This document shows, in pieces, positions 1 through 64,000 of a stretch of 64,000 bases of DNA. The DNA comes from Hallerella succinigenes (GTDB taxonomy: Bacteria; Fibrobacterota; Fibrobacteria; Fibrobacterales; Fibrobacteraceae): the NCBI RefSeq assembly GCF_002797675.1, contig NZ_PGEX01000001.1:62001-126000 (forward strand), written 5' to 3'. Within the stretch, counting starts at the first letter, position 1; each line of letters begins with the position of its first letter. The notes under the pieces are model-generated. The model was not told the DNA's origin and did not search any database. It saw only the letters and a list, made by a program, of their open reading frames with translations. A program made the translations under genes and the position numbers.

Positions 1-2459
1 AGAGGTTCGAGGAGCATGGCCTGCTTGACGAGGTTCTTGTTGACCTTGGTACGGTCGAATTCCGGGAGATCGACGAAGAAGTCAAAGCACTTGCCTTCCT
101 GAACCTTGATGGGTTCTTGCGGCACCATGTTGATGGCCTTTTTGGTCTCGTCGGCCTTGTCCTTAGCCGGGCAAGCCTGAACGCAGACGCCACAACCCGT
201 ACAGTCGTAGCTCGACACAGAAATAGCGAACACGGCTTCGGCAAAATCGGTCTTGTAACCCTTGGCAACCGTGTACTTGAAGCCTTCCGGAGCATTTGCG
301 ACAGAGGACTTGTCTACAACTTTCTGGCGAATGGCTGCATGCGGGCACACCATGGCACACTTACCGCACTGCAAGCAGACTTCCGGATTCCAGGACGGGA
401 TCATCAAAGCAAGATCACGCTTTTCGTACTTCGTCGTACCGGTCGGGAAAACACCGTCCACCGGCATCTTCGAAACCGGAAGCTTTTCGCCGTTGCCCTT
501 GATGATTTCTGCGGTGACTTCGTTCACGAACTTCGGAGCGTCGCCGTGGATCGGAGCACGGAATTCCTTGGTGCTGGTGACAGTAGCAGGAACCTTGACT
601 TCGAACAGGTTAGCAAGAGAGGCGTCGATAGCGTCCCAGTTCTTCTGGACCACTTCCTGACCCTTCTTAGCGTAAGTCTTTTCGGCGTACTTCTTGATGT
701 ACTTGATGGCGGTTTCGGCATCGAGCACGTTACCGAGCTTAGAGAAGAAGCAGGTCTGCATCACGGTGTTGATACGGCGGCCCATGCCGGTCTTCGCGGC
801 AACGGCGTAAGCGTCGATCACGTACACCTTGAGGTGCTTCTTGATGATTTCTTCCTGCACCGGACGCGGGAAAGTATCCCACACGGTGTCGGCGGAGTGC
901 GGAGTGTTCACGAGGAAGGTTGCGCCATCCTTCGCGTACTTCAGCATGTCCACGGACTCGAGATGCGGAGTATGGTGGCAAGCGACAAAGTCCGCCTGAT
1001 TTTCTTCGATCAAGTACGGAGCGTCGATGATGCTCTTACCGAAGCGCAAGTGCGAAGTCGTCATCGAACCAGACTTCTTCGAGTCGTATACGAAATAGCC
1101 CTGTGCATAGTTTGCGGTTTCGTTACCGATAATCTTGATGGAGTTCTTGTTCGCTCCCACGGTACCGTCGGAACCGAGACCGAAGAACATCGCCTGGAAA
1201 AACGTATTATCCAAATGGAAGTTCGGATCCACGTCCAAGCTCAAGTGCGTCACGTCGTCGATGATGCCCACCGTGAAACGGTCCTTCGGAGCATCCTTGG
1301 CGAGTTCGTCGTATACAGCCTTCACCATCGCCGGCGTAAATTCCTTCGACGAAAGACCGTAGCGTCCGCCGATGATGCGCGGCAAAGTAATTTCGCCGTT
1401 CATCGCCGCAGAAGAGATCGCCGTGATGACGTCCTGCAAGAGCGGTTCGCCAGCGGAACCCGGTTCCTTGCAGCGGTCGAGAACCGCAATCTTCTTCACG
1501 GTTTTCGGGAGAGCCTTCACAAGCTGTTCTGCCGGGAACGGACGGAACAAGCGCACGATCAAAAGACCGAGTTTTTCGCCCTTCTTGTTCAAATATTCAA
1601 TGGTATCCTTTACAGTCGAAGCAGCAGAACCCATAACAACAATCACGCGTTCTGCATCCGGAGCACCGACGTAATCCACCAAGTGGTACTGCCTGCCGGT
1701 ATAGCTTGCCACCTTGTCCATATACTTCTGGACAATCTGCGGGAAGGCGTTGTAATACGGGTTGACCGTTTCGCGACCCTGGAAGTAAACGTCCGGGTTC
1801 TGAGCGGTACCGCGCATGGTCGGACGATCCGGCGTTAAAGCGCGGTCGCGGCATGCCTTCACATACTTGTCATCAATCACCTGACGAATCACATCGTCGT
1901 CCAAGGCTTCGATTTTCATCACTTCATGGCTCGTACGGAAGCCGTCAAAGAAGTGCATCGTCGGAATGCGTCCTTCAAGAGTAGACGCATGAGCCACGAG
2001 GGCCATATCCTGACATTCCTGCACCGAAGCAGAGCAGAGCATCGCAAAGCCCGTCTGACGACAAGCCATCACGTCGGAATGATCCCCAAAGATCGAAAGG
2101 CCCTGTGCGGCAAGAGAACGAGCCGTCACATGGAATACGGTCGGAGTGAGTTCGCCCGCAATCTTGTACATGTTCGGAATCATCAAGAGCAAGCCCTGAG
2201 ACGCTGTAAAGGTCGTCGTCAAAGCACCCGCCTGCAAAGCTCCGTGCACGGTACCAGCGGCACCGCCCTCGGATTGCATTTCAAACACACGGGGAACCTG
2301 TCCCCAGATATTTTTCTTACCAGCCGCGCTCCAGTTATCCGCATGTTCAGCCATAGGGCTTGACGGAGTAATCGGGTAGATTGCCGCTACCTCGCTTACC
2401 TGAAAAGCGACACGAGCAGTCGCTTCATTGCCATCGACTGCAATCATTTTTTTTGCCAT
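1..2459 (-). CDS. nifJ: Pyruvate:ferredoxin (flavodoxin) oxidoreductase, N-terminal part, cut by window edge
   Basis: The enzyme oxidises pyruvate and CoA to acetyl-CoA and CO2 and reduces ferredoxin or flavodoxin, the central step of anaerobic sugar fermentation in the cytoplasm. About 819 codons are present; the family is usually near 1,180 residues, so the C-terminal third with the TPP/Mg domain lies beyond base 1. The start MAKKMIAVDGNEA is typical, and GGAG sits just upstream of the ATG at 2459. Visible features are the N-terminal pyruvate-binding region (YPITPSSPMAEHAD), and two 4Fe-4S clusters, CLQCGKCAMVCP near residue 695 and CTGCGVCVQACP near residue 753, placed as in single-chain PFOR. 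The 188 bases upstream are AT-rich and contain an imperfect inverted repeat near 2487-2510. The call is firm; truncation is only from the window edge. Confidence 0.96.
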   Translation of the reverse strand, partial: MAKKMIAVDGNEATARVAFQVSEVAAIYPITPSSPMAEHADNWSAAGKKNIWGQVPRVFEMQSEGGAAGTVHGALQAGALTTTFTASQGLLLMIPNMYKIAGELTPTVFHVTARSLAAQGLSIFGDHSDVMACRQTGFAMLCSASVQECQDMALVAHASTLEGRIPTMHFFDGFRTSHEVMKIEALDDDVIRQVIDDKYVKACRDRALTPDRPTMRGTAQNPDVYFQGRETVNPYYNAFPQIVQKYMDKVASYTGRQYHLVDYVGAPDAERVIVVMGSAASTVKDTIEYLNKKGEKLGLLIVRLFRPFPAEQLVKALPKTVKKIAVLDRCKEPGSAGEPLLQDVITAISSAAMNGEITLPRIIGGRYGLSSKEFTPAMVKAVYDELAKDAPKDRFTVGIIDDVTHLSLDVDPNFHLDNTFFQAMFFGLGSDGTVGANKNSIKIIGNETANYAQGYFVYDSKKSGSMTTSHLRFGKSIIDAPYLIEENQADFVACHHTPHLESVDMLKYAKDGATFLVNTPHSADTVWDTFPRPVQEEIIKKHLKVYVIDAYAVAAKTGMGRRINTVMQTCFFSKLGNVLDAETAIKYIKKYAEKTYAKKGQEVVQKNWDAIDASLANLFEVKVPATVTSTKEFRAPIHGDAPKFVNEVTAEIIKGNGEKLPVSKMPVDGVFPTGTTKYEKRDLALMIPSWNPEVCLQCGKCAMVCPHAAIRQKVVDKSSVANAPEGFKYTVAKGYKTDFAEAVFAISVSSYDCTGCGVCVQACPAKDKADETKKAINMVPQEPIKVQEGKCFDFFVDLPEFDRTKVNKNLVKQAMLLEP

Positions 2460-2647
2460 AGATATCTCCAGAAAAAGGATTTTTCCAATCTAGGATTGAA
2501 AATATTCCCCCCTTAAATTACACTTTTTCTAAATAAAATTGGCATAATTTCTAAAAAAAACATTCTTTTTGTTGCATTTTTTCCGATTCTTGGCAATGAG
2601 GAAAAAAGCATTTCTTTTGGAGGATTCTATTTTCATATATTAAACGT

Positions 2648-2980
2648 ATGAAGGAATACGCAAAAGATTATCACGCCAAGCACTTAGGCAACTGCGCCAT
2701 GTCCGTGGCAGCGGCCTGGTTAAACGCTCACCAGGGCGATATGTCCGAGGTAGAAAGGTTTAGATCCTGCGGTGGTGGACGTGCCGAAGGTGGTCTTTGC
2801 GGGGCTCTCTACGCAGCTCTCCAGTACTGCCCCGCCCAAAAAGACAAAATTACTGAAGAGTTCCGCAAACGTTGCAATGGAACCCTTTGCTCGGAGCTTC
2901 GCCCATCCAAGAACCACACTTGCAACGACCGCGTTGGCGTCGCTGCAGCAATTCTTGACGAGCTCGAAGAATCTAAATAA
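2648..2980 (+). CDS. CGCAxxGCC-family (C_GCAxxG_C_C) putative redox protein
   Basis: A 110-residue cytoplasmic protein with the cysteine spacing of the C_GCAxxG_C_C family: GNCAMSVAAAW near residues 16-26, CGGGRAEGGLCGAL near 42-55, then Cys residues in CNGTLCSEL and NHTC. The family is thought to be redox active or metal binding, but no reaction is established. Seven cysteines in 110 residues and no signal peptide fit that idea. The start ATG has no Shine-Dalgarno at normal spacing; a TATATT box at 2636-2641 lies six bases before it, so the message may be leaderless. The following TatD gene is on the same strand and may be co-transcribed. Confidence 0.8.
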   Translation: MKEYAKDYHAKHLGNCAMSVAAAWLNAHQGDMSEVERFRSCGGGRAEGGLCGALYAALQYCPAQKDKITEEFRKRCNGTLCSELRPSKNHTCNDRVGVAAAILDELEESK

Positions 2981-3102
2981 TAGTGAAACTACCGAGTTTT
3001 AGCCAATCCGAAACACTTTCCAGTTCAATCCTTACAGAAAACCTGTCCGAAACCTCCGTCCACGGTCACTTTGAAAACTGTGGAGAAAGTCAAGGTCTTC
3101 TA

Positions 3103-3819
3103 ATGCTCGACTTCCACGTTCATTTGGCACGTCTCCCTGAACCGGCACTTATCTGCAGGGAACTGCACAGGCGCCACATTCAAAGCGTCCTCGTCGCCTG
3201 TGAACCGTGGGAATGGGAAGCCTGCACTCCCCTTTTCAAGGAATTTCCTCAAACGCTCGTTCCATGCATCGGAATTCACCCGATGATCGCTGAACAGGAT
3301 TCCCTTCAAGGCCTAGAACAGCTTCGAAGCCTTCTTCAAAAATTTCCTAAAGCCTATGTCGGTGAATGCGGGCTCGACAAGCGCTTTCCGGGATACGCTC
3401 CGGAAGAAGTCCAGGAAGAAATCTTCATTTCACAAGCAAGGCTCGCCCTGGAATTCAATCGTCCGCTGATGATTCACGCTGTCGGCGATTACCGTCGCAT
3501 TCTCAAAATTCTAGAAGATCTCGGATTCCCAAGTTCTAACGCCTTCCCCATTTTTCACCGTTTTGGCGGCGACAAGGAAGTCGTCAAGCGCGCTCTCCGC
3601 ATGAATGCGCTTTTTTCTGTTCACCCAGATTCCTTCCGCAAGGCTTCTACCCAAGCTTCCCTTAGCGCCATTCCCCGAGAAAACCTTCGTCTAGAAACCG
3701 ATGCAGACGAAAACTTCCCCATCCAAAATCCAGACAAAACAGCAAAAACGCCTGGCGAAATTGCGCAGGCGTTAATTCAAAGTTTGCAGTCTGTCGAAGA
3801 AAAACTAAAAAGCCTTTAA
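3103..3819 (+). CDS. TatD family metal-dependent hydrolase
   Basis: A TIM-barrel amidohydrolase-like protein of the TatD DNase family. From the ATG at 3103 it has 238 residues, near the usual 250-260. Motifs are in order: DFHVH (metal ligands, instead of the usual DTHCH), GIHP, GECGLD with the bridging Glu, MIHA, FHRFGG and LETDA. The reading frame stays open back to a GTG at 2983, but that extra 40-residue segment resembles nothing in the family, and AAGG lies just before 3103. The substrate is unknown; family members are reported as 3'-5' exonucleases or deoxyribonucleases. The 3' end overlaps the convergent SIMPL gene by four bases. Confidence 0.88.
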   Translation: MLDFHVHLARLPEPALICRELHRRHIQSVLVACEPWEWEACTPLFKEFPQTLVPCIGIHPMIAEQDSLQGLEQLRSLLQKFPKAYVGECGLDKRFPGYAPEEVQEEIFISQARLALEFNRPLMIHAVGDYRRILKILEDLGFPSSNAFPIFHRFGGDKEVVKRALRMNALFSVHPDSFRKASTQASLSAIPRENLRLETDADENFPIQNPDKTAKTPGEIAQALIQSLQSVEEKLKSL

Positions 3820-4505
3820 TCTTCCAACGAGAAGTCTACCGTCGTCACGACGCGCACCTTTTTGATGTACGGCGTATTCTGATCGCGGTCGTCAATGCTA
3901 AAATAGCCTTGAGAAGCCGAGCGGATTTTGCCGAGTTTGCTTTCGGAATCCTTCGCAAACTTTTCCGCCACTTCGCGGGCATTGTGCGTCGCATCTTCAA
4001 TCATCTTCGGCTTTACGGTATTCAACCCGGTGAACTGGAAGTCTGCATAGTTCGCACGCACCGTGATTCCCTGCGATACAAGTTCTGCAATCGCAGTCTG
4101 GAGTTTTCGAACCGCCTCGATATTCGTCGATGCAATGGAAATATACGACGAGACCGTGTAGCGGAATTTCGGCGCTTTTTCCCTATAAACGATTTCTTCG
4201 TTATCCGTCACGTCCGGAGCATTCACCGTGATTTCCGAATCCTGAATGCCGTACTTCTTCAGGAACTCTTTCACGACCGAATTCTTTTCCGAAATCTTTT
4301 TGTAGATCGTCGGAATGTCATCGCCGAGTTCGTTAAAGTTCAAGCCCCAAAAAACCTTATCCGCAGGAACTTCTATTTCGGCAAGACCCCGCACATGCAC
4401 CACGCGATCCCGATTGACCATTTTTTTCATGCCACAGTAAATGCATGCGCCGAAAATGACCACAGCGACGGCCAAAATGATTGCTTCAGGAATTCGATTT
4501 TTCAT
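3816..4505 (-). CDS. SIMPL domain-containing (DUF541) exported protein
   Basis: A 229-residue protein with one N-terminal membrane segment or uncleaved signal (residues about 7-25, hydrophobic with AVAVVIFGACIYCG) followed by a SIMPL/DUF541 domain: VRGLAEIEVPADKV, a central helical part with DATHNAREVAEKFA, and a C-terminal beta region VRVVTTVDFSLED. The family is periplasmic or membrane attached and oligomeric; its role is unclear. It lies 15 bases downstream of hpt with AGAGG before its ATG, so the two are probably co-transcribed. The two functions have no obvious link. Confidence 0.85.
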   Translation of the reverse strand: MKNRIPEAIILAVAVVIFGACIYCGMKKMVNRDRVVHVRGLAEIEVPADKVFWGLNFNELGDDIPTIYKKISEKNSVVKEFLKKYGIQDSEITVNAPDVTDNEEIVYREKAPKFRYTVSSYISIASTNIEAVRKLQTAIAELVSQGITVRANYADFQFTGLNTVKPKMIEDATHNAREVAEKFAKDSESKLGKIRSASQGYFSIDDRDQNTPYIKKVRVVTTVDFSLED

Positions 4506-4520
4506 ACTCTACACCTCTGA

Positions 4521-5039
4521 TTATTTTTTTTCAGGAAAATAGCACACATCCGGAAGCGACCTATATGCATCCGCATAATCCAGACCGTATCCGACGACAA
4601 AAAGATTTTCGATCGTGAATCCCCTGTAATCGATATCAAAATTCACTTCGCGACGGCTAGGCTTATCGAGAAGCGCGCAGGTCCTGACCGTTTTTGCGCC
4701 ACGTTCTAAAACCGCTTTCGAAAGATCACAAAGCGTATGCCCCGTATCGAAAATGTCATCGATTAAAAGCACATTCTTGCTCTGGACATCCAATTTTTCC
4801 AGTCCCGAAACTGTAAACGAAGAACGTTTTGTCCCGTTTCCGTAACTGCTCGCCTTCACAAATTGAACCTTTAAATTCGGGGAAGACATCGCGCGCACAA
4901 GATCCGCCACAAAAATGAACGCACCCGTCAGCACACCGACCACCAAGTCGATTCGTTCCTTCGCAGAAATTTCCGCGGCAAGTTCCGCCACGCGCTTTTC
5001 AAGATCTTCTTTCGAAATTAAAACTTTCAAGTCACCCAT
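4521..5039 (-). CDS. hpt: Hypoxanthine phosphoribosyltransferase
   Basis: A purine salvage enzyme that converts hypoxanthine or guanine plus PRPP to IMP or GMP in the cytoplasm. At 172 residues it has the normal length. The PRPP-binding loop VLLIDDIFDTGHTL lies at about residues 90-103, with the flexible-loop region SSYGNGTKRSS before it and the base-binding region FVVGYGLDY near the C-terminus. The ATG at 5039 has no Shine-Dalgarno, but a perfect TATAAT (5047-5052) stands seven bases upstream, which suggests a leaderless transcript. The leuA terminator separates it from leuA, so it has its own promoter; the SIMPL gene follows closely. Confidence 0.95.
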   Translation of the reverse strand: MGDLKVLISKEDLEKRVAELAAEISAKERIDLVVGVLTGAFIFVADLVRAMSSPNLKVQFVKASSYGNGTKRSSFTVSGLEKLDVQSKNVLLIDDIFDTGHTLCDLSKAVLERGAKTVRTCALLDKPSRREVNFDIDYRGFTIENLFVVGYGLDYADAYRSLPDVCYFPEKK

Positions 5040-5079
5040 CGGCTATATTATACTAAATTTTGTATGTCAAAAAATGACA

Positions 5080-5118
5080 AAAATAAAAAAATCCGCACCC
5101 TTTGCAGAATGCGGATTT
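5080..5118 (-). terminator. Intrinsic terminator of leuA
   Basis: On the minus strand an eight-base stem AATCCGCA / TGCGGATT (5110-5117 with 5090-5097) closes a 12-base loop and is followed by a run of seven T and more T-rich sequence. It lies 17 bases after the leuA stop and before the hpt promoter. Confidence 0.85.
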
Positions 5119-5134
5119 CATCGAATTCAAAATC

Positions 5135-6694
5135 TTACTTGTACAGCAAGTTCACGCCGCAGAAGATCGCGCGCATGTTCGCCTTGAGCGTATCGCTCGA
5201 AACGCCACGGCCTTCGACTTCCTTGTCGTTCACCTTCAGCACAATTCGGCTCAATCCACGACCCGCCCAGAGCTTATCTTTTTCAGGCACCACGAGCTGA
5301 CGGTACTTGACGAGTTCCACCGGCATGCCGATTTCTCGCATCAAGATAAGAGCCGCTTCCACAGGACCTTCCGCCGTAACGGACTTTACAATCGCTTCGC
5401 CGTCCTTCTTGAAGTGGAAGATAAAGCGGTTTTCGTCCGGAATCACTTCGATGTTGTTAAAGATCAAATGTCCGTTCACATTGATGAAGTGCTCACGGAA
5501 AATATCAAGGACGCGATCTGCGGACAGTTCGCCTTCCTTTTCACTCGCCGCCTTGAGAATCGGCTGCAGTTCTGCCGCCTCTGCGAGAGAGAGCTTGTAA
5601 CCGAACTTGGTCACAATTTCATAAACCGCGGTACGGCCGCTCTGGCTTGTGAAGCCCAGAGAATCGTTCTGATGGCGACCGATCATCGAGTAGTCGATCG
5701 GACGGTAGGCACCCTTTTTCAGGTCCTTCGTCTTGCTTGCGCCGTCCTGATGAATGCCGCTACGATGCACAATAGCTTCGGCACCGATCAGCGGTGCTCG
5801 GCTGTAAATGTTCACGCCCGACCACTGCGAAATGAGAATGGCCGTTTCGTAAATGCGGTCAAGATGAATATCCACAGGCGTTCCTGAATTCGCGAGAGCC
5901 ACGACGACTTCATAGAAGTTCGTGTTACCGCAACGTTCACCGAGGCCGTTCAAAGAGACTTCCAACTGATTTGCGCCCGCATAGAAACTTTCCACGGTTG
6001 CAGCCGTCGCCATACCGAGGTCGTTATGGCAGTGAACAGAAATCGTGATATTCTTCGGCAGAGCGTCATATACCTGCTTGATCTGGTTCACGTACAGAGC
6101 CGGACGGTAACGTTCCACCGTATTCGGCAGGTTGATCGTCGTCGCACCGGCTTCGACCACAGCCTTCAATTCATCGATCACAAAATCCATGTTTTCGAGG
6201 CAGTCGCCAAAGTGTTCCACGCTGAATTCTACGTCACCCTTGTCACCGACCAAAGACTTGGCAAGCTTCACGCAGCTGACAGCGCGTTCCTTCACCTGTT
6301 CCGGGGTCATGTGCAAAACGTGTTCCATCGAAAGCGGGCTGCCTGCGATAAACGTATGAATACGCGGATGCGGAGCGTACTTCACCGCATCCCAGCAACG
6401 CTGAATGTCACTCGGTACGCAACGGGCCAAGCCAGAAACGACAATGTTCTGAGCTTCGACATTGCCCTCTTCCGCCATCTGGGCGGTGAGCTTAGCCAGT
6501 TCCTTAACCGATTCAAAGTCCATTTCGGAAGAAGCCGGGAAGCCGACTTCTGCACCCTGGACACCGAGCTTCAAAAGTTGCAGATAAACGTCTTTTTTCT
6601 GTGCATTGTTCCACGGATTCGGCAGAGCCTGATTTCCGTCACGCAGAGTCACGTCATAAATAAACGGTCTTCTCTGATTTTTTTCTTCAGTCAT
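5135..6694 (-). CDS. leuA: 2-isopropylmalate synthase
   Basis: Condenses acetyl-CoA and 2-oxoisovalerate to 2-isopropylmalate, the first committed step of leucine synthesis. With the start at 6694 (AAGGAG six bases upstream) it has 519 residues: an HMGL-like TIM barrel with YDVTLRDGNQAL near the start, SVHCHNDLGMATAATVE and LNGLGERCGNTNF, then a communicating region with HRSGIHQDGASK, and a C-terminal LeuA allosteric domain of about 120 residues. That last domain suggests leucine feedback control. The related citramalate synthase has a similar fold, but the leucine-rich leader upstream supports leuA. The track of sequence upstream holds a candidate attenuator (6771-6960). Confidence 0.93.
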   Translation of the reverse strand: MTEEKNQRRPFIYDVTLRDGNQALPNPWNNAQKKDVYLQLLKLGVQGAEVGFPASSEMDFESVKELAKLTAQMAEEGNVEAQNIVVSGLARCVPSDIQRCWDAVKYAPHPRIHTFIAGSPLSMEHVLHMTPEQVKERAVSCVKLAKSLVGDKGDVEFSVEHFGDCLENMDFVIDELKAVVEAGATTINLPNTVERYRPALYVNQIKQVYDALPKNITISVHCHNDLGMATAATVESFYAGANQLEVSLNGLGERCGNTNFYEVVVALANSGTPVDIHLDRIYETAILISQWSGVNIYSRAPLIGAEAIVHRSGIHQDGASKTKDLKKGAYRPIDYSMIGRHQNDSLGFTSQSGRTAVYEIVTKFGYKLSLAEAAELQPILKAASEKEGELSADRVLDIFREHFINVNGHLIFNNIEVIPDENRFIFHFKKDGEAIVKSVTAEGPVEAALILMREIGMPVELVKYRQLVVPEKDKLWAGRGLSRIVLKVNDKEVEGRGVSSDTLKANMRAIFCGVNLLYK

Positions 6695-6770
6695 TTTGAT
6701 CTCCTTGCCGCACCTTCTATGCCGCAAAGTCCTTTATATTCTTGCACAAAAACATGAGAATTTTATGCAA

Positions 6771-6802
6771 AACAAAAGACCCGCGCCAAGAAAGAGCGGG
6801 CC
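6771..6802 (-). terminator. Candidate attenuator terminator upstream of leuA
   Basis: On the minus strand GGCCCGC (6802-6796) pairs with GCGGGTC (6784-6778), seven pairs with one G-T, around an 11-base loop, followed by TTTTGTTTT. It lies between a short leucine-rich reading frame (6844-6924) and leuA. The placement is that of an attenuator, though it could also simply end transcription from the upstream FISUMP gene. Confidence 0.65.
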
Positions 6803-6843
6803 ATTTTTGTTTAAAACTAACGTTTCGCGTTTAAACCAAAAAC

Positions 6844-6924
6844 CTATCCAAAAACGGATACCGCTCCAGAGCTAAAACCCGGAAGTCGATCGTTTAGAAG
6901 GTTTAGGATCAAAGTCGTTCTCAT
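6844..6924 (-). CDS. Candidate leucine leader peptide of leuA (26 aa)
   Basis: A 26-codon reading frame, ATG at 6924 and TAG at 6844-6846, begins MRTTLILNLLNDRLPGF. Five leucines occur within its first 14 residues, four of them in LILNLL, and are read from TTG, CTA, CTT, CTA and CTT codons. It stands between a good promoter and a GC-rich terminator hairpin in front of leuA, the arrangement of leader-peptide attenuation: scarce leucyl-tRNA would stall the ribosome here and prevent the terminator. An AT-rich inverted repeat (GTTTAAA / TTTAAAC) between the peptide and the terminator could be the alternative fold. There is no Shine-Dalgarno; the start is seven bases after the -10 box. It is too short to be sure by itself. 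Confidence 0.55.
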   Translation of the reverse strand: MRTTLILNLLNDRLPGFSSGAVSVFG

Positions 6925-6931
6925 ATTTACA

Positions 6932-6960
6932 AATGTAGTAAGAATTCTTTCATTTGGCAA
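6932..6960 (-). promoter_or_regulatory. Promoter of the leuA leader
   Basis: Minus-strand TTGCCA (6960-6955), a 17-base spacer and TACATT (6937-6932) match a housekeeping promoter well. The expected start of transcription falls at or just before the ATG of the leader peptide. It begins directly after the stop of the FISUMP gene ending at 6970. Confidence 0.55.
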
Positions 6961-6969
6961 GCAAAATCT

Positions 6970-7638
6970 TTAATCTTTCAGACAACGGACCGAAAGGCCG
7001 GAATCCTTGAAGGAATTGCCGAATCCCATCGTATTGATCATACCGCTCAATGTTCGGATATAGGCAGTCGTCGTGGTTTCCGACTCACGTGTCCAATAAT
7101 AAGCCTTGAAACCCAAATCGGAAAACGCGCGGAAATAGTAACGCCCCGAAGCAAGAGCGTTAAAGCCCAAAACATCATTTCCCGGCGTCACCAAGTCCGA
7201 ATCCCACGATTCCGTACTCCGCAAAGAGCTGTTTTCATCCCCCGCGTTTTCAAGAGCATAAGCGGCTAAGGAATCCCATTCGTCTTGGCTCGGCAAATGA
7301 AAGCCATCGGGGCAAGCCTTCACAGCGGAGCTCCATTCATAAAGGCGCCCATAAACATCGCAATTCGAAGCGCCGTCATCGTAACACCAGGATGCGTTCA
7401 TGCAGTAATTCATATTTTCGGCAAGCCAAGTCTGGCTTCCGATTTGGACTGTCCTATAAACATTCCCGTCTCGGGCATCACAGATCGTTTCGGCTTCAAG
7501 CGAATCCGGGCAAACAAGTGCCTTTGGACAAGAAACGCTCGAAGCTTCTTCCGCGATTTCTTCGGCAGTCGAAAAATCACACGCCCCAAGGATCAAAGCA
7601 GCTAATCCGCACAGAATCTGAATTTTCGAAGTCTTCAT
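6970..7638 (-). CDS. FISUMP-domain lipoprotein
   Basis: A 222-residue protein with a lipoprotein signal (LILGAC, Cys near residue 20) and one FISUMP domain (TIGR02145): CDARDGNVYRTVQIGSQTWL, AENMNY, SWCYDDGASNCDVYGRLYEW, CPDGFHLPSQDEWDSL and the closing LSVRCLKD. The domain is probably displayed on the cell surface; its function is unknown. It lacks the long poly-serine linker of the three FISUMP proteins at 27-33 kb, and its C-terminal patch does not show their NNC codon pattern (it has ACC ACG ACG ACT codons, for example). It therefore serves as a control for the DGR idea. Confidence 0.85.
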   Translation of the reverse strand: MKTSKIQILCGLAALILGACDFSTAEEIAEEASSVSCPKALVCPDSLEAETICDARDGNVYRTVQIGSQTWLAENMNYCMNASWCYDDGASNCDVYGRLYEWSSAVKACPDGFHLPSQDEWDSLAAYALENAGDENSSLRSTESWDSDLVTPGNDVLGFNALASGRYYFRAFSDLGFKAYYWTRESETTTTAYIRTLSGMINTMGFGNSFKDSGLSVRCLKD

Positions 7639-7684
7639 CTATAAACCAACCTTTTCAAACGGAGAACGCGGTTTCGCAAACAAA

Positions 7685-7716
7685 TTAAAAAAAAGACTCC
7701 CCTTTCGAGGAGTCTT
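7685..7716 (-). terminator. Intrinsic terminator of the V-ATPase operon
   Basis: Minus-strand AAGACTCC / GGAGTCTT stem (7716-7709 with 7700-7693) followed by a run of T, 24 bases after the stop of the last proteolipid gene. Confidence 0.85.
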
Positions 7717-7739
7717 CAGAAAAAATTCAGCTATTCCGA

Positions 7740-8213
7740 TTACATGGAAATAAGCATCATCGAGAACACCATCACGAACAAGGCAACCGTTTCACCGACG
7801 CCAAGCACCATCAAGTAGTTCACAAGACCCTTACCCGTTTCACCGAGAGCATTACAGCCATTTGCTGCGGACTTGCCCACGAACCATGCGGAAATAGCAA
7901 TGCCAAGGCCTCCAAAGATGCCCACACCCAAGTAAGCCGGCCAAAGGGTCGCCGTCGGATCGGAGCCTTCCGGGCCGATTCGTCCCAGGATGTACATCAT
8001 CAGGAGCATGCCGTAAATCGTCTGTGCAATCGGTGCGCCGACAAAGATAAGCAAGGTGAAAAGCGCATTCTTCCCTTTCAGGTACGCTTTTTTCCATGCA
8101 CCAATGGCGGCCATGCCGGCTGTACCGCAACCGAGTGCGGAGCCAAACGCGGAAAGCCCTAGCGCAGCTACAGCCCCGAACTTGGCTAATGTGGTCATTG
8201 TTTCCTGATCCAT
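7740..8213 (-). CDS. V-type ATP synthase subunit K (proteolipid), copy 1
   Basis: A membrane rotor proteolipid of the V-type ATPase, 157 residues with four predicted membrane helices made of two hairpins (GSALGCGTAGMAAI; IFVGAPIAQTIYGM; GIAISAWFVGKSAA; LGVGETVALFVMV). The Glu in the fourth helix (GETVAL) is the ion-carrying carboxylate. Compared with the upstream copy, two positions that coordinate Na+ in Enterococcus NtpK are changed: Ala before Gln in helix 2, and Val in place of Gln in FVGK of helix 3. It is the last gene of the operon, 25 bases after copy 2, and ends at a terminator. The call is firm; the ion specificity is inference. Confidence 0.92.
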   Translation of the reverse strand: MDQETMTTLAKFGAVAALGLSAFGSALGCGTAGMAAIGAWKKAYLKGKNALFTLLIFVGAPIAQTIYGMLLMMYILGRIGPEGSDPTATLWPAYLGVGIFGGLGIAISAWFVGKSAANGCNALGETGKGLVNYLMVLGVGETVALFVMVFSMMLISM

Positions 8214-8238
8214 AAGTTCAACGCTCTATGGAAAAGGA

Positions 8239-8703
8239 TTAGAGAACCATCATCGAGAAGACGAGCACGAACAAGGCAACCGTTTCAACGATACCGAGCA
8301 CCATGAGGTAGTTCACCATGCCCTTGCCGGTTTCGCCGAGAGCGTCGCAAGCGACAGCTGCGGACTTGCCCTGGAACCAAGCGGAAGCCATGAGACCGAA
8401 ACCGCCGAAGATACCGGCACCGAGGCAACCGCCCCAGTTAGCCACTTCGCCAGCCGGAACGCTAGCCACATAGTTCAAGATGAAGTTCATGAGCAGCATG
8501 CCGTAAATCGTCTGGGAAATCGGAGCACCGACGAAGACGAGAAGGGTGAAGAGAGCGCCCTTACCCTGAGCGTAAGCCTTCTTCCAGACAGAGATTGCAG
8601 ACATACCTGCCGTACCGCACCCAAGGGCAGAGCCCATAGCGCCAAAGCCGAGAGCAGCTGCAGCACCCATTTTCGCGAGAGTCAATGTTGTATTCGGATC
8701 CAT
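8239..8703 (-). CDS. V-type ATP synthase subunit K (proteolipid), copy 2
   Basis: A 154-residue proteolipid with four membrane helices, paralogous to the next gene. It keeps FVGAPISQTIYG in helix 2, SAWFQGKSAA in helix 3 and LGIVETVALF in helix 4, so the Ser-Gln, Gln and Glu ligands known for Na+ binding in Enterococcus NtpK are all present, although the Tyr of NtpK is Val here. It lies between subunit I and the second K gene. Both copies may enter one mixed ring, or be used alternately; sequence alone cannot say. Confidence 0.93.
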   Translation of the reverse strand: MDPNTTLTLAKMGAAAALGFGAMGSALGCGTAGMSAISVWKKAYAQGKGALFTLLVFVGAPISQTIYGMLLMNFILNYVASVPAGEVANWGGCLGAGIFGGFGLMASAWFQGKSAAVACDALGETGKGMVNYLMVLGIVETVALFVLVFSMMVL

Positions 8704-8743
8704 TTTCTATTCCTCTTATTAGGTAGTGGGATTTATCCCTTGG

Positions 8744-10663
8744 TTAATTTTTGTTCTTGGAGAAGGGGGAGAAAGCATAGCCGCTCCACTGCAAATCCAA
8801 GCCATTGGAAAATTCAAGTGTATTCAAACGTACTGCATGAACGGCAACCCCCATCAAAGCAAGCGCAATATTCAAGCCATGTACGAAAAGTAGAATGACG
8901 GCGGCGCCAAAGACCCCGACGAACGAGCCGAACAGCGGAGAAAGCATTCCGTTGAACGCTTCCGCAATGGCCGCACCGGACATGCCCACAGCAAACAGAC
9001 GGATATAACTGATCACATCCGTGAAGCTGTTGACGATGTTCAACGCGAGCATCGGAATCGAGATCCAGTCCTGCTTCAAACGGCTAGGCGGTACGCTGAA
9101 GAGAACAAGGAGAACTGCAGCGACCACGAACAGCGGAATCGCAAAACCCGGAAGGGCAAAGCCAAGAACCATGTTGTTCGCGAGCATAAACATGAACCAG
9201 CAGCAGAGGAGCCAACCAACCTGCGCCATGAACGTCGAATCCTTTCTCTTGAAACGGATAATGATGTTCCAAACGTGAGCGATGGTTAAATGCACCACTG
9301 CGAGGCAGAAGCAGAAGAACTGGACGTGCGTCATCTGAGATGCCCCAGCTTCTCCAGGAACGAAAGATTCCGGGAAAATCTTGAAATCTTGGACCCACGC
9401 CTTGTAAGACTCGAACACCTGAGGATCGGTCGGAGCGCTTGTACGAATCCACTGCATTGCGTGACGGACAGGTTCCGGAAGCCATGCGTAATTCGTAAAG
9501 TCAAGGTAGTAGCTCCAGCCCGCCCATTCCGGTTTCAGGCCGAGGAAACTGCCATTGAAAATGCCCCAGACGATTGTAGCTCCACACATCAAGTACATGA
9601 AGCTAAAACCAGAGGATTTGGAATTCGGATTCTTCTTGCGAACATAGAGCGTAATGGCAAGGAACAAAAGTCCATAAGCCACGTCGCCCACGATCATCGC
9701 GAAGAAAATACTGAAGAACACGAGGAACACGCTCGAAACGTCCACTTCGTGATAACCCGGAGCAATACCGATGATATCATAAAGCATCTGCATCGGGCGG
9801 GAAACCTTGCTGTACGTGAGAAGCGTCGGAACGTTATCTTCGTCCGTCGGATCTTCCACGCGGAGCGCCCAACCAGAAGCCTTTGCGGTCGTTTCGAGTT
9901 CCTTTACACGCAGAGCCGGGCAGAAGCCCTGGATTGCAGCGAGAAGGTTCGACGAAAGCATGCCCGCCGACGTTTCTTCGAACGTGTAAGCGTCAGAAGC
10001 TTCTTTCAAGCAGTCCTGCACCTTTTTCTTGTCTGCAGCGAGTTCCGAAAGACGGTTTTCGACAAGAGCGAGTTTCTTTTCAGCATTTTCCTTGAGGGTA
10101 CGGTAATGAGAAATCGAATGCGCCGGAAGCGGAAGAACCGTAGCCGGAGTCGAAAGCTTAGCCGGAGATTCCCCGCGGTTGATCACCGCACGGCAAAGGC
10201 CTTCCCCGCTTTCACCAAACGGGATGACCAAAGCTTCCTTGTCCTCGACTTCGAACGCCTTCTTGGCTTCCGAAGCATAAAGACGTACAAACACGCCACG
10301 AGATTCCAGAGCACGGACGCTATCCGGATCGAGATTCCCGAACACTTCGTAACGCATCAACCCGTTGTTTGCTTCGGAAATATCGTCTTCCGCACGCTTG
10401 CGCACCTGGAGAAGCTTCTGCACTTCTTCGACAACCGCTTCGCCGTTCAGAGAGCTGCCTTCAGCTTTCTTCTTCACATCCGGAAGGGTTTCGAGCACCT
10501 TCTGCACGCGGTTCATATCGTTACGTGCGGAATTCAGCGCATTGCCCGTCGGATTCTTGAGCGGAGTCACGTGCATAATGCCCATGCTGCGAAGGGTTTC
10601 GAGAGAAGCCTTTCGCTCGCTGTCGAGGCAGATGATCGTCACTTTCTTCATCGGAGTAATCAT
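8744..10663 (-). CDS. V-type ATP synthase subunit I
   Basis: The membrane stator subunit (a-subunit) that forms the ion path beside the K ring. It has 639 residues: a soluble N-terminal half of about 300 residues with helical segments, then about seven hydrophobic membrane segments starting near VDVSSVFLVFFSIFFAMIVG and including SYIRLFAVGMSGAAIAEAF, where the conserved Arg of the last part lies in SYIRLFAVG. The length fits bacterial V-type I subunits. The ATG overlaps the stop of subunit D (ATGA), indicating translational coupling. Confidence 0.94.
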   Translation of the reverse strand: MITPMKKVTIICLDSERKASLETLRSMGIMHVTPLKNPTGNALNSARNDMNRVQKVLETLPDVKKKAEGSSLNGEAVVEEVQKLLQVRKRAEDDISEANNGLMRYEVFGNLDPDSVRALESRGVFVRLYASEAKKAFEVEDKEALVIPFGESGEGLCRAVINRGESPAKLSTPATVLPLPAHSISHYRTLKENAEKKLALVENRLSELAADKKKVQDCLKEASDAYTFEETSAGMLSSNLLAAIQGFCPALRVKELETTAKASGWALRVEDPTDEDNVPTLLTYSKVSRPMQMLYDIIGIAPGYHEVDVSSVFLVFFSIFFAMIVGDVAYGLLFLAITLYVRKKNPNSKSSGFSFMYLMCGATIVWGIFNGSFLGLKPEWAGWSYYLDFTNYAWLPEPVRHAMQWIRTSAPTDPQVFESYKAWVQDFKIFPESFVPGEAGASQMTHVQFFCFCLAVVHLTIAHVWNIIIRFKRKDSTFMAQVGWLLCCWFMFMLANNMVLGFALPGFAIPLFVVAAVLLVLFSVPPSRLKQDWISIPMLALNIVNSFTDVISYIRLFAVGMSGAAIAEAFNGMLSPLFGSFVGVFGAAVILLFVHGLNIALALMGVAVHAVRLNTLEFSNGLDLQWSGYAFSPFSKNKN

Positions 10664-11280
10664 GCAGCAGCTCCTTCCTGAGCGAGGATGCGAGCGTTTG
10701 CCTTCCCCTTCGCCAGCTTGGAACGCGCAACACCCGAGATCTGCTGGTCGGAAAGGAAGATGTTGATCGTGCGAATGTTTTCCTTCGCTTCCGGAATCTT
10801 CACCTTTTCGAACAGGTTGACTCTTTGGCTCGTCGAGCGCAGTTCATTGGACAAAAGTTCGTACTGTTTTTCGAGCACGCGGCGTTCGAGACGGAGGGAA
10901 ATGAGTCCCTGGAGGGAACGGATACCTTCATCGAGCCACGCCGGCGTCGTAAAGAAATCTGGAATGGCGACATTGAAGTCTACCCCGTCAAACAGCGGTA
11001 TTTCCACACCGGCGATGTTGCCTTCGCCTTCGCGGACTTCCTTGACGGAAATATACTTGTCCCATTCAATGGGTTCCGCATAAAGGCCGATCCACCCCGC
11101 AATCGACTTGCGAAGCGCGTCTTCTTCCTCTCTTTTCGCCATCACCTTTGCCTGAAGCGTACGCATCTCCATCTGAAGCTGCTGCTTCTTCAGCAAAAGC
11201 GTCGGCAAATAGCGCTGGTAGCGCTTGAGCGAATCGCGTTCAGCCTTTAAAGCGTTTTTTGTGAGCTTGACCTTCGCCAT
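10660..11280 (-). CDS. V-type ATP synthase subunit D
   Basis: The central rotor stalk, 206 residues, mostly two long helices that form a coiled coil inside the A3B3 head. The start [16 protein letters not shown] is the standard D-subunit beginning; the ATG at 11280 overlaps the stop of subunit B by one base (TAATG). The C-terminal part (KIPEAKENIRTINIFLSDQQ) is also typical. Upstream in-frame residues belong to the subunit B coding end and are not part of D. Confidence 0.93.
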   Translation of the reverse strand: MAKVKLTKNALKAERDSLKRYQRYLPTLLLKKQQLQMEMRTLQAKVMAKREEEDALRKSIAGWIGLYAEPIEWDKYISVKEVREGEGNIAGVEIPLFDGVDFNVAIPDFFTTPAWLDEGIRSLQGLISLRLERRVLEKQYELLSNELRSTSQRVNLFEKVKIPEAKENIRTINIFLSDQQISGVARSKLAKGKANARILAQEGAAA

Positions 11281-12578
11281 TACCCCTTCCCCGGCCAATA
11301 CTGGTTGATCATCTTAGATGGAATACCGGTTTCTTCCGGAGTAAAGCAGTCGGCGAGAATTTCCCAGCCGAGATCCAAAGCCTTTTCGAGCGGGATGTTT
11401 ACAGAAAGGTCCATCATTTCCTTTTCGAAACGTTCGCCGTACTTCAAAAGCTTGTTGTCCCAGTTACTCATGCGGAAGCCCATGGACTGCTTTTCAAGCG
11501 TTTCCTTGTAACTTGCGTAGAGCTGAATCATCGTGTTCATGATTGTGCGGTGGTCGCTTCGGGTCTTGCCGTTCACCTGCTGCTTCAAACGGGAGAGCGA
11601 GCCGAACGGTTCGATACGGCCGTGCTTCAAATAGAACTGACCTTCGGTGATATAACCCGTGTTATCCGGAACCGGGTGGGTCACGTCGTCGCCTGGCATC
11701 GTCGTCACGGCGAGAATCGTAATGGAGCCCGAGCCTTCGAAGTCGACAGCCTTTTCATAACGGCTGGCGAGCTGAGAGTAAAGGTCGCCAGGATAACCAC
11801 GGTTCGACGGGATCTGTTCCATCGTAATCGAAATTTCCTTCATCGCATCCGCGAAGTTCGTCATATCCGTGAGAAGAACTAGCACGTTCTTGCCGCGGGT
11901 CGCAAACTGTTCTGCCACTGCGAGAGAGGCATCCGGAACGAGCAAGGATTCCACGATCGGGTCGGAAGCCGTGTGGACGAACATCACGGTACGGGAAAGT
12001 GCACCGTTCTGGTCAAGGTAATCCTTCAAATAGAGATAGTCATCGTGCTTCAAGCCCATACCGCCGAGGACGATCACGTCCACTTCAGCCTGGAGCGCGA
12101 TACGCGCGAGGAGCTGGTTGTACGGTTCACCAGCGACAGAGAAAATCGGGAGCTTCTGAGAAACGACGAGAGTATTGAACACGTCGATCATCGGAATACC
12201 GGTACGCACCATCGTCTTCGGGATGATACGCTTAGCCGGGTTCACCGAAGGGCCTCCGATAGGGACCGGATTTTCTTCGATAGCCGGACCGTTGTCACGC
12301 GGAACGCCTGCACCGGTAAAGACTCGACCGAGAAGAGCGTCGCTGAACGGGATTTCCATCGGCTTGCCGAGGAATCGAACCTGAGAATCCGTAGCAATAC
12401 CACGAGCTCCAGCGAACACCTGCAAGTCAACCATGTCACCGTCGATACGGATCACACGAGCGAGAGACGTACCCTGAGCGCTTGTAACCTGAGCGAGTTC
12501 CTGATTGGCAACGCCATCTGCCTTGACGGTAATAACGCTACCCGCAATACGTTCAATACGATGATAAACCTTATACAT
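11280..12578 (-). CDS. V-type ATP synthase subunit B
   Basis: The non-catalytic nucleotide-binding-like subunit of the V1 head, 432 residues from the ATG at 12578 ([15 protein letters not shown]). It has no P-loop, as expected for [20 protein letters not shown] replaces it. Other family regions are [16 protein letters not shown] and the [16 protein letters not shown] segment. Its start lies inside the last codons of subunit A (8-base overlap), so the two are coupled. An in-frame extension upstream of 12578 falls within subunit A and is rejected. Confidence 0.95.
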
Positions 12579-14304
12579 TCTTCGTGACCTCTGCGACGGA
12601 GTTGAAAATCTGTTCTTCGAGAGACTTGAAATCGTTAGAATCAAATGCAACTCGGTTCCAGTCCTTAGTCGCCTGTGTAAGCTTCAAGAAGAATCCACGG
12701 GCGGAATCCTTATCGGCGAATTCCATCGGAGTCTTCAAAATCTTGTAAACGCGGTCAAAGACGTACTTCTGACGATCCGCAGAGCAAGCTGCATCGATTT
12801 CATGGTAAGCGTCCTGCTGCAGATAGACGGAGTCGAGATATTCGGACTTCAAGTAAGTAATGAAGTCTTCGATCGACGTACCTTCTTCACCCACGACCTT
12901 CATCATCTGGTTCACATCATTACCGGCGGCGAGGATATGACGGGCTTCTTCCACCTTAGCGGATTCGATGATGCCTTCGTACTTGGACCAAGATTCGAGC
13001 GGGTGAATTGCCGGGAAGCGACGCTGGTCGGAACGTTCACGGGAAAGGCCGAGGAATGCGCCCACCACCTTCAAGGTAGCCTGCGTCACCGGTTCTTCAA
13101 AGTTACCACCTGCCGGGGAGACGGAACCGCAAATCGTCACGGAACCCGTAGAACCATCGCGGAGCTTCACCACACCACCGCGTTCATAGAAGGAAGCGAT
13201 TGTGGATTCGAGGTAAGCCGGGAATGCTTCTTCGCCCGGGATTTCTTCCAAACGTCCGCTCATTTCACGAAGAGCTTGAGCCCAACGAGAAGTCGAGTCA
13301 GCGAGGAGGAGAACGTTCAAGCCCATCTGACGATAGTATTCAGCAATCGTCACTCCGGTATAAACGGAAGCTTCACGCGCGGCCACCGGCATGGAAGACG
13401 TGTTACAAATGATGAGCGTACGGTCCATCAAGCTCTTGCCTGTACGCGGGTCATTGAGTTCCGGGAATTCGCGAAGGGTCTCCACCACTTCACCAGCACG
13501 TTCACCGCAAGCGGCGAGAATCACGACATCGACGTCCGCATAACGGCTCATCAACTGCTGAAGCACGGTCTTGCCAGCACCGAAGGGCCCCGGCGTGCAG
13601 AACGTACCGCCCTGAGCCACCGGGAAGAACGTATCGATGATGCGCTGCTGCATCGTGAGAGGCTTTGTCGGGCGGAGGCGTTCCTGGTAGTTCTTGATAG
13701 GAACCTTCACCGGCCATGTCTGATACATCTTGACTTCGATCTTCTTGCCTTCGGCGTCCTTCAAAACAGCGATGACATCTTCAATGACATGTTCACCGGC
13801 CGGGACGATGGATTCGACTGTCACCTGACCGCGAACGCGGAACGGCACCATGATGCGGTGCTTGAAAATGCCTTCCGGAACAGTACCGAGCGTATCGCCG
13901 CCCGTCACCGTATCGCCGGCCTTAGCCGTCGGAGTAAAGGACCATTTGCGATCACGCGGAAGAGCCGGAAGATACTTACCGCGCTGCAGGAAGAATCCGC
14001 ATTCTTCCGCAAGATTCGGAAGCGGGTTCTGCAAACCGTCGAACACCTGAGTCAAAAGGCCCGGGCCCAGTTCCACGGAAAGAAGTTCTCCAGTAAAGTG
14101 GACTTCGTCGCCCGCCTTAAGGCCTGTCGTGTCTTCGAAAACCTGGAGTTCTGCATAGTCTCCGCGAATACGGATAACTTCACTCTTAAGTTCCACACCA
14201 GACGAAAGCTTGGCGAAACCGACTTCGTTTTGTGCTACTGCGCCGTCGAATGCAACACGGATCAAGTTACCGTTTACTCCGACGATTTTACCGATACTAG
14301 CCAT
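12571..14304 (-). CDS. V-type ATP synthase subunit A (catalytic)
   Basis: The catalytic subunit of V1, 577 residues. The Walker A motif [11 protein letters not shown] is at about residue 235-245, the A-specific non-homologous insert precedes it, and [27 protein letters not shown] carries the catalytic region. The head couples ATP turnover to ion movement through the I/K membrane part. The gene is preceded by GGAGG ten bases before the ATG and by the DUF2764 gene, as in spirochaete and Bacteroides V-ATPase operons. In an obligate fermenter the likely role is ATP-driven ion export; this is inference. Confidence 0.97.
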
Positions 14305-14325
14305 TGAAAGTAAGACCTCCGGTCA

Positions 14326-14859
14326 TCATCCCTGCTTGCTAGCAGGATCGTTATCATTAATTACTTTGAGGACAGCCGCATTCCCCGCTTCTTCGGAGAT
14401 GCGGGACCAACGTTCGCAAATTTGAAGTTTCTTGGCAAAAGCATAGAGAAATGCCATCGATTCTTCATCGGGAGCGAGCTGGTCCAACAACCAAAAACGG
14501 GCGCGGTCCAAATCCTGTTCGCGTTCAAGCGGATCCGGTTTAGCAAAAGCGTCCGTTACCATTTTGGCAAATGTCACGTCATAGCCGGGGAACGGGCGTT
14601 CGGTAAAACGCACATCTGGGCCCCAGGATGCGGCACGTGCATGTCCTAAAATATTTTTCAACTGAGTCTCGTGAGCCTGATATGCCGAGACGAAAGGATC
14701 GTCGTTAGGCTCTCCGTTGACAACTGCATCAAACGTGGCGAGTTCTTTTTCGCTCATCACGCTCGAGCAACGATTGCGCAAATCCGCCACCGAAAACGGG
14801 GGCGTATCTCCGAACCGCAAAAACGGAAGCGACGCAGAAATATAAACGGCATTGCTCAT
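14326..14859 (-). CDS. DUF2764 family V-ATPase operon protein
   Basis: A 177-residue cytoplasmic protein located between subunits E and A. DUF2764 proteins occur at this position in V-ATPase operons of spirochaetes, Bacteroides and relatives, where genes for subunits C, F and G are missing, so a C-like connecting role is often supposed but not shown. Seen here: the YISASLPFLRFGDTPPFS start typical of the family, and a helical C-terminal half (FWLLDQLAPDEESMAFLYAFA). Spacing to E is 3 bases and to A 21 bases. Confidence 0.82.
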   Translation of the reverse strand: MSNAVYISASLPFLRFGDTPPFSVADLRNRCSSVMSEKELATFDAVVNGEPNDDPFVSAYQAHETQLKNILGHARAASWGPDVRFTERPFPGYDVTFAKMVTDAFAKPDPLEREQDLDRARFWLLDQLAPDEESMAFLYAFAKKLQICERWSRISEEAGNAAVLKVINDNDPASKQG

Positions 14860-14862
14860 GAA

Positions 14863-15465
14863 TTATTTTTCCTGAGCTGCGCTAGATACAACCTTAGCAA
14901 TCTGCGGGCGAACCATGGAGGAAAGCGCCGATGCGATTTCCGGAGCGGTAAATTCGTGAGAGATCTTGCCGTTTTCTACCTTAACGCGGAAGCCGAACTT
15001 GATGCCGGAATCGCTTTCGACCTTGACACCCTTGCCGAGTTCCTTGGCAAATTCACCCGTCACAAAGGAAGTGAGCTTCGCCTTGTCTGCGTCAGAGAAG
15101 ACGACGGCGAGATCGGAATTGTAATTCTTAGCGAGGGCAAGAAGCATTTCCTTGACCGTTGCTTCGGAAAGGTTCTTTTCGACCTGGAGAGCGACGATAT
15201 CGCTCACGATCTTTTCAAAACGACGACCCACAGAAATCAAAACGTCACGTGCAGCCTGTTCGAGGGCACGTTCGCTACGTTCTGTATAGACTTCAGCATC
15301 CTTATCGGCTTTTTCAAGCTTGGCAGCGGCTTCGGCTTCTGCATTCTTAATGATGCTTGCGGCTTCTTCCTTCGCCTTGGCGATAATTGCACTGGACTGG
15401 ACTTCAGCCTTGTCCACGGCTTCTTTTTGGATGCGATCAATCAGTGTCTGTAAATCTTCAGCCAT
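14863..15465 (-). CDS. V-type ATP synthase subunit E
   Basis: A peripheral stalk subunit, 200 residues, and the first gene of the operon. The N-terminal 90 residues are a charged, Ala/Glu/Lys-rich helix (KAEVQSSAIIAKAKEEAASII) as in E subunits; the C-terminal part is globular and would contact subunit B. GGAG lies before the ATG. A TATATT box at 15507-15512, without a clear -35, could be the operon promoter. Operon order is E, DUF2764, A, B, D, I, K, K. Confidence 0.88.
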   Translation of the reverse strand: MAEDLQTLIDRIQKEAVDKAEVQSSAIIAKAKEEAASIIKNAEAEAAAKLEKADKDAEVYTERSERALEQAARDVLISVGRRFEKIVSDIVALQVEKNLSEATVKEMLLALAKNYNSDLAVVFSDADKAKLTSFVTGEFAKELGKGVKVESDSGIKFGFRVKVENGKISHEFTAPEIASALSSMVRPQIAKVVSSAAQEK

Positions 15466-15638
15466 AAAATCTCCGATAATTCAATAGCGCTTTTTGCGTC
15501 AATTTTAATATACAAGAAAAAAGTTCGATAAACGGCAAAATTATGTTAAAAATGTGAAAATTTTCGACAAAAAAGACGCTTTATAGGACGAAAAGCATCC
15601 TTTGGAGGCTAAATAATAGAACAAATTTTAGATATAGC

Positions 15639-16010
15639 TTATTTTGGTCGATCCGTCGCCGAGGAATCTTTGGCGAGCGAAATCAGCCATGCAACCATCA
15701 GAGAAGCGTCCTTGTCGGAGAGCTTCTTGATTTCCATCGGGCGATACTTGTCCGGGTGGATTGGTTGTGGATCTTTGAGATAATCGAAAAGACCTTTGGG
15801 ATTGTCCAAGTAGCGTTCCACATTCCCCTGCATATCGGGGCCTGCAAAATTTCGCTTCCAGCGGTGGCAGGCGTAGCATTCCTGATCGTACAGTTCAGCG
15901 ACCGAGGCTCTCGCTTCGGGAGTCAGCTCGGGCAGCTGAAAGACTTCTGCGGCAAAAAGAGCCGTCATGAACAGGAATACAGACCAAAATATCGCCGGGT
16001 GACGGAACAT
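15639..16010 (-). CDS. Exported c-type cytochrome
   Basis: A 123-residue protein with a signal peptide (MFRHPAIFWSVFLFMTALFAAE) and one haem-binding CYACH motif near residue 45, with a Met in KYRPMEIKKL as the likely second haem ligand, and a C-terminal helix (KDASLMVAWLISLA). This is the mono-haem class I cytochrome c pattern, acting in the periplasm. It starts one base after the SDR stop and is probably co-transcribed with it. No cytochrome maturation genes are in the window. A c-type cytochrome is not an expected part of a purely fermentative lifestyle. Confidence 0.8.
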   Translation of the reverse strand: MFRHPAIFWSVFLFMTALFAAEVFQLPELTPEARASVAELYDQECYACHRWKRNFAGPDMQGNVERYLDNPKGLFDYLKDPQPIHPDKYRPMEIKKLSDKDASLMVAWLISLAKDSSATDRPK

Positions 16011-16011
16011 C

Positions 16012-16803
16012 CTAATCCTTGGGCTTTAGGAACTTGCCCGTCAGATGCGTCACGACAAAGCGCGGCAACAGACGTTCCACAAAGAGCACAGCCTTGTTGA
16101 TAGGTCCCGGAACAATCCGGTCTGGAAATCCGAGCAGGATCGCCTTCGCAGCTTCCCAAGCGACTTTTTCCGGAGAAGTGCTGAAAAGAGTTCTCCAGAA
16201 TCCCCTTTTAGAACCTGCCTGGAAATGGAATCCCGTATCGACAGTCCCCGGGCAGAGCGTTAAAACGCGGACGCCATAAGGACGCGCTTCTTCAGCAAGA
16301 GCTTCGCTATAGGAAAGGACAAAAGCCTTGCTCGCATAATAGGCCGCCATATAAGGCCCCGGCTGGAAACCGGCGACGCTCGCTACGTTCAAAATGACAC
16401 CGCAACGGCGGGCATACATGGTTTTGAGGGAAAGTTTGCAAAGCACCATTAGGCTTTCGATGTTCAGCGTGACCATCTTTGTTTCCGATTCCGTCGGAAT
16501 TTCAGTAGCGTCGCCGCTATAGCCGATGCCTGCATCGTTTACCAAAAGATCAGGCGGGCGACCGACCAGCTCGATCGTTTTTTCGAAAACCTGTTCCGCA
16601 GCCCCCGAAACCGAAAGATCTGCCGGAAGGGCAAAAGCATTTACGCCAAAGCGGACAGAAAGGTCCTTTGCCAAGGTTTCGAGCTTATCGGCCCGACGCG
16701 CCACCAAAACGATGTTTTCGGTTTGCGGCGCAAGCGTATAGGCGATTTCCTTGCCAATGCCCGCACTTGCGCCTGTAATCAAAAGAGCTTTATATCGTTT
16801 CAT
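16012..16803 (-). CDS. Short-chain dehydrogenase/reductase
   Basis: A 263-residue NAD(P)-dependent SDR with the Rossmann motif TGASAGIG near residue 10-17, NDAGIGYSG near residue 90, the catalytic Ser region (LNVASVAGF) and the YYASK catalytic Tyr-Lys near residue 157. The PG motif appears in LCPGTVDTGFHF. The substrate is unknown; the C-terminus has a short hydrophobic segment (NKAVLFVERLLPRFVV), as in SDRs that act on lipids. GGGGGA lies before the ATG at 16803. Divergent from mntP across a 71-base gap with a TATATT box usable on either strand. Confidence 0.88.
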   Translation of the reverse strand: MKRYKALLITGASAGIGKEIAYTLAPQTENIVLVARRADKLETLAKDLSVRFGVNAFALPADLSVSGAAEQVFEKTIELVGRPPDLLVNDAGIGYSGDATEIPTESETKMVTLNIESLMVLCKLSLKTMYARRCGVILNVASVAGFQPGPYMAAYYASKAFVLSYSEALAEEARPYGVRVLTLCPGTVDTGFHFQAGSKRGFWRTLFSTSPEKVAWEAAKAILLGFPDRIVPGPINKAVLFVERLLPRFVVTHLTGKFLKPKD

Positions 16804-16874
16804 GATTTTCCCCCAAATTTCTATATTAGGGCCGTCTCTTTGAAATTAACTTTTTTTTATGGAATTCGCAACTC

Positions 16875-17447
16875 ATGGACATTGTTGGCATTTTACTTGT
16901 CGCATGTGCGTTGTCGATCGACTGCTTTGCTATTTCTCTTTCGGTTGGACTGTGCCGTAAAGAGACCTCGCAGATTGAAATTTCAAAGATCGGGCTCTTT
17001 TTTGGCGTATTCCAAGCTGGAATGACTTTGCTAGGTGCCTTCTGCGGAAAATTTTTGGCGGAGCTCATCGGAGCTTTTGACCATTGGATTGCCTTTGGGC
17101 TTTTGGTCTTTTTGGGCGTCCGCATGATCCGCGAAGCGGCAATCGGCGGAGAGGACAGAACCTTTACCCAAAAGCTTTCCTTGAAAACCTTGGCGGCTCT
17201 TGCCGTGGCGACAAGCCTCGACGCGCTCGCGGTCGGGCTTTCCTTTGCGCTGATCGGGCACGAGATTCTTTGGACCTCTTTCGTCATCGGTATCGTCGCA
17301 TTCCTTGCGGCAGAAATCGGAACGAACGTGGGCAAGACTGCCGGGAAAAAATTTTCTTCCGAAGTGACGGAATGGATTGGCGGTGTCGTTCTGATTTTAA
17401 TCGGGATAAAGATTCTCGCCGAGCATTTACAGCAGGATCTTTCCTAA
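16875..17447 (+). CDS. mntP: Manganese efflux pump MntP
   Basis: An inner membrane protein of 190 residues with six predicted helices. The family signature is present twice: ALSIDCFAISLSVGL in helix 1 and ATSLDALAVGLSFAL in helix 4, each with the conserved Asp used for Mn2+ transport. It would export excess manganese. The short upstream region (71 bases) has no room for a yybP-ykoY riboswitch. The stop overlaps the convergent DUF4416 gene by four bases. Confidence 0.92.
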   Translation: MDIVGILLVACALSIDCFAISLSVGLCRKETSQIEISKIGLFFGVFQAGMTLLGAFCGKFLAELIGAFDHWIAFGLLVFLGVRMIREAAIGGEDRTFTQKLSLKTLAALAVATSLDALAVGLSFALIGHEILWTSFVIGIVAFLAAEIGTNVGKTAGKKFSSEVTEWIGGVVLILIGIKILAEHLQQDLS

Positions 17448-17974
17448 AGAATTTTGGATTTTTTGAATTTTTCGCGCACGAGCAAAAGATCGTGTTCGTA
17501 AGGGTCGCGTTTGAAGTCGTCGAAAGCCCATGCCGTCGGAATAAAGTGTCCTTTCGCATAATGCAGAATCATGTCGAGCCAGAGGCCCGCGCCCGCGTAA
17601 AGCTTGAACGGACCACGCTTATAAGAAGGCAGAACGACCTTGTCTAAATCCATGTAGCCGATGTCGATATTCACGTGGCGCTGTTCTGCAGATTCGGCGA
17701 AGGTCTGTTCCAAAGCGTTCGAACGTTCCTTTTCCTTGCCAATTTCTTCCGGGGAAACGGTGCGTTCAAACGAAAGCACGCCGCGGTAAAGACCGCTTCC
17801 CATTTCGGGGGTGTAATAATCGGTTTTGTCGAAAGGGTAAAGTTTGCCCAAGTGACGGATCGGTCCCCAGGTCTTTTGCAAGGATCGGAGAAGGTCTTCG
17901 GGCCATTCGGCACCCGGGACAAGGACAAATGCGAGAAGTGCTGCTTTTTCTGAAAAATGATGAGGTGTTGCCAT
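17444..17974 (-). CDS. DUF4416 family protein
   Basis: A 176-residue cytoplasmic protein of the DUF4416 family, recognisable from DKTDYYTPEMGSGLYR near residue 50, VNIDIGYMDLDKVVLPSYK and FKLYAGAGLWLDMILHYAKG, ending in HDLLLVREKFKK. The function is unknown. The start is set at MATPHHF (17974) because an upstream TTG would lie in the end of the preceding zincin gene; the two genes practically touch and are probably one transcript. Confidence 0.82.
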   Translation of the reverse strand: MATPHHFSEKAALLAFVLVPGAEWPEDLLRSLQKTWGPIRHLGKLYPFDKTDYYTPEMGSGLYRGVLSFERTVSPEEIGKEKERSNALEQTFAESAEQRHVNIDIGYMDLDKVVLPSYKRGPFKLYAGAGLWLDMILHYAKGHFIPTAWAFDDFKRDPYEHDLLLVREKFKKSKIL

Positions 17975-17976
17975 GA

Positions 17977-19293
17977 TCAATGCGTGTAAAGCTGGAGCAT
18001 TTTTGCCATGAATTCCAGCTGGTCTTCGGTAAAGGCTTCCGTATCTTCCGGGTTATCGGCCGATATGGGGAACATCGGATTCAAAGCGTCGGGGCACATG
18101 ACGCCCATTTTGGCAAGGACAATACGCGGCATCACTTCGGAAGGCATGTCGAGATAATCGGCAGAGACTTCGGAGTTTGCCAAAAGCGGAATCAACGCGC
18201 CGCAGTGCGGAGTATCTTCCAAGCCGTCTTGGACATTGGATTTGTCTAGGGCATTGCTCACTTCGGTGGTCGTCGACGTCGTATGACGCAGGCCGAAGAA
18301 ATGCCCCGATTCATGAATTGCGGTCAAAACAATCTGCAGTGCACTTTGCGAAGTTTCCCTGCTGTTGTTTTCCAGATAATGCGTTCCAATGACAACCGTA
18401 CTGCCATCGCCACCGCCAAAGTTTCCACTGAAAAGTGCAGAATATCCGAGGATACCCGTCTTTTCAATCCGATGCACGAGGACAATATCCAGAGCATTAT
18501 AGATATCTGGTTCCGCATCGGAATTTGGCCAGCCGCCCAATTCCGAAACAAAGTAGTCATCCGAAGATTTTCCCGCAAGCCAAGGTTCGTTATCCGGATA
18601 GAAATTGGAAAGATCCGTGCGCTCCGACGCATAATGCAGATAGAGCGTATCCACGACCGCTCCCCCAGCTGCAAAAGAACTGCGGAATTTTTCGAGCATC
18701 AAACGGGAAAGGCTATCAAGAGAAACATTATCTTGCGTTCCATCATAAGAACCGGCGACAATCAAATTCACCTTGAAATGAAGACTGTTCGACCCCGAAC
18801 CTTCGAAGCGAAGATTCTGAACCTCTCCGGAATAATATTCTCCGTCTTCCACGAGAGAAGTTCCCCAGAAAGCCAAATCGGATTCCTGACAATCAAAATG
18901 ATAAACCCAGCGGCCAGCTGAATCTGTCGCTTCCAAACTGCGAGTCCGATTTCCGATGATGTAAGTTGTAGATGTTTTTGGAATCAAACGGTAGAGCTGG
19001 AGCTTTGGAGCCTCATGAGTCGAATCCGCATCAAAAGAAAGCGTGTACTGTCCATTTGGAAATACGCGCATCAAAACGCCCGTGCTCAAGTGCTGTTCCA
19101 AGGAATCATTTGCCGCAGGATCGTTTGCGTAGATGGAAAATGAGGCGTCCAAGGGCTTTAAGGAAACATCATCCGACGAAGATGACATCGTTTCAAAAAG
19201 TTCGCAGCCCGAAAGTGTGAAAAGCGAAGCCATTCCTAAAAGGGAGAAAATTCGAGATTTTTTCTTCGTTTTCGTCATTCGAGCGTCTACCAT
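17977..19293 (-). CDS. Lipoprotein with zincin metalloprotease motif
   Basis: A 438-residue lipoprotein (signal ending LFTLSGC, Cys near residue 29) followed by a serine stretch and an unrecognised beta-rich middle region. Near residue 315 it has HESGHFFGLRH, a complete HExxHxxGxxH metzincin zinc site, so a surface-anchored zinc protease is likely. A Met about 65-70 residues later (KMGVMCPDALNP) could be the Met-turn. The substrate cannot be told. An alternative start MTKTKKK lies five codons downstream; AGGA upstream of the first ATG favours 19293 slightly. It runs into DUF4416 without a gap. Confidence 0.72.
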   Translation of the reverse strand: MVDARMTKTKKKSRIFSLLGMASLFTLSGCELFETMSSSSDDVSLKPLDASFSIYANDPAANDSLEQHLSTGVLMRVFPNGQYTLSFDADSTHEAPKLQLYRLIPKTSTTYIIGNRTRSLEATDSAGRWVYHFDCQESDLAFWGTSLVEDGEYYSGEVQNLRFEGSGSNSLHFKVNLIVAGSYDGTQDNVSLDSLSRLMLEKFRSSFAAGGAVVDTLYLHYASERTDLSNFYPDNEPWLAGKSSDDYFVSELGGWPNSDAEPDIYNALDIVLVHRIEKTGILGYSALFSGNFGGGDGSTVVIGTHYLENNSRETSQSALQIVLTAIHESGHFFGLRHTTSTTTEVSNALDKSNVQDGLEDTPHCGALIPLLANSEVSADYLDMPSEVMPRIVLAKMGVMCPDALNPMFPISADNPEDTEAFTEDQLEFMAKMLQLYTH

Positions 19294-19344
19294 TAAGAGA
19301 ATTCCTGCTATAGAATCAATTTAATCAAATTCAAGGAGAAAAGA

Positions 19345-21684
19345 ATGCATTGGGAAGATTTGAAAAATTTTTTAAAGCCCCTGTCGGAAAGACCCGCCCT
19401 TGCCGGTTTTTTTGCAGGAGTTCTTTACCTGTCTTCTGCCGCATTCCCGCTTTACGGTGCGGTCTGCACCGCTATCCTAATTGTCTTTTTAGCGATTCTT
19501 CCCACCTTTCCGCGTCGCACGACGCTCTGCATTCTGCTCGCCTTTTCGCTGCGGTTGCTTCTTATGCTTTGGAATAGTCCTGAATATAAATTCGAGCCCG
19601 AGAAACTTCCCCGGGAAAGTTCGGGTTTTGTCGAATCCGTACTGGACAGGCCCGAAGGCGTTGCGGCCATTCTCCAAAGTAAATTCGGAAAACTGCGTCT
19701 TTCAAAAAAAGAACCGCCCTTCCCCGCTCCCGGAGATTCGATTTTGTTTACGGCAAAATGGTACCCGGTAGAGCCTCCTACGGTACCGGGAGGATTCGAT
19801 TCGCCGAAGTGGCTTCAAAGCCAAAATCTCGCCGGCTTTGGAAAGCTCGAAAAATTTCAGGTTTTACGCCACCGGTTCATTCCGGAAGAAGCCTTTTCAA
19901 AGATTCGCCACGCACTCAAAAATTACTTCGCCCAGTTTTTACCGCCAGCGGAAACAGGACTCTTGATCGGGCTTTTGGCTGGTGACCGTTCAAGCATTCC
20001 CGATTCGCTGCAAAGCGGATTTCGTCGAGCGGGAATTGTGCATGTTCTCGCGATTAGTGGGTTTCATGTCGTGCTACTTTCGGGAATGGTCCTACTGTTT
20101 TTGAAGGCGACCCGGATGCCACACAAATTTGCCCGGAGCGCCGCCATTTTATTAATGCTCCTTTATGCTCCGATCGCCGGAGGTTCGCCCGCCGTGTACC
20201 GAGCCGTTTTCATGTTCACCGTGGTGCAGCTTGGACAGCTCTTTCAGCGCAAGGCGGACGGTCTGAATTCGCTCGGAATCGCCCTGTTGATTTTGACAGC
20301 AATCGATCCGCAGATCTTGTGGAATGTCGGTTTTCAACTTTCCGCTTCTGCGACAGGAGGGATCATCGCCTACGGAAAGCGTTCCCCCTGGGAGACCGAG
20401 AACGAAGCCTTCAAAAAGAATCCGCTTTGGAAATTTTTGGAATCGAATGTTCTGAGTGCAATCTGGATTACGCTTGTTGCAACAGCATCGACTGCTCCGT
20501 TTTTGATTTGGTCGTTTCATTCCCTGTCGCCGATTTCCATTTTGGGAAATATTTTTGTTGTTCCGCTGGTGAGCCTTGGCATGCAAGCAGGAATCTTTGC
20601 GCTCCTTTTGCCGATTCCGATGATTGCGAACTTTTTTTGTGCGGCGGCTGGATTTTTATTTCGCCTTTCGGCGTATCTGGTGAGCCGAATTTCTACCGTT
20701 TCGATTGCCTCGGTGACCGTTGGACCTTTCCCCGCCTGGATTTTAATTCTCGGCGGCGTGCTCGTGCTTTCGCTCGGCGCTTTTAAGAGCAACCGTTTTG
20801 CAAGAAAACAGGTCCTTGTGATTTTGCTCGCCTTTGGCGTTTACGCTCTTGGTTCGGAACTCGGAGGCAAGTTAAAGCCTTCCTGGAAAGTATCGGTTTT
20901 AGACATTGGGCAAGGCGACTGTATTTTTGTCCAAAGCCCTCGGGGAGACGCTTACCTTGTCGATGTCGGTGTGAATTCCGGAAGGCGGAACGTGGCAAAC
21001 GACAAAATTATTCCCTTTTTGCAGGAGAGTGGCGTGTGGAAGTTGAAAGGAATCATTGTAACGCATCCGGACTTGGACCATTTTTCGGGAGCGAGCGTTT
21101 TGATGAAAGAATTTCCCGTGGAGAATCTTTGGGTGCAGGAATGTTCCCGCATTACAGAAAAGCCCGAATGGCAAGAAGTTCTCCAAACCGCATCCGAAAA
21201 GAACATTCCCATTCAGGACTTACGCCGCGGCATGCTCTTTACCGAAACGACTCGCCAAGGCTTGCACCACGTGAACACCTGGAAAATGCGCGTTCTGCAC
21301 CCCGACCCGTTTCATTGCGGCGAGACCAATTCCGAAAGCACCACGATCCGCATTTCAGGCGTGGGAGGCTCCATTCTGCTCACGGGAGATTTAACGAAAG
21401 AGGGCGAACGGGAAATTCTCGCCACGGACATTCCCCTGAAAACAGACATTCTAAAACTCGGCCATCACGGTTCCAAAACTTCCAGTTCGAGAGAATTCTT
21501 AAAAGCGGTTTCCCCGGACATCGCCATCGCTTCGAACGGCCGTCATAATAAATTCCACCACCCGCACAAGCAGGTGGTGGAAAGACTCGACAGTTTGAAG
21601 ATTCCCCTGCTGAACACGTCCCAAAAAGGAACTGTCCAGGTGGAATTTGACGAAAGTGGTTACCGCATAACGACAGCGCTTTGA
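19345..21684 (+). CDS. comEC: ComEC/Rec2 family DNA-uptake channel
   Basis: A 779-residue inner membrane protein that in naturally competent bacteria passes single-stranded DNA into the cytoplasm. The order is: N-terminal hydrophobic helices, a DUF4131-like beta domain (about 80-180), the competence domain with many membrane helices (about 190-490; LLIGLLAGDRSSIPDSLQSG, VLAISGFHVVLLSGM), and a metallo-beta-lactamase-like C-terminal domain with DIGQGDCIFVQS, THPDLDHFSGA and LKLGHHGSKTSSS. AAGGAG stands six bases before the ATG. All parts are intact, so natural transformation is possible; no other competence gene is nearby. Confidence 0.93.
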   Translation: MHWEDLKNFLKPLSERPALAGFFAGVLYLSSAAFPLYGAVCTAILIVFLAILPTFPRRTTLCILLAFSLRLLLMLWNSPEYKFEPEKLPRESSGFVESVLDRPEGVAAILQSKFGKLRLSKKEPPFPAPGDSILFTAKWYPVEPPTVPGGFDSPKWLQSQNLAGFGKLEKFQVLRHRFIPEEAFSKIRHALKNYFAQFLPPAETGLLIGLLAGDRSSIPDSLQSGFRRAGIVHVLAISGFHVVLLSGMVLLFLKATRMPHKFARSAAILLMLLYAPIAGGSPAVYRAVFMFTVVQLGQLFQRKADGLNSLGIALLILTAIDPQILWNVGFQLSASATGGIIAYGKRSPWETENEAFKKNPLWKFLESNVLSAIWITLVATASTAPFLIWSFHSLSPISILGNIFVVPLVSLGMQAGIFALLLPIPMIANFFCAAAGFLFRLSAYLVSRISTVSIASVTVGPFPAWILILGGVLVLSLGAFKSNRFARKQVLVILLAFGVYALGSELGGKLKPSWKVSVLDIGQGDCIFVQSPRGDAYLVDVGVNSGRRNVANDKIIPFLQESGVWKLKGIIVTHPDLDHFSGASVLMKEFPVENLWVQECSRITEKPEWQEVLQTASEKNIPIQDLRRGMLFTETTRQGLHHVNTWKMRVLHPDPFHCGETNSESTTIRISGVGGSILLTGDLTKEGEREILATDIPLKTDILKLGHHGSKTSSSREFLKAVSPDIAIASNGRHNKFHHPHKQVVERLDSLKIPLLNTSQKGTVQVEFDESGYRITTAL

Positions 21685-21695
21685 AAACGCAAAAA

Positions 21696-22496
21696 TTACT
21701 TGAAGAAGCCGAGAACTTCTTCGTTCACCAAGGCGTTCGTCGCGACGCTTGTATAACCTTCATGAATCAGATGCGAAGGCGTGCCATCCGCATTGAAAAG
21801 CTTGGATTCACCGTTCAACAGGGAGAACTTGCCTCCCGCTTCCGCAAAGATCGCCGGAAACGCGGCGACATCCCACAAGGAAACAGTCGGATCGATCATC
21901 GCTTCGGCACGGCCCGTAGCAACGAGGAAGTAACCGTAGCAATCGCCCCAGCCACGGTAGAGCAAAGCCGACTTGCGATAGCGTTCAAAGTTGTCTGCAT
22001 AACCTTCAGTTTCGAACGTATTCACCGTTCCCGAAAGGGCAAGGCCCTGCTTCATCTTCGCCACCTTCGAAACGTGAACTTGTGCATCATCCATAAAAGC
22101 TCCCAAGCCCTTGCCCGCATACAGCATGTGATTCTGCGCCGGCAAATTGACAATGCCCACCCAAGGTTCGTCTTTGTGATAAAGACCGATCAACGTTCCG
22201 AACAAAGGAACACCGCGAATAAAAGACTTGGTGCCGTCAATCGGATCGAAAACCCATTTGTATTCAGCATCCGGTTTTTCGATTCCGAATTCTTCGCCGA
22301 TAACGCCAAAGTTCGGAGTTTCCTTTTCAAAGACCTGACGCAATTTTTCTTCTGCGCCTTTGTCTGCAATAGTGACAGGCGTGTTGTCCGGTTTCCATTC
22401 CACAGAAAGGTGCTTTTCGTAGTGCGAAAGAATCACAGCCTGTGCGGCAGTAGCGGCACGCTTTGCGATTCCCAAAAGTTCTTTGACTTCTGACAT
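21696..22496 (-). CDS. Inositol monophosphatase family phosphatase, probably histidinol-phosphatase
   Basis: A 266-residue Mg2+-dependent phosphatase with the two family signatures WVFDPIDGTKSFIRGVPLFG (residues about 80-99) and WDVAAFPAIFAEAGG (near 206-220) plus GEEFG for the first metal. It sits 14 bases after hisC, which makes histidinol phosphate the likely substrate (HisN type). Inositol phosphate or 3'-phosphoadenosine phosphate remain possible. The start MSEVKELLG at 22496 has AGG six bases upstream. Confidence 0.85.
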   Translation of the reverse strand: MSEVKELLGIAKRAATAAQAVILSHYEKHLSVEWKPDNTPVTIADKGAEEKLRQVFEKETPNFGVIGEEFGIEKPDAEYKWVFDPIDGTKSFIRGVPLFGTLIGLYHKDEPWVGIVNLPAQNHMLYAGKGLGAFMDDAQVHVSKVAKMKQGLALSGTVNTFETEGYADNFERYRKSALLYRGWGDCYGYFLVATGRAEAMIDPTVSLWDVAAFPAIFAEAGGKFSLLNGESKLFNADGTPSHLIHEGYTSVATNALVNEEVLGFFK

Positions 22497-22510
22497 TTTG
22501 AACCTGAGCG

Positions 22511-23599
22511 TTAAGCGTTCGTCCACTTGGTCGCAAGATCGATCAGCAGTTGATTTTCCTTAGGCTGTCCAATCGTGATGCGGACCCATTCCGGCATGCC
22601 GAAGCTCTTGAGGTAACGGATGATCATGCCGTTCTGTTCTAAGAACTTCACAAATTCTGAGCACTTTTCGCCAATGTGAACGCAGATGAAGTTCGCCTGC
22701 GTCGGAAGAACCTTGTAGCCAAGATTCGTAAAGGCTTCCGTGAGCTGCGCGTTGCCCGCATTGTTCATATCGAGCGTCTTTTGAATATGATCGTCGTCGG
22801 AAAGAGCGGCTTCTGCAGCGGCCTGAGCGGCGAGGTTCACATCGAACGGCGGCTTCACCTTCCAAAGAGCCTTGATCACTTCGCTGCTCGAGAACGCATA
22901 ACCGACGCGGACACCTGCAAGACCGTAGATCTTGCTGAAGGTGCGGTTCAGCATCAGGTTCGGGAATTTTTCTAGCTGCGACAGGAGCTTCGGATAATCC
23001 TTTGCAGTCGCAAATTCGGAATAAGCTTCATCGATGAACACGAGAATGTTCTGCGGAACCTTGGAGAGGAATTCGAGGATTTCCGATTCCGTGTAATAAT
23101 AACCGGTCGGATTGTTCGGGTTGCAAATAAAAATGGCGCGAGTCTTCGGCGTAATCGCTTGAATATACGCGTCGAGATTCGGTCGGTTTTCTGTTTCTTC
23201 AACCGAAATGAACTTGGCGCCGAAGAGAAGGGCGGTCGCCTTGTACACAGAGAAGGTCGGGCGAATGCCGATAATTTCGTCACCCGGGCGGAAATAAGCC
23301 TTACCGACCATGTCGATGATTTCGTCCGAACCGTTGCCGATCACAATCTGATCCGAATTCACGTGGAACTTGTTTGCCAAAGCGGAAATCAGATGCGGAG
23401 CGTTTCCACGCGGATAAAGGTGCAGCGTATTCACGATGTTCGTGTACGCTTCGCAAGCCTTTTTCGACGGGCCCAATGGATTCTCGTTCGAAGCGAGCTT
23501 TACAGCGTTCTTTAAACCATACTGTTCACAAATTTCTTCAATGGACTTTCCAGGAACGTAATCGGAAAGATTTTCGAGTTCAGGACGTGTTTCGATCAT
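22511..23599 (-). CDS. hisC: Histidinol-phosphate aminotransferase
   Basis: A PLP enzyme that transaminates imidazole acetol phosphate with glutamate in histidine synthesis. From the ATG at 23599 (GAGAGG upstream) it has 362 residues. Family features: YVPGKSIEEICEQYGL at the start, KLASNENPLGPS, FICNPNNPTGYY, FIDEAYSEF, and NRTFSKIYGLAGVRVGY with the PLP-binding Lys in TFSK. It is followed by the HisN-like phosphatase, giving two consecutive steps of the pathway. Confidence 0.94.
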   Translation of the reverse strand: MIETRPELENLSDYVPGKSIEEICEQYGLKNAVKLASNENPLGPSKKACEAYTNIVNTLHLYPRGNAPHLISALANKFHVNSDQIVIGNGSDEIIDMVGKAYFRPGDEIIGIRPTFSVYKATALLFGAKFISVEETENRPNLDAYIQAITPKTRAIFICNPNNPTGYYYTESEILEFLSKVPQNILVFIDEAYSEFATAKDYPKLLSQLEKFPNLMLNRTFSKIYGLAGVRVGYAFSSSEVIKALWKVKPPFDVNLAAQAAAEAALSDDDHIQKTLDMNNAGNAQLTEAFTNLGYKVLPTQANFICVHIGEKCSEFVKFLEQNGMIIRYLKSFGMPEWVRITIGQPKENQLLIDLATKWTNA

Positions 23600-23639
23600 A
23601 TAACCTCTCGCGGCAAAATTTAGCAAAACAAATGCATCG

Positions 23640-25358
23640 TTATCGAGCCATCAGCGTTTTGTTTCCATATGGAGATTTTAGGCGAACAACCCCCTTTTGC
23701 ACTGTAGAAGCAAGTACAAATAGATTTCCCGAACGCGTCACAGAAACCGGCAAACGCCGACCATCCAGCGAATACATTTGAACACGAACATGGCCCAGTT
23801 CCGCAGATGTAAGCCCCGTAACCTCTAAGATAAAGCTGCCCGTTCCATTTTTCCATGTACGAGCGGTAAAGATTGCATGGCGAAGACCAACGATTGCCTC
23901 GCGGGGTTCCATGCTAGGCACATCACCCTCGTTCACACTTGTCGATGCCAAGAGTTGCACATCGCTGTTATATGTCGATGCAAACGGGTTTACGACGAGA
24001 GCGTTCGCTTCCACATCTACCGGCAACAAGATATTACCTTTGTTTATGCAGCTGTCCAAGCGCAGGTATTCCATCTGGTCTGTGCTTCCCACAAGCCCCG
24101 AAATCCAGCCATTGACCGAATCTGCAGAAGTCTTTATTTCGATATCGCCTTCATTGACCGCCTTGAAAAGATCGGCACTCTTGGCTCCCGGACGCACGTA
24201 GCCCGCAATACCGCCCACGAACGGAGCCTTTGCATTTTCAACGGAAATCTTTCCCTTGTTTTCTACGAAGCTTGCCTGTTTCACTTCCCAAATTCCCGCA
24301 ACACCACCCACCTGCACCATTTGCTGTTCCTCTACACCATTATAAATCACATCGCCGTAGTTAACGCAACTGTCGAGAACTGTATTCGTATTGCCGGAGA
24401 CATAACCAAAAAGTCCACCCAATGCCGCATAAGACGCCGTAAGTTCTACCTTGCCATAATTAAAGTTACCCGTCATCGTCTTTTCAGAACCAAACGATAG
24501 TATTACACCGGCAAGACCGCCCACAAAGCCCGTTTCAGTCGAAACGTTTACCGAAATGTTACCCTTGTTCACATTGTCCTTGAATGTGCAAGGGGCAAGA
24601 AGTTCTCCTACAACGCCACCCACATCAGCATTTATGTGGCCTTTCACCGTAATGTTCGCTTCGTTCACATTCCTTTCGATTGCACCCGGATCCACAAGAA
24701 CGCCAATCACACCGCCAACCGCAGCCTGTTTCTGGTTAGACACATTCATGGTTCCCTTGATCGTGTTATCGTAAAAGCCGACCCACTTCGCCACAGTGTT
24801 ACCCATCAAACCGCCCCATTGCAGAGCTCCCTGATCATTATCGACTGTTTCATAAATCAATTCCACCGAATTATTCCGCAGTACGGCCTGCCCCGTCACC
24901 ACCTGCGTCACAAAGGTGCCCACAAGCCCCGAATGACGGATGTACGTATTTTCGAATACGACATTGCTGTAATAGAGTGTGTCGCTGCCATTGTTAAACA
25001 CCGGGCCGATAAAGCCCGCATTCCCGACATATCCCAAGGAATCATCGATATACAAGTTCGAAATCTTGTGACCATCACCGTCAAAGCTTCCTTCAAATGG
25101 ACCGATTGCCTCCCAATTTCCCACATCACGACCGCAAACAGGACTTAAATCCAAGTCCGCAGTCAGCTTGAAATGCAAGCCCTCGCCCGCATTCTGTAAT
25201 TTGACGCCCTTGTAAGTGCCACTATCCAAAACAGCATTGCGAAACTGCAACAGTTCCTGCACAGAGCCAATGGTTAACGGATTTTCTTTTGTACCTAGGT
25301 CCGTCGCATAACAAGCTGCCGCAAATACCATAAGTATCATAAATTTTGCAAACTTCAT
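23640..25358 (-). CDS. Secreted GLUG-like repeat protein with C-terminal sorting-type tail
   Basis: A 572-residue exported protein (signal MKFAKFMILMVFAAACYA). After a beta-rich head with a GSFDGDGHKISNLYI motif, it has about seven imperfect repeats of 37-45 residues, each with a [VL]GG[VL]xG core (VGGVIGVL, VGGVVGEL, VGGLAGVI, LGGLFGYV, VGGVAGIW, VGGIAGYV) followed by a VNxGxI turn. This matches GLUG-type repeats, expected to form a beta-helix on the cell surface. The last 70 residues (VQMYSLDGRRLPVSV) resemble Por-type C-terminal tails. An adhesin role is plausible but not shown. Confidence 0.68.
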   Translation of the reverse strand: MKFAKFMILMVFAAACYATDLGTKENPLTIGSVQELLQFRNAVLDSGTYKGVKLQNAGEGLHFKLTADLDLSPVCGRDVGNWEAIGPFEGSFDGDGHKISNLYIDDSLGYVGNAGFIGPVFNNGSDTLYYSNVVFENTYIRHSGLVGTFVTQVVTGQAVLRNNSVELIYETVDNDQGALQWGGLMGNTVAKWVGFYDNTIKGTMNVSNQKQAAVGGVIGVLVDPGAIERNVNEANITVKGHINADVGGVVGELLAPCTFKDNVNKGNISVNVSTETGFVGGLAGVILSFGSEKTMTGNFNYGKVELTASYAALGGLFGYVSGNTNTVLDSCVNYGDVIYNGVEEQQMVQVGGVAGIWEVKQASFVENKGKISVENAKAPFVGGIAGYVRPGAKSADLFKAVNEGDIEIKTSADSVNGWISGLVGSTDQMEYLRLDSCINKGNILLPVDVEANALVVNPFASTYNSDVQLLASTSVNEGDVPSMEPREAIVGLRHAIFTARTWKNGTGSFILEVTGLTSAELGHVRVQMYSLDGRRLPVSVTRSGNLFVLASTVQKGVVRLKSPYGNKTLMAR

Positions 25359-25444
25359 ATAGCCTCTGATTTCATTTGTTCACAATTCCAAATATAGATT
25401 CCATTCCCCATAAAATCGGGCATAATAAATATAAATGAAGAAAA

Positions 25445-25480
25445 AACGCAAAAACGCCTCGTTTTAACGAGGCGTTTTTT
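25445..25480 (-). terminator. Intrinsic terminator of ilvC
   Basis: A strong stem CGCCTCG / CGAGGCG (25455-25461 and 25468-25474) with a short loop and T-runs on both strands. It follows the ilvC stop at 25525 after a second small inverted repeat, GCTCAC / GTGAGC, at 25481-25498. Confidence 0.85.
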
Positions 25481-25524
25481 GCTCACACGTACGTGAGCCA
25501 AATCGTGATGCCGTATTGCGAAGG

Positions 25525-27003
25525 TTACACAACGCGGGTCATGCCGCTCATGCGGTCACGCAGCCAAGCACCGACTTCTTCAACAGGGTGGTTGCGGATG
25601 TTCTTGTTCACCTTGATCAGTTCTTCGTTATCCACAGCGGTGGTCTTGCCTTCGCCGTAGATAGCGCCGATGTCGTCCTTCTTCACTTCGTTCTTCATGA
25701 AGTCAGCGAGCAGAGGCACGCACTTGTTGGCGAACAGGTAGCAACCGTATTCGGCGGTGTCGCTAATCACGCGGTTCATTTCGTACAACTTCTTACGAGC
25801 GATGAGGTTCGCGATAAGCGGAGTCTCGTGGAGGGATTCGTAGTAAGCGCTCATCGGCTTGATGCCCACGGAGCACATGGTTTCGAATGCGAGTTCCACG
25901 CCAGCCTTAATCATAGCGACCATGAGGACGCCACGATCAAAGTATTCCTGTTCGGAGATAGCCTTGTCGGTAGCTTCGACCTTTTCGAATTCGAGTTCGC
26001 CGGTTTCGCCACGCCACTTGAGAAGGTCCTTGTCGCCGGCTTCCCAGTCGACCATCATGGTGCTGGAGAACTTGCCAGAGATGATGTTGTCCTGGTGCTC
26101 CTGGTAGAGCGGCTTCATGATCTTCTTCATCTTTTCGGCGAGTTCCGTTGCGCGAATCTTGGCCGGGTTGGAGAGACGATCCATCATGTTGGTGATGCCG
26201 CCGTGCTTCAGGGCTTCGGAAATGGTTTCCCAGCCGTACTGGAGCAGCTTGACCGCGTAAGCCGGTTCAACGCCGAATTCCTTCACCATCTTGTCGTAGC
26301 AAAGGATGGTGCCGGTCTGGAGCATACCGCAAAGGATGGTCTGTTCGCCCATGAGGTCGGACTTCACTTCGGCAACGAAAGAGCTTTCGAGAACGCCCGG
26401 ACGGTCGGCATGGAGGCCAGCGGCGTAAGCCTTGGCGTAGTCCCAGCCCTTGCCTTCGGGGTCGTTTTCCGGGTGCACAGCGATAAGGCAGGGCATACCG
26501 AAACCGCGAACGTATTCGCTACGGACTTCGGAACCCGGTCCCTTCGGGGCGACCATGATCACCGTGATGTCCTTGCGGATTTCCTGGCCTTCTTCAACAA
26601 TGTTGAAGCCGTGGCTGTAAGAAAGGGCGGCGCCCTTCTTCATGAGCTTCATGATGGCCGGGATCACGTTGTGGTGCTGCTTGTCCGGTGTGAGGTTGCA
26701 AACGAGGTCTGCATCCGGAATCATTTCTTCGTAGGTACCGACCTTGAAGCCGTTTTCGGTAGCGTTCTTCCAGGACTGGCGCTTCTGTTCAATAGCTTCC
26801 TTGCGGAGCGTGTAAGAGACGTCGAGGCCGCTATCGCGCAGGTCAAGACCCTGATGGAGACCCTGGGCACCGCAACCGACGAACACAATCTTCTTGCCCT
26901 TGAGGGCTTCAACACCACGGCTGAATTCAGAATGTTCCATGAAACGGCAGTGGCCAATTTCTTCGAGTTGGCGACGCATAGGGATAGAATTGAAATAATT
27001 CAT
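25525..27003 (-). CDS. ilvC: Ketol-acid reductoisomerase (class II)
   Basis: Converts 2-acetolactate to 2,3-dihydroxyisovalerate with NADPH and Mg2+ in valine, leucine and isoleucine synthesis. 492 residues, the length of the long (class II, E. coli-type) enzymes with a duplicated C-terminal domain. The nucleotide-binding loop is [22 protein letters not shown] near residues 37-58. The start [12 protein letters not shown] at 27003 matches the class II beginning and has AGAGG eight bases upstream; a long in-frame extension reaching 27192 passes through repeat sequence and is rejected. The upstream region holds two hairpins (27055-27092). Confidence 0.96.
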
Positions 27004-27360
27004 TTTTTGAACCTCTGTTAAATAGAATGTTTCCGGGGGAAAAGATAGCATTTTAGACGACGCCTCGTCTATAAAAGGGGGAAGAATCCCCCTAATTGCA
27101 GCCGCCTTGTCCGCGTCATACCGCACACTGTCATACCGGACTCCGTTCCGGCATCGCCATTTCAATCCGCGTCTAAGCCGTCTTCCATACACCCCCTCGC
27201 CTAGTGGCTCCGCCCCTAAAACCCCGAATTACATCATTGCGAGCCCCGAACAGGGGTGAAGCAATCCATGCGCCCTGCTAGGGGACTCCTACGGAGTCCC
27301 TCGCTGCTCGGCTCGGCAATGCAGAAATGCTAGCATTTCTGCGCTGCGCTCGCCTCACTG
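27004..27360 (-). repeat. Gene-free repeat-rich region between FISUMP gene and ilvC
   Basis: 357 bases without a gene, packed with inverted repeats: AGACGA / TCGTCT at 27055-27070; GGGGG / CCCCC followed by TTTT on the minus strand at 27077-27092; CCGGA / TCCGG in a TCATACCGGACTCCGTTCC context near 27135-27155; ATTGC / GCAAT enclosing CCCC / GGGG near 27237-27265; a perfect 8-bp stem with TAC loop at 27282-27300; and a perfect 22-base palindrome at 27321-27342. The pieces resemble small dispersed repeats of the kind seen in many copies per genome. Part of it must also hold the ilvC promoter. Confidence 0.7.
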
Positions 27361-28296
27361 CTAGTCCTCTACGCAACGAACTGAAAACCCGTTGCTATTG
27401 TCGTAGTCGTAGGTGTACAGGAACGCATTGTCGTTGACGTAGTACAGGGCCATGCTGTACGCGAAGTAGCCATTGCGCTCCGTGGAACTCCAGAAGAACG
27501 CGTAGTAGCCCTCGTCTTCGTAATGGCCGTAGCCGTCCCTGAGGCCGGCAGGCAACGCCGCAAACGAGTAGGCGTCCGTGCCGTTACTGCTATTGTACCA
27601 ACCGGTCAGGGACTTGAGCTTTTTACCTGCTGTTGAGGAGCCACCCACGGTCGTGAACAAGGCTTCCCATTCCGATCGGCGCGGCAGGTGCCAGCCCTTG
27701 GGGCACACACCGCGGACTGGCAAGGTCGGCGAGCATGTCGAACCGTATCCGCAGCCCCTGCCGTTCGTGCTCCATTCGCCCACGCTATCCATGGCAGCGG
27801 CCCATGTATAAAGGCGGCCGTACTTGGTGCAGTTGGCAGGGGCATCTTCATAGCACCAGCTAGTGGAATCAGATGTATAGCCCCTATAGTTATAGGGAAC
27901 ACCGGTGTAGGCGTAGTTCAGGTTCTCGGCCATCCAGGTCTGCGTACCGATGGTGACGGTCTTGTAAATTTGTCCATCGCGGCTGTCGGTCATGGTGCCG
28001 TAGGTGATTACATTGCCCGCAGAGTTACTGCTGGATGCAACCGAAGACGACGAGAAGTTTTTGTCACCCTGGAGGCTCGAAGAGCTGATAGTGTCCACGG
28101 AACTGCTAGAATTAGACTGTTTCGCCTTTTCACTGCTCGACGAAGTCACTTCGGCTGGTTCAGTGACCTTGCCGCTACTCGAAGAAGACGATTCAATCCC
28201 CGGTTCGTCATTCGGCCCAACCGAGGCCGATGAGCTGTCGTCACACCCGACAAAGGCAAATGCCACCAAACCCATCGTAACAAGAAACTTTTTCAT
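27361..28296 (-). CDS. FISUMP-domain lipoprotein A with variable lectin-like C-terminus
   Basis: A 311-residue lipoprotein (MKKFLVTMG..., lipobox AFVGC), a poly-serine linker to about residue 95, and a FISUMP domain: DSRDGQIYKTVTIGTQTW, MAENLNYAYTG, NCTKYGRLYTWAAAM, VCPKGWHLPRRSEW, then the C-terminal patch FFWSSTERNGYFAYSMALYY and closing FSVRCVED. The patch (27388-27480) is almost entirely NNC codons and differs from the two sister genes only at positions derivable from adenine, as in DGR target genes. GGGGG lies before the ATG at 28296. Its N-terminal 45 residues are nearly identical to those of the FISUMP gene at 29426-30532, showing recent duplication. Confidence 0.85.
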   Translation of the reverse strand: MKKFLVTMGLVAFAFVGCDDSSSASVGPNDEPGIESSSSSSGKVTEPAEVTSSSSEKAKQSNSSSSVDTISSSSLQGDKNFSSSSVASSSNSAGNVITYGTMTDSRDGQIYKTVTIGTQTWMAENLNYAYTGVPYNYRGYTSDSTSWCYEDAPANCTKYGRLYTWAAAMDSVGEWSTNGRGCGYGSTCSPTLPVRGVCPKGWHLPRRSEWEALFTTVGGSSTAGKKLKSLTGWYNSSNGTDAYSFAALPAGLRDGYGHYEDEGYYAFFWSSTERNGYFAYSMALYYVNDNAFLYTYDYDNSNGFSVRCVED

Positions 28297-28341
28297 AAAA
28301 GCCCCCAAATAAAAGTCATTCTTTGCAAATGTAATTTATTT

Positions 28342-28755
28342 TCACCTACCGACTTTCTTCACCGCCAATTCCAAGTCAAGATCATGCAAGCCGGGATACG
28401 CCTTAATAAGGAAATCAACAGGAACCTTCTTTGCAACTTCTGCACTGGATTCATTGTAGAACCACTGGTAATAGGCGTAAAACTCGCCTATCCAATCGGG
28501 TAAAAAGCCCTCCAATGCATTGCCAGGTTTCAGATTGTAATTATCAGTCTTTACAAAGAAATCCCACAATGTCTTGGCATCCATGGTATTGACATACGCC
28601 TGAGCCTCATCAATATCCTTCCTAGTCTTGCTCTGCATATACGCCTGAATAAAATCCTTCGTATCTTTATCAGAAAAAGACTGAGCGACAAAATCAAAAA
28701 GTTTCCCCTGGTTTTCAACGACATCTTTTAGATACGCTTCTTCGTATGCAGGCAT
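28342..28755 (-). CDS. Unrecognised 137-aa partner of the DUF3990 gene
   Basis: A 137-residue soluble, helical and acidic protein with no family that I can name. Seen: SFSDKDTKDFIQAYMQSKTR, then DAKTLWDFF and an aromatic stretch FLPDWIGEFYAYYQWFYNE, ending LELAVKKVGR. It starts nine bases after the DUF3990 stop with a near-perfect ribosome site (AGGAGG), so the two are co-translated, the typical layout of a toxin with its neutraliser or of a two-part effector. Such a role is inference only. Confidence 0.6.
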   Translation of the reverse strand: MPAYEEAYLKDVVENQGKLFDFVAQSFSDKDTKDFIQAYMQSKTRKDIDEAQAYVNTMDAKTLWDFFVKTDNYNLKPGNALEGFLPDWIGEFYAYYQWFYNESSAEVAKKVPVDFLIKAYPGLHDLDLELAVKKVGR

Positions 28756-28764
28756 AAGGACCTC

Positions 28765-29412
28765 CTAAAGCAAGGTGCTAAAAACCTTGGAAACTTTATT
28801 CTCGTCAGAATCAACGAGTTCCCTCATTTTTTTTCGAGCCAAGGAATCTCGGGTGTTGTACTTTTCATTAAACTCTCGGTAATCGACAGAATATAAGCCA
28901 TCGTGTAATTCGCACAATTTGGAATACGCCAGTTCTGTCTTGATGCAATACTGGATACCGAGTCCGCCCAAAGACAACAATTCTTCCAGAATGTCGACAT
29001 CGACATTGTCACGAACAAATTCCTTCGCAATGTAAAAATACGATGCGTTTGCCCGCCACCCTTTTATGATATCGTAATTTGACGAATCGACGCCATACTT
29101 CTCAATAAACTTTGCAGACAACACGCGATACCTTCTGGAGTCATCGGCATCCCTGTTTTTCATAAGTTCCGCAAGCCAACACAAGACATTTTTTTCCTGG
29201 AAATCCAAAATTTTCAGACCGCCCGTATCGAGTTCGTACTTGTGAACCCAACCGTTAACTTCTGTAGGCTTGCAAACCGCCCATTCCTTTGCCAATTCAA
29301 AATCCGCAGTCAGGTAAAAACCGCGACCATAGTCGTGTCTGTCATTGCCAAGACCGAAGGTCGGCGTGAACTGTTTTTCAGACGTTCCGTGATATAGAAT
29401 AAGTTTGGGCAT
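28765..29412 (-). CDS. DUF3990 family, ADP-ribosyltransferase-like protein
   Basis: A 215-residue soluble protein. The N-terminus KLILYHGTSE, followed by DRHDYGRGFYLTADFELAKEWA, matches DUF3990, a family placed in the ADP-ribosyltransferase superfamily (His in YHGT, Tyr/Thr in GRGFYLT). Members are often found in toxin-antitoxin-like pairs, and here a 137-aa gene follows with a strong ribosome site. The target is unknown. It lies 13 bases after FISUMP protein B and between two FISUMP genes, in an island that also has a RelB/PIN module. Confidence 0.72.
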   Translation of the reverse strand: MPKLILYHGTSEKQFTPTFGLGNDRHDYGRGFYLTADFELAKEWAVCKPTEVNGWVHKYELDTGGLKILDFQEKNVLCWLAELMKNRDADDSRRYRVLSAKFIEKYGVDSSNYDIIKGWRANASYFYIAKEFVRDNVDVDILEELLSLGGLGIQYCIKTELAYSKLCELHDGLYSVDYREFNEKYNTRDSLARKKMRELVDSDENKVSKVFSTLL

Positions 29413-29425
29413 AATGGCTTCTTGC

Positions 29426-30532
29426 CTAGTCCTTTACACAACGGACTGAAAAACAGTAGTACTTGGCGTAGTCCTCCAAGTGCGCATTGTCGTTGTTGAA
29501 GCGCAAGTACATGTAGTGCGCGTGGCTACCGAACTCCGTAGAACCCCAGAAGTTCGCGTCGTAGCCCTTGTTGCCGTAACTGCCATAGTAGTACTTGTTG
29601 CCAGCAGACAACGCCGAGAAGCCGAAGGCGTTCTCGTTGGTGCTGCTACTAAACGCTAGCCAGCTTGATGCCGCCTTGAGCATCTGACCCGCAGTTGATT
29701 GGCCGCCAATCGCCGTGAACAGGGTGTTCCATTCCGTTTGAGTCGGCAAATGCCAGCCTTCGGGACAAACTCCTCGAACTGGGTAGGTCGGCGAGCATCT
29801 CTTGCCATAGCCGCAGCCCTTGCCGTTCGTGCTCCAAGTGCCCGCGCTGTCCATGGCAGCAGCCCACGTGTAAAGGCGACCATATTTTTCGCAATACTCG
29901 GCAGAATCTTTGTAGCAGAAACTGTTATCCGTCTTGTAGTTGAGGTTCTCCGCCATCCACCATTGGTCGCCGATTTTTACAGTCTTGTAGGTTTGACCAT
30001 CGCGGTCATCAAGCACAGTCCCATATTCACAGTTGTCTTCGGTTTCTGTTTTGCAGGGAGTAGCCAACGCAACAGAACTCGACGAAGACTCAATCTTGCC
30101 CGCAGAACTGCTACTAATCTCACTACTACTAGACTCAGGAGTCCCGACAGAAGACGAAGATCTCAACTTTACCGAACTCGACGAAGCATCATCCGTACTA
30201 CTGCTAGACTTTCCTGTCTTTTCGCTGCTACTAGATTGTTTCACTTCGCTCTGTGTGTCGCTTGACGAGGACTTCGCCTTTTCACTACTCGACGAAGTCA
30301 CTTCGGCTGGCTCAGTGACCTTGCCACTGCTCGAAGAAGATGATTCAACACCCGGTTCATCATTCGGCCCGGCAGACGCCGACGAACTGTCGTCGCACCC
30401 GACAACAGCAAACGCCATAATAAGCATGGATCCTATCGCCGCCTTGCGGCTCCCACCTTGGTGGCCATGCGCACTAGGCAACAAGTTGCCAAGTGCTGTC
30501 CGCCAGGATGACAGATCAAGAAACTTCTTCAT
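29426..30532 (-). CDS. FISUMP-domain lipoprotein B, with repeat inserted in its signal peptide
   Basis: A 368-residue paralogue of the gene at 27361-28296. MKKFL is followed by about 30 foreign residues (DLSSWRTALGNLLPSAHG...) and then MLIMAFAVVGCDDSSS, which rejoins the sister's lipobox. The extra 90 bases (30428-30517) are a small palindromic repeat that kept the frame. A second basic stretch (GGSRKAAIGS) precedes the hydrophobic core, so export may still work. A long Ser linker leads into the FISUMP domain, which ends FSVRCVKD. The C-terminal patch (29453-29533) again varies at NNC codons. The DUF3990 gene follows after 13 bases. Confidence 0.82.
   Translation of the reverse strand: MKKFLDLSSWRTALGNLLPSAHGHQGGSRKAAIGSMLIMAFAVVGCDDSSSASAGPNDEPGVESSSSSSGKVTEPAEVTSSSSEKAKSSSSDTQSEVKQSSSSEKTGKSSSSTDDASSSSVKLRSSSSVGTPESSSSEISSSSAGKIESSSSSVALATPCKTETEDNCEYGTVLDDRDGQTYKTVKIGDQWWMAENLNYKTDNSFCYKDSAEYCEKYGRLYTWAAAMDSAGTWSTNGKGCGYGKRCSPTYPVRGVCPEGWHLPTQTEWNTLFTAIGGQSTAGQMLKAASSWLAFSSSTNENAFGFSALSAGNKYYYGSYGNKGYDANFWGSTEFGSHAHYMYLRFNNDNAHLEDYAKYYCFSVRCVKD
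30428..30517. repeat. Palindromic repeat inserted in frame in a lipoprotein signal peptide
   Basis: About 90 bases between GGATCC (30428-30433) and GATC (30515-30518) contain three hairpins: GCCGC...GCGGC, CCACC...GGTGG and a longer one, GCACT-A-GGCAAC / GTTGCC-A-AGTGC. The flanks read GGATCCTA ... CAGGATGACAG, resembling the common TGTCATCCTG...GGATCC class of dispersed repeats. The sister gene at 27361-28296 lacks it, which defines both ends. Confidence 0.72.
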
Positions 30533-30632
30533 AAAAGCCTCCAAACATTATTTATCTAAAGAAAATGTAATTTATGTCTTCCCCAAAAAAGCAAAACAAA
30601 CCCAAAGCATCAACACAAAAGCCGCCCGCACA

Positions 30633-30875
30633 TCACGGACGGCTAAATTTTTCACCCGAAAAGAATCCCGAAAGTTCCAGGCCCTCGTCCAGATCGTCAA
30701 ACCACACGCCATCGCAATCAATGCGGAAGTTCTCCAACTGTTTTCGCGTAGCCTTCCGCAGCGGTTCGTAATCTCGGATGAGTTCACGCCCGATTCGGCC
30801 GTCATTCAGTTCAACACAAATAGCACCCTTTTCGACCCAAAGCCTTTTTACATCTTTTTCCGTACTTTCGCTCAT
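30633..30875 (-). CDS. DUF2442 domain protein
   Basis: An 80-residue protein: a short beta region (LWVEKGAICVELNDGRIG), then LIRDYEPLRKATRKQLENFRI and VWFDDLDEGLELSGFF, which is the DUF2442 pattern. The family is small, often lies beside DUF4160 or other toxin-antitoxin-like genes, and may bind DNA; this is not settled. Its ATG overlaps the PIN gene stop (ATGA), so it is the third gene of the RelB-PIN operon. Confidence 0.75.
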   Translation of the reverse strand: MSESTEKDVKRLWVEKGAICVELNDGRIGRELIRDYEPLRKATRKQLENFRIDCDGVWFDDLDEGLELSGFFSGEKFSRP

Positions 30876-31465
30876 CCGTTCGTTCCAAGCCGTTTCTTCC
30901 TCTCCGCGCGAGCAGCCTTAATTTCCGCTTCAATTTCTTCTTCGGTCAGATTGTCCACCCCATTTTCATGAGCCTGACGCTGAGCTTCGTGCAAAGCAGC
31001 CAAAAGCCCCGTAGGGTCATAAACAGCAGAATTATCGTTAACCATGTGGTTTCCTTTGTTCGGTGTAATGATATTCATAAAATCACGGGGAGAAACAGCA
31101 AACCCACAATTTGGAAAGTGTTTCAAATTTCCTGTCACAAGATAAGCACCTTTATCTTGATGAGCCCTAGCCACATCATAAAAGACAACATCATCGCTAT
31201 CAGGGAGTTCTATACCAGATGGTGGAACCGGCTGATTTATCGCAAATTTTATAGTATTTCCGACAATATCATTTATGGTTTCCTGCATAAATGAAAATTT
31301 TGGACGAGAAAACACCTCCCAATACTCACGAACTATATTATCATCAACAAGAGGGACAAAGCGCCTTTCAACAACACCCCTAAAAACAGAATAAGGAATA
31401 GAATACTTATTATGCGCAAGAGCTGCAGAAATTAAAACATTCGTATCGAGCACAGCAAAAATCAT
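30872..31465 (-). CDS. PIN-domain toxin with an appended antitoxin-like tail
   Basis: 197 residues. Residues 1 to about 138 form a PIN domain with acidic residues in LDTNVLISA, the Glu of IVREYWEVF, and PDSDDVVFYDVA: a likely Mg2+-dependent ribonuclease toxin. The last 50 residues (GLLAALHEAQRQAHENG, EIEAEIKAARAERKK) are not PIN; they match the C-terminal tail of the upstream RelB-like protein at 29 of 39 aligned positions. An ATG at 31043-31045 with AAAGGA six bases before it could start a separate 57-residue product of this tail. The gene overlaps both neighbours by four bases. Confidence 0.8.
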   Translation of the reverse strand: MIFAVLDTNVLISAALAHNKYSIPYSVFRGVVERRFVPLVDDNIVREYWEVFSRPKFSFMQETINDIVGNTIKFAINQPVPPSGIELPDSDDVVFYDVARAHQDKGAYLVTGNLKHFPNCGFAVSPRDFMNIITPNKGNHMVNDNSAVYDPTGLLAALHEAQRQAHENGVDNLTEEEIEAEIKAARAERKKRLGTNG

Positions 31466-31770
31466 TTTTTCTTCCTCTCCATACGGGCAGCCTTGATTTC
31501 GGCTTCAATTTCATCTTCGCTCAAATTCGCAACGCCATTTTTATACGCCTGTTCCTGAGCCGCATGTAACGCATTCAATAAATTAATGCCATCCTGTTTT
31601 GTAGGTGAGGGCATCCCCTTCACCTCAAACGGAATTCCGTTTTCGACAAGAGCACGCTTGAAAAAGATGCGCACAGCCGTGGGTATATCCATCCCAAGGC
31701 TTTCAAACAGGTCGGAAACCTGCTTTTTCAAATCTTCTTCAATCCTTATTTGCAAAACCGACATCGGCAT
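31462..31770 (-). CDS. RelB/DinJ family antitoxin
   Basis: A 102-residue protein. The first 50 residues (SVLQIRIEEDLKKQVSDLFE, then SLGMDIPTAVRIFFKRAL) form the ribbon-helix-helix domain of RelB/DinJ antitoxins, which binds the operon promoter; the C-terminal half, ending EIEAEIKAARMERKKK, would wrap the toxin. AGAGG five bases before MPMSVL supports 31770 as start. DinJ-type antitoxins more often pair with YafQ/RelE toxins, so pairing with a PIN toxin is noteworthy. Just upstream, TTTTGACTATA and TTTTGATATGA form a direct repeat that could be an operator. Confidence 0.82.
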   Translation of the reverse strand: MPMSVLQIRIEEDLKKQVSDLFESLGMDIPTAVRIFFKRALVENGIPFEVKGMPSPTKQDGINLLNALHAAQEQAYKNGVANLSEDEIEAEIKAARMERKKK

Positions 31771-31948
31771 ACAGACCTCTTGCATTATCATATCAAAATA
31801 TAGTCAAAATAACTGCAAAAAGCAATATTTTTGCATAGAATCGCCATTTTTCGTTCTTTTTTCTTCAGATTTCATATAGCTTCCGTTTTGTGGTCGCATT
31901 TGCGGCCGGTTTATTGTTAGAGGCGTTCCCTTCAATCCAAATTTCAGG

Positions 31949-31986
31949 AAAAAAAACGCATCTCGCCTTTCCTTAGACGAGATGCG
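31949..31986 (-). terminator. Intrinsic terminator downstream of FISUMP lipoprotein C
   Basis: Minus-strand stem CGCATCTCG / CGAGATGCG (31986-31978 with 31965-31957) followed by eight T. It ends transcription from the gene stopping at 32033 before the RelB promoter. Confidence 0.82.
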
Positions 31987-32003
31987 TCGGTATTTGCCTT
32001 TTA

Positions 32004-32023
32004 GGAGACCCCTACGGAGTCCC
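32004..32023. repeat. Hairpin shared with the 3' flank of FISUMP gene A
   Basis: GGAGACCCC, TAC loop, GGAGTCCC: an eight-pair hairpin (two G-T wobbles on one strand) beginning ten bases beyond the FISUMP stop codon. Its near copy at 27282-27300 is perfect and follows the stop of gene A after about 60 bases; both are joined to a CTCGC motif. It could be a dispersed repeat or a target-recognition hairpin for DGR homing. Confidence 0.55.
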
Positions 32024-32032
32024 TCGCCTTGC

Positions 32033-33067
32033 CTAATCCTTTACGCAACGAACGCTAAAACCGCGGCGTTTATCGCTATAGTCCAGGGCCATATAGTCGT
32101 GGTTGTAGTACAAGTACACGTTGTACGCGTTGCGGCTATCGCGCGCAGTAGAACTCCAGAAGTACGCGTAGTAGCCCGCGAGGTCGTAGAGCCCAGTGTA
32201 GATCCTGTAGCCGGCAGGCAACGCCGAGAACGAGAACGCATCCGTTCCATTGCCATGGTAGACGTCGTCGGTATACCACCCGGACGTGGACTTGAGAACC
32301 TTGCCGGGAGTCGTTTGTCCGCCAACGGCTGTAGACAAAGTGTTCCACTCGTTTTTAGTCGGCAGGTGCCAGCCCTCAGGACAAACGCCACGCACCGGGT
32401 AGGCCGTCGTGCAATGTTTGGCATATCCGCAGCCCTTGCCGTTCTCGCCCCATACGCCTGCACTATCTGTGGCAGCAGCCCATGTGTAAAGACGGCCGTA
32501 CTTGGTACAGTTGGAAGCATTGTCTTTGTAGCAGTAGGAATTTGCCGCTTCGTAATTGAGGTTTTCCGCCATCCAGGTCTGCGTGCCGATGGTCACCGTC
32601 TTGTACGTCTGGCCGTCGCGGTCATCAATCAACTCTCCATACTCACAATTATCTTCTGTTTCCGTTTTACATCCAAATTCAAACCTAGACGAAGCATCAT
32701 CCACACTACTGCTAGATTTTCCAGTCTTTTCGCTCGAACTGGATTGCATCACCTCGCTCGAGGAACTCGTTATAACACTCGAAGACAAGCTGTCATTGCG
32801 AGAACTTGAAGAGGACGAAGCAATTGAAGAGCTGGTGTTTTCTTCCTCCGGAACCCAGTCACCGTCTACGCACATGTAGGCGTTCTTTTCGTCCTTCACG
32901 TAGGCAGTCGCACCCTCGCGATTGTCGGAACAAACCGGCAAGTCGTCAAATGTTTCGACGAGCTCGTCGGACTGGTCCGTATCCTTAGCAGAAGTACTGT
33001 CATCCACACAGGCGGCAAGCATCGCAGACAGGGCGAAAGCACCGATGAGTAATTTCTTGAAATTCAT
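32033..33067 (-). CDS. FISUMP-domain lipoprotein C with variable lectin-like C-terminus
   Basis: A 344-residue lipoprotein (signal ending AMLAAC, Cys near residue 20). A short region with two Cys and VDGDWVPEE is followed by a Ser-rich linker (about 78-130) and a FISUMP domain with DDRDGQTYKTVTIGTQTW, MAENLNYEA, NCTKYGRLYTWAAAT, VCPEGWHLPTKNEW, a C-terminal patch YFWSSTARDSRNAYNVYLYY and closing FSVRCVKD. The patch (32060-32146) is dominated by NNC codons. Unlike genes A and B, its N-terminus is distinct, so similarity is mainly in the domain. It ends at a terminator and a shared hairpin. Confidence 0.85.
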   Translation of the reverse strand: MNFKKLLIGAFALSAMLAACVDDSTSAKDTDQSDELVETFDDLPVCSDNREGATAYVKDEKNAYMCVDGDWVPEEENTSSSIASSSSSSRNDSLSSSVITSSSSEVMQSSSSEKTGKSSSSVDDASSRFEFGCKTETEDNCEYGELIDDRDGQTYKTVTIGTQTWMAENLNYEAANSYCYKDNASNCTKYGRLYTWAAATDSAGVWGENGKGCGYAKHCTTAYPVRGVCPEGWHLPTKNEWNTLSTAVGGQTTPGKVLKSTSGWYTDDVYHGNGTDAFSFSALPAGYRIYTGLYDLAGYYAYFWSSTARDSRNAYNVYLYYNHDYMALDYSDKRRGFSVRCVKD

Positions 33068-33150
33068 GGAACCCTCCAGTTTCTCTATTTACAACATCAA
33101 TATAGCTCTTTGTGAAACATGGAGTGAAAATCAGAATGACCGACGAATAC

Positions 33151-33184
33151 AAAAAAAGGCCCTTCCGAAGAAGGAGCCTTTTTT
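33151..33184 (-). terminator. Intrinsic terminator of rplY
   Basis: Minus-strand stem AAGGC-CCTTC type (AAGGCTCCTTC / GAAGGGCCTT with small mismatches) followed by seven T, starting about 17 bases after the rplY stop. Confidence 0.8.
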
Positions 33185-33200
33185 GAAATCCGAAAAAAGA

Positions 33201-33839
33201 TTACTTAGCGGCCGGAGCAGCGTCAGCAGCAGCCGGAGCGGCAGCAGCGACAACCGCTTCTTCAGCAGCTTCGATCTTAGCGGCACGGTTCTTCGTCGTA
33301 ATCGTGAAGATAACCGTACGAGCCGGAGAAGCCAGTTCAACGCCTTCGAGCGGGAGCATCTTCGCGTAGAAAGTGGTACCTGCGTGGCAGTTGGAAATGT
33401 CGAGTGACACGTTCGTCGGAATCTTTTCCGGAAGAGCGCTGAGCTTTACATAACGCGTAATCTGAGAGAAGAGGCCGCCTTCGTTCTTCACGCCAACCGG
33501 AAGACCGTTGAGGATCACCGGAACGCGAACGGTAAGCGGAGCATTTTCTTCAATCTTGAGGAAGTCGATGTGATCGATCGTACCAGAAATGGAGTCCTTC
33601 TGATAGCTGTAGATGACGGCCGGATTGCCAGCCTTGCCATCAATTTCAAGATCAAGAAGGGTATAACGCTTGCCCGGAGCGAGAACTTTCGCGATGTCAC
33701 GGGCATCAACGGTAATACTTACTGCTTCCTGACCCTTACCATAATAGACCCCCGGAATCTGGCCAGCCTTGCGAAGGCGTGCCGTTGCGCGAGAAGAGCC
33801 CGATACTCTCGAGGTTGCTTTGAGCGTTGTAAGCTGCAT
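33201..33839 (-). CDS. rplY: 50S ribosomal protein L25 (CTC form)
   Basis: A 5S rRNA-binding ribosomal protein of 212 residues with the two domains of the long CTC form: N-terminal L25 domain (LKATSRVSGSSRATARLRKA, GKIPGVYYGKG-like QIPGVYYGKGQ) and a C-terminal beta domain with GVKNEGGLFSQITRYVKLSALPEKIP-type sequence. The tail is Ala-rich (about 25 residues), low complexity. A tRNA-Gln lies 34 bases upstream on the same strand with no terminator between them, and ispE before that, an order also known in other bacteria. Confidence 0.93.
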   Translation of the reverse strand: MQLTTLKATSRVSGSSRATARLRKAGQIPGVYYGKGQEAVSITVDARDIAKVLAPGKRYTLLDLEIDGKAGNPAVIYSYQKDSISGTIDHIDFLKIEENAPLTVRVPVILNGLPVGVKNEGGLFSQITRYVKLSALPEKIPTNVSLDISNCHAGTTFYAKMLPLEGVELASPARTVIFTITTKNRAAKIEAAEEAVVAAAAPAAADAAPAAK

Positions 33840-33873
33840 TGTTGTTTCTCCATTTAGGTGAAAAAAATCCTAT

Positions 33874-33944
33874 TGGGGTAGCTGGATTCGAACCAACGAA
33901 TAGCAGAATCAAAATCTGCTGTCTTACCACTTGACGATACCCCA
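33874..33944 (-). tRNA. tRNA-Gln (TTG anticodon)
   Basis: A 71-base cloverleaf: acceptor stem TGGGGTA / TACCCCA, anticodon stem GCAGA / TCTGC around loop TTTTGAT with anticodon TTG, and T arm with GGTTCGAATCC. CCA is not fully encoded beyond the discriminator A. It lies between ispE and rplY on the same strand. Confidence 0.95.
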
Positions 33945-34005
33945 AAGGGTGGCGAAAAAAATAGCAAAATTTTTCAAAAATACCAAGGTCAGAGCCAAAT
34001 TAAGT

Positions 34006-34851
34006 TCAAAAACCTGTAAAGAAGTCCGTCACCGTCGCATAACGAGCCGTTTTTCCTAGCTTTTTCACCGCTTCTTCCGCGAGCGCCTTGGACGGGAACA
34101 CGCCAAACACCGAAGCTCCGGAGCCCGACATCAAAGCGAAATCCGCCCCGTAATCCACAAAATCCTGCTTCATCTGCGCAATCAGCGGGAATTGAGGCAA
34201 CACCGAATCTTCAAACTTGTTATAGGCTCCACCTTTAAAATCGTTCGGGTCGGAATTTTTGTAAGCTTCCCAACGGGCATCACCCGAAGGGACACAACCT
34301 GCATAAGCGGCCTTCGTCGGAACGGCGCACTGCGGAGTCGCCACCAAAAGTGCGGACCCTTCGGGAAGTTTCAACGGTTCCATGTGGGTTAGAACTTCGC
34401 CGATACCTTCCGCCTTGGCAGATCCTCCCTGAACGAGGAAAGGGACGTCTGCGCCGAGCTTCGCACCGAGTTTCTCCAAATCTTCTGCAGAGGCGTTCAA
34501 ATTCCAGAGCCTGTTCAGCAAACGAAGAGCCGCGGCAGCATCTGCGCTTCCACCGCCAAGTCCAGCGCCAAGAGGCATCTTCTTTTCCAAGTAAAAACTT
34601 ACACCCTGTTTGACGTCATAAGCCTTTTGAAGCAAAAGGGCGGCTTTGTAGACAAGGTCCGATTCCACGGGATATTCCTGTGGCCAATTATAACGGAGAG
34701 AAATCTTTCCCGACAAATCGAGTTCACCCGAAAGCGTATCGCCCGCGTTAATCGTCTGGAAAAGCGTTCCCAAGTTGTGGTAGCCGTCCGGGCGTTTAGA
34801 AAGAATATCAAGGAAAAGGTTGATTTTTGCTGGGGCAAATTCTTGAAGCAT
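34006..34851 (-). CDS. ispE: 4-(cytidine 5'-diphospho)-2-C-methyl-D-erythritol kinase
   Basis: A GHMP-family kinase of the non-mevalonate isoprenoid pathway; it phosphorylates CDP-methylerythritol. 281 residues from the ATG at 34851 (MLQEFAPAKINLFLDI). Motifs: APAKINLFL at the N-terminus, the ATP loop MPLGAGLGGGSADAAAAL near residue 85, and LMSGSGASVFGVF near 250. It starts two bases after the stop of the upstream secreted protein, so they are co-transcribed. The longer in-frame start at 34983 overlaps that gene and is rejected. Confidence 0.93.
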   Translation of the reverse strand: MLQEFAPAKINLFLDILSKRPDGYHNLGTLFQTINAGDTLSGELDLSGKISLRYNWPQEYPVESDLVYKAALLLQKAYDVKQGVSFYLEKKMPLGAGLGGGSADAAAALRLLNRLWNLNASAEDLEKLGAKLGADVPFLVQGGSAKAEGIGEVLTHMEPLKLPEGSALLVATPQCAVPTKAAYAGCVPSGDARWEAYKNSDPNDFKGGAYNKFEDSVLPQFPLIAQMKQDFVDYGADFALMSGSGASVFGVFPSKALAEEAVKKLGKTARYATVTDFFTGF

Positions 34852-34852
34852 A

Positions 34853-35488
34853 TTACTTCGCCTTTGGAAGGTAAACGGTATCATGAACGATGAGCGTATC
34901 GTGAACGATAACGGTATCGCGGACAAATTTGGTGATGGTCGTGTTGACGACGACCGAATCAACGCGCTGCGGACAGGGAGCAACCGTGACCGCAGAAGGG
35001 TTCAATCTATCTGCAGAGTTTGAACTTTCGACCGAGCTGGAACTTTCCTCCGAACTCGAACTCGGAGCGGAACTGCTGGACGGAGCGTTCGAACTTGAGA
35101 CGGGATGTACCGCTGAACCTGAAGCAGACTGCGCTGCTGAGCTCGAAAAGGCTTGCGCAACGGAAGAGAGCTTCCCTGCTTCGTATTTGTCGATGACTTC
35201 CTGCAAGGAATCCCTCGACGCGCGGAGTTCCTGCAGGCGCATCTTGTAGCGGGACTTTTTGACAGCGCGCCTTTCACGTCCGTAGCGCCATTGTAGGTCT
35301 TGAATTTCATTGTCGATATTCGCCAGTTCCTGGTACAGCGGACCTTCCTTTTCCGCCTTTGCCCGCGGGCTGAAAAAGTCCGAAATCGTGTCCCAGATTC
35401 CCTTGCTATTCGAAGATTCTTCCGCAAAAGAGACTGAAACGAGGAGCGCTAGCGCCGAAATCAACAAAAAAACTGTTCTAAAATTCAT
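34853..35488 (-). CDS. Secreted coiled-coil, Ser-rich protein with DTV tail
   Basis: A 211-residue exported protein of no family I recognise. Signal peptide with cleavage near SVSFAEE (residue about 22); a charged helical segment likely to be a coiled coil (ELANIDNEIQDLQWRYGRER, then KMRLQELRASRDSLQE); a poly-serine linker (about 112-160); and a C-terminal tail VRDTVIVHDTLIVHDTVYLP. The DTVYV-like repeats recur in three outer membrane-type proteins at 42.5-44.8 kb. It is the first gene of an operon with ispE and rplY. Confidence 0.68.
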   Translation of the reverse strand: MNFRTVFLLISALALLVSVSFAEESSNSKGIWDTISDFFSPRAKAEKEGPLYQELANIDNEIQDLQWRYGRERRAVKKSRYKMRLQELRASRDSLQEVIDKYEAGKLSSVAQAFSSSAAQSASGSAVHPVSSSNAPSSSSAPSSSSEESSSSVESSNSADRLNPSAVTVAPCPQRVDSVVVNTTITKFVRDTVIVHDTLIVHDTVYLPKAK

Positions 35489-35555
35489 GTCTTAACAATA
35501 AAAATTTTTGAACCTTTTGCGCAAACCCGCAATTCTTTATTACATTTGAATGTAC

Positions 35556-35628
<73 letters not shown>

Positions 35629-35638
35629 CTAAAGCAAA

Positions 35639-35666
35639 GGCCTCACGCACGTGAGGCTTTTGTCTT
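35639..35666 (+). terminator. Terminator of tRNA-Gly
   Basis: Stem GCCTCAC / GTGAGGC (35640-35646 and 35651-35657) with loop GCAC, followed by TTTTGTCTTT, eleven bases after the tRNA. Confidence 0.8.
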
Positions 35667-35685
35667 TGAAGGATGAAAGGATTGT

Positions 35686-35838
35686 TTACATCATGCCAGA
35701 AGAGCTGGGGCTCGTCGTCACGGAAATTCCGTTCGAGAGCGAGCCTCCTTCCCCATAACCGGAACTCTCTTCCGAGCCCAAGTTATAAGTCCTACCGGCG
35801 TAGTTCGAAGCCTGCGCCGAATAGAAGTAGATAATCTG
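35686..35838 (-). pseudogene. Possible remnant of a secreted-protein gene
   Basis: An open stretch of 50 codons between an in-frame TGA (35839-35841) and a TAA (35686-35688), with no usable ATG start. It reads IIYFYSAQASNYAGRTYNL, then EESSGYGEGGS, and ends SSSGMM: Ser/Gly-rich, unlike random sequence, with coding-like codon use. It lies directly after leuD and before the tRNA-Gly terminator. It may be the 3' end of a lost gene; no homologue is recognised, so confidence is low. Confidence 0.35.
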
Positions 35839-35845
35839 TCACAAA

Positions 35846-36454
35846 TTAACGAGCGAGAAACTTCATGTACGGAAGTTTGCCCGCAAGCTTTTCCACGTCA
35901 TCCGCATGGGACATGAGGACAGCGCGAGCGTGCCAAGAACCATCGAGGAACTGGCCACGCGGACCGTCGGCGAGTTCGAGAGGAATGACTTCCCCGCCCA
36001 TCGTCAGGGTACGGTCCTGAGTGCTCGTCACAAGTTCTTCCGACGGATGTTCTTCAATCCAGGTGAGAATCTTGTCTGCCACATCGTGAGAAACACGGAA
36101 GCACGGCACGCCGATAGCGACGCAATTGCCGAAGAAGATTTCGGAATAGCTTTCCGCAATGATCGCACGAACGCCCCAGCGTTTCAAAGCCTGCGGAGCA
36201 TGTTCACGGCTCGAACCACAGCCAAAGTTACGGTTCGAAACGAGGACGGTGCCCTTCGCATACTTCGGGTCACGGAACGGATGAACCTTGCCCTGAGCTT
36301 CGAGGCCAGCGATATCGTCGGCAAAAGCGTTCTCTCCAAGGCCGTCGAACGTCACGCATTTGAGGAAGCGGGCCGGAATGATGCGGTCCGTGTCGATGTC
36401 GTTTCCGCGCAGAGGAATGCCGGAACCCTTCACAGTATCAATCACAGTCAACAT
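35846..36454 (-). CDS. leuD: 3-isopropylmalate dehydratase small subunit
   Basis: The small subunit of isopropylmalate isomerase in leucine synthesis, 202 residues, normal length. The swivel domain shows GNDIDTDRIIPARFLK near residue 17-32 and NFGCGSSREHAPQAL near residue 75, which close the active site. It lies 14 bases after leuC and is co-transcribed. Confidence 0.95.
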   Translation of the reverse strand: MLTVIDTVKGSGIPLRGNDIDTDRIIPARFLKCVTFDGLGENAFADDIAGLEAQGKVHPFRDPKYAKGTVLVSNRNFGCGSSREHAPQALKRWGVRAIIAESYSEIFFGNCVAIGVPCFRVSHDVADKILTWIEEHPSEELVTSTQDRTLTMGGEVIPLELADGPRGQFLDGSWHARAVLMSHADDVEKLAGKLPYMKFLAR

Positions 36455-36468
36455 AATCTTTGCGCTCC

Positions 36469-37878
36469 TTACTTGATGTACTTGCGAACGTCGGTCACTT
36501 TACCTTCGATGGCAGCGGCTGCCACCATGATCGGGCTCATGAGAATCGTACGGCCGCTCGGGCTACCCTGACGGCCCTTGAAGTTTCGGTTACTCGAGCT
36601 TGCACTGACCTGACGGCCCTGAAGCTTATCCGGGTTCATAGCGAGGCAGAGAGAGCATCCCGCGTCGCGCCATTCGGCACCGGCGTCCGTAAAGATCTTG
36701 TCGAGGCCGAGGTCTTCGGCTTCCTTCTTGATCTTCTGGGAACCCGGAACGACCCACATCTTCACCGTCGGCGAAACGTGGTTGCCCTTCATGATTTCCG
36801 CTGCGGCAATCAAGTCCGGGAGACGGCCGTTTGTGCAGCTGCCGACGAATGCGATATCGATCGGAGTGCCGAGCATCTTGCCGCCTTCTTCCCAGCCCAT
36901 GTATTCATAGGCTTCGCGAACAACCTTCTGTTCTGAGCCGGAGAATTCGCTGATCTTCGGCATATTTTCGTTCAACTGCATCGCCTGTGCCGGGGTGATG
37001 CCCCAGGTAACCATCGGTTCAAGCTTGTTGCAGTCGATTTCAATTTCGTCGTCGAACGTTGCGTCCGGATCGGAAGCGACAGACTTCCAGTAAGCGACCG
37101 CTTCGTCCCACTTGTCTGCCTTCGGAGCAAACGGCTTGCCTCGGAGGAAAGCGAAAGTCTTTTCGTCCGGGTTGCAGTAACCGACACGTGCGCCACCTTC
37201 GATGGCCATGTTGCAGACCGTCATACGACCTTCCATGTCGAGATTTTCAATCACCGGACCAGCGAATTCGTATGCGTAGCCAACGCCACCGTTCACACCG
37301 AGCTTTGCAATGTAAGCGAGAGCGATATCCTTTGCAGTCACGCCCGGCTGAAGCTTGCCGGTGAAGTTGATGCGACGGGTCTTGAGCGGGCTCATGGCGA
37401 GCGTCTGCGTAGCAAGGACGTCTGCCACCTGGCTTGTACCGATGCCGAAAGCCACAGCGCCGAATGCACCATGCGTTGCAGTGTGGGAGTCACCGCAAGC
37501 GACCGTCATACCCGGTTGGGTTACGCCTTCTTCCGGGCCAACGATGTGAATCACACCCTGTTCTCCAGCATCCGGTCCAAAGAAACGGACTCCGAAATCG
37601 CGAGTGTTCTTTTCGAGGTGTTCAAGCATTTCTTCCGAAATAGGATCCTTGAACGGACGAACACGAGCATCGGCCGTCGTCGGAATAATGTGGTCAACCG
37701 TCGCAAATGTACGTTCCGGATACTTGACCTTAAGGCCTTCTTCGCGAAGCATCGCAAAGGCCTGCGGACTTGTCACTTCATGGCAAAGATGAGTTCCGAT
37801 GAACAGCTGATACTGTCCGCTCGGAAGTTTGCCCACGATGTGGCTTTCAAACACTTTTTGGTATAAATTTTTGCCCAT
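36469..37878 (-). CDS. leuC: 3-isopropylmalate dehydratase large subunit
   Basis: The 4Fe-4S subunit that isomerises 2- to 3-isopropylmalate. 469 residues. Cluster ligands are the Cys of VGSCTNGR (near 350) and the pair in [13 protein letters not shown] (near 410-420). [16 protein letters not shown] and [12 protein letters not shown]-type regions ([12 protein letters not shown]) are also standard. Start [16 protein letters not shown]. The upstream region has a TATATT box and an inverted repeat that overlaps the likely -35. Confidence 0.96.
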
Positions 37879-37920
37879 AGAACACCTTCTCGTATGGATG
37901 TACGAAATGTTGCGCCTAAT

Positions 37921-37967
37921 ATAGCAAAAGTTTTACGGCTACTGTAAAAGAAATCTGCTACAGTAGA
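37921..37967 (-). promoter_or_regulatory. leuC promoter region with inverted repeat
   Basis: CTACTGTA (37939-37946) and TACAGTAG (37959-37966) are perfect inverted eight-mers 12 bases apart. On the minus strand the inner half overlaps a possible -35 and is followed about 19 bases later by TATATT, 45 bases before the leuC ATG. An operator or a transcript hairpin are both possible. Confidence 0.45.
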
Positions 37968-37980
37968 CCCTACCGTCTAA

Positions 37981-38319
37981 GTTGTCGGAAAAACCCGACC
38001 GCTTTACAAGGTGCTTAAATACGAATTTGACCGCAGCTCATGGGATGAGATATACAAGTTGCCGTTGGATTCGCTTGCGTTTAAAATGCAAACGGATACT
38101 GGTTGGGTGGACATTACATACGATTATGATTCGTCCAAGGAATATCCGATGCAGTTCAACAAGGGAATGGAACTAAATGGCAAACTTTACACCATTAGCG
38201 GACATCGCGGCATGTGGTGCTATGATGGCAGCTGGAAAAGGATGGCGAGGATTCCAATCCCCAGCTGGGTTCAATGGGGTGATAAACATTTTACTAGATT
38301 ATTGGACAGAGGCTTAAAA
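37981..38319 (+). pseudogene. Gene remnant fused in frame before the UPF0340 gene
   Basis: An open stretch of 113 codons between an in-frame TAA (37978-37980) and the UPF0340 start. It has no ATG at its beginning (only GTG at 38011) and no ribosome site. The sequence looks like true protein (YKVLKYEFDRSSWDEIYKLP, NGKLYTISGHRGMWCYDGSW), with Trp, Tyr and Cys, and reads like the end of an extracellular or ligand-binding domain that I do not recognise. It may be the tail of a deleted gene, or an N-terminal extension of the next protein. The former is more likely because UPF0340 proteins begin where 38320 begins. Confidence 0.4.
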
Positions 38320-38919
38320 ATGTCAGGATTGAACACATACGAAGTCAACGACGAATCTATCGTCAAACAAATTCAAAAAGATACGGCAAATGCGGCACAA
38401 GAACTTGTCGAAGCCGCAAAACTCCATTCCGGACATATCGTCGTCATCGGTTGCAGCACAAGCGAAACCCTCGGTGAACAAGTCGGCAGCCATTCCGTGC
38501 CAGAAGTCGGCAAGGCGATCCTCGCTGGACTTGAAAGCGTTTTCGCACCCCTCGGCATTTACATCGCAGCCCAGTGTTGCGAACACTTGAACCGTGCCAT
38601 CATCGTAGAACGAGCCGCGGTCCCGAACGCAGAAATTGTGAATGTCGTTCCACAGCCCAAAGCCGGCGGCTCTTTTGCTACGGCTTGCTATGCGGCCTTC
38701 CAATACCCAGTCGCCCTCGAGCACATCAAGGCGGATGCCGGTCTCGATATCGGCGGAACGCTCATCGGTATGCATTTGAAGGAAGTCGCCGTCCCAGTCC
38801 GCTTAAAGCAGAACCGCATCGGCAAAGCTCTTTTGATTGCGGCCCGTACTCGTCCCAAGTTTATCGGCGGTGAACGCGCCCATTACGACGAAAGTTTAAA
38901 AGACGGCTTCCCAGTCTAA
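38320..38919 (+). CDS. UPF0340 (YwlG) family protein
   Basis: A 199-residue cytoplasmic protein of TIGR01440/UPF0340, function unknown. Family regions: HIVVIGCSTSETLGEQVGS near residue 40, AAQCCEHLNRAIIVE near 85, VVPQPKAGGSFAT near 110 and DIGGTLIGMHLKEVAVPVR near 145. ATG at 38320 with AGAGG seven bases before it fits the family's usual start; the reading frame stays open for 113 more codons upstream but those do not belong to the family. A strong terminator follows. Confidence 0.85.
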   Translation: MSGLNTYEVNDESIVKQIQKDTANAAQELVEAAKLHSGHIVVIGCSTSETLGEQVGSHSVPEVGKAILAGLESVFAPLGIYIAAQCCEHLNRAIIVERAAVPNAEIVNVVPQPKAGGSFATACYAAFQYPVALEHIKADAGLDIGGTLIGMHLKEVAVPVRLKQNRIGKALLIAARTRPKFIGGERAHYDESLKDGFPV

Positions 38920-38948
38920 ACGTCTTTACATTTTTGTTGTATTTACAA

Positions 38949-38985
38949 AAACCTCTACAAATTTGTAGAGGTTTTCTTTTTTCTC
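38949..38985 (+). terminator. Intrinsic terminator of the UPF0340 gene
   Basis: Stem AACCTCTACAA / TTGTAGAGGTT around AT, followed by TTCTTTTTT, about 30 bases after the stop. Confidence 0.87.
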
Positions 38986-39082
38986 TTGGCCGAATGCTTC
39001 ACATTTTGCTGAGGTTGTCAAATTTTCGCAGCTTAGGCACAGAATTTGCATGTTTATTTTCAAATAAGGCGAGGTTACAAAA

Positions 39083-40744
39083 ATGAATGCGGCTGAAATT
39101 TTAATCCGTTGTTTAGAGAATGAAGGTGTCCAGTATATATTCGGGATTCCCGGCGAAGAAACCCTGGAAATCATGGAGGCCATCAAGAACTCCTCAATCC
39201 AGTTTATAACGGTGCGCCATGAACAGGGTGCGGCTTTTATGGCCGATGTCTGCGGACGTTTGACCGGCAAGGCGGGTGTCTGCCTTTCGACCCTTGGACC
39301 GGGAGCCACCAATCTGGTGACGGGTGTCGCCGATGCCAATTCCGACGGCGCTCCCCTAGTGGCGATTACGGGCCAGGTCGGCACGGAGCGCATGCATTTG
39401 ACAAGCCATCAGTACCTGGATCTCGTGAACATGTTTACGCCGATCACCAAAAGATCGAAACAGATCGTACGACCGGATACGGTAAACGAAATCGTTCGCA
39501 TCGCTTTCAAGTACGCGGAAGCCGAAAAACCGGGCGCTTGCCACATTGACCTTCCCTGCAATATCGCAGCCCAGGAAGTCTCTAACGAGATTGCCCAGAT
39601 TCCGCTGAAGCATCACCGTGAAAACCGTCGCATCGCAAGCAATGAAGCGATTCTCAAAGCGGCGGAGCTGATCCGTTCCGCAGAACGGCCCGTGATCCTC
39701 GCCGGGCATTCCGCCGTTCGAAATCAGGCCTCCAAGACTCTCGCAAAATTTGCCGAAAAAACAAAGATTCCTGTCATCAGCACGATGATGGCCAAAGGCA
39801 TCATTCCTTGCAACAGTCCGTATTCCCTTTGGTGCATTGGCATTCCGCAAAAAGACTACCCCAACTATGCGATTGAAAAAGCGGACCTGGTGATTGCCGT
39901 GGGCTATGACATTGTGGAATACGCTCCTGTCAAATGGAATCCGAACGGCGATAAAAGAATCGTCCACATCGACGAAACCCCGAACCATGTGAACAAATTC
40001 TACCAGCCCGAAGAAGAAGTCATTGGGCACATCACGGAATCGCTGCTTGCCTTGGAAAAACTTTGCAAGAACCGTGAAGAGCCGGAATGGGCCTTTGACA
40101 TTCGACAGAAGATGGTGAACGATCAGTCTATGTTCGACGATTGCGACAGTTTTCCGCCGAAGCCCCAAAAAGTTCTACACGACATTCGACGCGTGATGGG
40201 CGAAGAAGATATCCTGATTTCGGACGTGGGCGCCCATAAAATGTGGATCGCCCGAGAATACCACTGTTACTATCCGAACACCTGCATTATTTCGAACGGT
40301 TTTGCAACGATGGGAATCGCCGTGCCGGGCGCTCTTGCCGCCAAGCTTTTGAATCCGAACAAGAAAGTTCTTGCCGTGTCCGGGGACGGCGGATTTATGA
40401 TGAACAGTCAAGAACTGGAAACCGCAAGACGTTACCACCTGCCGTTTGTCACGCTTATCTTTACCGATGCCAATTACGGACTCATCAAATGGAAACAGGA
40501 AGAACGCTACGGCGAAAGCTATGCGATCGGATTTTCGAATCCGGACTTTGTGAAATACGCGGAAAGCCTGTACTTGAAAGGCTACCGCATTGAAAAAGCG
40601 GCAGACATTATCCCGACCTTGGAAGAAGCCTTTAGACAAGACGTGCCTTGTATCATCGAGTGTCCGATCGACTATGCGGCGAACATGGAACTTTCCGCTC
40701 ATTTGAAGAACGATTTGCCGAAGGAGATGGCGGACGAATTTTGA
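39083..40744 (+). CDS. Acetolactate synthase-like TPP enzyme (large subunit)
   Basis: Condenses two pyruvate to 2-acetolactate, the first step to valine and leucine. 553 residues with the three domains of the POX/AHAS fold: FGIPGEETLEIMEAIK and RHEQGAAFMADVCGRLTGKAG (Pyr domain with catalytic Glu), a central domain, and the TPP-binding GDGGFMMNSQELETA with NYGLI. It belongs to the stand-alone acetolactate synthases; no ilvN regulatory gene lies nearby, and SHQYLDLVNMFTPITK differs from anabolic IlvB. Other TPP decarboxylases are possible but less likely. An SGNH hydrolase follows after 41 bases, without obvious relation. Confidence 0.8.
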   Translation: MNAAEILIRCLENEGVQYIFGIPGEETLEIMEAIKNSSIQFITVRHEQGAAFMADVCGRLTGKAGVCLSTLGPGATNLVTGVADANSDGAPLVAITGQVGTERMHLTSHQYLDLVNMFTPITKRSKQIVRPDTVNEIVRIAFKYAEAEKPGACHIDLPCNIAAQEVSNEIAQIPLKHHRENRRIASNEAILKAAELIRSAERPVILAGHSAVRNQASKTLAKFAEKTKIPVISTMMAKGIIPCNSPYSLWCIGIPQKDYPNYAIEKADLVIAVGYDIVEYAPVKWNPNGDKRIVHIDETPNHVNKFYQPEEEVIGHITESLLALEKLCKNREEPEWAFDIRQKMVNDQSMFDDCDSFPPKPQKVLHDIRRVMGEEDILISDVGAHKMWIAREYHCYYPNTCIISNGFATMGIAVPGALAAKLLNPNKKVLAVSGDGGFMMNSQELETARRYHLPFVTLIFTDANYGLIKWKQEERYGESYAIGFSNPDFVKYAESLYLKGYRIEKAADIIPTLEEAFRQDVPCIIECPIDYAANMELSAHLKNDLPKEMADEF

Positions 40745-40785
40745 AAAGCTAAATTTGCGGCAAATTTGAAATCGCGAGGATTTTC

Positions 40786-41937
40786 ATGACCGCAGAAAAG
40801 TACACGAAATGGGTCGCCTGCTGGGGCAACGCCACCTCCATTACAGACCGCAAGGAAGCGACCTACGCGAAGGATCTGACGCTCCGCTACCCCATCGAAA
40901 TCTGCTTTTCGGGTTCCCAGCTGCGCTTTCATTTTTCGAACTTGACAGGAACGGAGCCGGTTCAAATTTCAAAAGCCTTTGTCGCCAAAAAAACTTCGGC
41001 GGAATACAAGCCCGTTGCCATTACCTTTGGCGGTCGCACGGTCGGAGAGATTCCCGCTGGCAAAGAAATTTTGAGCGATGAAATTCCGTTCGCAGTTTCT
41101 GCGGGCGAAACCGTCGACGTGAGCCTCTACCTGCAAAACTTTACCCAGATGAATGCGGGAACGCTTGTCACGGGTCCGCTTTCCAAAGGCTCTTTCTGCT
41201 ACGGTGATTTCGCCACGGCAAAGGACTTTCCGCAAGATCTTTCCCGCTCCACGAACTGGTTCTACTTTTTGAATACAGTCGACATTTGGACCGAAGAAAA
41301 GAACTTCGCCCTCGTCTGCTTTGGAGACTCCATTACGGCGCAGGACTGGCCCGACTATTTAAAGCTCCGAGTAAAACGCGAAGGCTTTGAAAACGTTTCG
41401 ATTATTCGCCGCGCGGTCTGCGGCACAAGAATTCTCCGCGAGTACAGCTGTATTACTTATGCGGCATACGGTTTAAAGGGCGAAACGAGATTCCCGATCG
41501 AAATGGATACGGCCGGAGCCAAATCCGTTTTGATTCAACACGGCATCAACGATATCATTCACCCGGTCGGTGTGGACGTGAACCCGTTCCGTCCCATGAG
41601 CGACATGCCCACCGCGAAAGATTTAATCGAAGGCGTTAAAAAGTTCTACCTGCCACTCGCCCGAGAAAAGGGCTTAAAAGTTTGGAGCGGAACCTTGCTT
41701 CCGATTTTTGGATGGCGCACCTACAATGCAGAAAAAGACATGGTTCGCAACGAATTCAACGATTGGCTCCGTTCGAGCGACCTTTTTGACGGTTGCGTGG
41801 ACTTCGACAAGGCTCTCCGCGATTCCCAAAAGCCAGAAAGCTTTGCCATCGGAATGGACTCGGGCGACCACCTGCACCCCAGTGCAAAAGCCTACGAACA
41901 AATGGCAGAAATCATTTCCGAGGATCTCTTGAAATAA
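40786..41937 (+). CDS. SGNH/GDSL-family hydrolase
   Basis: A 383-residue protein without a signal peptide. The first 165 residues are beta-rich, with TKWVACWGNATS and YLQNFTQMNAGTL. The second half is an SGNH esterase: LVCFGDSITAQDW (block I, Ser), QHGINDIIHP (block III) and DHLHPSAKAYEQMA (block V Asp-His). It resembles bacterial GDSL lipases/acylhydrolases that act on acylated sugars; the substrate is unknown. Lack of a signal suggests a cytoplasmic role, such as deacetylating imported oligosaccharides. Probably co-transcribed with the acetolactate synthase-like gene. Confidence 0.83.
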   Translation: MTAEKYTKWVACWGNATSITDRKEATYAKDLTLRYPIEICFSGSQLRFHFSNLTGTEPVQISKAFVAKKTSAEYKPVAITFGGRTVGEIPAGKEILSDEIPFAVSAGETVDVSLYLQNFTQMNAGTLVTGPLSKGSFCYGDFATAKDFPQDLSRSTNWFYFLNTVDIWTEEKNFALVCFGDSITAQDWPDYLKLRVKREGFENVSIIRRAVCGTRILREYSCITYAAYGLKGETRFPIEMDTAGAKSVLIQHGINDIIHPVGVDVNPFRPMSDMPTAKDLIEGVKKFYLPLAREKGLKVWSGTLLPIFGWRTYNAEKDMVRNEFNDWLRSSDLFDGCVDFDKALRDSQKPESFAIGMDSGDHLHPSAKAYEQMAEIISEDLLK

Positions 41938-41957
41938 AATAAGTGTATTTTATTTCT

Positions 41958-42536
41958 ATGAGCATTCGGAATATCATATTCGATTATGGGAACGTCATCG
42001 CAAACATTTCCCAGGAGACGATTCAAAAAACGTTTTCCGATTTGGGAATATCGAGCGAAACGCTTCTTTTGCACCATTAAAAAATCAAGCATTTGATGCA
42101 TGATTTTATCGATGGCATTCGTCCATTAGACGATGTTCTTTATGATATCCAGGAATACTGCGAAAAAGGAACTTCCTTGAAAAAGATCAAGGACACGATT
42201 ACCGTTTTACAGGGCGAAATTCCAGAAATCCGATTAAAAAACATCGTCCTTCTGAAAAAACAGTACAAAATCTATTTGCTCAGCAACATCAACGAAATCA
42301 TTTGGTCGAACTGTGAAAAACGTTTTGCGGATCTCGGTTATCAAGTTGACGACCTTTTTGACGAGATTTTTCTTTCTTGCCGAATGGGAATTGCCAAGCC
42401 CGAAGAAAGCATCTTCCTAGACGACCGTGTAGACAACTGCGAAGCGGCCCAAAAGCTCGGAATCCAAGCTTCTTGGGTAAAGGCGAACGAAGTCGAACAG
42501 AACGCCGACTGCATTCTGCTCATTCAGAACGCGTAG
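41958..42536 (+). pseudogene. Broken HAD-family phosphatase gene
   Basis: The frame starts at ATG 41958 with NIIFDYGNVIANIS (HAD motif I, where the normal DxD is DYG), but a TAA at 42078-42080 stops it after 40 codons. The same frame continues to 42536 with YLLSNINEIIW (motif II) and MGIAKPEESIFLDDRVDNCEAA. In this last part motif III (KPEESIF) runs straight into motif IV (LDDRVDN), lacking the usual 20 or so residues, so an internal deletion is likely too. Two independent lesions argue for a pseudogene rather than a sequencing error. Its end overlaps the convergent OMP gene by 13 bases. Confidence 0.7.
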
Positions 42537-43252
42537 CCCACCGTAAAGTGAAACCCAAAATCCTGCTTTTTAAACGTCGCCGGAGAGCGGTGGTAGCTTG
42601 TATCGTCCGCATACTTGATTTCCGTTAGCCAATCCGGGCTCACCGCAAAGCGTCTAAAAAAAAGCGACGGCATCAAAAAAAAGTGCTCTCCCATCAGCGA
42701 ATAACCCAAGCCGACTTCCCACGAAAGCGCAAATTCCTTTTCATCTAATTTCAATTCACTCGCATACGAAGAGGCTTTGCGCGTCGCATAGACGCTTCCA
42801 AGCATCGGAATCGCTTTCGCTTCCACAAACACCGCCATCTTACGCGTATAAGCTTCGCTCACCTTTCCGTCTACACCAATCGTCTTCGTCTTTCCAAAGC
42901 CACGATACGGCATCACATAGAACTTCAACGCGATCGGCAGATCCACCGCATAAAGAGAGCCCTTCGTTCCGTCACAGCTTGATTCATGAATATCGGTGCT
43001 ATAGTAATAATCGAACATGACTTGCGCTGCAAACCTCGGATGGAATAGGTTTTCGTAACCCATGCCAATCGCTTCGCCATAAAGATTCCAACTGGCAAAA
43101 ACAAAATGCGTGTTCATCAAAACAGGTTCTTCCTTTACAGTCTCCTGCTTAGAAGGAATCGGCTTATGAGGTTCATCCACATAGACCGTATCGACAGCGG
43201 CAAAACTGGAAACGGCAAAAATCAAAGCACAACAAAGCCACAAAGGTTTCAT
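42524..43252 (-). CDS. Outer-membrane-type protein with DTVYV motif, paralogue 1
   Basis: A 242-residue exported protein: signal MKPLWLCCALIFAVSSFAA, mature start VDTVYVDEPHKP, a short linker with Pro and Lys, then alternating beta strands (FVFASWNLYGEAIGMGYENL; AVFVEAKAIPMLGSVYA; FHFTVGYAF) ending in a C-terminal Phe, as outer membrane barrels do. The function is unknown. It is the last of three tandem paralogues. Confidence 0.68.
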   Translation of the reverse strand: MKPLWLCCALIFAVSSFAAVDTVYVDEPHKPIPSKQETVKEEPVLMNTHFVFASWNLYGEAIGMGYENLFHPRFAAQVMFDYYYSTDIHESSCDGTKGSLYAVDLPIALKFYVMPYRGFGKTKTIGVDGKVSEAYTRKMAVFVEAKAIPMLGSVYATRKASSYASELKLDEKEFALSWEVGLGYSLMGEHFFLMPSLFFRRFAVSPDWLTEIKYADDTSYHRSPATFKKQDFGFHFTVGYAF

Positions 43253-43261
43253 TCTTCCTCC

Positions 43262-44068
43262 TTAAAAACCCAGCTGAATTTCAAAACGGATAAACAGATC
43301 TTCGGCAAAGCCATTCACAAGGGCAAAACTCACATCTTCGGACTTGAACAAGCCCGGCAGCGAATGATACCAGTACTGATAACCGACCGATAAACAGAAT
43401 TCATAAACGGATCCGCTTGCGCCAAGCGCATAGCCGAATCCCGCAGAAGCGCCGATACTCGGCCTAAAGTGTCCGCTGTAATCCCCCGTTTCAGAATCCT
43501 CGATCGGCGCTTCGTACGACGCAAAGAATGCCGGATGGATCATCGCCTGCACAAATAAGGAAGTCGCCCTCGCTGGAGTATTTCGTGAAAAGGATTTTTT
43601 CGAAGTCCCTAGCCAAAGCGTTCCGATATACTGGCGATATCCCGCGCTAAAACTCGTAATGGTTCGGAAGCCTTCCCATTCTTTATCGTCCATGAATTCC
43701 ACATCGCCAAAAATGTTCATGGATGCAAAATTAAAGATCAAAGACCCCCGATAAAGATTTTCAAACCCCAATCCAAAATCCAGCATCAAATAATGCAAAA
43801 CGGGCGTTACCAATAAATTCGCGACCATCATCGGAGAAAGGTAAACGATTGTCGCAGGAGGCGGAAGCGTAAAAGCCGTATCCTTCGCCTCTTCAGGCTG
43901 TGCAGGGGATAACTTTTTTTCGGAAATCGGCAGGTAAAGCGTATCCGGACGATGCATCACATAGACCGTATCCGTCACATGCTTTTGCACGTACACGGTG
44001 TCCACCGCCCAAGAAGCCGAAGTCAAAAGGAGCGCAAAAAACAGAACATTCCAAGCTCGGATTTTCAT
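43262..44068 (-). CDS. Outer-membrane-type protein with DTVYV motifs, paralogue 2
   Basis: A 268-residue exported protein: signal ending TSASWA, then VDTVYVQKHVTDTVYVMHRP and DTLYLP, three copies of the DTVYV-type motif, a short linker, and a beta-strand-rich barrel-like domain (LMLDFGLGFENLYRGSLIF) ending IRFEIQLGF. The organisation equals that of the two neighbours. It overlaps the preceding gene by one base and lies nine bases before the next, so the three are one operon. Confidence 0.68.
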   Translation of the reverse strand: MKIRAWNVLFFALLLTSASWAVDTVYVQKHVTDTVYVMHRPDTLYLPISEKKLSPAQPEEAKDTAFTLPPPATIVYLSPMMVANLLVTPVLHYLMLDFGLGFENLYRGSLIFNFASMNIFGDVEFMDDKEWEGFRTITSFSAGYRQYIGTLWLGTSKKSFSRNTPARATSLFVQAMIHPAFFASYEAPIEDSETGDYSGHFRPSIGASAGFGYALGASGSVYEFCLSVGYQYWYHSLPGLFKSEDVSFALVNGFAEDLFIRFEIQLGF

Positions 44069-44814
44069 TAGAACGCCCCCATTCCCAGGTTCAATCGAAG
44101 TTCAAGCTGAAGATCGTCCGTCATATACAGCATCGAATCGTCTAAAATAGCATACTGGAAATCTTCCACGAAATTGTAAGCCAGTCCGAATTCAATACCG
44201 AGATTGACACTTCCCCGAGTTGTCCAGCCCTTGCGAATTGCGAGCTGTAACCCGCGATACGTGGCATCGTCCGAGCCATAAAACTCATTTTGTTCGCCGT
44301 AGTAATTGTACGCCTCATGCGCATAGTCCGCATGGCGTTGCACATATTGCGCTTCCAAGTTCCAGTAGCCGGCAAACTTTTTTTCTGTCGTGTAATAGCG
44401 GTACGCAAGTCCGAGCGTAAACTGGTAAACGGATCCCGAATAATCATCCGAATCAAAGCTGCTGACGAATTTTGAATTCGGTGAAATTTTCAAAAAAGAA
44501 GCCGGAACCATCAGAGAATGATGTCTGCCCAAAGCGAATTCCACCTGAGCCACAAGAATCGGGCTTTCACATACCGCCGTAGCCAAAAGGCTTCCCAAAT
44601 CATAATGCAGGTACACCGTATGCAGTGAAGCGTTCGTTGAAGAAGAGCTTCCTTCCTTTGGGATGTCTTCTGCGGGATCGTAATAAACCGTATCGATTTT
44701 CTGCGGGACGTCGATATACACCGTATCCCGTTTAACGACATCGATGTAAACCGTATCGCCTTCCGCAGCCCAAGCCGAAATGGCAAAAAATAGACAGAAC
44801 CATACCCATTTCAT
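44068..44814 (-). CDS. Outer-membrane-type protein with DTVYI motifs, paralogue 3
   Basis: A 248-residue exported protein: signal ending ISAWAAEG, then DTVYIDVVKRDTVYIDVPQK and IDTVYYDP, followed by a Ser linker (EGSSSSTNA) and a barrel-like domain (LHYDLGSLLATAVCES ... LQLELRLNLGMGAF). First gene of the three-paralogue operon and 17 bases downstream of the GH74 gene; it could share that gene's transcript. No function is known; surface or periplasm-spanning roles are guesses. Confidence 0.68.
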   Translation of the reverse strand: MKWVWFCLFFAISAWAAEGDTVYIDVVKRDTVYIDVPQKIDTVYYDPAEDIPKEGSSSSTNASLHTVYLHYDLGSLLATAVCESPILVAQVEFALGRHHSLMVPASFLKISPNSKFVSSFDSDDYSGSVYQFTLGLAYRYYTTEKKFAGYWNLEAQYVQRHADYAHEAYNYYGEQNEFYGSDDATYRGLQLAIRKGWTTRGSVNLGIEFGLAYNFVEDFQYAILDDSMLYMTDDLQLELRLNLGMGAF

Positions 44815-44831
44815 AATTCATGGGCTCATTT

Positions 44832-47702
44832 TTAGTGCAAATTCACCTTGGCAGTCAGCATCAGGGTCGAACCGCTCATGACACGGACAATGTACGCGCC
44901 GCGGGCGTTCACCATTTCATTCAGCGAAAGCACCGTCGAAGAGGTATAGCTCTTGCTGAAGACGCGGTTACCCTTGAGGTCGAACAAGGCGACGTTCACA
45001 CGGGCATTGTTCACCGTCAAATTCAGGTTCGAGCCTTCGAGAGTGGCGAGCTTGCTGAACTGCACCGTCGGTTCCTGCTGCGGAACGGACTTCACAGCGG
45101 CAGTAGATTCCGAGGTTCCCATATCCCAATCGCTCGGGACACGGACTGCAATGCCGCGGCCTGCGGTACTCATGTAGACGACACCGTAAGTGTTCATGTC
45201 GCCCATCACAAATTCACCATTAGCAAGTCCTCCGTATTCATGAGCGTCATCGTTCACACGAGTCCAAGTTGCACCCTGATCATCGCTCACGAAAACGCCC
45301 AGAACATCATCCACCTTGCCGAAGGCGTAAATCGCCGGATAACCTTTACCCGTCTTTGAAATGCCGTAGCCGACCGCTTCGCAGTAGCCCATGCCGTTTG
45401 CATCCGTCCAAGTGGCACCGCCATCCGTCGAATGTTTCAAAGAACCGTTCTTCGGATTGCCGTTATCATCGCGCACAGCCACCGGGAGCCACAAGTCGCC
45501 TTCATAACCCGGAATCGAACGGAACTTCTTGTCGTTGCTCGTACCCGGTTCGCTTACCTTGACAAAACTTGCGCCCTTGTCAGTACTCTTATAGAAAACA
45601 CCCGTCGTGCGGTTGTAAGCGTAGAACACATTCGCATTCTTTGCATCGCCCACCACAAAGGAATTATTATCGATGCCAGAAACCTTATTCCAAGCGGAAT
45701 TTGCCTTACGATAAACCGCAGCGCCCGAATCACCCGGCACCCAAAGCGTCACAGCACCATCCGCAGAAATGGCGACCGTGCCACCCTTCAGCGTTTCATC
45801 GAGGCTTACATAGGTTTCCACGGTCCAAGTCTTACCGCTGTCCGTCGAGAACTGCACCGGATCGATAGGAATCGTGTTATAAGTGTCCTTGTAAGCACGA
45901 GCATCCGTCACCTTCACAAGCGTTCCGGAAACAGGTGCATAGGCAAGTCCCCAGGTAGAGCCCAAGGAAACATACTTACCGCTCACGCTCGTCAAATGAC
46001 GATGGCTCGGATACTTCGCAATATCATCATGTCTAAAGCCATCATAGTCCGCCGTCACAGAGATAAGCGGTCCATTCGGAATGCTTGCCACTTCGTAAGG
46101 AACCGTCTCTTCAATCCCATGGGCCGAGAACTTCCAGACCTGTCCCTGGACAGCCTCATCACTGGAGTAGTAGTAGTTTGTCGTAGTATCGTAGGTTCCA
46201 GCCGGGATCACCGTGTAATCGGTCAAATTCTCGGTACGGAAAATGCCGTTACCCGAGCTCACAAAGACGCGGTCATGATTGAACGGGTCAATCGCCACGC
46301 TGCCGGACCAGTGAATAGAACCGTTGTGCATCCAACCGACGCCGTTTGCATCCATCTGCTGGGTCGTCGGATAGTAGCCGCCTTCCATCCAGTAGTACTT
46401 GAAGCTTGCCACCCAAGTTTTACCGCCATCGGTCGTGTGGTAAATGTTCGTACCCCACTGATCGCTCCAGGTTCCGCTCGTGTCGCTTGTAGCCGTATAC
46501 CAAAACTGCGGACCGCGATAACCTTCCGTCGTCACGACCATTTCATCGGAATTGTTCGGGTTGATCGCAATGCCACCATACGGGGCGATATAGGGATAAC
46601 TGGATTCGCAATCACTGCCGCCAGCCGATTCGCATTCCGCCATCGCCTGCACGTCTACATTGTCGTACTTGGCGTCGCCCCCTTCATCAATAAAGTTTTC
46701 TGGCGAGACATCGGACCAAGTTGCCGCAGAGACATCATACTGCAAAACGGCACCGCGACCGAAGCCATCATAGATCATGCCCCAGTCTTCGTCCCACATC
46801 ATGGAGTGCGGACCTGCGCCGTCGGCAAAGGTCACCGTCAACTTTTTACCATCCGAAGAAACGACCGCACGCTGCGGCATCAAGCGCACAAGGCTTCCGC
46901 CAGACGTACTGCGGAGCGAATCCGGAATCGGCAAAGCCTTCCACGTGGTACCGCCATCCGTCGAAGTAAAGACATTTTCAAAAGTGCCGTTCGACTTCGA
47001 ACCATCACGCAGGAAGCCGGCATAAAGCACCTTGGAAGACCCCGGCGCATACTGCACAAAGCTAAAGCCCGAACCGTTCCAGGTCGTATCGCTGCCAGCC
47101 GCCTTGGTCCAAGCGTCAACATGGCTCCAAGAGGCACCGTTGTTCGTCGACTTCCAAAGACCCGAACGACGAGAACCGTAGAACAAATTATCCGGATCGT
47201 TTTCGTCAATCGCCAAGGCTTCACCGTTGCCACGTCCCATGCCGTTACCGTGCACGCCAAAGAACTTTACGACATCGCCCTTTTCACCGGTTTCATCCCA
47301 CGTATAAAGGATTTCCCAGTTTTTACCATAATCCGAAGAACGGAGGAACGCGCTGCGGCCGTTGCTGAAATAGCTCGTACCCGTCATCAAATAAACGACG
47401 CCTTCCGTTTTCGGGTCAACGCCCATCGCTTCAACGCCCAAAAGACCGAGTTCCGAAAAATCGACCCAGTCCATCATCGATTCCCAATGGGCGGTCGATT
47501 CATTCCAACGGTATGCGCCACCCACGTCGGTACGCGCATAAAAAACATTCTTTTCAATCTTGGAAGCGAGCACAGCAGACACAAAGCCGCCACCGCCCAT
47601 GCTCACATTACTCCATTTGTAATCCGCATCTGCAGCAAAAGAAGTAGATGCCACACAAGTTCCCAGCGTAAAAGCCGCTATGGACTTCCCGATCTTCATC
47701 AT
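44832..47702 (-). CDS. Secreted GH74 xyloglucanase-like glycoside hydrolase
   Basis: A 956-residue exported enzyme. After the signal (ends STSFAA) comes a two-propeller GH74 module: YARTDVGGAYRWNESTAHW near residue 55 with the first catalytic Asp, then many BNR/Asp-box-like repeats (SSDYGKNWEIL, STNNGASWSHV, STDGGTTWKAL, TTDGGKTWVAS, STDKGASFVKV, STDGGATWTDA). GH74 enzymes cut the beta-1,4-glucan backbone of xyloglucan. The last 80 residues (LNLTVNNARVNVALFDLKGN, then ARGAYIVRV) form a Por-type sorting tail. The divergent dapA gene lies upstream across a region with two inverted repeats; three OMP genes follow. Confidence 0.87.
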   Translation of the reverse strand: MMKIGKSIAAFTLGTCVASTSFAADADYKWSNVSMGGGGFVSAVLASKIEKNVFYARTDVGGAYRWNESTAHWESMMDWVDFSELGLLGVEAMGVDPKTEGVVYLMTGTSYFSNGRSAFLRSSDYGKNWEILYTWDETGEKGDVVKFFGVHGNGMGRGNGEALAIDENDPDNLFYGSRRSGLWKSTNNGASWSHVDAWTKAAGSDTTWNGSGFSFVQYAPGSSKVLYAGFLRDGSKSNGTFENVFTSTDGGTTWKALPIPDSLRSTSGGSLVRLMPQRAVVSSDGKKLTVTFADGAGPHSMMWDEDWGMIYDGFGRGAVLQYDVSAATWSDVSPENFIDEGGDAKYDNVDVQAMAECESAGGSDCESSYPYIAPYGGIAINPNNSDEMVVTTEGYRGPQFWYTATSDTSGTWSDQWGTNIYHTTDGGKTWVASFKYYWMEGGYYPTTQQMDANGVGWMHNGSIHWSGSVAIDPFNHDRVFVSSGNGIFRTENLTDYTVIPAGTYDTTTNYYYSSDEAVQGQVWKFSAHGIEETVPYEVASIPNGPLISVTADYDGFRHDDIAKYPSHRHLTSVSGKYVSLGSTWGLAYAPVSGTLVKVTDARAYKDTYNTIPIDPVQFSTDSGKTWTVETYVSLDETLKGGTVAISADGAVTLWVPGDSGAAVYRKANSAWNKVSGIDNNSFVVGDAKNANVFYAYNRTTGVFYKSTDKGASFVKVSEPGTSNDKKFRSIPGYEGDLWLPVAVRDDNGNPKNGSLKHSTDGGATWTDANGMGYCEAVGYGISKTGKGYPAIYAFGKVDDVLGVFVSDDQGATWTRVNDDAHEYGGLANGEFVMGDMNTYGVVYMSTAGRGIAVRVPSDWDMGTSESTAAVKSVPQQEPTVQFSKLATLEGSNLNLTVNNARVNVALFDLKGNRVFSKSYTSSTVLSLNEMVNARGAYIVRVMSGSTLMLTAKVNLH

Positions 47703-47771
47703 AACACACCACCTATTTATTTTAGGGTACCCGAACTAAATTTATACCTTTTTGTTCCAAATATTTTTAGA

Positions 47772-47820
47772 TTTGACGAATTAAATGTCAAAAAAAACAC
47801 GTAAAATTTTTCATTTTACG
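47772..47820. promoter_or_regulatory. Divergent GH74/dapA control region with two inverted repeats
   Basis: TTTGAC / GTCAAA (47772-47777 and 47887-47892 read within the window as 47787-47792) are six-base inverted arms nine bases apart, and CGTAAAAT / ATTTTACG (47800-47807 and 47813-47820) is a perfect eight-base inverted repeat. On the minus strand the first one overlaps TTGACA, a possible -35 for the GH74 gene. Operator sites are possible; nothing is proven. Confidence 0.4.
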
Positions 47821-47869
47821 CAAAAATGTGAGAAATCCACCCTATTTTTTGTCTATTTTATAGCTACTT

Positions 47870-48826
47870 ATGCAGATTACAAACGCTTCTCAACTTTGCG
47901 GGGTTTTTCCCGCCCTCTTTACGCCCCTTAAGGACGACGATCCCAAGAACCTTCATAATTCGATCGATTATGAAAAAATGAAAAAGATGATCGACGACCT
48001 GATCAACGCGGGCGTTTCCGGCATTCTCCCTGTCGGCACCACTGGTCAGAGTGCGACGGTTACCCACAAGCAGCATTTGGACATCATCAAGTTCACGCTC
48101 GACTACGTGGACGGTCGCGTTCCGGTCATTGCCGGCGCTGGCTCCAACTGCACCCGTGAATCTGTCGAAATGATTCAGGAAGTGGAAAAGATTGCCGAAG
48201 TCCCTGTCCTCTGCGTTACGGGCTATTACAACAACCCGTCCCAGGAAGGCATCGAAAAGCATTTCAAGACCTTGAGCTCCGAAACCGGCGCGAAGATCAT
48301 CATTTACAACGTCCCGGGCCGTACCGCAAGCTACGTCCATCCGGACACCTTGATTTCCCTCTCCGAAGACAAGAACATCATCGGCCTTAAGCAGGCTGTG
48401 GATTTCCGCATCGGCGAAAAGTATCATGAAGACACCGTCCGTGTGATCAAGGAAACCAAGAACAACGACTTTTCCGTTCTTTCCGGCGAAGACGGATTCT
48501 TCATCGACATGCTCGAACTCGGCGGCACGGGCCTTGTGAGCGCAACGGCGAACATTCCGGAAGCCGCAAAGATCTTTGTCGACCTTTACAACGCATTCCA
48601 GAAGGGTGAAGCCCAGAAGTGCGACGACCTGCAGGATGCTGCCCGCGATTTCGTCGAAGCCACGTTCTGCCGCAAGAACCCGATTCCTCTTGGAACGATG
48701 TTCAACAGCCCGCTATTCCAGCCGATGAGCAGCGTCCGCGATACAGCTCGGGGTGACGAAGCAGAAGCTCGCATCATGAAGCTCATCCGCGAAAAGGCAC
48801 CTTCCCTTCTCAAGTATCACGCGTAA
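47870..48826 (+). CDS. dapA: 4-hydroxy-tetrahydrodipicolinate synthase
   Basis: Condenses pyruvate with aspartate semialdehyde, the first step of lysine and diaminopimelate synthesis. 318 residues, slightly longer than usual (about 295). GVFPALFTPLKDDD near the start, the pyruvate-site PVGTTGQSATVT near residue 50, YYNNPSQEG and YNVPGRTASY with the Tyr, and GLKQAV with the Schiff-base Lys near residue 173. N-acetylneuraminate lyases are related, but GTTGQS and the PGRT motif favour DapA. There is no Shine-Dalgarno; a TATA-rich box ends six bases before the ATG, so the transcript may be leaderless. Confidence 0.9.
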   Translation: MQITNASQLCGVFPALFTPLKDDDPKNLHNSIDYEKMKKMIDDLINAGVSGILPVGTTGQSATVTHKQHLDIIKFTLDYVDGRVPVIAGAGSNCTRESVEMIQEVEKIAEVPVLCVTGYYNNPSQEGIEKHFKTLSSETGAKIIIYNVPGRTASYVHPDTLISLSEDKNIIGLKQAVDFRIGEKYHEDTVRVIKETKNNDFSVLSGEDGFFIDMLELGGTGLVSATANIPEAAKIFVDLYNAFQKGEAQKCDDLQDAARDFVEATFCRKNPIPLGTMFNSPLFQPMSSVRDTARGDEAEARIMKLIREKAPSLLKYHA

Positions 48827-48836
48827 GGAGTTTACC

Positions 48837-49403
48837 ATGGCAGAAAAGACTGTGACTGACGAAATTTTTGAAAACCTGAAAAATTACGGTTTCTTGCCAG
48901 TTCCTGTTCAGGAAATCAATTCGGACGCAGAAACCTGCCGCTATTTCGGAGGCAATTTCCAGGAATTTGTCGAAGTCGCCAAGGCTCTCGGTTCCAAGTG
49001 CGTTTTCGTGGAAACGCTCTATCTGGAAGACGAAGAATTCTACTACAACTCGGGCATCGACGAAGAAGAAGATGACTTGAGCGGCGAAGAAGACGGCGAA
49101 GTCGTGGAAGACGATTCCGAAGAAGGCAAGGAAGCTCCGATCTGGCTCGACCCGGAAGATCTCGACGGCATGGACCTCGCTCTTCTGAAGCCGGAACTTG
49201 ACAATTACAACGAACGCATCGGTGACGAATGCGGCGTGCGCTTGACCCTCCCCGGTCCGGACCATCTCCAGGTGGAAATTTACACCGAATGGTATGATGA
49301 ATTCGCTTCCCTCGTGGAAGAAGCTTCGGAAGAAATCGAACTCGACCCGAAGGCTGCTCTGAAGAAGATGCAGGAAGCCTACGCGGACGACGACGAAAAG
49401 TAA
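48837..49403 (+). CDS. Acidic protein of unknown function downstream of dapA
   Basis: A 188-residue soluble protein, very acidic; the stretch from about residue 60 to 100 consists largely of Glu and Asp (GIDEEEDDLSGEEDGEVVED). The flanks look folded (PVQEINSDAETCRYFGGNFQ at the start; RLTLPGPDHLQVEIYTEWYD later). No family is recognised. It starts ten bases after dapA with AAGGAG before the ATG, so both are in one operon, and it ends at a strong terminator. Confidence 0.7.
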   Translation: MAEKTVTDEIFENLKNYGFLPVPVQEINSDAETCRYFGGNFQEFVEVAKALGSKCVFVETLYLEDEEFYYNSGIDEEEDDLSGEEDGEVVEDDSEEGKEAPIWLDPEDLDGMDLALLKPELDNYNERIGDECGVRLTLPGPDHLQVEIYTEWYDEFASLVEEASEEIELDPKAALKKMQEAYADDDEK

Positions 49404-49420
49404 TCCGTTTTCAAAACTTA

Positions 49421-49451
49421 AAAACGCTCGGTTTTACCGAGCGTTTTTTTT
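49421..49451 (+). terminator. Terminator of the dapA operon
   Basis: Stem CGCTCGG / CCGAGCG (49425-49431 and 49437-49443) followed by nine T, 20 bases after the acidic protein's stop. Confidence 0.9.
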
Positions 49452-49532
49452 TGCTCTAACCATTCCGAGCGAAACTTCTGTTCAAAGCGAGACGGGTGTT
49501 CCTTGGGAGCGATGTTTAAAGCTGGGCTCCGC

Positions 49533-52500
49533 TTATCCTTTTTTTTTCGGAATGACCGTGGCAAAGGCGCGGAAGAGCCTGAGAGCCTCTTCGGCAGCTG
49601 CTTCATTTGAAAGGGCGGGCCCGAGTTCCACGGCTCCCTGCAGCGGAGAGCTTCCCACGTAGCGCATGCCAAAAGGAGAAACCGCGATCAGTTCGGCAAG
49701 CAGTTTCGGATCGGGCGGAGGGAATTCCACGAAGGTGAAGACGAGCATTCCACGACGTGCTTCGATACCCTGAATGCGGAGCTTCGCCGCGATCATCGAG
49801 ACTTCCGTCACAAGGAAGAGCTTCTTTACCGCATCAGGCACTGGGCCAAAGCGGTCCTCAAGTTCCGAAAGGAGTGGTGGCAAATCTTCGGGCTTTGTCG
49901 TTCTTGCCAAACGTTGGTAAATCGAAATGCGGGAAAGTCCATCGGTGATGTACGTTTCGGGCAAGAAGGCGTCAATCGAAAGTTCCACACGTGGCTGCAC
50001 CTTGGAAGATTCTTCCCCACCGCCTCGGAGCTCTTCGACAGCTTCGCGGACAAGGCGCACATACGTTTCAAAACCGACTTCGGCAATAAAGCCGTGCTGT
50101 TCCGAACCGAGCAGGTTTCCAGCGCCACGGATTTCCAAATCGCGCATGGCGAGCTGATAACCGCTGCCGAGATCCGTGAACTGTTCCAAGGCCTGCAAAC
50201 GCTTTGTCGATTCCGCAGAAATCGCTTCGTTCTTCGGAATGACTAGGTATGCATAAGCAAGCACATCCGAACGCCCCACGCGTCCGCGCATCTGGTACAA
50301 TTGACTGATGCCAAAATGGTGCGCATTCATAATGAGAATCGTATTTGCATTCGGAACGTCCAGACCGCTTTCAATGATGCTCGTACTCACAAGCACATCG
50401 AAATCTCCCTTGATAAAGGCGTCCATGACGCGTTCCAAATCGCGATCTTCCATTTGGCCGTGAGCGACTGCCACACGGGCATTCGGAGCCATCGCTTCGA
50501 TGTCTTCCGCCAACTGTTCAATCGACTGCACACGATCGTTCACCACAAAAACCTGACCGCCACGGGAAAGTTCATCGTGGATCGCTTCAGCAAGAACCGT
50601 ATCGTCCCGCTGGATGATTTTTGTTTCAACCGGCAAGCGGTTCATCGGAGGCGTATTGATGAGCGAAATATCGCGAACACCGGTGAGCGAAAGATGCAGG
50701 GAGCGCGGAATCGGCGTCGCACTCATGCTGAGCGTATCGACTGTCAAACGCAACTCGCGCAGACGTTCCTTCTGCTTCACCCCGAACTTTTGTTCCTCAT
50801 CAATAATCAATAGACCCAGATCCTTAAAATCGCTTTGATTCGAAAGGAGCGCATGCGTTCCCACGACTATGTCGATTTTTCCTTCGGAAACGTCCTTAAA
50901 AATCTTCTTCTTTTCTGCGGATGTCTTATAACGGTTCACCAGGGCGATGTTGAACGGGGAAGCGGCGAAACGTTCCTTGAAGGTTTCGTAATGCTGGGCG
51001 GCAAGAATCGTCGTCGGCACAAGAACCGCAACCTGCTTTTGAGAAGAAGCGCATTTGAAAGCGGCGCGCATCGCCACTTCCGTTTTACCGAACCCGACGT
51101 CGCCACAAACCAGGCGATCCATCGGACGGGTATTTTCCATGTCTTCCTTGATTTCTTTCGTCGCGCGCACCTGATCCGGAGTCGGCTCGTATTCGAACGC
51201 GTCTTCGAATTCCTTTTGCATGCGGCTATCGGGCGGGAACGGAAAACCTTCGATGAGCTCGCGCTTGGCGTAAAGCTGCACGAGTTCGCGAGCGATTTTA
51301 ATCACTCGCTTTTTGACGCGTTCCTTGAGCTTTTCCCAGCTTTTGCTGCCGAGATGTGCAAGCTCCGGAACGGTTTCTTCTTCTGTACTCGGAAGCTTTT
51401 CGATTTTTCGCAAATCCGAAACCGGGAACTTTAAGCGGTCGCCATCTGCATAGTCGAGCTGAATACAGTCCACGAGACCACCGTTGATCTTTTCACGGAC
51501 AAGCCCCATGTAGCGGCCAATACCGTGATCTTCATGGACCACAAAATCGCCACGCGTCAAACTTTCAACGAGGAGAGCATCCGAAATCGATCCGGAAACA
51601 GAACGTTTACGGCGCACCTTACCCGTGCGGTTAAAGATTCCCGCTTCCGTGAGAAAGGCGATATTTTCTGATTCAATCCAGAAGCCGTCCGAAAGATTGC
51701 CGATTAAAATGCCCGAGATTGGAGCGTCGTCAAACAGATGTTTAGCGCGCTGGGCGCTACCTTCGGAATGCGCGACGAGGTAAACCAAACCGCCCTGCGC
51801 GTGAAAGCCTTCGATTTCCTTGACAAGGCCGTTTGTTCCTGCAACGCCCTTGGTCTGCTGCCGCGCCTCGATCGATATCCAGTCCGGAGATTCCATGCGG
51901 GCGCGGGTTAAATCCAAAGCGACCCGTTTTGCGATTTCGTCCTGGAAAGTTTCCATGCGCCACCACAGATCGATCGGCGGGAAAACCTTCTGGTTAAAGG
52001 AAATCGTCTTTTCATAGGCCTTCACATGAGCGGCACCGAGCTTCGCGGCGGACTCTTCCAAAACGGAAAGCTTGTCAAAGACAATCGATGCGTCGGGCAT
52101 ATAATCGAAGACGCTCGATTTTAAGCTCTCGTATTCCGGGCGACGCCACCAGACAAGATCTTCTTCTTCGAGCGGGATCTTGGACCTTTCTTGCACAGAA
52201 AGGGTGAATTCCCCGTGCGGATAGACTTCAACCTTTCCCAGTTCTTCTATCGAACGCTGGGAAAAAATATCGAACGAACGGATACTTTCGATTTCGTCGC
52301 CAAAGAATTCAAAGCGCACCGGGTGATCTTGCATGAACAGGTTTATGTCCACAATGCAGCCGCGAATCGAAAATTCACCGACCGTGCTCACCACAGGCTG
52401 TTCCGTATAGCCCATATCGCCAAGCGTTTTACGGAGCGACAGCGGATCAACCACATCGCCCTTGCGGAACACAAGCTTTTTCTTTTCCAAGGCATTCGGT

Positions 52501-52895
52501 TCCGGCAAACGGAGAAGCAAAGAATCCAACGGGCAAACGGCAATAAAGGGAAGCCTTCCCCGGGAAGCCCTAAAGAACTTTAAACGTTCTTCCAAAATGC
52601 CTGCAAATGGCAACTTGAGCTCATAAGGCTTTACCCCGAGCGATGGAAAAAAGAACACGTTCTTTTCGCCACACAGACTCTGCAAATTCTGCATCCAGAC
52701 TTCGCCCGAACGGTAATCGTCCACCACCACCAAAATGCTCTGCGGATACTTGTGAAAACGATCCGCGACCATCAACGCAGAAGCCGCAGGAGTTAAACCT
52801 TCGACATGCAGCATTCCGGAACGAAGTTCCGCGAAGGACGAAAGCCGTCCAAAATTTTGGGAAGCTAAAAACTCGGGAAATTCAAGAGTCGTCAT
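49533..52895 (-). CDS. mfd: Transcription-repair coupling factor
   Basis: A DNA translocase that removes RNA polymerase stalled at DNA damage and recruits UvrA. 1,120 residues, the usual length. Domains in order: UvrB-like N-terminal module (about 1-420), CarD-like RNA polymerase-interacting domain (VVHEDHGIGRYMGLV near 475), helicase core with Walker A GDVGFGKTEVAMRAA near residue 620 and IIDEEQKFGVKQKERL, the TRG region, and the TRCF C-terminal domain. The start MTTLEFPEFL at 52895 overlaps the endonuclease stop (ATGA); a longer in-frame start is rejected. Confidence 0.97.
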   Translation of the reverse strand: MTTLEFPEFLASQNFGRLSSFAELRSGMLHVEGLTPAASALMVADRFHKYPQSILVVVDDYRSGEVWMQNLQSLCGEKNVFFFPSLGVKPYELKLPFAGILEERLKFFRASRGRLPFIAVCPLDSLLLRLPEPNALEKKKLVFRKGDVVDPLSLRKTLGDMGYTEQPVVSTVGEFSIRGCIVDINLFMQDHPVRFEFFGDEIESIRSFDIFSQRSIEELGKVEVYPHGEFTLSVQERSKIPLEEEDLVWWRRPEYESLKSSVFDYMPDASIVFDKLSVLEESAAKLGAAHVKAYEKTISFNQKVFPPIDLWWRMETFQDEIAKRVALDLTRARMESPDWISIEARQQTKGVAGTNGLVKEIEGFHAQGGLVYLVAHSEGSAQRAKHLFDDAPISGILIGNLSDGFWIESENIAFLTEAGIFNRTGKVRRKRSVSGSISDALLVESLTRGDFVVHEDHGIGRYMGLVREKINGGLVDCIQLDYADGDRLKFPVSDLRKIEKLPSTEEETVPELAHLGSKSWEKLKERVKKRVIKIARELVQLYAKRELIEGFPFPPDSRMQKEFEDAFEYEPTPDQVRATKEIKEDMENTRPMDRLVCGDVGFGKTEVAMRAAFKCASSQKQVAVLVPTTILAAQHYETFKERFAASPFNIALVNRYKTSAEKKKIFKDVSEGKIDIVVGTHALLSNQSDFKDLGLLIIDEEQKFGVKQKERLRELRLTVDTLSMSATPIPRSLHLSLTGVRDISLINTPPMNRLPVETKIIQRDDTVLAEAIHDELSRGGQVFVVNDRVQSIEQLAEDIEAMAPNARVAVAHGQMEDRDLERVMDAFIKGDFDVLVSTSIIESGLDVPNANTILIMNAHHFGISQLYQMRGRVGRSDVLAYAYLVIPKNEAISAESTKRLQALEQFTDLGSGYQLAMRDLEIRGAGNLLGSEQHGFIAEVGFETYVRLVREAVEELRGGGEESSKVQPRVELSIDAFLPETYITDGLSRISIYQRLARTTKPEDLPPLLSELEDRFGPVPDAVKKLFLVTEVSMIAAKLRIQGIEARRGMLVFTFVEFPPPDPKLLAELIAVSPFGMRYVGSSPLQGAVELGPALSNEAAAEEALRLFRAFATVIPKKKG

Positions 52896-53641
52896 ATCAG
52901 ACCTGCTTCTCGGCACTTGGCGTATACAAACGGATTGTGATCCCCTTGCACCTTGTAAATACGTGCGTCGCGTTCGCATTCGTATGCGTTTACCGGAGAT
53001 TCCTTATCCCAAATTTCAAACAGGCGACGTCTTTCCTTGGAAAGTTGAATGCCATAAGTCTTTTCCATATAAAAGGAAATGCGGGCGAGCATGCCACGTA
53101 CTTCTTTTCGCGGCTGAAACTTGCGATTCTTAAAATCGACAATCGATTCGCAGGAACCATACATCGGTTCCGGGGAATTTGTCCACTGCGAAAACATGAA
53201 ATTGCTGCGGTCCCCGTTCACTTCGCCGATACTTGGCAATAGATTGTGCAAGTCCCCTTCCATGATCGCAAATTCTGGGTCAGTCGCTTCACAGTTTTTA
53301 CGGGCGCTGCGGCCTTCTTCCTGATGCCAGCACTGACGGAAAAGTCCTATGTTGTGAGCGGTCACGACATGTTCCCATTCAATCCGGGAAGCGCGATTCG
53401 CATTCTTGCGCGGAGCAAAGCCACAACCTGCAAAATCGATTTTGTTCGGTTTTGAATTGCTTTCGTAGGCGCAACCGCAATAAACCGTTACCCGCAAATC
53501 ACCGTAGTAGATGCGATCCATCTGCTTTTTTGCATGAAAAAAATCATAATGTCGTGCAGGTGTTTCTGCCGGATTACGGGCAAATAAAAAAGTCACCACC
53601 AGCAGTAAAAACAAAACCGCAAAGAGGTGACGTTTATGCAT
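52892..53641 (-). CDS. Exported endonuclease I family nuclease
   Basis: A 249-residue protein with a signal peptide (MHKRHLFAVLFLLLVVTFLF) and the endonuclease I (EndA/NucM) domain: RIEWEHVVTAHNIG with the catalytic His near residue 100, GDLHNLLPSIGEVNGDRSN with metal-binding Asn/His, and the closing RDARIYKVQGDHNPFV. These nucleases cut DNA without sequence preference outside the cytoplasm. Six Cys suggest disulphides. The ATG at 53641 is overlapped by a 10-bp stem hairpin; a GTG at 53659 in the loop is a weaker alternative start. The gene is coupled to mfd. Confidence 0.88.
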   Translation of the reverse strand: MHKRHLFAVLFLLLVVTFLFARNPAETPARHYDFFHAKKQMDRIYYGDLRVTVYCGCAYESNSKPNKIDFAGCGFAPRKNANRASRIEWEHVVTAHNIGLFRQCWHQEEGRSARKNCEATDPEFAIMEGDLHNLLPSIGEVNGDRSNFMFSQWTNSPEPMYGSCESIVDFKNRKFQPRKEVRGMLARISFYMEKTYGIQLSKERRRLFEIWDKESPVNAYECERDARIYKVQGDHNPFVYAKCREAGLI

Positions 53642-53667
53642 GTAAGACGTTTTTTTCACGTCTTACA
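53641..53667 (-). promoter_or_regulatory. Perfect hairpin overlapping the endonuclease start codon
   Basis: TGTAAGACGT and ACGTCTTACA (53641-53650, 53658-53667) form a perfect 10-bp stem with a seven-base loop, beginning three bases after the autokinase stop and ending on the first base of the endonuclease ATG. There is no T-run after it on the minus strand, so it is not an ordinary terminator. Control of translation start, or a processing site, is possible. Confidence 0.45.
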
Positions 53668-53669
53668 AT

Positions 53670-55832
53670 TTAGGATTTTTTCTTCTTCTTATTTTTTCCG
53701 TAGCCGTAACCATAACCGTAACCGTAGCCATAGCTGCTATGACCGCCTTCGTAAACGCAGCGGTTAAAGACCATCGCCTTATGTTCGACATTGGCCTTTT
53801 CGAACTGACCCAGGCCTTCACGCAAAGCTTCCATCGAATCGTGACCGTAATGAATCACGAGTAACACGAAGTCCGCATAACGGCTAGCGACTAGCGCATC
53901 CGCCACCGCCAAGACCGGAGCCGAGTCCACAATGATCAAATCGTACTTCGATTTCATTTCGTTCAAGAGATTTTCAAAAGCCTTGCTCGAAATCATTTCA
54001 GATGGAGATGAAGAATAAGAACCTGCACCAAGAAGATCCACTTGTGCGCCATCCAAATGTTCGACGGCTTCATCCAAGGCGATCTGACCGAGCAAATAAT
54101 CCGAAAGACCGCGCTTACGTCCACGGGACGACATGTAACTAGCGCGGAAGTCCGTATCGATCAACAATACCTTCTTCCCGTTCATTGCAATCAAAGCTGC
54201 GAGGTTCTTAGAAATAAAAGATTTACCGCTGCCCGGAGAAAGACCCGTTACAAGCAAAACCTTGGAATCCATCATCGAAAATTCAAGCGAAGTTCTCAAT
54301 GTACGCAGTGCTTCACAGGCAACGTCTTCGCTGTCTACTTCCACCAAGGAGAACGTTTTCATCTTTTTCATTTTTTTCATCTGAGCCGTTTCCGGAACCT
54401 TAGCGTAAACGCTTACGCCCGTTTCGCGTTCCACATCGCTAGACGAACGGATACCACGGCTCGAAAGCAAACGCAGCACAAAGATCAAACAGGCACCGAG
54501 AATAAATCCACCCGCGATGAATCCGAGAAGAATCACCAGCTTACGCGGCTTCACCGGCTTGATTTCAATACGGGCATAGTCCACAACACGCACATTACCG
54601 ACTTCGCCGGCCTGCACCACGCGGAGCTGCTGAATGTTGTTCAACATATTCGTGTAAATGGCGTTGTTTACATTCACATCACCCTGCAAACGGAGGATTT
54701 CCTGCTGCTTTGTCGGAAGGTCCTTCGTCTCTTCGCTAAGCTTTGCCATTTCACGGCGGAGCTGGTTCTGCTGTTTCTTCAAAGAGAGAACCGTCGGGTG
54801 ATCTTCCTTAAACAGCCGGGTGGTTTCTTCATACTTCTGCTGCAATTCGAGAAGGCTCTTTTCGAGCTGCATTCGCTTTTCAAGAACTCCACGAGCTTCT
54901 CCGCTCAAATCAATTGAGCCTTCTTCCTGACGGTAAGAAGAGAGGATCTGTTCCGCAGAATCGAGTTTCGCTTTCACACCCGGAAGTTGCTTTTCAAGGA
55001 ATTCGAGAGTCTTAGTCGCTTCTTCACTGCGAGATTCTACGTTCTGACGCACATAAGTATCTGCAATAGAATTCAAAATATGGGCGGCACGATCCGCATA
55101 GCGGTGATGGATCTGCATCTGGATGATACCCGTCTTTTTTCCCTGTTCCGTAACACTCAACTGATTGCGCAAAGCGTCCAAAGCCTGACGGGGATCGCTT
55201 TCAAAAAGCCTGAACTTTTCCGACGGCGAAGCCATCATGTTCAAGATTTGAATGGCAAACGTATCTCCAGCAACAGGAACACGGTAAGTGTCTCCCACAA
55301 TGCCTTCTAAAATCACCTTCTGCATCGGATCCACAATCTGATAATGGGAATTCGACAAAGACGAATCCGACGAAGCGACAAGGAACCAATTGGCATCCGG
55401 TTCATATACTTCCGGAAAATGCAAAAGCCCCACATCGACACGGCCTTCCTTGTGCAACAGACGCGGAAGCAGCGCCACCGGAGTCGCCCCATAAGAAAGA
55501 TGCTCCTTATCGACAACCACGCTCAGAACACGGCGGCTTCGAATCAACTGAATTTCAGCATCCGCCGGGGATGCCGCATCCAAGAGAGCGCCCATTTCAC
55601 CCATAGCAAGGCTTGCCGAATTTCCATTCAGATCGACCTGCAAAAGCGCATCGCTAGAAAACACCGGTCGAATATAGTTCGAAACAATAAAACCGGAAAC
55701 AGTCCCTAGCACCACAAAAACAGCCAAAATAGGCCATTTGGCGAGAAGAACCCCTACGAGTTCAAGAATATCAATTTCATCGTCCGCATTTTTCTGCTGA
55801 GCGTAATCCATATTCACATTGTTTTGTTGCAT
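53670..55832 (-). CDS. Wzc-type polysaccharide tyrosine autokinase
   Basis: An inner membrane co-polymerase/BY-kinase that controls chain length and export of exopolysaccharide or capsule. 720 residues: Wzz domain between membrane helix 1 (about 33-54) and helix 2 (about 430-455, LLGFIAGGFILGACLIFVL), with long periplasmic coiled coils (about 250-390), then the cytoplasmic kinase: Walker A GLSPGSGKSFISKNL, Walker A' VLLIDTDFRAS, Walker B DLIIVDSAPVL. The tail is a Tyr cluster, SSYGYGYGYGYGYGKNKKKK, for autophosphorylation. No glycosyltransferase or Wza gene is next to it, which is unusual. Confidence 0.9.
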   Translation of the reverse strand: MQQNNVNMDYAQQKNADDEIDILELVGVLLAKWPILAVFVVLGTVSGFIVSNYIRPVFSSDALLQVDLNGNSASLAMGEMGALLDAASPADAEIQLIRSRRVLSVVVDKEHLSYGATPVALLPRLLHKEGRVDVGLLHFPEVYEPDANWFLVASSDSSLSNSHYQIVDPMQKVILEGIVGDTYRVPVAGDTFAIQILNMMASPSEKFRLFESDPRQALDALRNQLSVTEQGKKTGIIQMQIHHRYADRAAHILNSIADTYVRQNVESRSEEATKTLEFLEKQLPGVKAKLDSAEQILSSYRQEEGSIDLSGEARGVLEKRMQLEKSLLELQQKYEETTRLFKEDHPTVLSLKKQQNQLRREMAKLSEETKDLPTKQQEILRLQGDVNVNNAIYTNMLNNIQQLRVVQAGEVGNVRVVDYARIEIKPVKPRKLVILLGFIAGGFILGACLIFVLRLLSSRGIRSSSDVERETGVSVYAKVPETAQMKKMKKMKTFSLVEVDSEDVACEALRTLRTSLEFSMMDSKVLLVTGLSPGSGKSFISKNLAALIAMNGKKVLLIDTDFRASYMSSRGRKRGLSDYLLGQIALDEAVEHLDGAQVDLLGAGSYSSSPSEMISSKAFENLLNEMKSKYDLIIVDSAPVLAVADALVASRYADFVLLVIHYGHDSMEALREGLGQFEKANVEHKAMVFNRCVYEGGHSSYGYGYGYGYGYGKNKKKKKS

Positions 55833-55873
55833 AAGAGAAATATAAAAAAAAGCTCATTCTCCAAGATTTGTAA

Positions 55874-55903
55874 ATAAAAACTCCCCAAGAAAATCTTGGA
55901 GAG
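55874..55903 (-). terminator. Intrinsic terminator of glyA
   Basis: Minus-strand stem CTCTCCAAG / CTTGGGGAG (one G-T) followed by TTTTTATTTA, about 40 bases after the glyA stop. Confidence 0.85.
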
Positions 55904-55941
55904 TTTCAAATCCAAAAATAGACTCGTGTAAGGAGTAGCGC

Positions 55942-57225
55942 TTACTTGTAAAGCGGGTGCTTCTTACAGAGTGCCACGATTTCTTCGCGAATCTTAGCGA
56001 GAGCCGCTTCGTCGTCCTTGGCCTTGATGCAGCGGTCGATGATGCGGGTCACTTCGCGGGTATCTTCTTCGTCGAAGCCACGGGTCGTGATAGCGGCAGT
56101 GCCGAGACGCACGCCCGACGGATCCATCGGCTTGCGCGGATCGAACGGAATCGTGGAACGGCTGCAGGAGATGCCGACCTTTTCCATGGCCACTTCGGCT
56201 TCCTTACCGGAAACGCCTTGAGAAGTCATGTCGACCACAATCAGGTGGTTGTCGGTACCGTCGCTGATAACCTTGTAGCCCAGCTTCATCATTTCGTCGG
56301 CCATGGCCTGAGCGTTCTTGATGACGTTCTTCGCGTAGACCTGGAATTCCGGCTGGAGAGCTTCGAGGAATGCAACAGCCTTACCTGCGTTGATGTGGTC
56401 ATGCGGACCACCCTGCATGCCCGGGAAAACGCCCTTGTCGATTTCCTTGGCCAAAGAAACTTCCTTCATTTCGCCCTTCACCATCTTCTGGATGGTGCGG
56501 TCCTTGCACATGATGATAGCAGAACGCGGGCCACGGAGAGTCTTGTGGGTGGTGGTCGTCACGATGTCGAAGTACGGCACCGGAGATTCGATTGCCTTAC
56601 CGGCGATAAGACCTGCAACGTGAGAAATATCTGCCATGGTGAGAGCGCCGACTTCGTCAGCGATTTCCTTGAAGCGTTTCCAGTCAAGGTTACGGCTGTA
56701 AGCAGAGAAACCGGCGAGAATCAGCTTCGGCTTTTCGCGCAGAGCGATTTCGCGGACCTTTTCCATGTCGATGCGGCCCGTTTCCTTATCGACTTCGTAC
56801 TGCACGAAGTTGTAAAGCATACCGGAGAAGTTCACCGGATGGCCGTGAGAAAGGTGTCCACCGTGGTCGAGCTTCAGGCCAAGAACCTTGTCGCCCGGTT
56901 TGAGGACGGCGAAGTACACAGCGGCGTTGGCCGGAGAACCGGAAAGCGGCTGAATATTCACATGCTCGCAACCAAAGAGCTTCTTGCAACGATCGATAGC
57001 AAGGGTTTCCATTTCGTCGATGACTTCGTTACCACCGTAGTAACGCTTGCCCACATAACCTTCACTGTACTTGTTCGTAAGGACCGAACCCATGGCTTCC
57101 ATGACGGCCTTCGAGGTATAGTTTTCGGAAGCGATGAGTTCAATGCCATATTCCTGGCGTTCAGCTTCCTTCTGAATGATATTGTAGATTTCCGGATCAG
57201 TCTGTTGCAGTGTTGATTTGAGCAT
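55942..57225 (-). CDS. glyA: Serine hydroxymethyltransferase
   Basis: A PLP enzyme that interconverts serine and glycine with tetrahydrofolate, feeding one-carbon units. 427 residues. IELIASENYTSKAVMEAMGS near residue 28, GKRYYGGNEVIDEMET, LDHGGHLSHG and the PLP Lys in TTTHKTLRGPRS near residue 230 are all present. It is a single gene with terminators on both sides (55874-55903 and 57261-57289). Confidence 0.97.
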   Translation of the reverse strand: MLKSTLQQTDPEIYNIIQKEAERQEYGIELIASENYTSKAVMEAMGSVLTNKYSEGYVGKRYYGGNEVIDEMETLAIDRCKKLFGCEHVNIQPLSGSPANAAVYFAVLKPGDKVLGLKLDHGGHLSHGHPVNFSGMLYNFVQYEVDKETGRIDMEKVREIALREKPKLILAGFSAYSRNLDWKRFKEIADEVGALTMADISHVAGLIAGKAIESPVPYFDIVTTTTHKTLRGPRSAIIMCKDRTIQKMVKGEMKEVSLAKEIDKGVFPGMQGGPHDHINAGKAVAFLEALQPEFQVYAKNVIKNAQAMADEMMKLGYKVISDGTDNHLIVVDMTSQGVSGKEAEVAMEKVGISCSRSTIPFDPRKPMDPSGVRLGTAAITTRGFDEEDTREVTRIIDRCIKAKDDEAALAKIREEIVALCKKHPLYK

Positions 57226-57260
57226 TTAGTGACTCCTTGGATTGGTATGCGCAAATATAG

Positions 57261-57289
57261 AAAACTCGGGAAAAATTTTCCCGAGTTTT
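57261..57289 (-). terminator. Intrinsic terminator of the rhamnogalacturonan operon
   Basis: An 11-base stem AAAACTCGGGA / TCCCGAGTTTT with T-runs on both sides, 20 bases after the stop of the CE12 gene at 57309 and 36 bases before the glyA ATG. Confidence 0.85.
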
Positions 57290-57308
57290 CTTGAAGAGCT
57301 TGCGTTTT

Positions 57309-59204
57309 TTAGCGGGATTTCACATAGAACGGTACCATCGCGACCGTTTTTCCGTGAAGGGACACCTTAGCAAAGTAACGGCCCTTTGAAAGCGTCTTTT
57401 CGGCAGGAATCAGGTCCACTTCCCCGGCAGAAACGGTTTTTTCCGACGAAAAGACGCTGTGACCGAGGGCATCCACGACGGAAACCTTCAGAATTCCGCC
57501 CGGAGTCGAAATTTTCAGGTTCTGCATATCAAGAGAAACTCCCATCGTCTTCGAAACCGTCAAAATGCCATCCGTTTCGCTCGAAGAGGAGAATTCTGCC
57601 GATTCGGACGCCGAAGAAGAAGGCGTCAAATCTTCACACGGGGTACAGCCTTCACGGTACACACCGCTGATGTCGAAAGCGATCATGTCGATATTCGGGC
57701 CACCATCCGAAGTCAAGGATTCCATCTTGAAGTTGAACGGAACCGCATCGAGCCAAAGGCTGTCCACGTAAACGGTATCCCAAGTATCCCAGTCGGCGGT
57801 CGGCGGGAAGTCCAGTTCAAAGACGCCGTAGTCCACAGTCACCTTCATCGGTCTCGATGTGGATCCTCCGTTGGAATAGCGGATCATGAGCTTTGCATCC
57901 GATGCGGACTGGTCGGATTGCAGTTTGAACGTGGCGACGCTCGAAAGTTCATTGCTGATGTTGTAGAATCCAAGACCCTTGTAGTCGAGATGGTTCGTAT
58001 CGGTCGTGCCCACACCTTCTTCCGGATAGACCATGTCAATCGGAGATTTCCAAGCCTCTGTCGCGATTAGCTTGGAACAGACGGCGGAACTCGAAGATTC
58101 TGCGCTGCTGCTTGAGCTTTCTGCAAAAGAGGAGCTAGAAGTTGTTTCTTCGCTGTGAGGCGTCGTGGAACAGGCGCTGCCCCCTTCAAAGATTGCGGTA
58201 TAGGTCGCTGCGCGGTAGAGGGTCGTTTGGCCGTAATAGTTCGAATCTGTCGAAAGCAGATTGCAGTCGTCATCGTACCAGCCTTGGAAGGTTTTACCGA
58301 AGCTTCCCGGGCTCACGTGCAAAGTCAGCGGAGCGCCTCCCGGAAGTTCCTGGTTGTGGGTAATCAGACCGTTGCTATTCGAAACATTCGCCTTGACCGT
58401 GAAGCTGTAACGCGGTTTAATCGCCGAGACAAGCTTTGCGAGCTGAGTCTTGGAATCGGTCGAAAGATAAGCTTCACTCAAAGCATTTTCAAGTTCTTCC
58501 ACAATCCATTGGCAATGAGCGATCGAACCCGATTCCTGAAAGTGCGTCGTTCCATCGTTCGTGACGCCGTTTGGATAGTTTGGATATTCCCCGACGAGGA
58601 AGTACTTGAACTGGTAACGGGAAACGTAAGAGGCGTTCCAGGTTTTGCTGTAAGCGTTATAGGATTTTGTGTTCAAGTCCACATAGGGAACACCATTGGA
58701 CTTGGCAAGTTCAAGCATTTTGGCAACGACATTGTACTCGGTAAAAATATTACGGCCGTTCGTTCCCATATTCATGTTCATCGGCGTTACAAAGATCGGT
58801 GTTACGCCGACTTCTTTAGCCGCATCCACATACTGTTGCAGCCAATAACCGAGGGAATCAAACGGAACCTGTCGCGCATTCGTTCCAAAGTAGCGGTCGT
58901 TATGTCCGAACTGGATCAACATAAAGTCGCCTGCCTGCATACTCGACTTAAGACTATTCAATCGACCTTCCTGGACGAAAGTCTTGGAACTGCGACCACC
59001 GATTGCCACATTATTGATCTTCACCCGGGAGCCGTCAAAGAAACTGCCAATGACCTGGCCCCAACCGGTCTGCGGGTAAGCCGAAGCCTTATAATCGCAA
59101 ACCGTGGAATCGCCCACAATGTGAATGGTAAAAGACGTCGTGTCACTCACCGAGATCGCAGACATGGCTGCGACAAATAAAAGAGAAGCCGCTAATTTTT
59201 TCAT
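57309..59204 (-). CDS. Secreted CE12-type rhamnogalacturonan acetylesterase with CBM and sorting tail
   Basis: A 631-residue exported esterase, likely removing acetyl groups from rhamnogalacturonan I. The SGNH domain (about 27-250) has IHIVGDSTVCDY (Ser), NNVAIGGRSSKTF, QFGHNDRYF and DGTTHFQESGS (Asp-His). A short beta repeat with FQGWYDDDC follows, then a Ser linker, a CBM35-like jelly roll ending SDGGPNIDMIAFDISG, another Ser linker and a Por-type tail (ILKVSVVDALGHSVFSSEK). The start MKKLAASLL at 59204 has GAGGA upstream. Third gene of the PL11-CE12-CE12 operon; 18 bases separate it from the second. Confidence 0.87.
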   Translation of the reverse strand: MKKLAASLLFVAAMSAISVSDTTSFTIHIVGDSTVCDYKASAYPQTGWGQVIGSFFDGSRVKINNVAIGGRSSKTFVQEGRLNSLKSSMQAGDFMLIQFGHNDRYFGTNARQVPFDSLGYWLQQYVDAAKEVGVTPIFVTPMNMNMGTNGRNIFTEYNVVAKMLELAKSNGVPYVDLNTKSYNAYSKTWNASYVSRYQFKYFLVGEYPNYPNGVTNDGTTHFQESGSIAHCQWIVEELENALSEAYLSTDSKTQLAKLVSAIKPRYSFTVKANVSNSNGLITHNQELPGGAPLTLHVSPGSFGKTFQGWYDDDCNLLSTDSNYYGQTTLYRAATYTAIFEGGSACSTTPHSEETTSSSSFAESSSSSAESSSSAVCSKLIATEAWKSPIDMVYPEEGVGTTDTNHLDYKGLGFYNISNELSSVATFKLQSDQSASDAKLMIRYSNGGSTSRPMKVTVDYGVFELDFPPTADWDTWDTVYVDSLWLDAVPFNFKMESLTSDGGPNIDMIAFDISGVYREGCTPCEDLTPSSSASESAEFSSSSETDGILTVSKTMGVSLDMQNLKISTPGGILKVSVVDALGHSVFSSEKTVSAGEVDLIPAEKTLSKGRYFAKVSLHGKTVAMVPFYVKSR

Positions 59205-59222
59205 TTTGAAAGTCCTCAATGT

Positions 59223-61115
59223 TTAGCGAACAAGCGCCCAGTTTCCGCTCTGCATTTGAGCTCCTTTTTTTACGACGATGCGGTACACGCCCAAACGAGA
59301 TATCCATGCTTCGATTGGCAGTTCCGAAGTTCCTTTCGAAAGGGAAAGCGTCTTGTTCGCCATCATGCGGCCGCTCATGTCAAAAATTTTGACGTTCACA
59401 TTTGCTGCCGAAGCGAGAGTCAGCTTATTGCCGTTCAACTGGAAAACCTTCGCAATTTGCGGTATGGAAATTCCCGTCGAATCGTTGACACCCGTCGAAT
59501 CCGTCGAATCGGTCGAAGAAGTATCAACTTCACCGGCTCCGTAAACGGTATCGCCCGGAGCGAGAATTCGCTGGACTCCGGCAATGCTAAAGCCGAACGC
59601 ATCGATATTCGGGCCGCCGTCATACGTCGTCGAAATCAACTTTAACGTTTCTTCCCCATTTGCCAGGTCCACATTCACCCAAGCGGTATCCCAAACATCC
59701 CAGCTACCCGTTGACTTGAAAGTCACATAGTAATCGTGATCGAGGTAAACGTTCACTTCACGGTCCGCAGAACCGGAGAAGGAATAGCGAATGCCCATGG
59801 TCACATAACCCGCAGCCGGAAAGAGCATCTGGTAATTGGCAGTAGAGCCCAAAGAATTGTCAAAGTTGAAGAAGCCTTCTCCGCTGAAATCCAGATGATT
59901 GTTTTCCGAGAAGCCGTTTCCGGAATCCGGAGCGTAGGCGTCGAACCAGCTCTTGATATCCTTGTTATAGGTCACCGAGGTATCTACGTTCACCACGTCT
60001 GACGGCTTTGCTTCTTCCAAGGTTTTCGGAGTGCCTGTGGGGAACGTGGCAAGAGCGGCACCGTCGCCCGTGTAATGTTCTGCAGAGCCTCCGCTGTAAA
60101 CCGCCGTGTATTGCGTCGAAGCATTTCCCATGGTAATCGTGCAGATGTACGGCGACTGGACTGCGCTGGAGGTATTGCCGCACTTGTTTCCATTTCCATC
60201 GAACCAGCCTTCAAAGGTCTTGCCCGCCTTCGGAATCGTCTTGAGCGTGACGGGCATTCCAGCCGGATAGTAGCTGCTGATGGTCGTCGTAGAGTCGGAG
60301 CCTTTCGGGCTCACCTTCACTGTCAACTGGTACATCGGGGCGAGGTACTTGGAAAGAGCCCTCACTTTGGCGTCGGAATGGACGCGCATCTGCTCCGTCA
60401 CAATACGGCCAAAAACCGTCGCCCCGTTCTGCTGCAAGTGCAAATTGTCACTGTTCCCTTTCGCATAGGTCGTATATTCACCAGCATCCAAATACATGTT
60501 CACATAATGCAAAGCATAATACTGCCCCACCGAAAGCAGATAGTTGCGGGAAAGCGTATCCATATCGATCAGCGGAACGCCAAGGGAAGCTGCAATTTCG
60601 CGAGCACGGATCGGATAACCGTGATAAGATTCATAAATAGAATCTGGCACCATACTTCCATCACAGACCGAATACCTTTCGCTTGTTACAGAGCAGCGGT
60701 AATCGCTACGGCGCACCGGATTGATGATGATCGGAGTGGCTCCCGCATCGAGAGCTTCTTGCGCCATCGCCGTCGTCGCTGTCACAAAATCCGCTTCGTT
60801 GCTGTAAGTGCGGTCATTGATACCGAACTGGATAACCACAAAGTCGCCGGACTTGAGGTTCGACTTGATCGAAGGCCAAAAGTTCTGATAGTAACCCATC
60901 GCGTATGTTCCGCCCTTGCCCATGTTCACTACGTTTACAAAGTCCGCATTCCAGAAAGCGCTGAAATCCTGACCGATACCGCGCTTCGGGTAATAACCAT
61001 CATTCCAGTCCTGCATGGTGGAATCGCCACACATGTAAATGGTGATCTTCGCCCATACAGCAACAGAGAACAACATTGTCGCTATCACGACTGCTTGCCA
61101 GATTCTGCTAAACAT
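59223..61115 (-). CDS. Secreted CE12-like SGNH esterase with CBM and sorting tail
   Basis: A 630-residue exported protein: signal MFSRIWQAVVIATMLFSVAVWA, an SGNH domain with ITIYMCGDSTMQDW, MGKGGTYAMG, IQFGINDRTYS and DNLHLQQNGA (Asp-His), a beta repeat with FEGWFDGNGNKCG, a CBM35-like domain ending YDGGPNIDAFGFSIAG, and a Por-type tail (NVNVKIFDMSGRMMANKT). Block III is GIND rather than the GHND of its neighbour, so the two esterases may prefer different acetyl positions. The start at 61115 is chosen for the signal peptide; the longer frame to 61175 has none. Confidence 0.83.
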   Translation of the reverse strand: MFSRIWQAVVIATMLFSVAVWAKITIYMCGDSTMQDWNDGYYPKRGIGQDFSAFWNADFVNVVNMGKGGTYAMGYYQNFWPSIKSNLKSGDFVVIQFGINDRTYSNEADFVTATTAMAQEALDAGATPIIINPVRRSDYRCSVTSERYSVCDGSMVPDSIYESYHGYPIRAREIAASLGVPLIDMDTLSRNYLLSVGQYYALHYVNMYLDAGEYTTYAKGNSDNLHLQQNGATVFGRIVTEQMRVHSDAKVRALSKYLAPMYQLTVKVSPKGSDSTTTISSYYPAGMPVTLKTIPKAGKTFEGWFDGNGNKCGNTSSAVQSPYICTITMGNASTQYTAVYSGGSAEHYTGDGAALATFPTGTPKTLEEAKPSDVVNVDTSVTYNKDIKSWFDAYAPDSGNGFSENNHLDFSGEGFFNFDNSLGSTANYQMLFPAAGYVTMGIRYSFSGSADREVNVYLDHDYYVTFKSTGSWDVWDTAWVNVDLANGEETLKLISTTYDGGPNIDAFGFSIAGVQRILAPGDTVYGAGEVDTSSTDSTDSTGVNDSTGISIPQIAKVFQLNGNKLTLASAANVNVKIFDMSGRMMANKTLSLSKGTSELPIEAWISRLGVYRIVVKKGAQMQSGNWALVR

Positions 61116-61187
61116 ACTCAAAACCAACTCCAACCTAATTTTTGATGAAAAGGCCTCGCAAAGCCTTGCAAACAAGGCCTGACACTT

Positions 61188-63812
61188 CTACGGATTGACT
61201 GTAAACTTCTTCACGGTTACCGGTTTTGAATTCACGGAAACCTTTACCATGTAGATGCCTGCAGGCAGCAGTTCCTTATGCAAGGAAACCTTGTTTTCGC
61301 CGACATGCACATTCGCCGAAATCGAACGAATCGACTTACCCTGCATATCGAAGATTTCAAGCTTCGCCATGCCGGAGGCGTTCGTATTCAAAATTTCAAA
61401 AGTCGGATTGTAAGCGCTCGAATGCAACACAACCGTTTTCTGAATGGCAGTCGTATCATCCTCTCCCGAGAGATCTTCGCCCTGCTTTCCGACCGTAGAA
61501 ATATCAAAAGCAAAGACGCAAATGTTCGGGCCGCCGTCCGTTGTCGCAGAAGAGAGCGTCAGGGTAAAATCGCCCTGCGGAACCGTGACCGTTACCAGAG
61601 CCGTATCCCAAGTATCCCAACCCGTCGGCGGGAAACTGACCGTGTAACTGTTTTCGCCCATGGTCACTACCATTTTACGGTCAGAAGTTCCCCCGTTCGC
61701 ATAAACAAAGGCCACAGTCGCTGTCGTATCGGATTTAGACGTAAGATAATACGAAGTAAACGAGCCTGCGACGTTTTCAAAGTTCCAATAAGCTTCGCCC
61801 AAGTATCCGGCGTGATCCGTTTCCACGAAACCAACACTTGCGGTATCCGGCGTAGAAGCTTCGAAAACCTTCGCAAATTCCATCGATGCCGGAGCTTCTT
61901 CGAGATTCGCCGCATAAGAAATGTCCGGTTTCTTCAAATTTTCACCGACATGATCCGGCAGGTAATAACTCAGATGCGGCGGTTGGTTATAGGCCACATT
62001 CTGCCAGACAATACTTTCGCGGTACTGAAGATCGTGCATCAACGTATACACGCGATACGGAGTCGTGTAATTCGAAACGATAATATTCACCACGCTCGGA
62101 TCCGTGCTGCTACGGGTGATGATTTCTTCGCGCCAGTCGCCAAAGATATCCGCAGAAAGGCAAGGATTCGCCTTGGTGTAATTATTCAAAGTACTATTGT
62201 TGATGCCGTAAAGGTTCAAGAAACGATCCACACTTTTAGTCGTGAGATTCCACTTTTCGATCTTACCGCCACTTCCGCCACTTCCCGTAGCGTCCAAAAG
62301 TTCATCCTGCAAGTCTCCGCTAAAATACACGCGGAAGTTCACTGACGGCTTGTTTGTCGAAAGGAGTTCTCCCTTCACCGTGCGAACGCCACCACTCGTT
62401 CCAGACCACATTTCAAAACCACGGTTCGTAGAATCGATGTCTGCGGCAAGACCACGACCATTATCAACACCCTTGCCGTCGCCATAAGTCGCCTGCAACG
62501 TTCCCCAAATGACTTTTCCATCCTTATCGCGGAGTTCTTCCGTATAAATTGCAGCAAGGAATTCTTCGTGAACGTCATAAGTTTCAAGCCCTTCACGATC
62601 CGGATCCATATCCGAAACGTGCATAGCGTCACCATGACCGAACCCCGTTCGATAAAGGAGCGTTCCGTCATGCTTCAGGGCGGCAGAACCGTAAATAATT
62701 TCGTCAAAGCCATCGCCATTGATATCAGCAACGGTCAAGTTGTGGTTCCCCTGGCCATAAAGGCCCTGCCCCGCTGTCGGATTTTCACTGTACCAGCGAC
62801 GGGTCAGATTCTTGCCGTCGAAATCGAATGCGGCAATAAAGGCTTCCGTGTAATAGCCACGGCAAAAGATCATGCTCGGATGAACGCCGTCGAGATAGGC
62901 GACCGCAGCGAGCATACGGTTGTCACGGTTCCCATAGGTATCGCCCGAAATCAGACCTCGTCCCGGCAGATAATCGATTGTCGTTATCGCCGCTCCCGTC
63001 TTGCCGTTAAATACAGTCAAGAATTCATTCCCGCTCATGATGGTACCGCTTGTGGTACGGTAATCCACATTCGCGTCCCCGATTACTTTTCCAATGCCAT
63101 CAACCGTCGCGTCACTCGTCTTCATCGCTATTTCGGCAATGCCGTCACCGTCAAAATCATAGACGAGGAACTGCGTATAATGCGCACCGGCACGGATATT
63201 TCTTCCCAGGTCGATTCTCCAAATTTTTGTTCCATCCAATTTATATGCGTCGATATACACATTGCCCGTATATCCGGACTGCGCGTTATCCTTCGAATTG
63301 GACGGATCCCATTTCACAATCAGCTCGTATTCGCCGTCGCCGTCCAAATCGCCCACGCTCATATCGTTCGGCGTATAGGAATAGCTTTCATTCGCCGGAG
63401 TCACCCCATCCGCAGGCGGGTCGAGCTTTACCTGAGTCCATGTGGCGTGCCCATAATTGTCTTTGTAATATTCAGGGAGGGTGATAAAGGTCGAAGAGAC
63501 ATTTCCCTTTTCATCTTTTAACGTATAGACGTCTGTAATGGAGCCGGATGCGTCCACATAGGACGTTGGATCGCTGCCCGAAATTTTGGCGATTTCATTT
63601 CCATTGCGCAAAAGCGTAAACGTCGCCGTCGGTTCATCGGTTCCTAGCAAGCGCCAGGAAACAAAAGTTCCCGTTCCGTTATTCGCAACGGACAGACCGC
63701 GACCGAGTTTTTCCATCTGCGCTGTTGCCGCAAAAGAATCCACAGCTAAACCACCCAGCAGTACGCTTCCGCATACACCAAGGGTTACTTTTTTCATCCA
63801 ATCCATCCGCAT
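61188..63812 (-). CDS. Secreted PL11 rhamnogalacturonan lyase with CBM and sorting tail
   Basis: An 874-residue exported lyase that cleaves the rhamnose-galacturonate backbone of pectin by beta-elimination. After the signal (ends DSFAA) the PL11 propeller begins MEKLGRGLSVANNGTGTFVS, with Ca2+-binding loops DGDGEYELIVKWDPS, DFDGDGIAEIAMKTSD, DINGDGFDEIIYGSA, the conserved HGDAMHVSDMDPDREGLE, and DWREEIITRSS. A CBM35-like module ends TDGGPNICVFAFDIS, and the tail (KLEIFDMQGKSIRSI ... LLPAGIYMVKV) is Por-type. AGGAG stands six bases before the ATG at 63812. First gene of the operon; a possible promoter TTTGCA-17-TAGTTT lies just upstream. Confidence 0.93.
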   Translation of the reverse strand: MRMDWMKKVTLGVCGSVLLGGLAVDSFAATAQMEKLGRGLSVANNGTGTFVSWRLLGTDEPTATFTLLRNGNEIAKISGSDPTSYVDASGSITDVYTLKDEKGNVSSTFITLPEYYKDNYGHATWTQVKLDPPADGVTPANESYSYTPNDMSVGDLDGDGEYELIVKWDPSNSKDNAQSGYTGNVYIDAYKLDGTKIWRIDLGRNIRAGAHYTQFLVYDFDGDGIAEIAMKTSDATVDGIGKVIGDANVDYRTTSGTIMSGNEFLTVFNGKTGAAITTIDYLPGRGLISGDTYGNRDNRMLAAVAYLDGVHPSMIFCRGYYTEAFIAAFDFDGKNLTRRWYSENPTAGQGLYGQGNHNLTVADINGDGFDEIIYGSAALKHDGTLLYRTGFGHGDAMHVSDMDPDREGLETYDVHEEFLAAIYTEELRDKDGKVIWGTLQATYGDGKGVDNGRGLAADIDSTNRGFEMWSGTSGGVRTVKGELLSTNKPSVNFRVYFSGDLQDELLDATGSGGSGGKIEKWNLTTKSVDRFLNLYGINNSTLNNYTKANPCLSADIFGDWREEIITRSSTDPSVVNIIVSNYTTPYRVYTLMHDLQYRESIVWQNVAYNQPPHLSYYLPDHVGENLKKPDISYAANLEEAPASMEFAKVFEASTPDTASVGFVETDHAGYLGEAYWNFENVAGSFTSYYLTSKSDTTATVAFVYANGGTSDRKMVVTMGENSYTVSFPPTGWDTWDTALVTVTVPQGDFTLTLSSATTDGGPNICVFAFDISTVGKQGEDLSGEDDTTAIQKTVVLHSSAYNPTFEILNTNASGMAKLEIFDMQGKSIRSISANVHVGENKVSLHKELLPAGIYMVKVSVNSKPVTVKKFTVNP

Positions 63813-64000
63813 AAAAAATCTCCTATATATGTAAAACTATTCCTCTTTTTAATTTATGCAAAAAATGGAAAAATTAACCGAAGTCTATGGACAACGGTTA
63901 GGGACAATCTTCAATGGTGTTGACAAAAGTTTACAACAAGCTTTTTAGCGAATCGCTTGGGGAATCGGCCAACGCACCGCCGGGTTTTGGTTTGCATAAG
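63813..64000. other. Upstream region of the PL11 operon
   Basis: 188 bases without a supported gene. It contains the PL11 ribosome site (AGGAG) and AT-rich sequence with a possible minus-strand promoter. A 30-codon plus-strand reading frame (63856-63948) has no ribosome site and no recognisable product. Confidence 0.5.

Follow-up and report, generated by a model that had tools for sequence, protein, structure and literature searches.

The leu leader of Escherichia coli is translated from a 5' untranslated region, whereas the leader in front of leuA of Fibrobacterota, which is described here, is predicted to be leaderless. Apart from this, the element has a Leu-rich frame, alternative hairpins, an intrinsic terminator and the presumed mode of action in common with Rfam family RF00512 (Leu_leader), the leader of the proteobacterial leu operon. 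It is not a member of that family, as the locus reaches 12.6 bits, on the plus (opposite) strand, against a gathering cut-off of 50. Leaderless attenuators are also said to exist in mycobacteria, where Canestrari in 2020 reportedly described polycysteine attenuators. These likewise consist of a leaderless short open reading frame with a sensing run, but one of cysteine, and the run of an amino acid in such a mycobacterial frame is stated to report the supply of that amino acid (PMC4633059). In a further study (PMC1262725), leaders before cys operons are described as having no obvious terminators. The actinobacterial LEU element before leuA is described there as a Leu-run leader peptide with a pseudoknot, in the base stem of which the Leu codons are paired with the Shine-Dalgarno box of leuA. 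Going by this description both elements have a Leu-run leader, and they differ in that the actinobacterial one is a pseudoknot and the one before leuA of Fibrobacterota an antiterminator opposed to a terminator. Leaderless peptides are also described in Streptomyces lividans, namely LeuL1 before leuA, LeuL2 before leuS and TrpL1 before trpE; LeuL2 and TrpL1 are followed by a hairpin and a U stretch, and LeuL1 is described as having no typical Rho-independent terminator (PMC8079986). Short Leu- and Trp-rich leaderless peptides (predicted in our case) are common to S. lividans and Fibrobacterota, but by that description a typical terminator before leuA is present only in the latter, and the phyla differ. 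Our searches of the open-licence literature for Fibrobacterota and Fibrobacter returned no report of an element of this sort. Since the presumed mode of action is that of the classical attenuators, and since leaderless Leu and Trp leaders are known in Actinobacteria, this is thus a known kind of element in another phylum.

The window, i.e., the whole analyzed stretch of 64,000 nucleotides of the Hallerella succinigenes genome, contains leuA on the minus strand, preceded by the following features.

6955..6960, minus strand: -35 hexamer TTGCCA, from the promoter scan; TTGCC-like in most of the 43 aligned representatives
6932..6937, minus strand: -10 hexamer TACATT, 17 nt from the -35 hexamer, ending 7 nt 5' of the leader ATG
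6924 +/- 1, minus strand: predicted transcription start, from the -10 spacing
6844..6924, minus strand: leader frame MRTTLILNLLNDRLPGFSSGAVSVFG, 26 codons plus stop, with five Leu codons
6912-6910, 6906-6904, 6900-6898, 6897-6895 and 6885-6883, minus strand: Leu codons of the leader
6881..6918, minus strand: segment 1, which with its partner 6867-6825 gives hairpin 1:2 across most of the leader frame (from the fold; duplex energy best among 41 partners)
6861..6867, minus strand: segment 2, GGAGCGG, 5' side of the antiterminator, within the leader frame
6809..6836, minus strand: AT-rich inverted repeat, GTTTAAA (6836-6830) and TTTAAAC (6815-6809)
6793..6799, minus strand: segment 3, CCGCTCT, 3' side of the antiterminator and part of the terminator 5' arm
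6778..6802, minus strand: GC-rich terminator hairpin of segments 3 and 4, from the fold
6769..6777, minus strand: T-rich tract TTTTGTTTT, directly 3' of the terminator hairpin
6701..6706, minus strand: Shine-Dalgarno-like AAGGAG of leuA
5135..6694, minus strand: leuA, 2-isopropylmalate synthase of the LeuA2 type, ATG at 6694 (NF042434, 515.6 bits, cut-off 500)
5119-5088: terminator-like hairpin behind leuA

The promoter TTGCCA-17-TACATT, the 26-codon Leu frame and the GC-rich terminator with its T-run thus lie in order before leuA, exactly as a preliminary description of this DNA had it. The promoter scan over 2 kb returned two promoter-like sites with 1.5 expected from shuffles, which is weak alone, but the promoter of the leuA leader is conserved in relatives, where TATATT is the most frequent form of the -10 hexamer. 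The strict pattern CTTGCC-17..19-TANATT-6/7-ATG has a single match in the 3.1 Mb genome, which is the leuA leader site, and the reversed control has none. The stretch from 6924 to 6769 folds with a z-score of -2.55 against shuffles, two of 200 of which fold as well. The terminator at 6802-6778 was seen by folding and in the sequence and is absent from the list of a simple terminator scan.

It is very likely that this region is a ribosome-mediated transcription attenuator with a leaderless leader, which lowers leuA expression when charged tRNA-Leu is plentiful. Start site, leader translation, termination and leucine response, as we infer them, would be linked as follows. RNA polymerase would start at the A of the leader AUG, and the ribosome would load directly on the 5'-terminal AUG by leaderless initiation. 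With plentiful leucine it would reach the stop codon and cover segment 2, so that the 3:4 terminator could form and transcription would end near 6769. In a shortage of charged tRNA-Leu, it would stall on the Leu codons and occupy segment 1, so that segments 2 and 3 could pair and block the terminator, and leuA would be transcribed and then translated from its own ribosome-binding site. If no ribosome is present, hairpin 1:2 would form and lead to termination by default.

Among 167 genomes of the phylum Fibrobacterota, 113 have a LeuA match with an E-value of at most 1e-100. From 117 LeuA places 113 regions were used, the four omitted being three mid-gene fragments and one gene 15 nt from the contig start; together with the distant homologue L020 this gave 114 upstream regions. 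Two of these were too short to judge (L112 with 0 nt and L014 with 95 nt upstream), which leaves 112, namely 111 of one LeuA type in Fibrobacterota and the one distant homologue. Under a loose criterion that accepts any frame of 8-40 codons in which two or more Leu fall within 8 codons, 107 regions have a candidate. L106 and L111 were set aside and counted as having no leader because their hexamer and hairpin are poor, although they satisfy the loose criterion, so that a Leu-rich leader precedes leuA in 105 of the 112 judgeable regions. These leaders are 11-27 codons long, e.g., MRKILNLRLLLCIAHGARF and MKKTLNLLLLLRLACGARF or, from a more distant family, MSFATHNAQLLLLGLIG, and 103 of them have at least four Leu in 8 codons. 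A hairpin with a T-rich tract between leader and leuA was found by script among the regions listed, with L020 doubtful; this distant homologue has no good 2:3 pairing and no clear T-tract. The gene upstream of leuA varies among relatives (a tRNA-like stretch lies ahead of L008, for example), and leader and terminator stay with leuA. The preliminary description had proposed a comparison with other Fibrobacter genomes as a check, and among Fibrobacterota frame, Leu run, terminator and promoter are kept together before leuA; a terminator retained where the frame is lost, which had been named as the pattern speaking against attenuation, is not what is seen, as the frame is conserved alongside it. 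Its reading of the layout as ribosome-mediated attenuation is thus supported by genome comparison. No leader is present in seven of the 112 regions, all from genera g6 and g13 (L012, L106, L107, L109, L110, L111 and L113); these genera retain leuA, and the element would therefore have been lost there or replaced.

A covariance model built from 27 sequences of family f1 gave 93 matches at an E-value of 1.5e-11 or better in 91 of the 111 genomes of the family, the 27 being among them by construction. Ninety of the 93 could be placed in front of leuA. The 17 genomes with no model match at all are 13 of g6 and g13, G011, and three with no LeuA match; in G011 a divergent leader was seen directly (L013). 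Four of the weak model matches (E-values from 3.8e-5 to 0.0098) were read (L315-L318) and rejected, as they resemble ordinary terminator hairpins with no Leu-rich frame. By eye, no such leader was seen at hisG and ilvB (G000:C1:360112) of the same genome or at an ilvB-like gene near position 39083 of the window, nor in about 500 nt at two loci of Gastranaerophilales that contain a LeuA relative.

The role of antiterminator falls to a segment of the GGAGCG type, which lies within the leader frame or at its end and can pair with the terminator 5' arm. Across 43 representatives, chosen by a similarity cut, the summed duplex energy of segments 2 and 3 is better for the own partners than for all 20,000 partner permutations, and within families 1 of 20,000 permutations (f1) and 55 of 20,000 (f3/f5) are as good; these figures are not probabilities, because the sequences are related and not independent. 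Compared with shuffled sequence, 28 of the 43 have at most 5 of 100 shuffles with an equally good 2:3 energy. For 17 of the 43, at least 12 foreign partners pair at least as well, as is to be expected where closely related sequences have the segment in common. Furthermore, in alignment A3, which comprises 27 rows of family f1 only and excludes L010, L013 and L108, at two positions of segment 3 the pairing with segment 2 is present in all 27 sequences and the pairing with segment 4 in only 13 and 19, respectively, and one 2:3 base pair is changed on both sides in seven of the 27. The letters also change while the pairing stays in families that are more distant, with GGAGTG/CACTCC in f3 and GGCGGGT/ACCCGCC in the f2 member L015. 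Hairpin 1:2, in which the leader start pairs with the region that begins at segment 2, has support across 41 representatives (L020 and L108 being excluded from this and from the Leu-geometry tests); none of 20,000 permutations is as good in f1, and in f3/f5 9,312 of 20,000 are, which gives no support there. The comparison of genomes thus bears out the frame with its Leu run, the promoter spacing and the pairings 2:3 and 3:4, and hairpin 1:2 in f1 only. As for the AT-rich inverted repeat that the preliminary description had included in the layout, it exists in the window, but its role as antiterminator could not be upheld, since of the seven relatives L001-L007 only L001-L004 have some form of it.

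The position of the Leu codons relative to segment 2 is consistent with a sensing ribosome. In the 41 representatives, codons 4-9 upstream of segment 2 are Leu in 150 of 246 cases and codons 0-2 upstream in 2 of 105. The distance from the start of the last Leu codon to segment 2 has a median of 13 nt (interquartile range 12-15, n = 41); in the window it is 18 nt. Relative to the first base of the leader stop codon, the start of segment 2 ranges from 24 nt upstream to 7 nt downstream. A ribosome covers about 12 nt past the first base of its A-site codon. With this spacing, segment 2 would therefore be free when the ribosome is stalled on most of the Leu codons and covered when it stands at the stop codon. 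The leaders are also rich in the Leu codon CTA. It accounts for 79 of the 222 Leu codons of the 43 leaders, and for 11 of 32 if only the six leaders from this genus are taken. In 464 kb of this genome, the only one from which background usage was taken, 3.7% of the 10,832 Leu codons are CTA. The bias may be due in part to pairing.

Transcription probably starts at the leader AUG, so that the leader would be translated from a leaderless RNA, a point that is absent from the preliminary description. In 99 of the 105 leaders a gap of 6-7 nt separates the -10 box from the leader ATG, a number favored by the way the ATG was chosen, and six have no -10 hexamer at this distance. Because the original choice favors a 6-7 nt gap, the spacing was recounted blind to the promoter, and TAnnnT was then found at gap 6 or 7 in 30 of the 43 representatives, every other gap occurring at most six times; 13 of the 43 do not have it. 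None of the 43 has a Shine-Dalgarno core (GGAG, GAGG or AGGA) within 20 nt 5' of the leader ATG, and 30 of them have one within 30 nt 5' of the LeuA match. Transcription starts about 7 nt past a -10 box, and the RNA would therefore begin at the leader AUG. The same attenuator could also work from an ordinary 5' untranslated region, either because transcription starts further upstream or because the marked ATG is wrong. The six leaders and, promoter-blind, the 13 representatives that deviate from the 6-7 nt spacing would fit this. It is nevertheless unlikely given the box at that distance in 99 of 105 leaders and, in the blind count, in 30 of 43 representatives, the absence of Shine-Dalgarno cores from all 43 and the over-representation of the same spacing before ordinary genes of the genome. 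Because of the -10 spacing and the absent Shine-Dalgarno core, the leader RNA thus probably starts at its AUG.

Beyond leuA, a -10-like hexamer lies 6-7 nt before the first ATG in 15 of 294 long frames of the window and L125-L144 (464 kb of the same genome), with at most 4 at any other single gap. Such starts are therefore not peculiar to the leuA leader site, and this genome seems to produce leaderless transcripts fairly often.

The sampled genome was scanned for short frames that have a -10-like hexamer 5-8 nt ahead of them and a terminator behind. The 16 hits, in which one site is counted twice, include the leuA leader as well as MNYSIITLNGNNWWWRTLKSEYAF before trpE (L146 1286-1430, G000:C1). 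Of 21 regions upstream of trpE, most of them taken from this family, 18 (L183-L198 and L202 among them) have a Trp-rich leader with WWW or RWWR; in the other three, all of family f8, no Trp leader was found. All 18 have a TTGCC- or TTGACA-like -35 hexamer, a -10-like hexamer (by a permissive definition) 6-8 nt ahead of the ATG and no Shine-Dalgarno core within 20 nt, a promoter geometry that looks leaderless as it does before leuA; a GC-rich hairpin, judged by eye, follows the leader. At 30 further trpE loci (L153-L182), a scan for close Trp pairs yielded one plausible leader by eye among the frames listed, which were four per locus at most. This possible Trp leader before trpE (L153, G166) has a GTG start after a TATATT-containing stretch and a GC-rich hairpin behind, and belongs to the most distant family seen.

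The choice between terminator and antiterminator is generally common to riboswitches, T-boxes and RNA-binding proteins as well, so that a ligand or factor other than the ribosome could operate the switch before leuA. This is very improbable. At gathering score, Rfam finds two tRNAs only in the whole window, and a permissive search of 6680-6980 gave seven matches that are all far under the cut-off (Thr_leader, for instance, with 22.6 of 55). Moreover, what is conserved are the Leu codons and how far they lie from segment 2, and in front of trpE the codons are Trp instead, which points to the ribosome. There is next to no likelihood that the hairpin is an ordinary terminator of the upstream FISUMP-domain gene, which ends at 6970 about 170 nt ahead of it, with a short frame present by chance and a separate promoter for leuA 3' of the hairpin (the other promoter-like site of the scan is at 6789-6760), since the upstream neighbor differs in relatives while leader and terminator remain with leuA, and since frame, Leu run and 2:3 pairing are conserved.

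A ribosome-mediated attenuator thus remains the preferred reading, and it adds a phylum of fiber-degrading bacteria to those in which leaderless leaders would serve ribosome-mediated attenuation. It provides a concrete model with predicted RNA ends and indicates leaderless translation as one mode of starting in Fibrobacter, and the link between leaderless initiation and attenuation becomes testable outside Actinobacteria. A wider and rather tentative idea is that leaderless attenuators are a general means by which Fibrobacterota control amino-acid genes (leuA and trpE at the least), that these attenuators arose separately from the actinobacterial ones, and that translation start is tied to transcription start, because the ribosome, probably as 70S, must load on the 5'-terminal AUG once this has emerged. 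If this is true, the switch would sense the status of ribosomes and initiation factors besides leucine.
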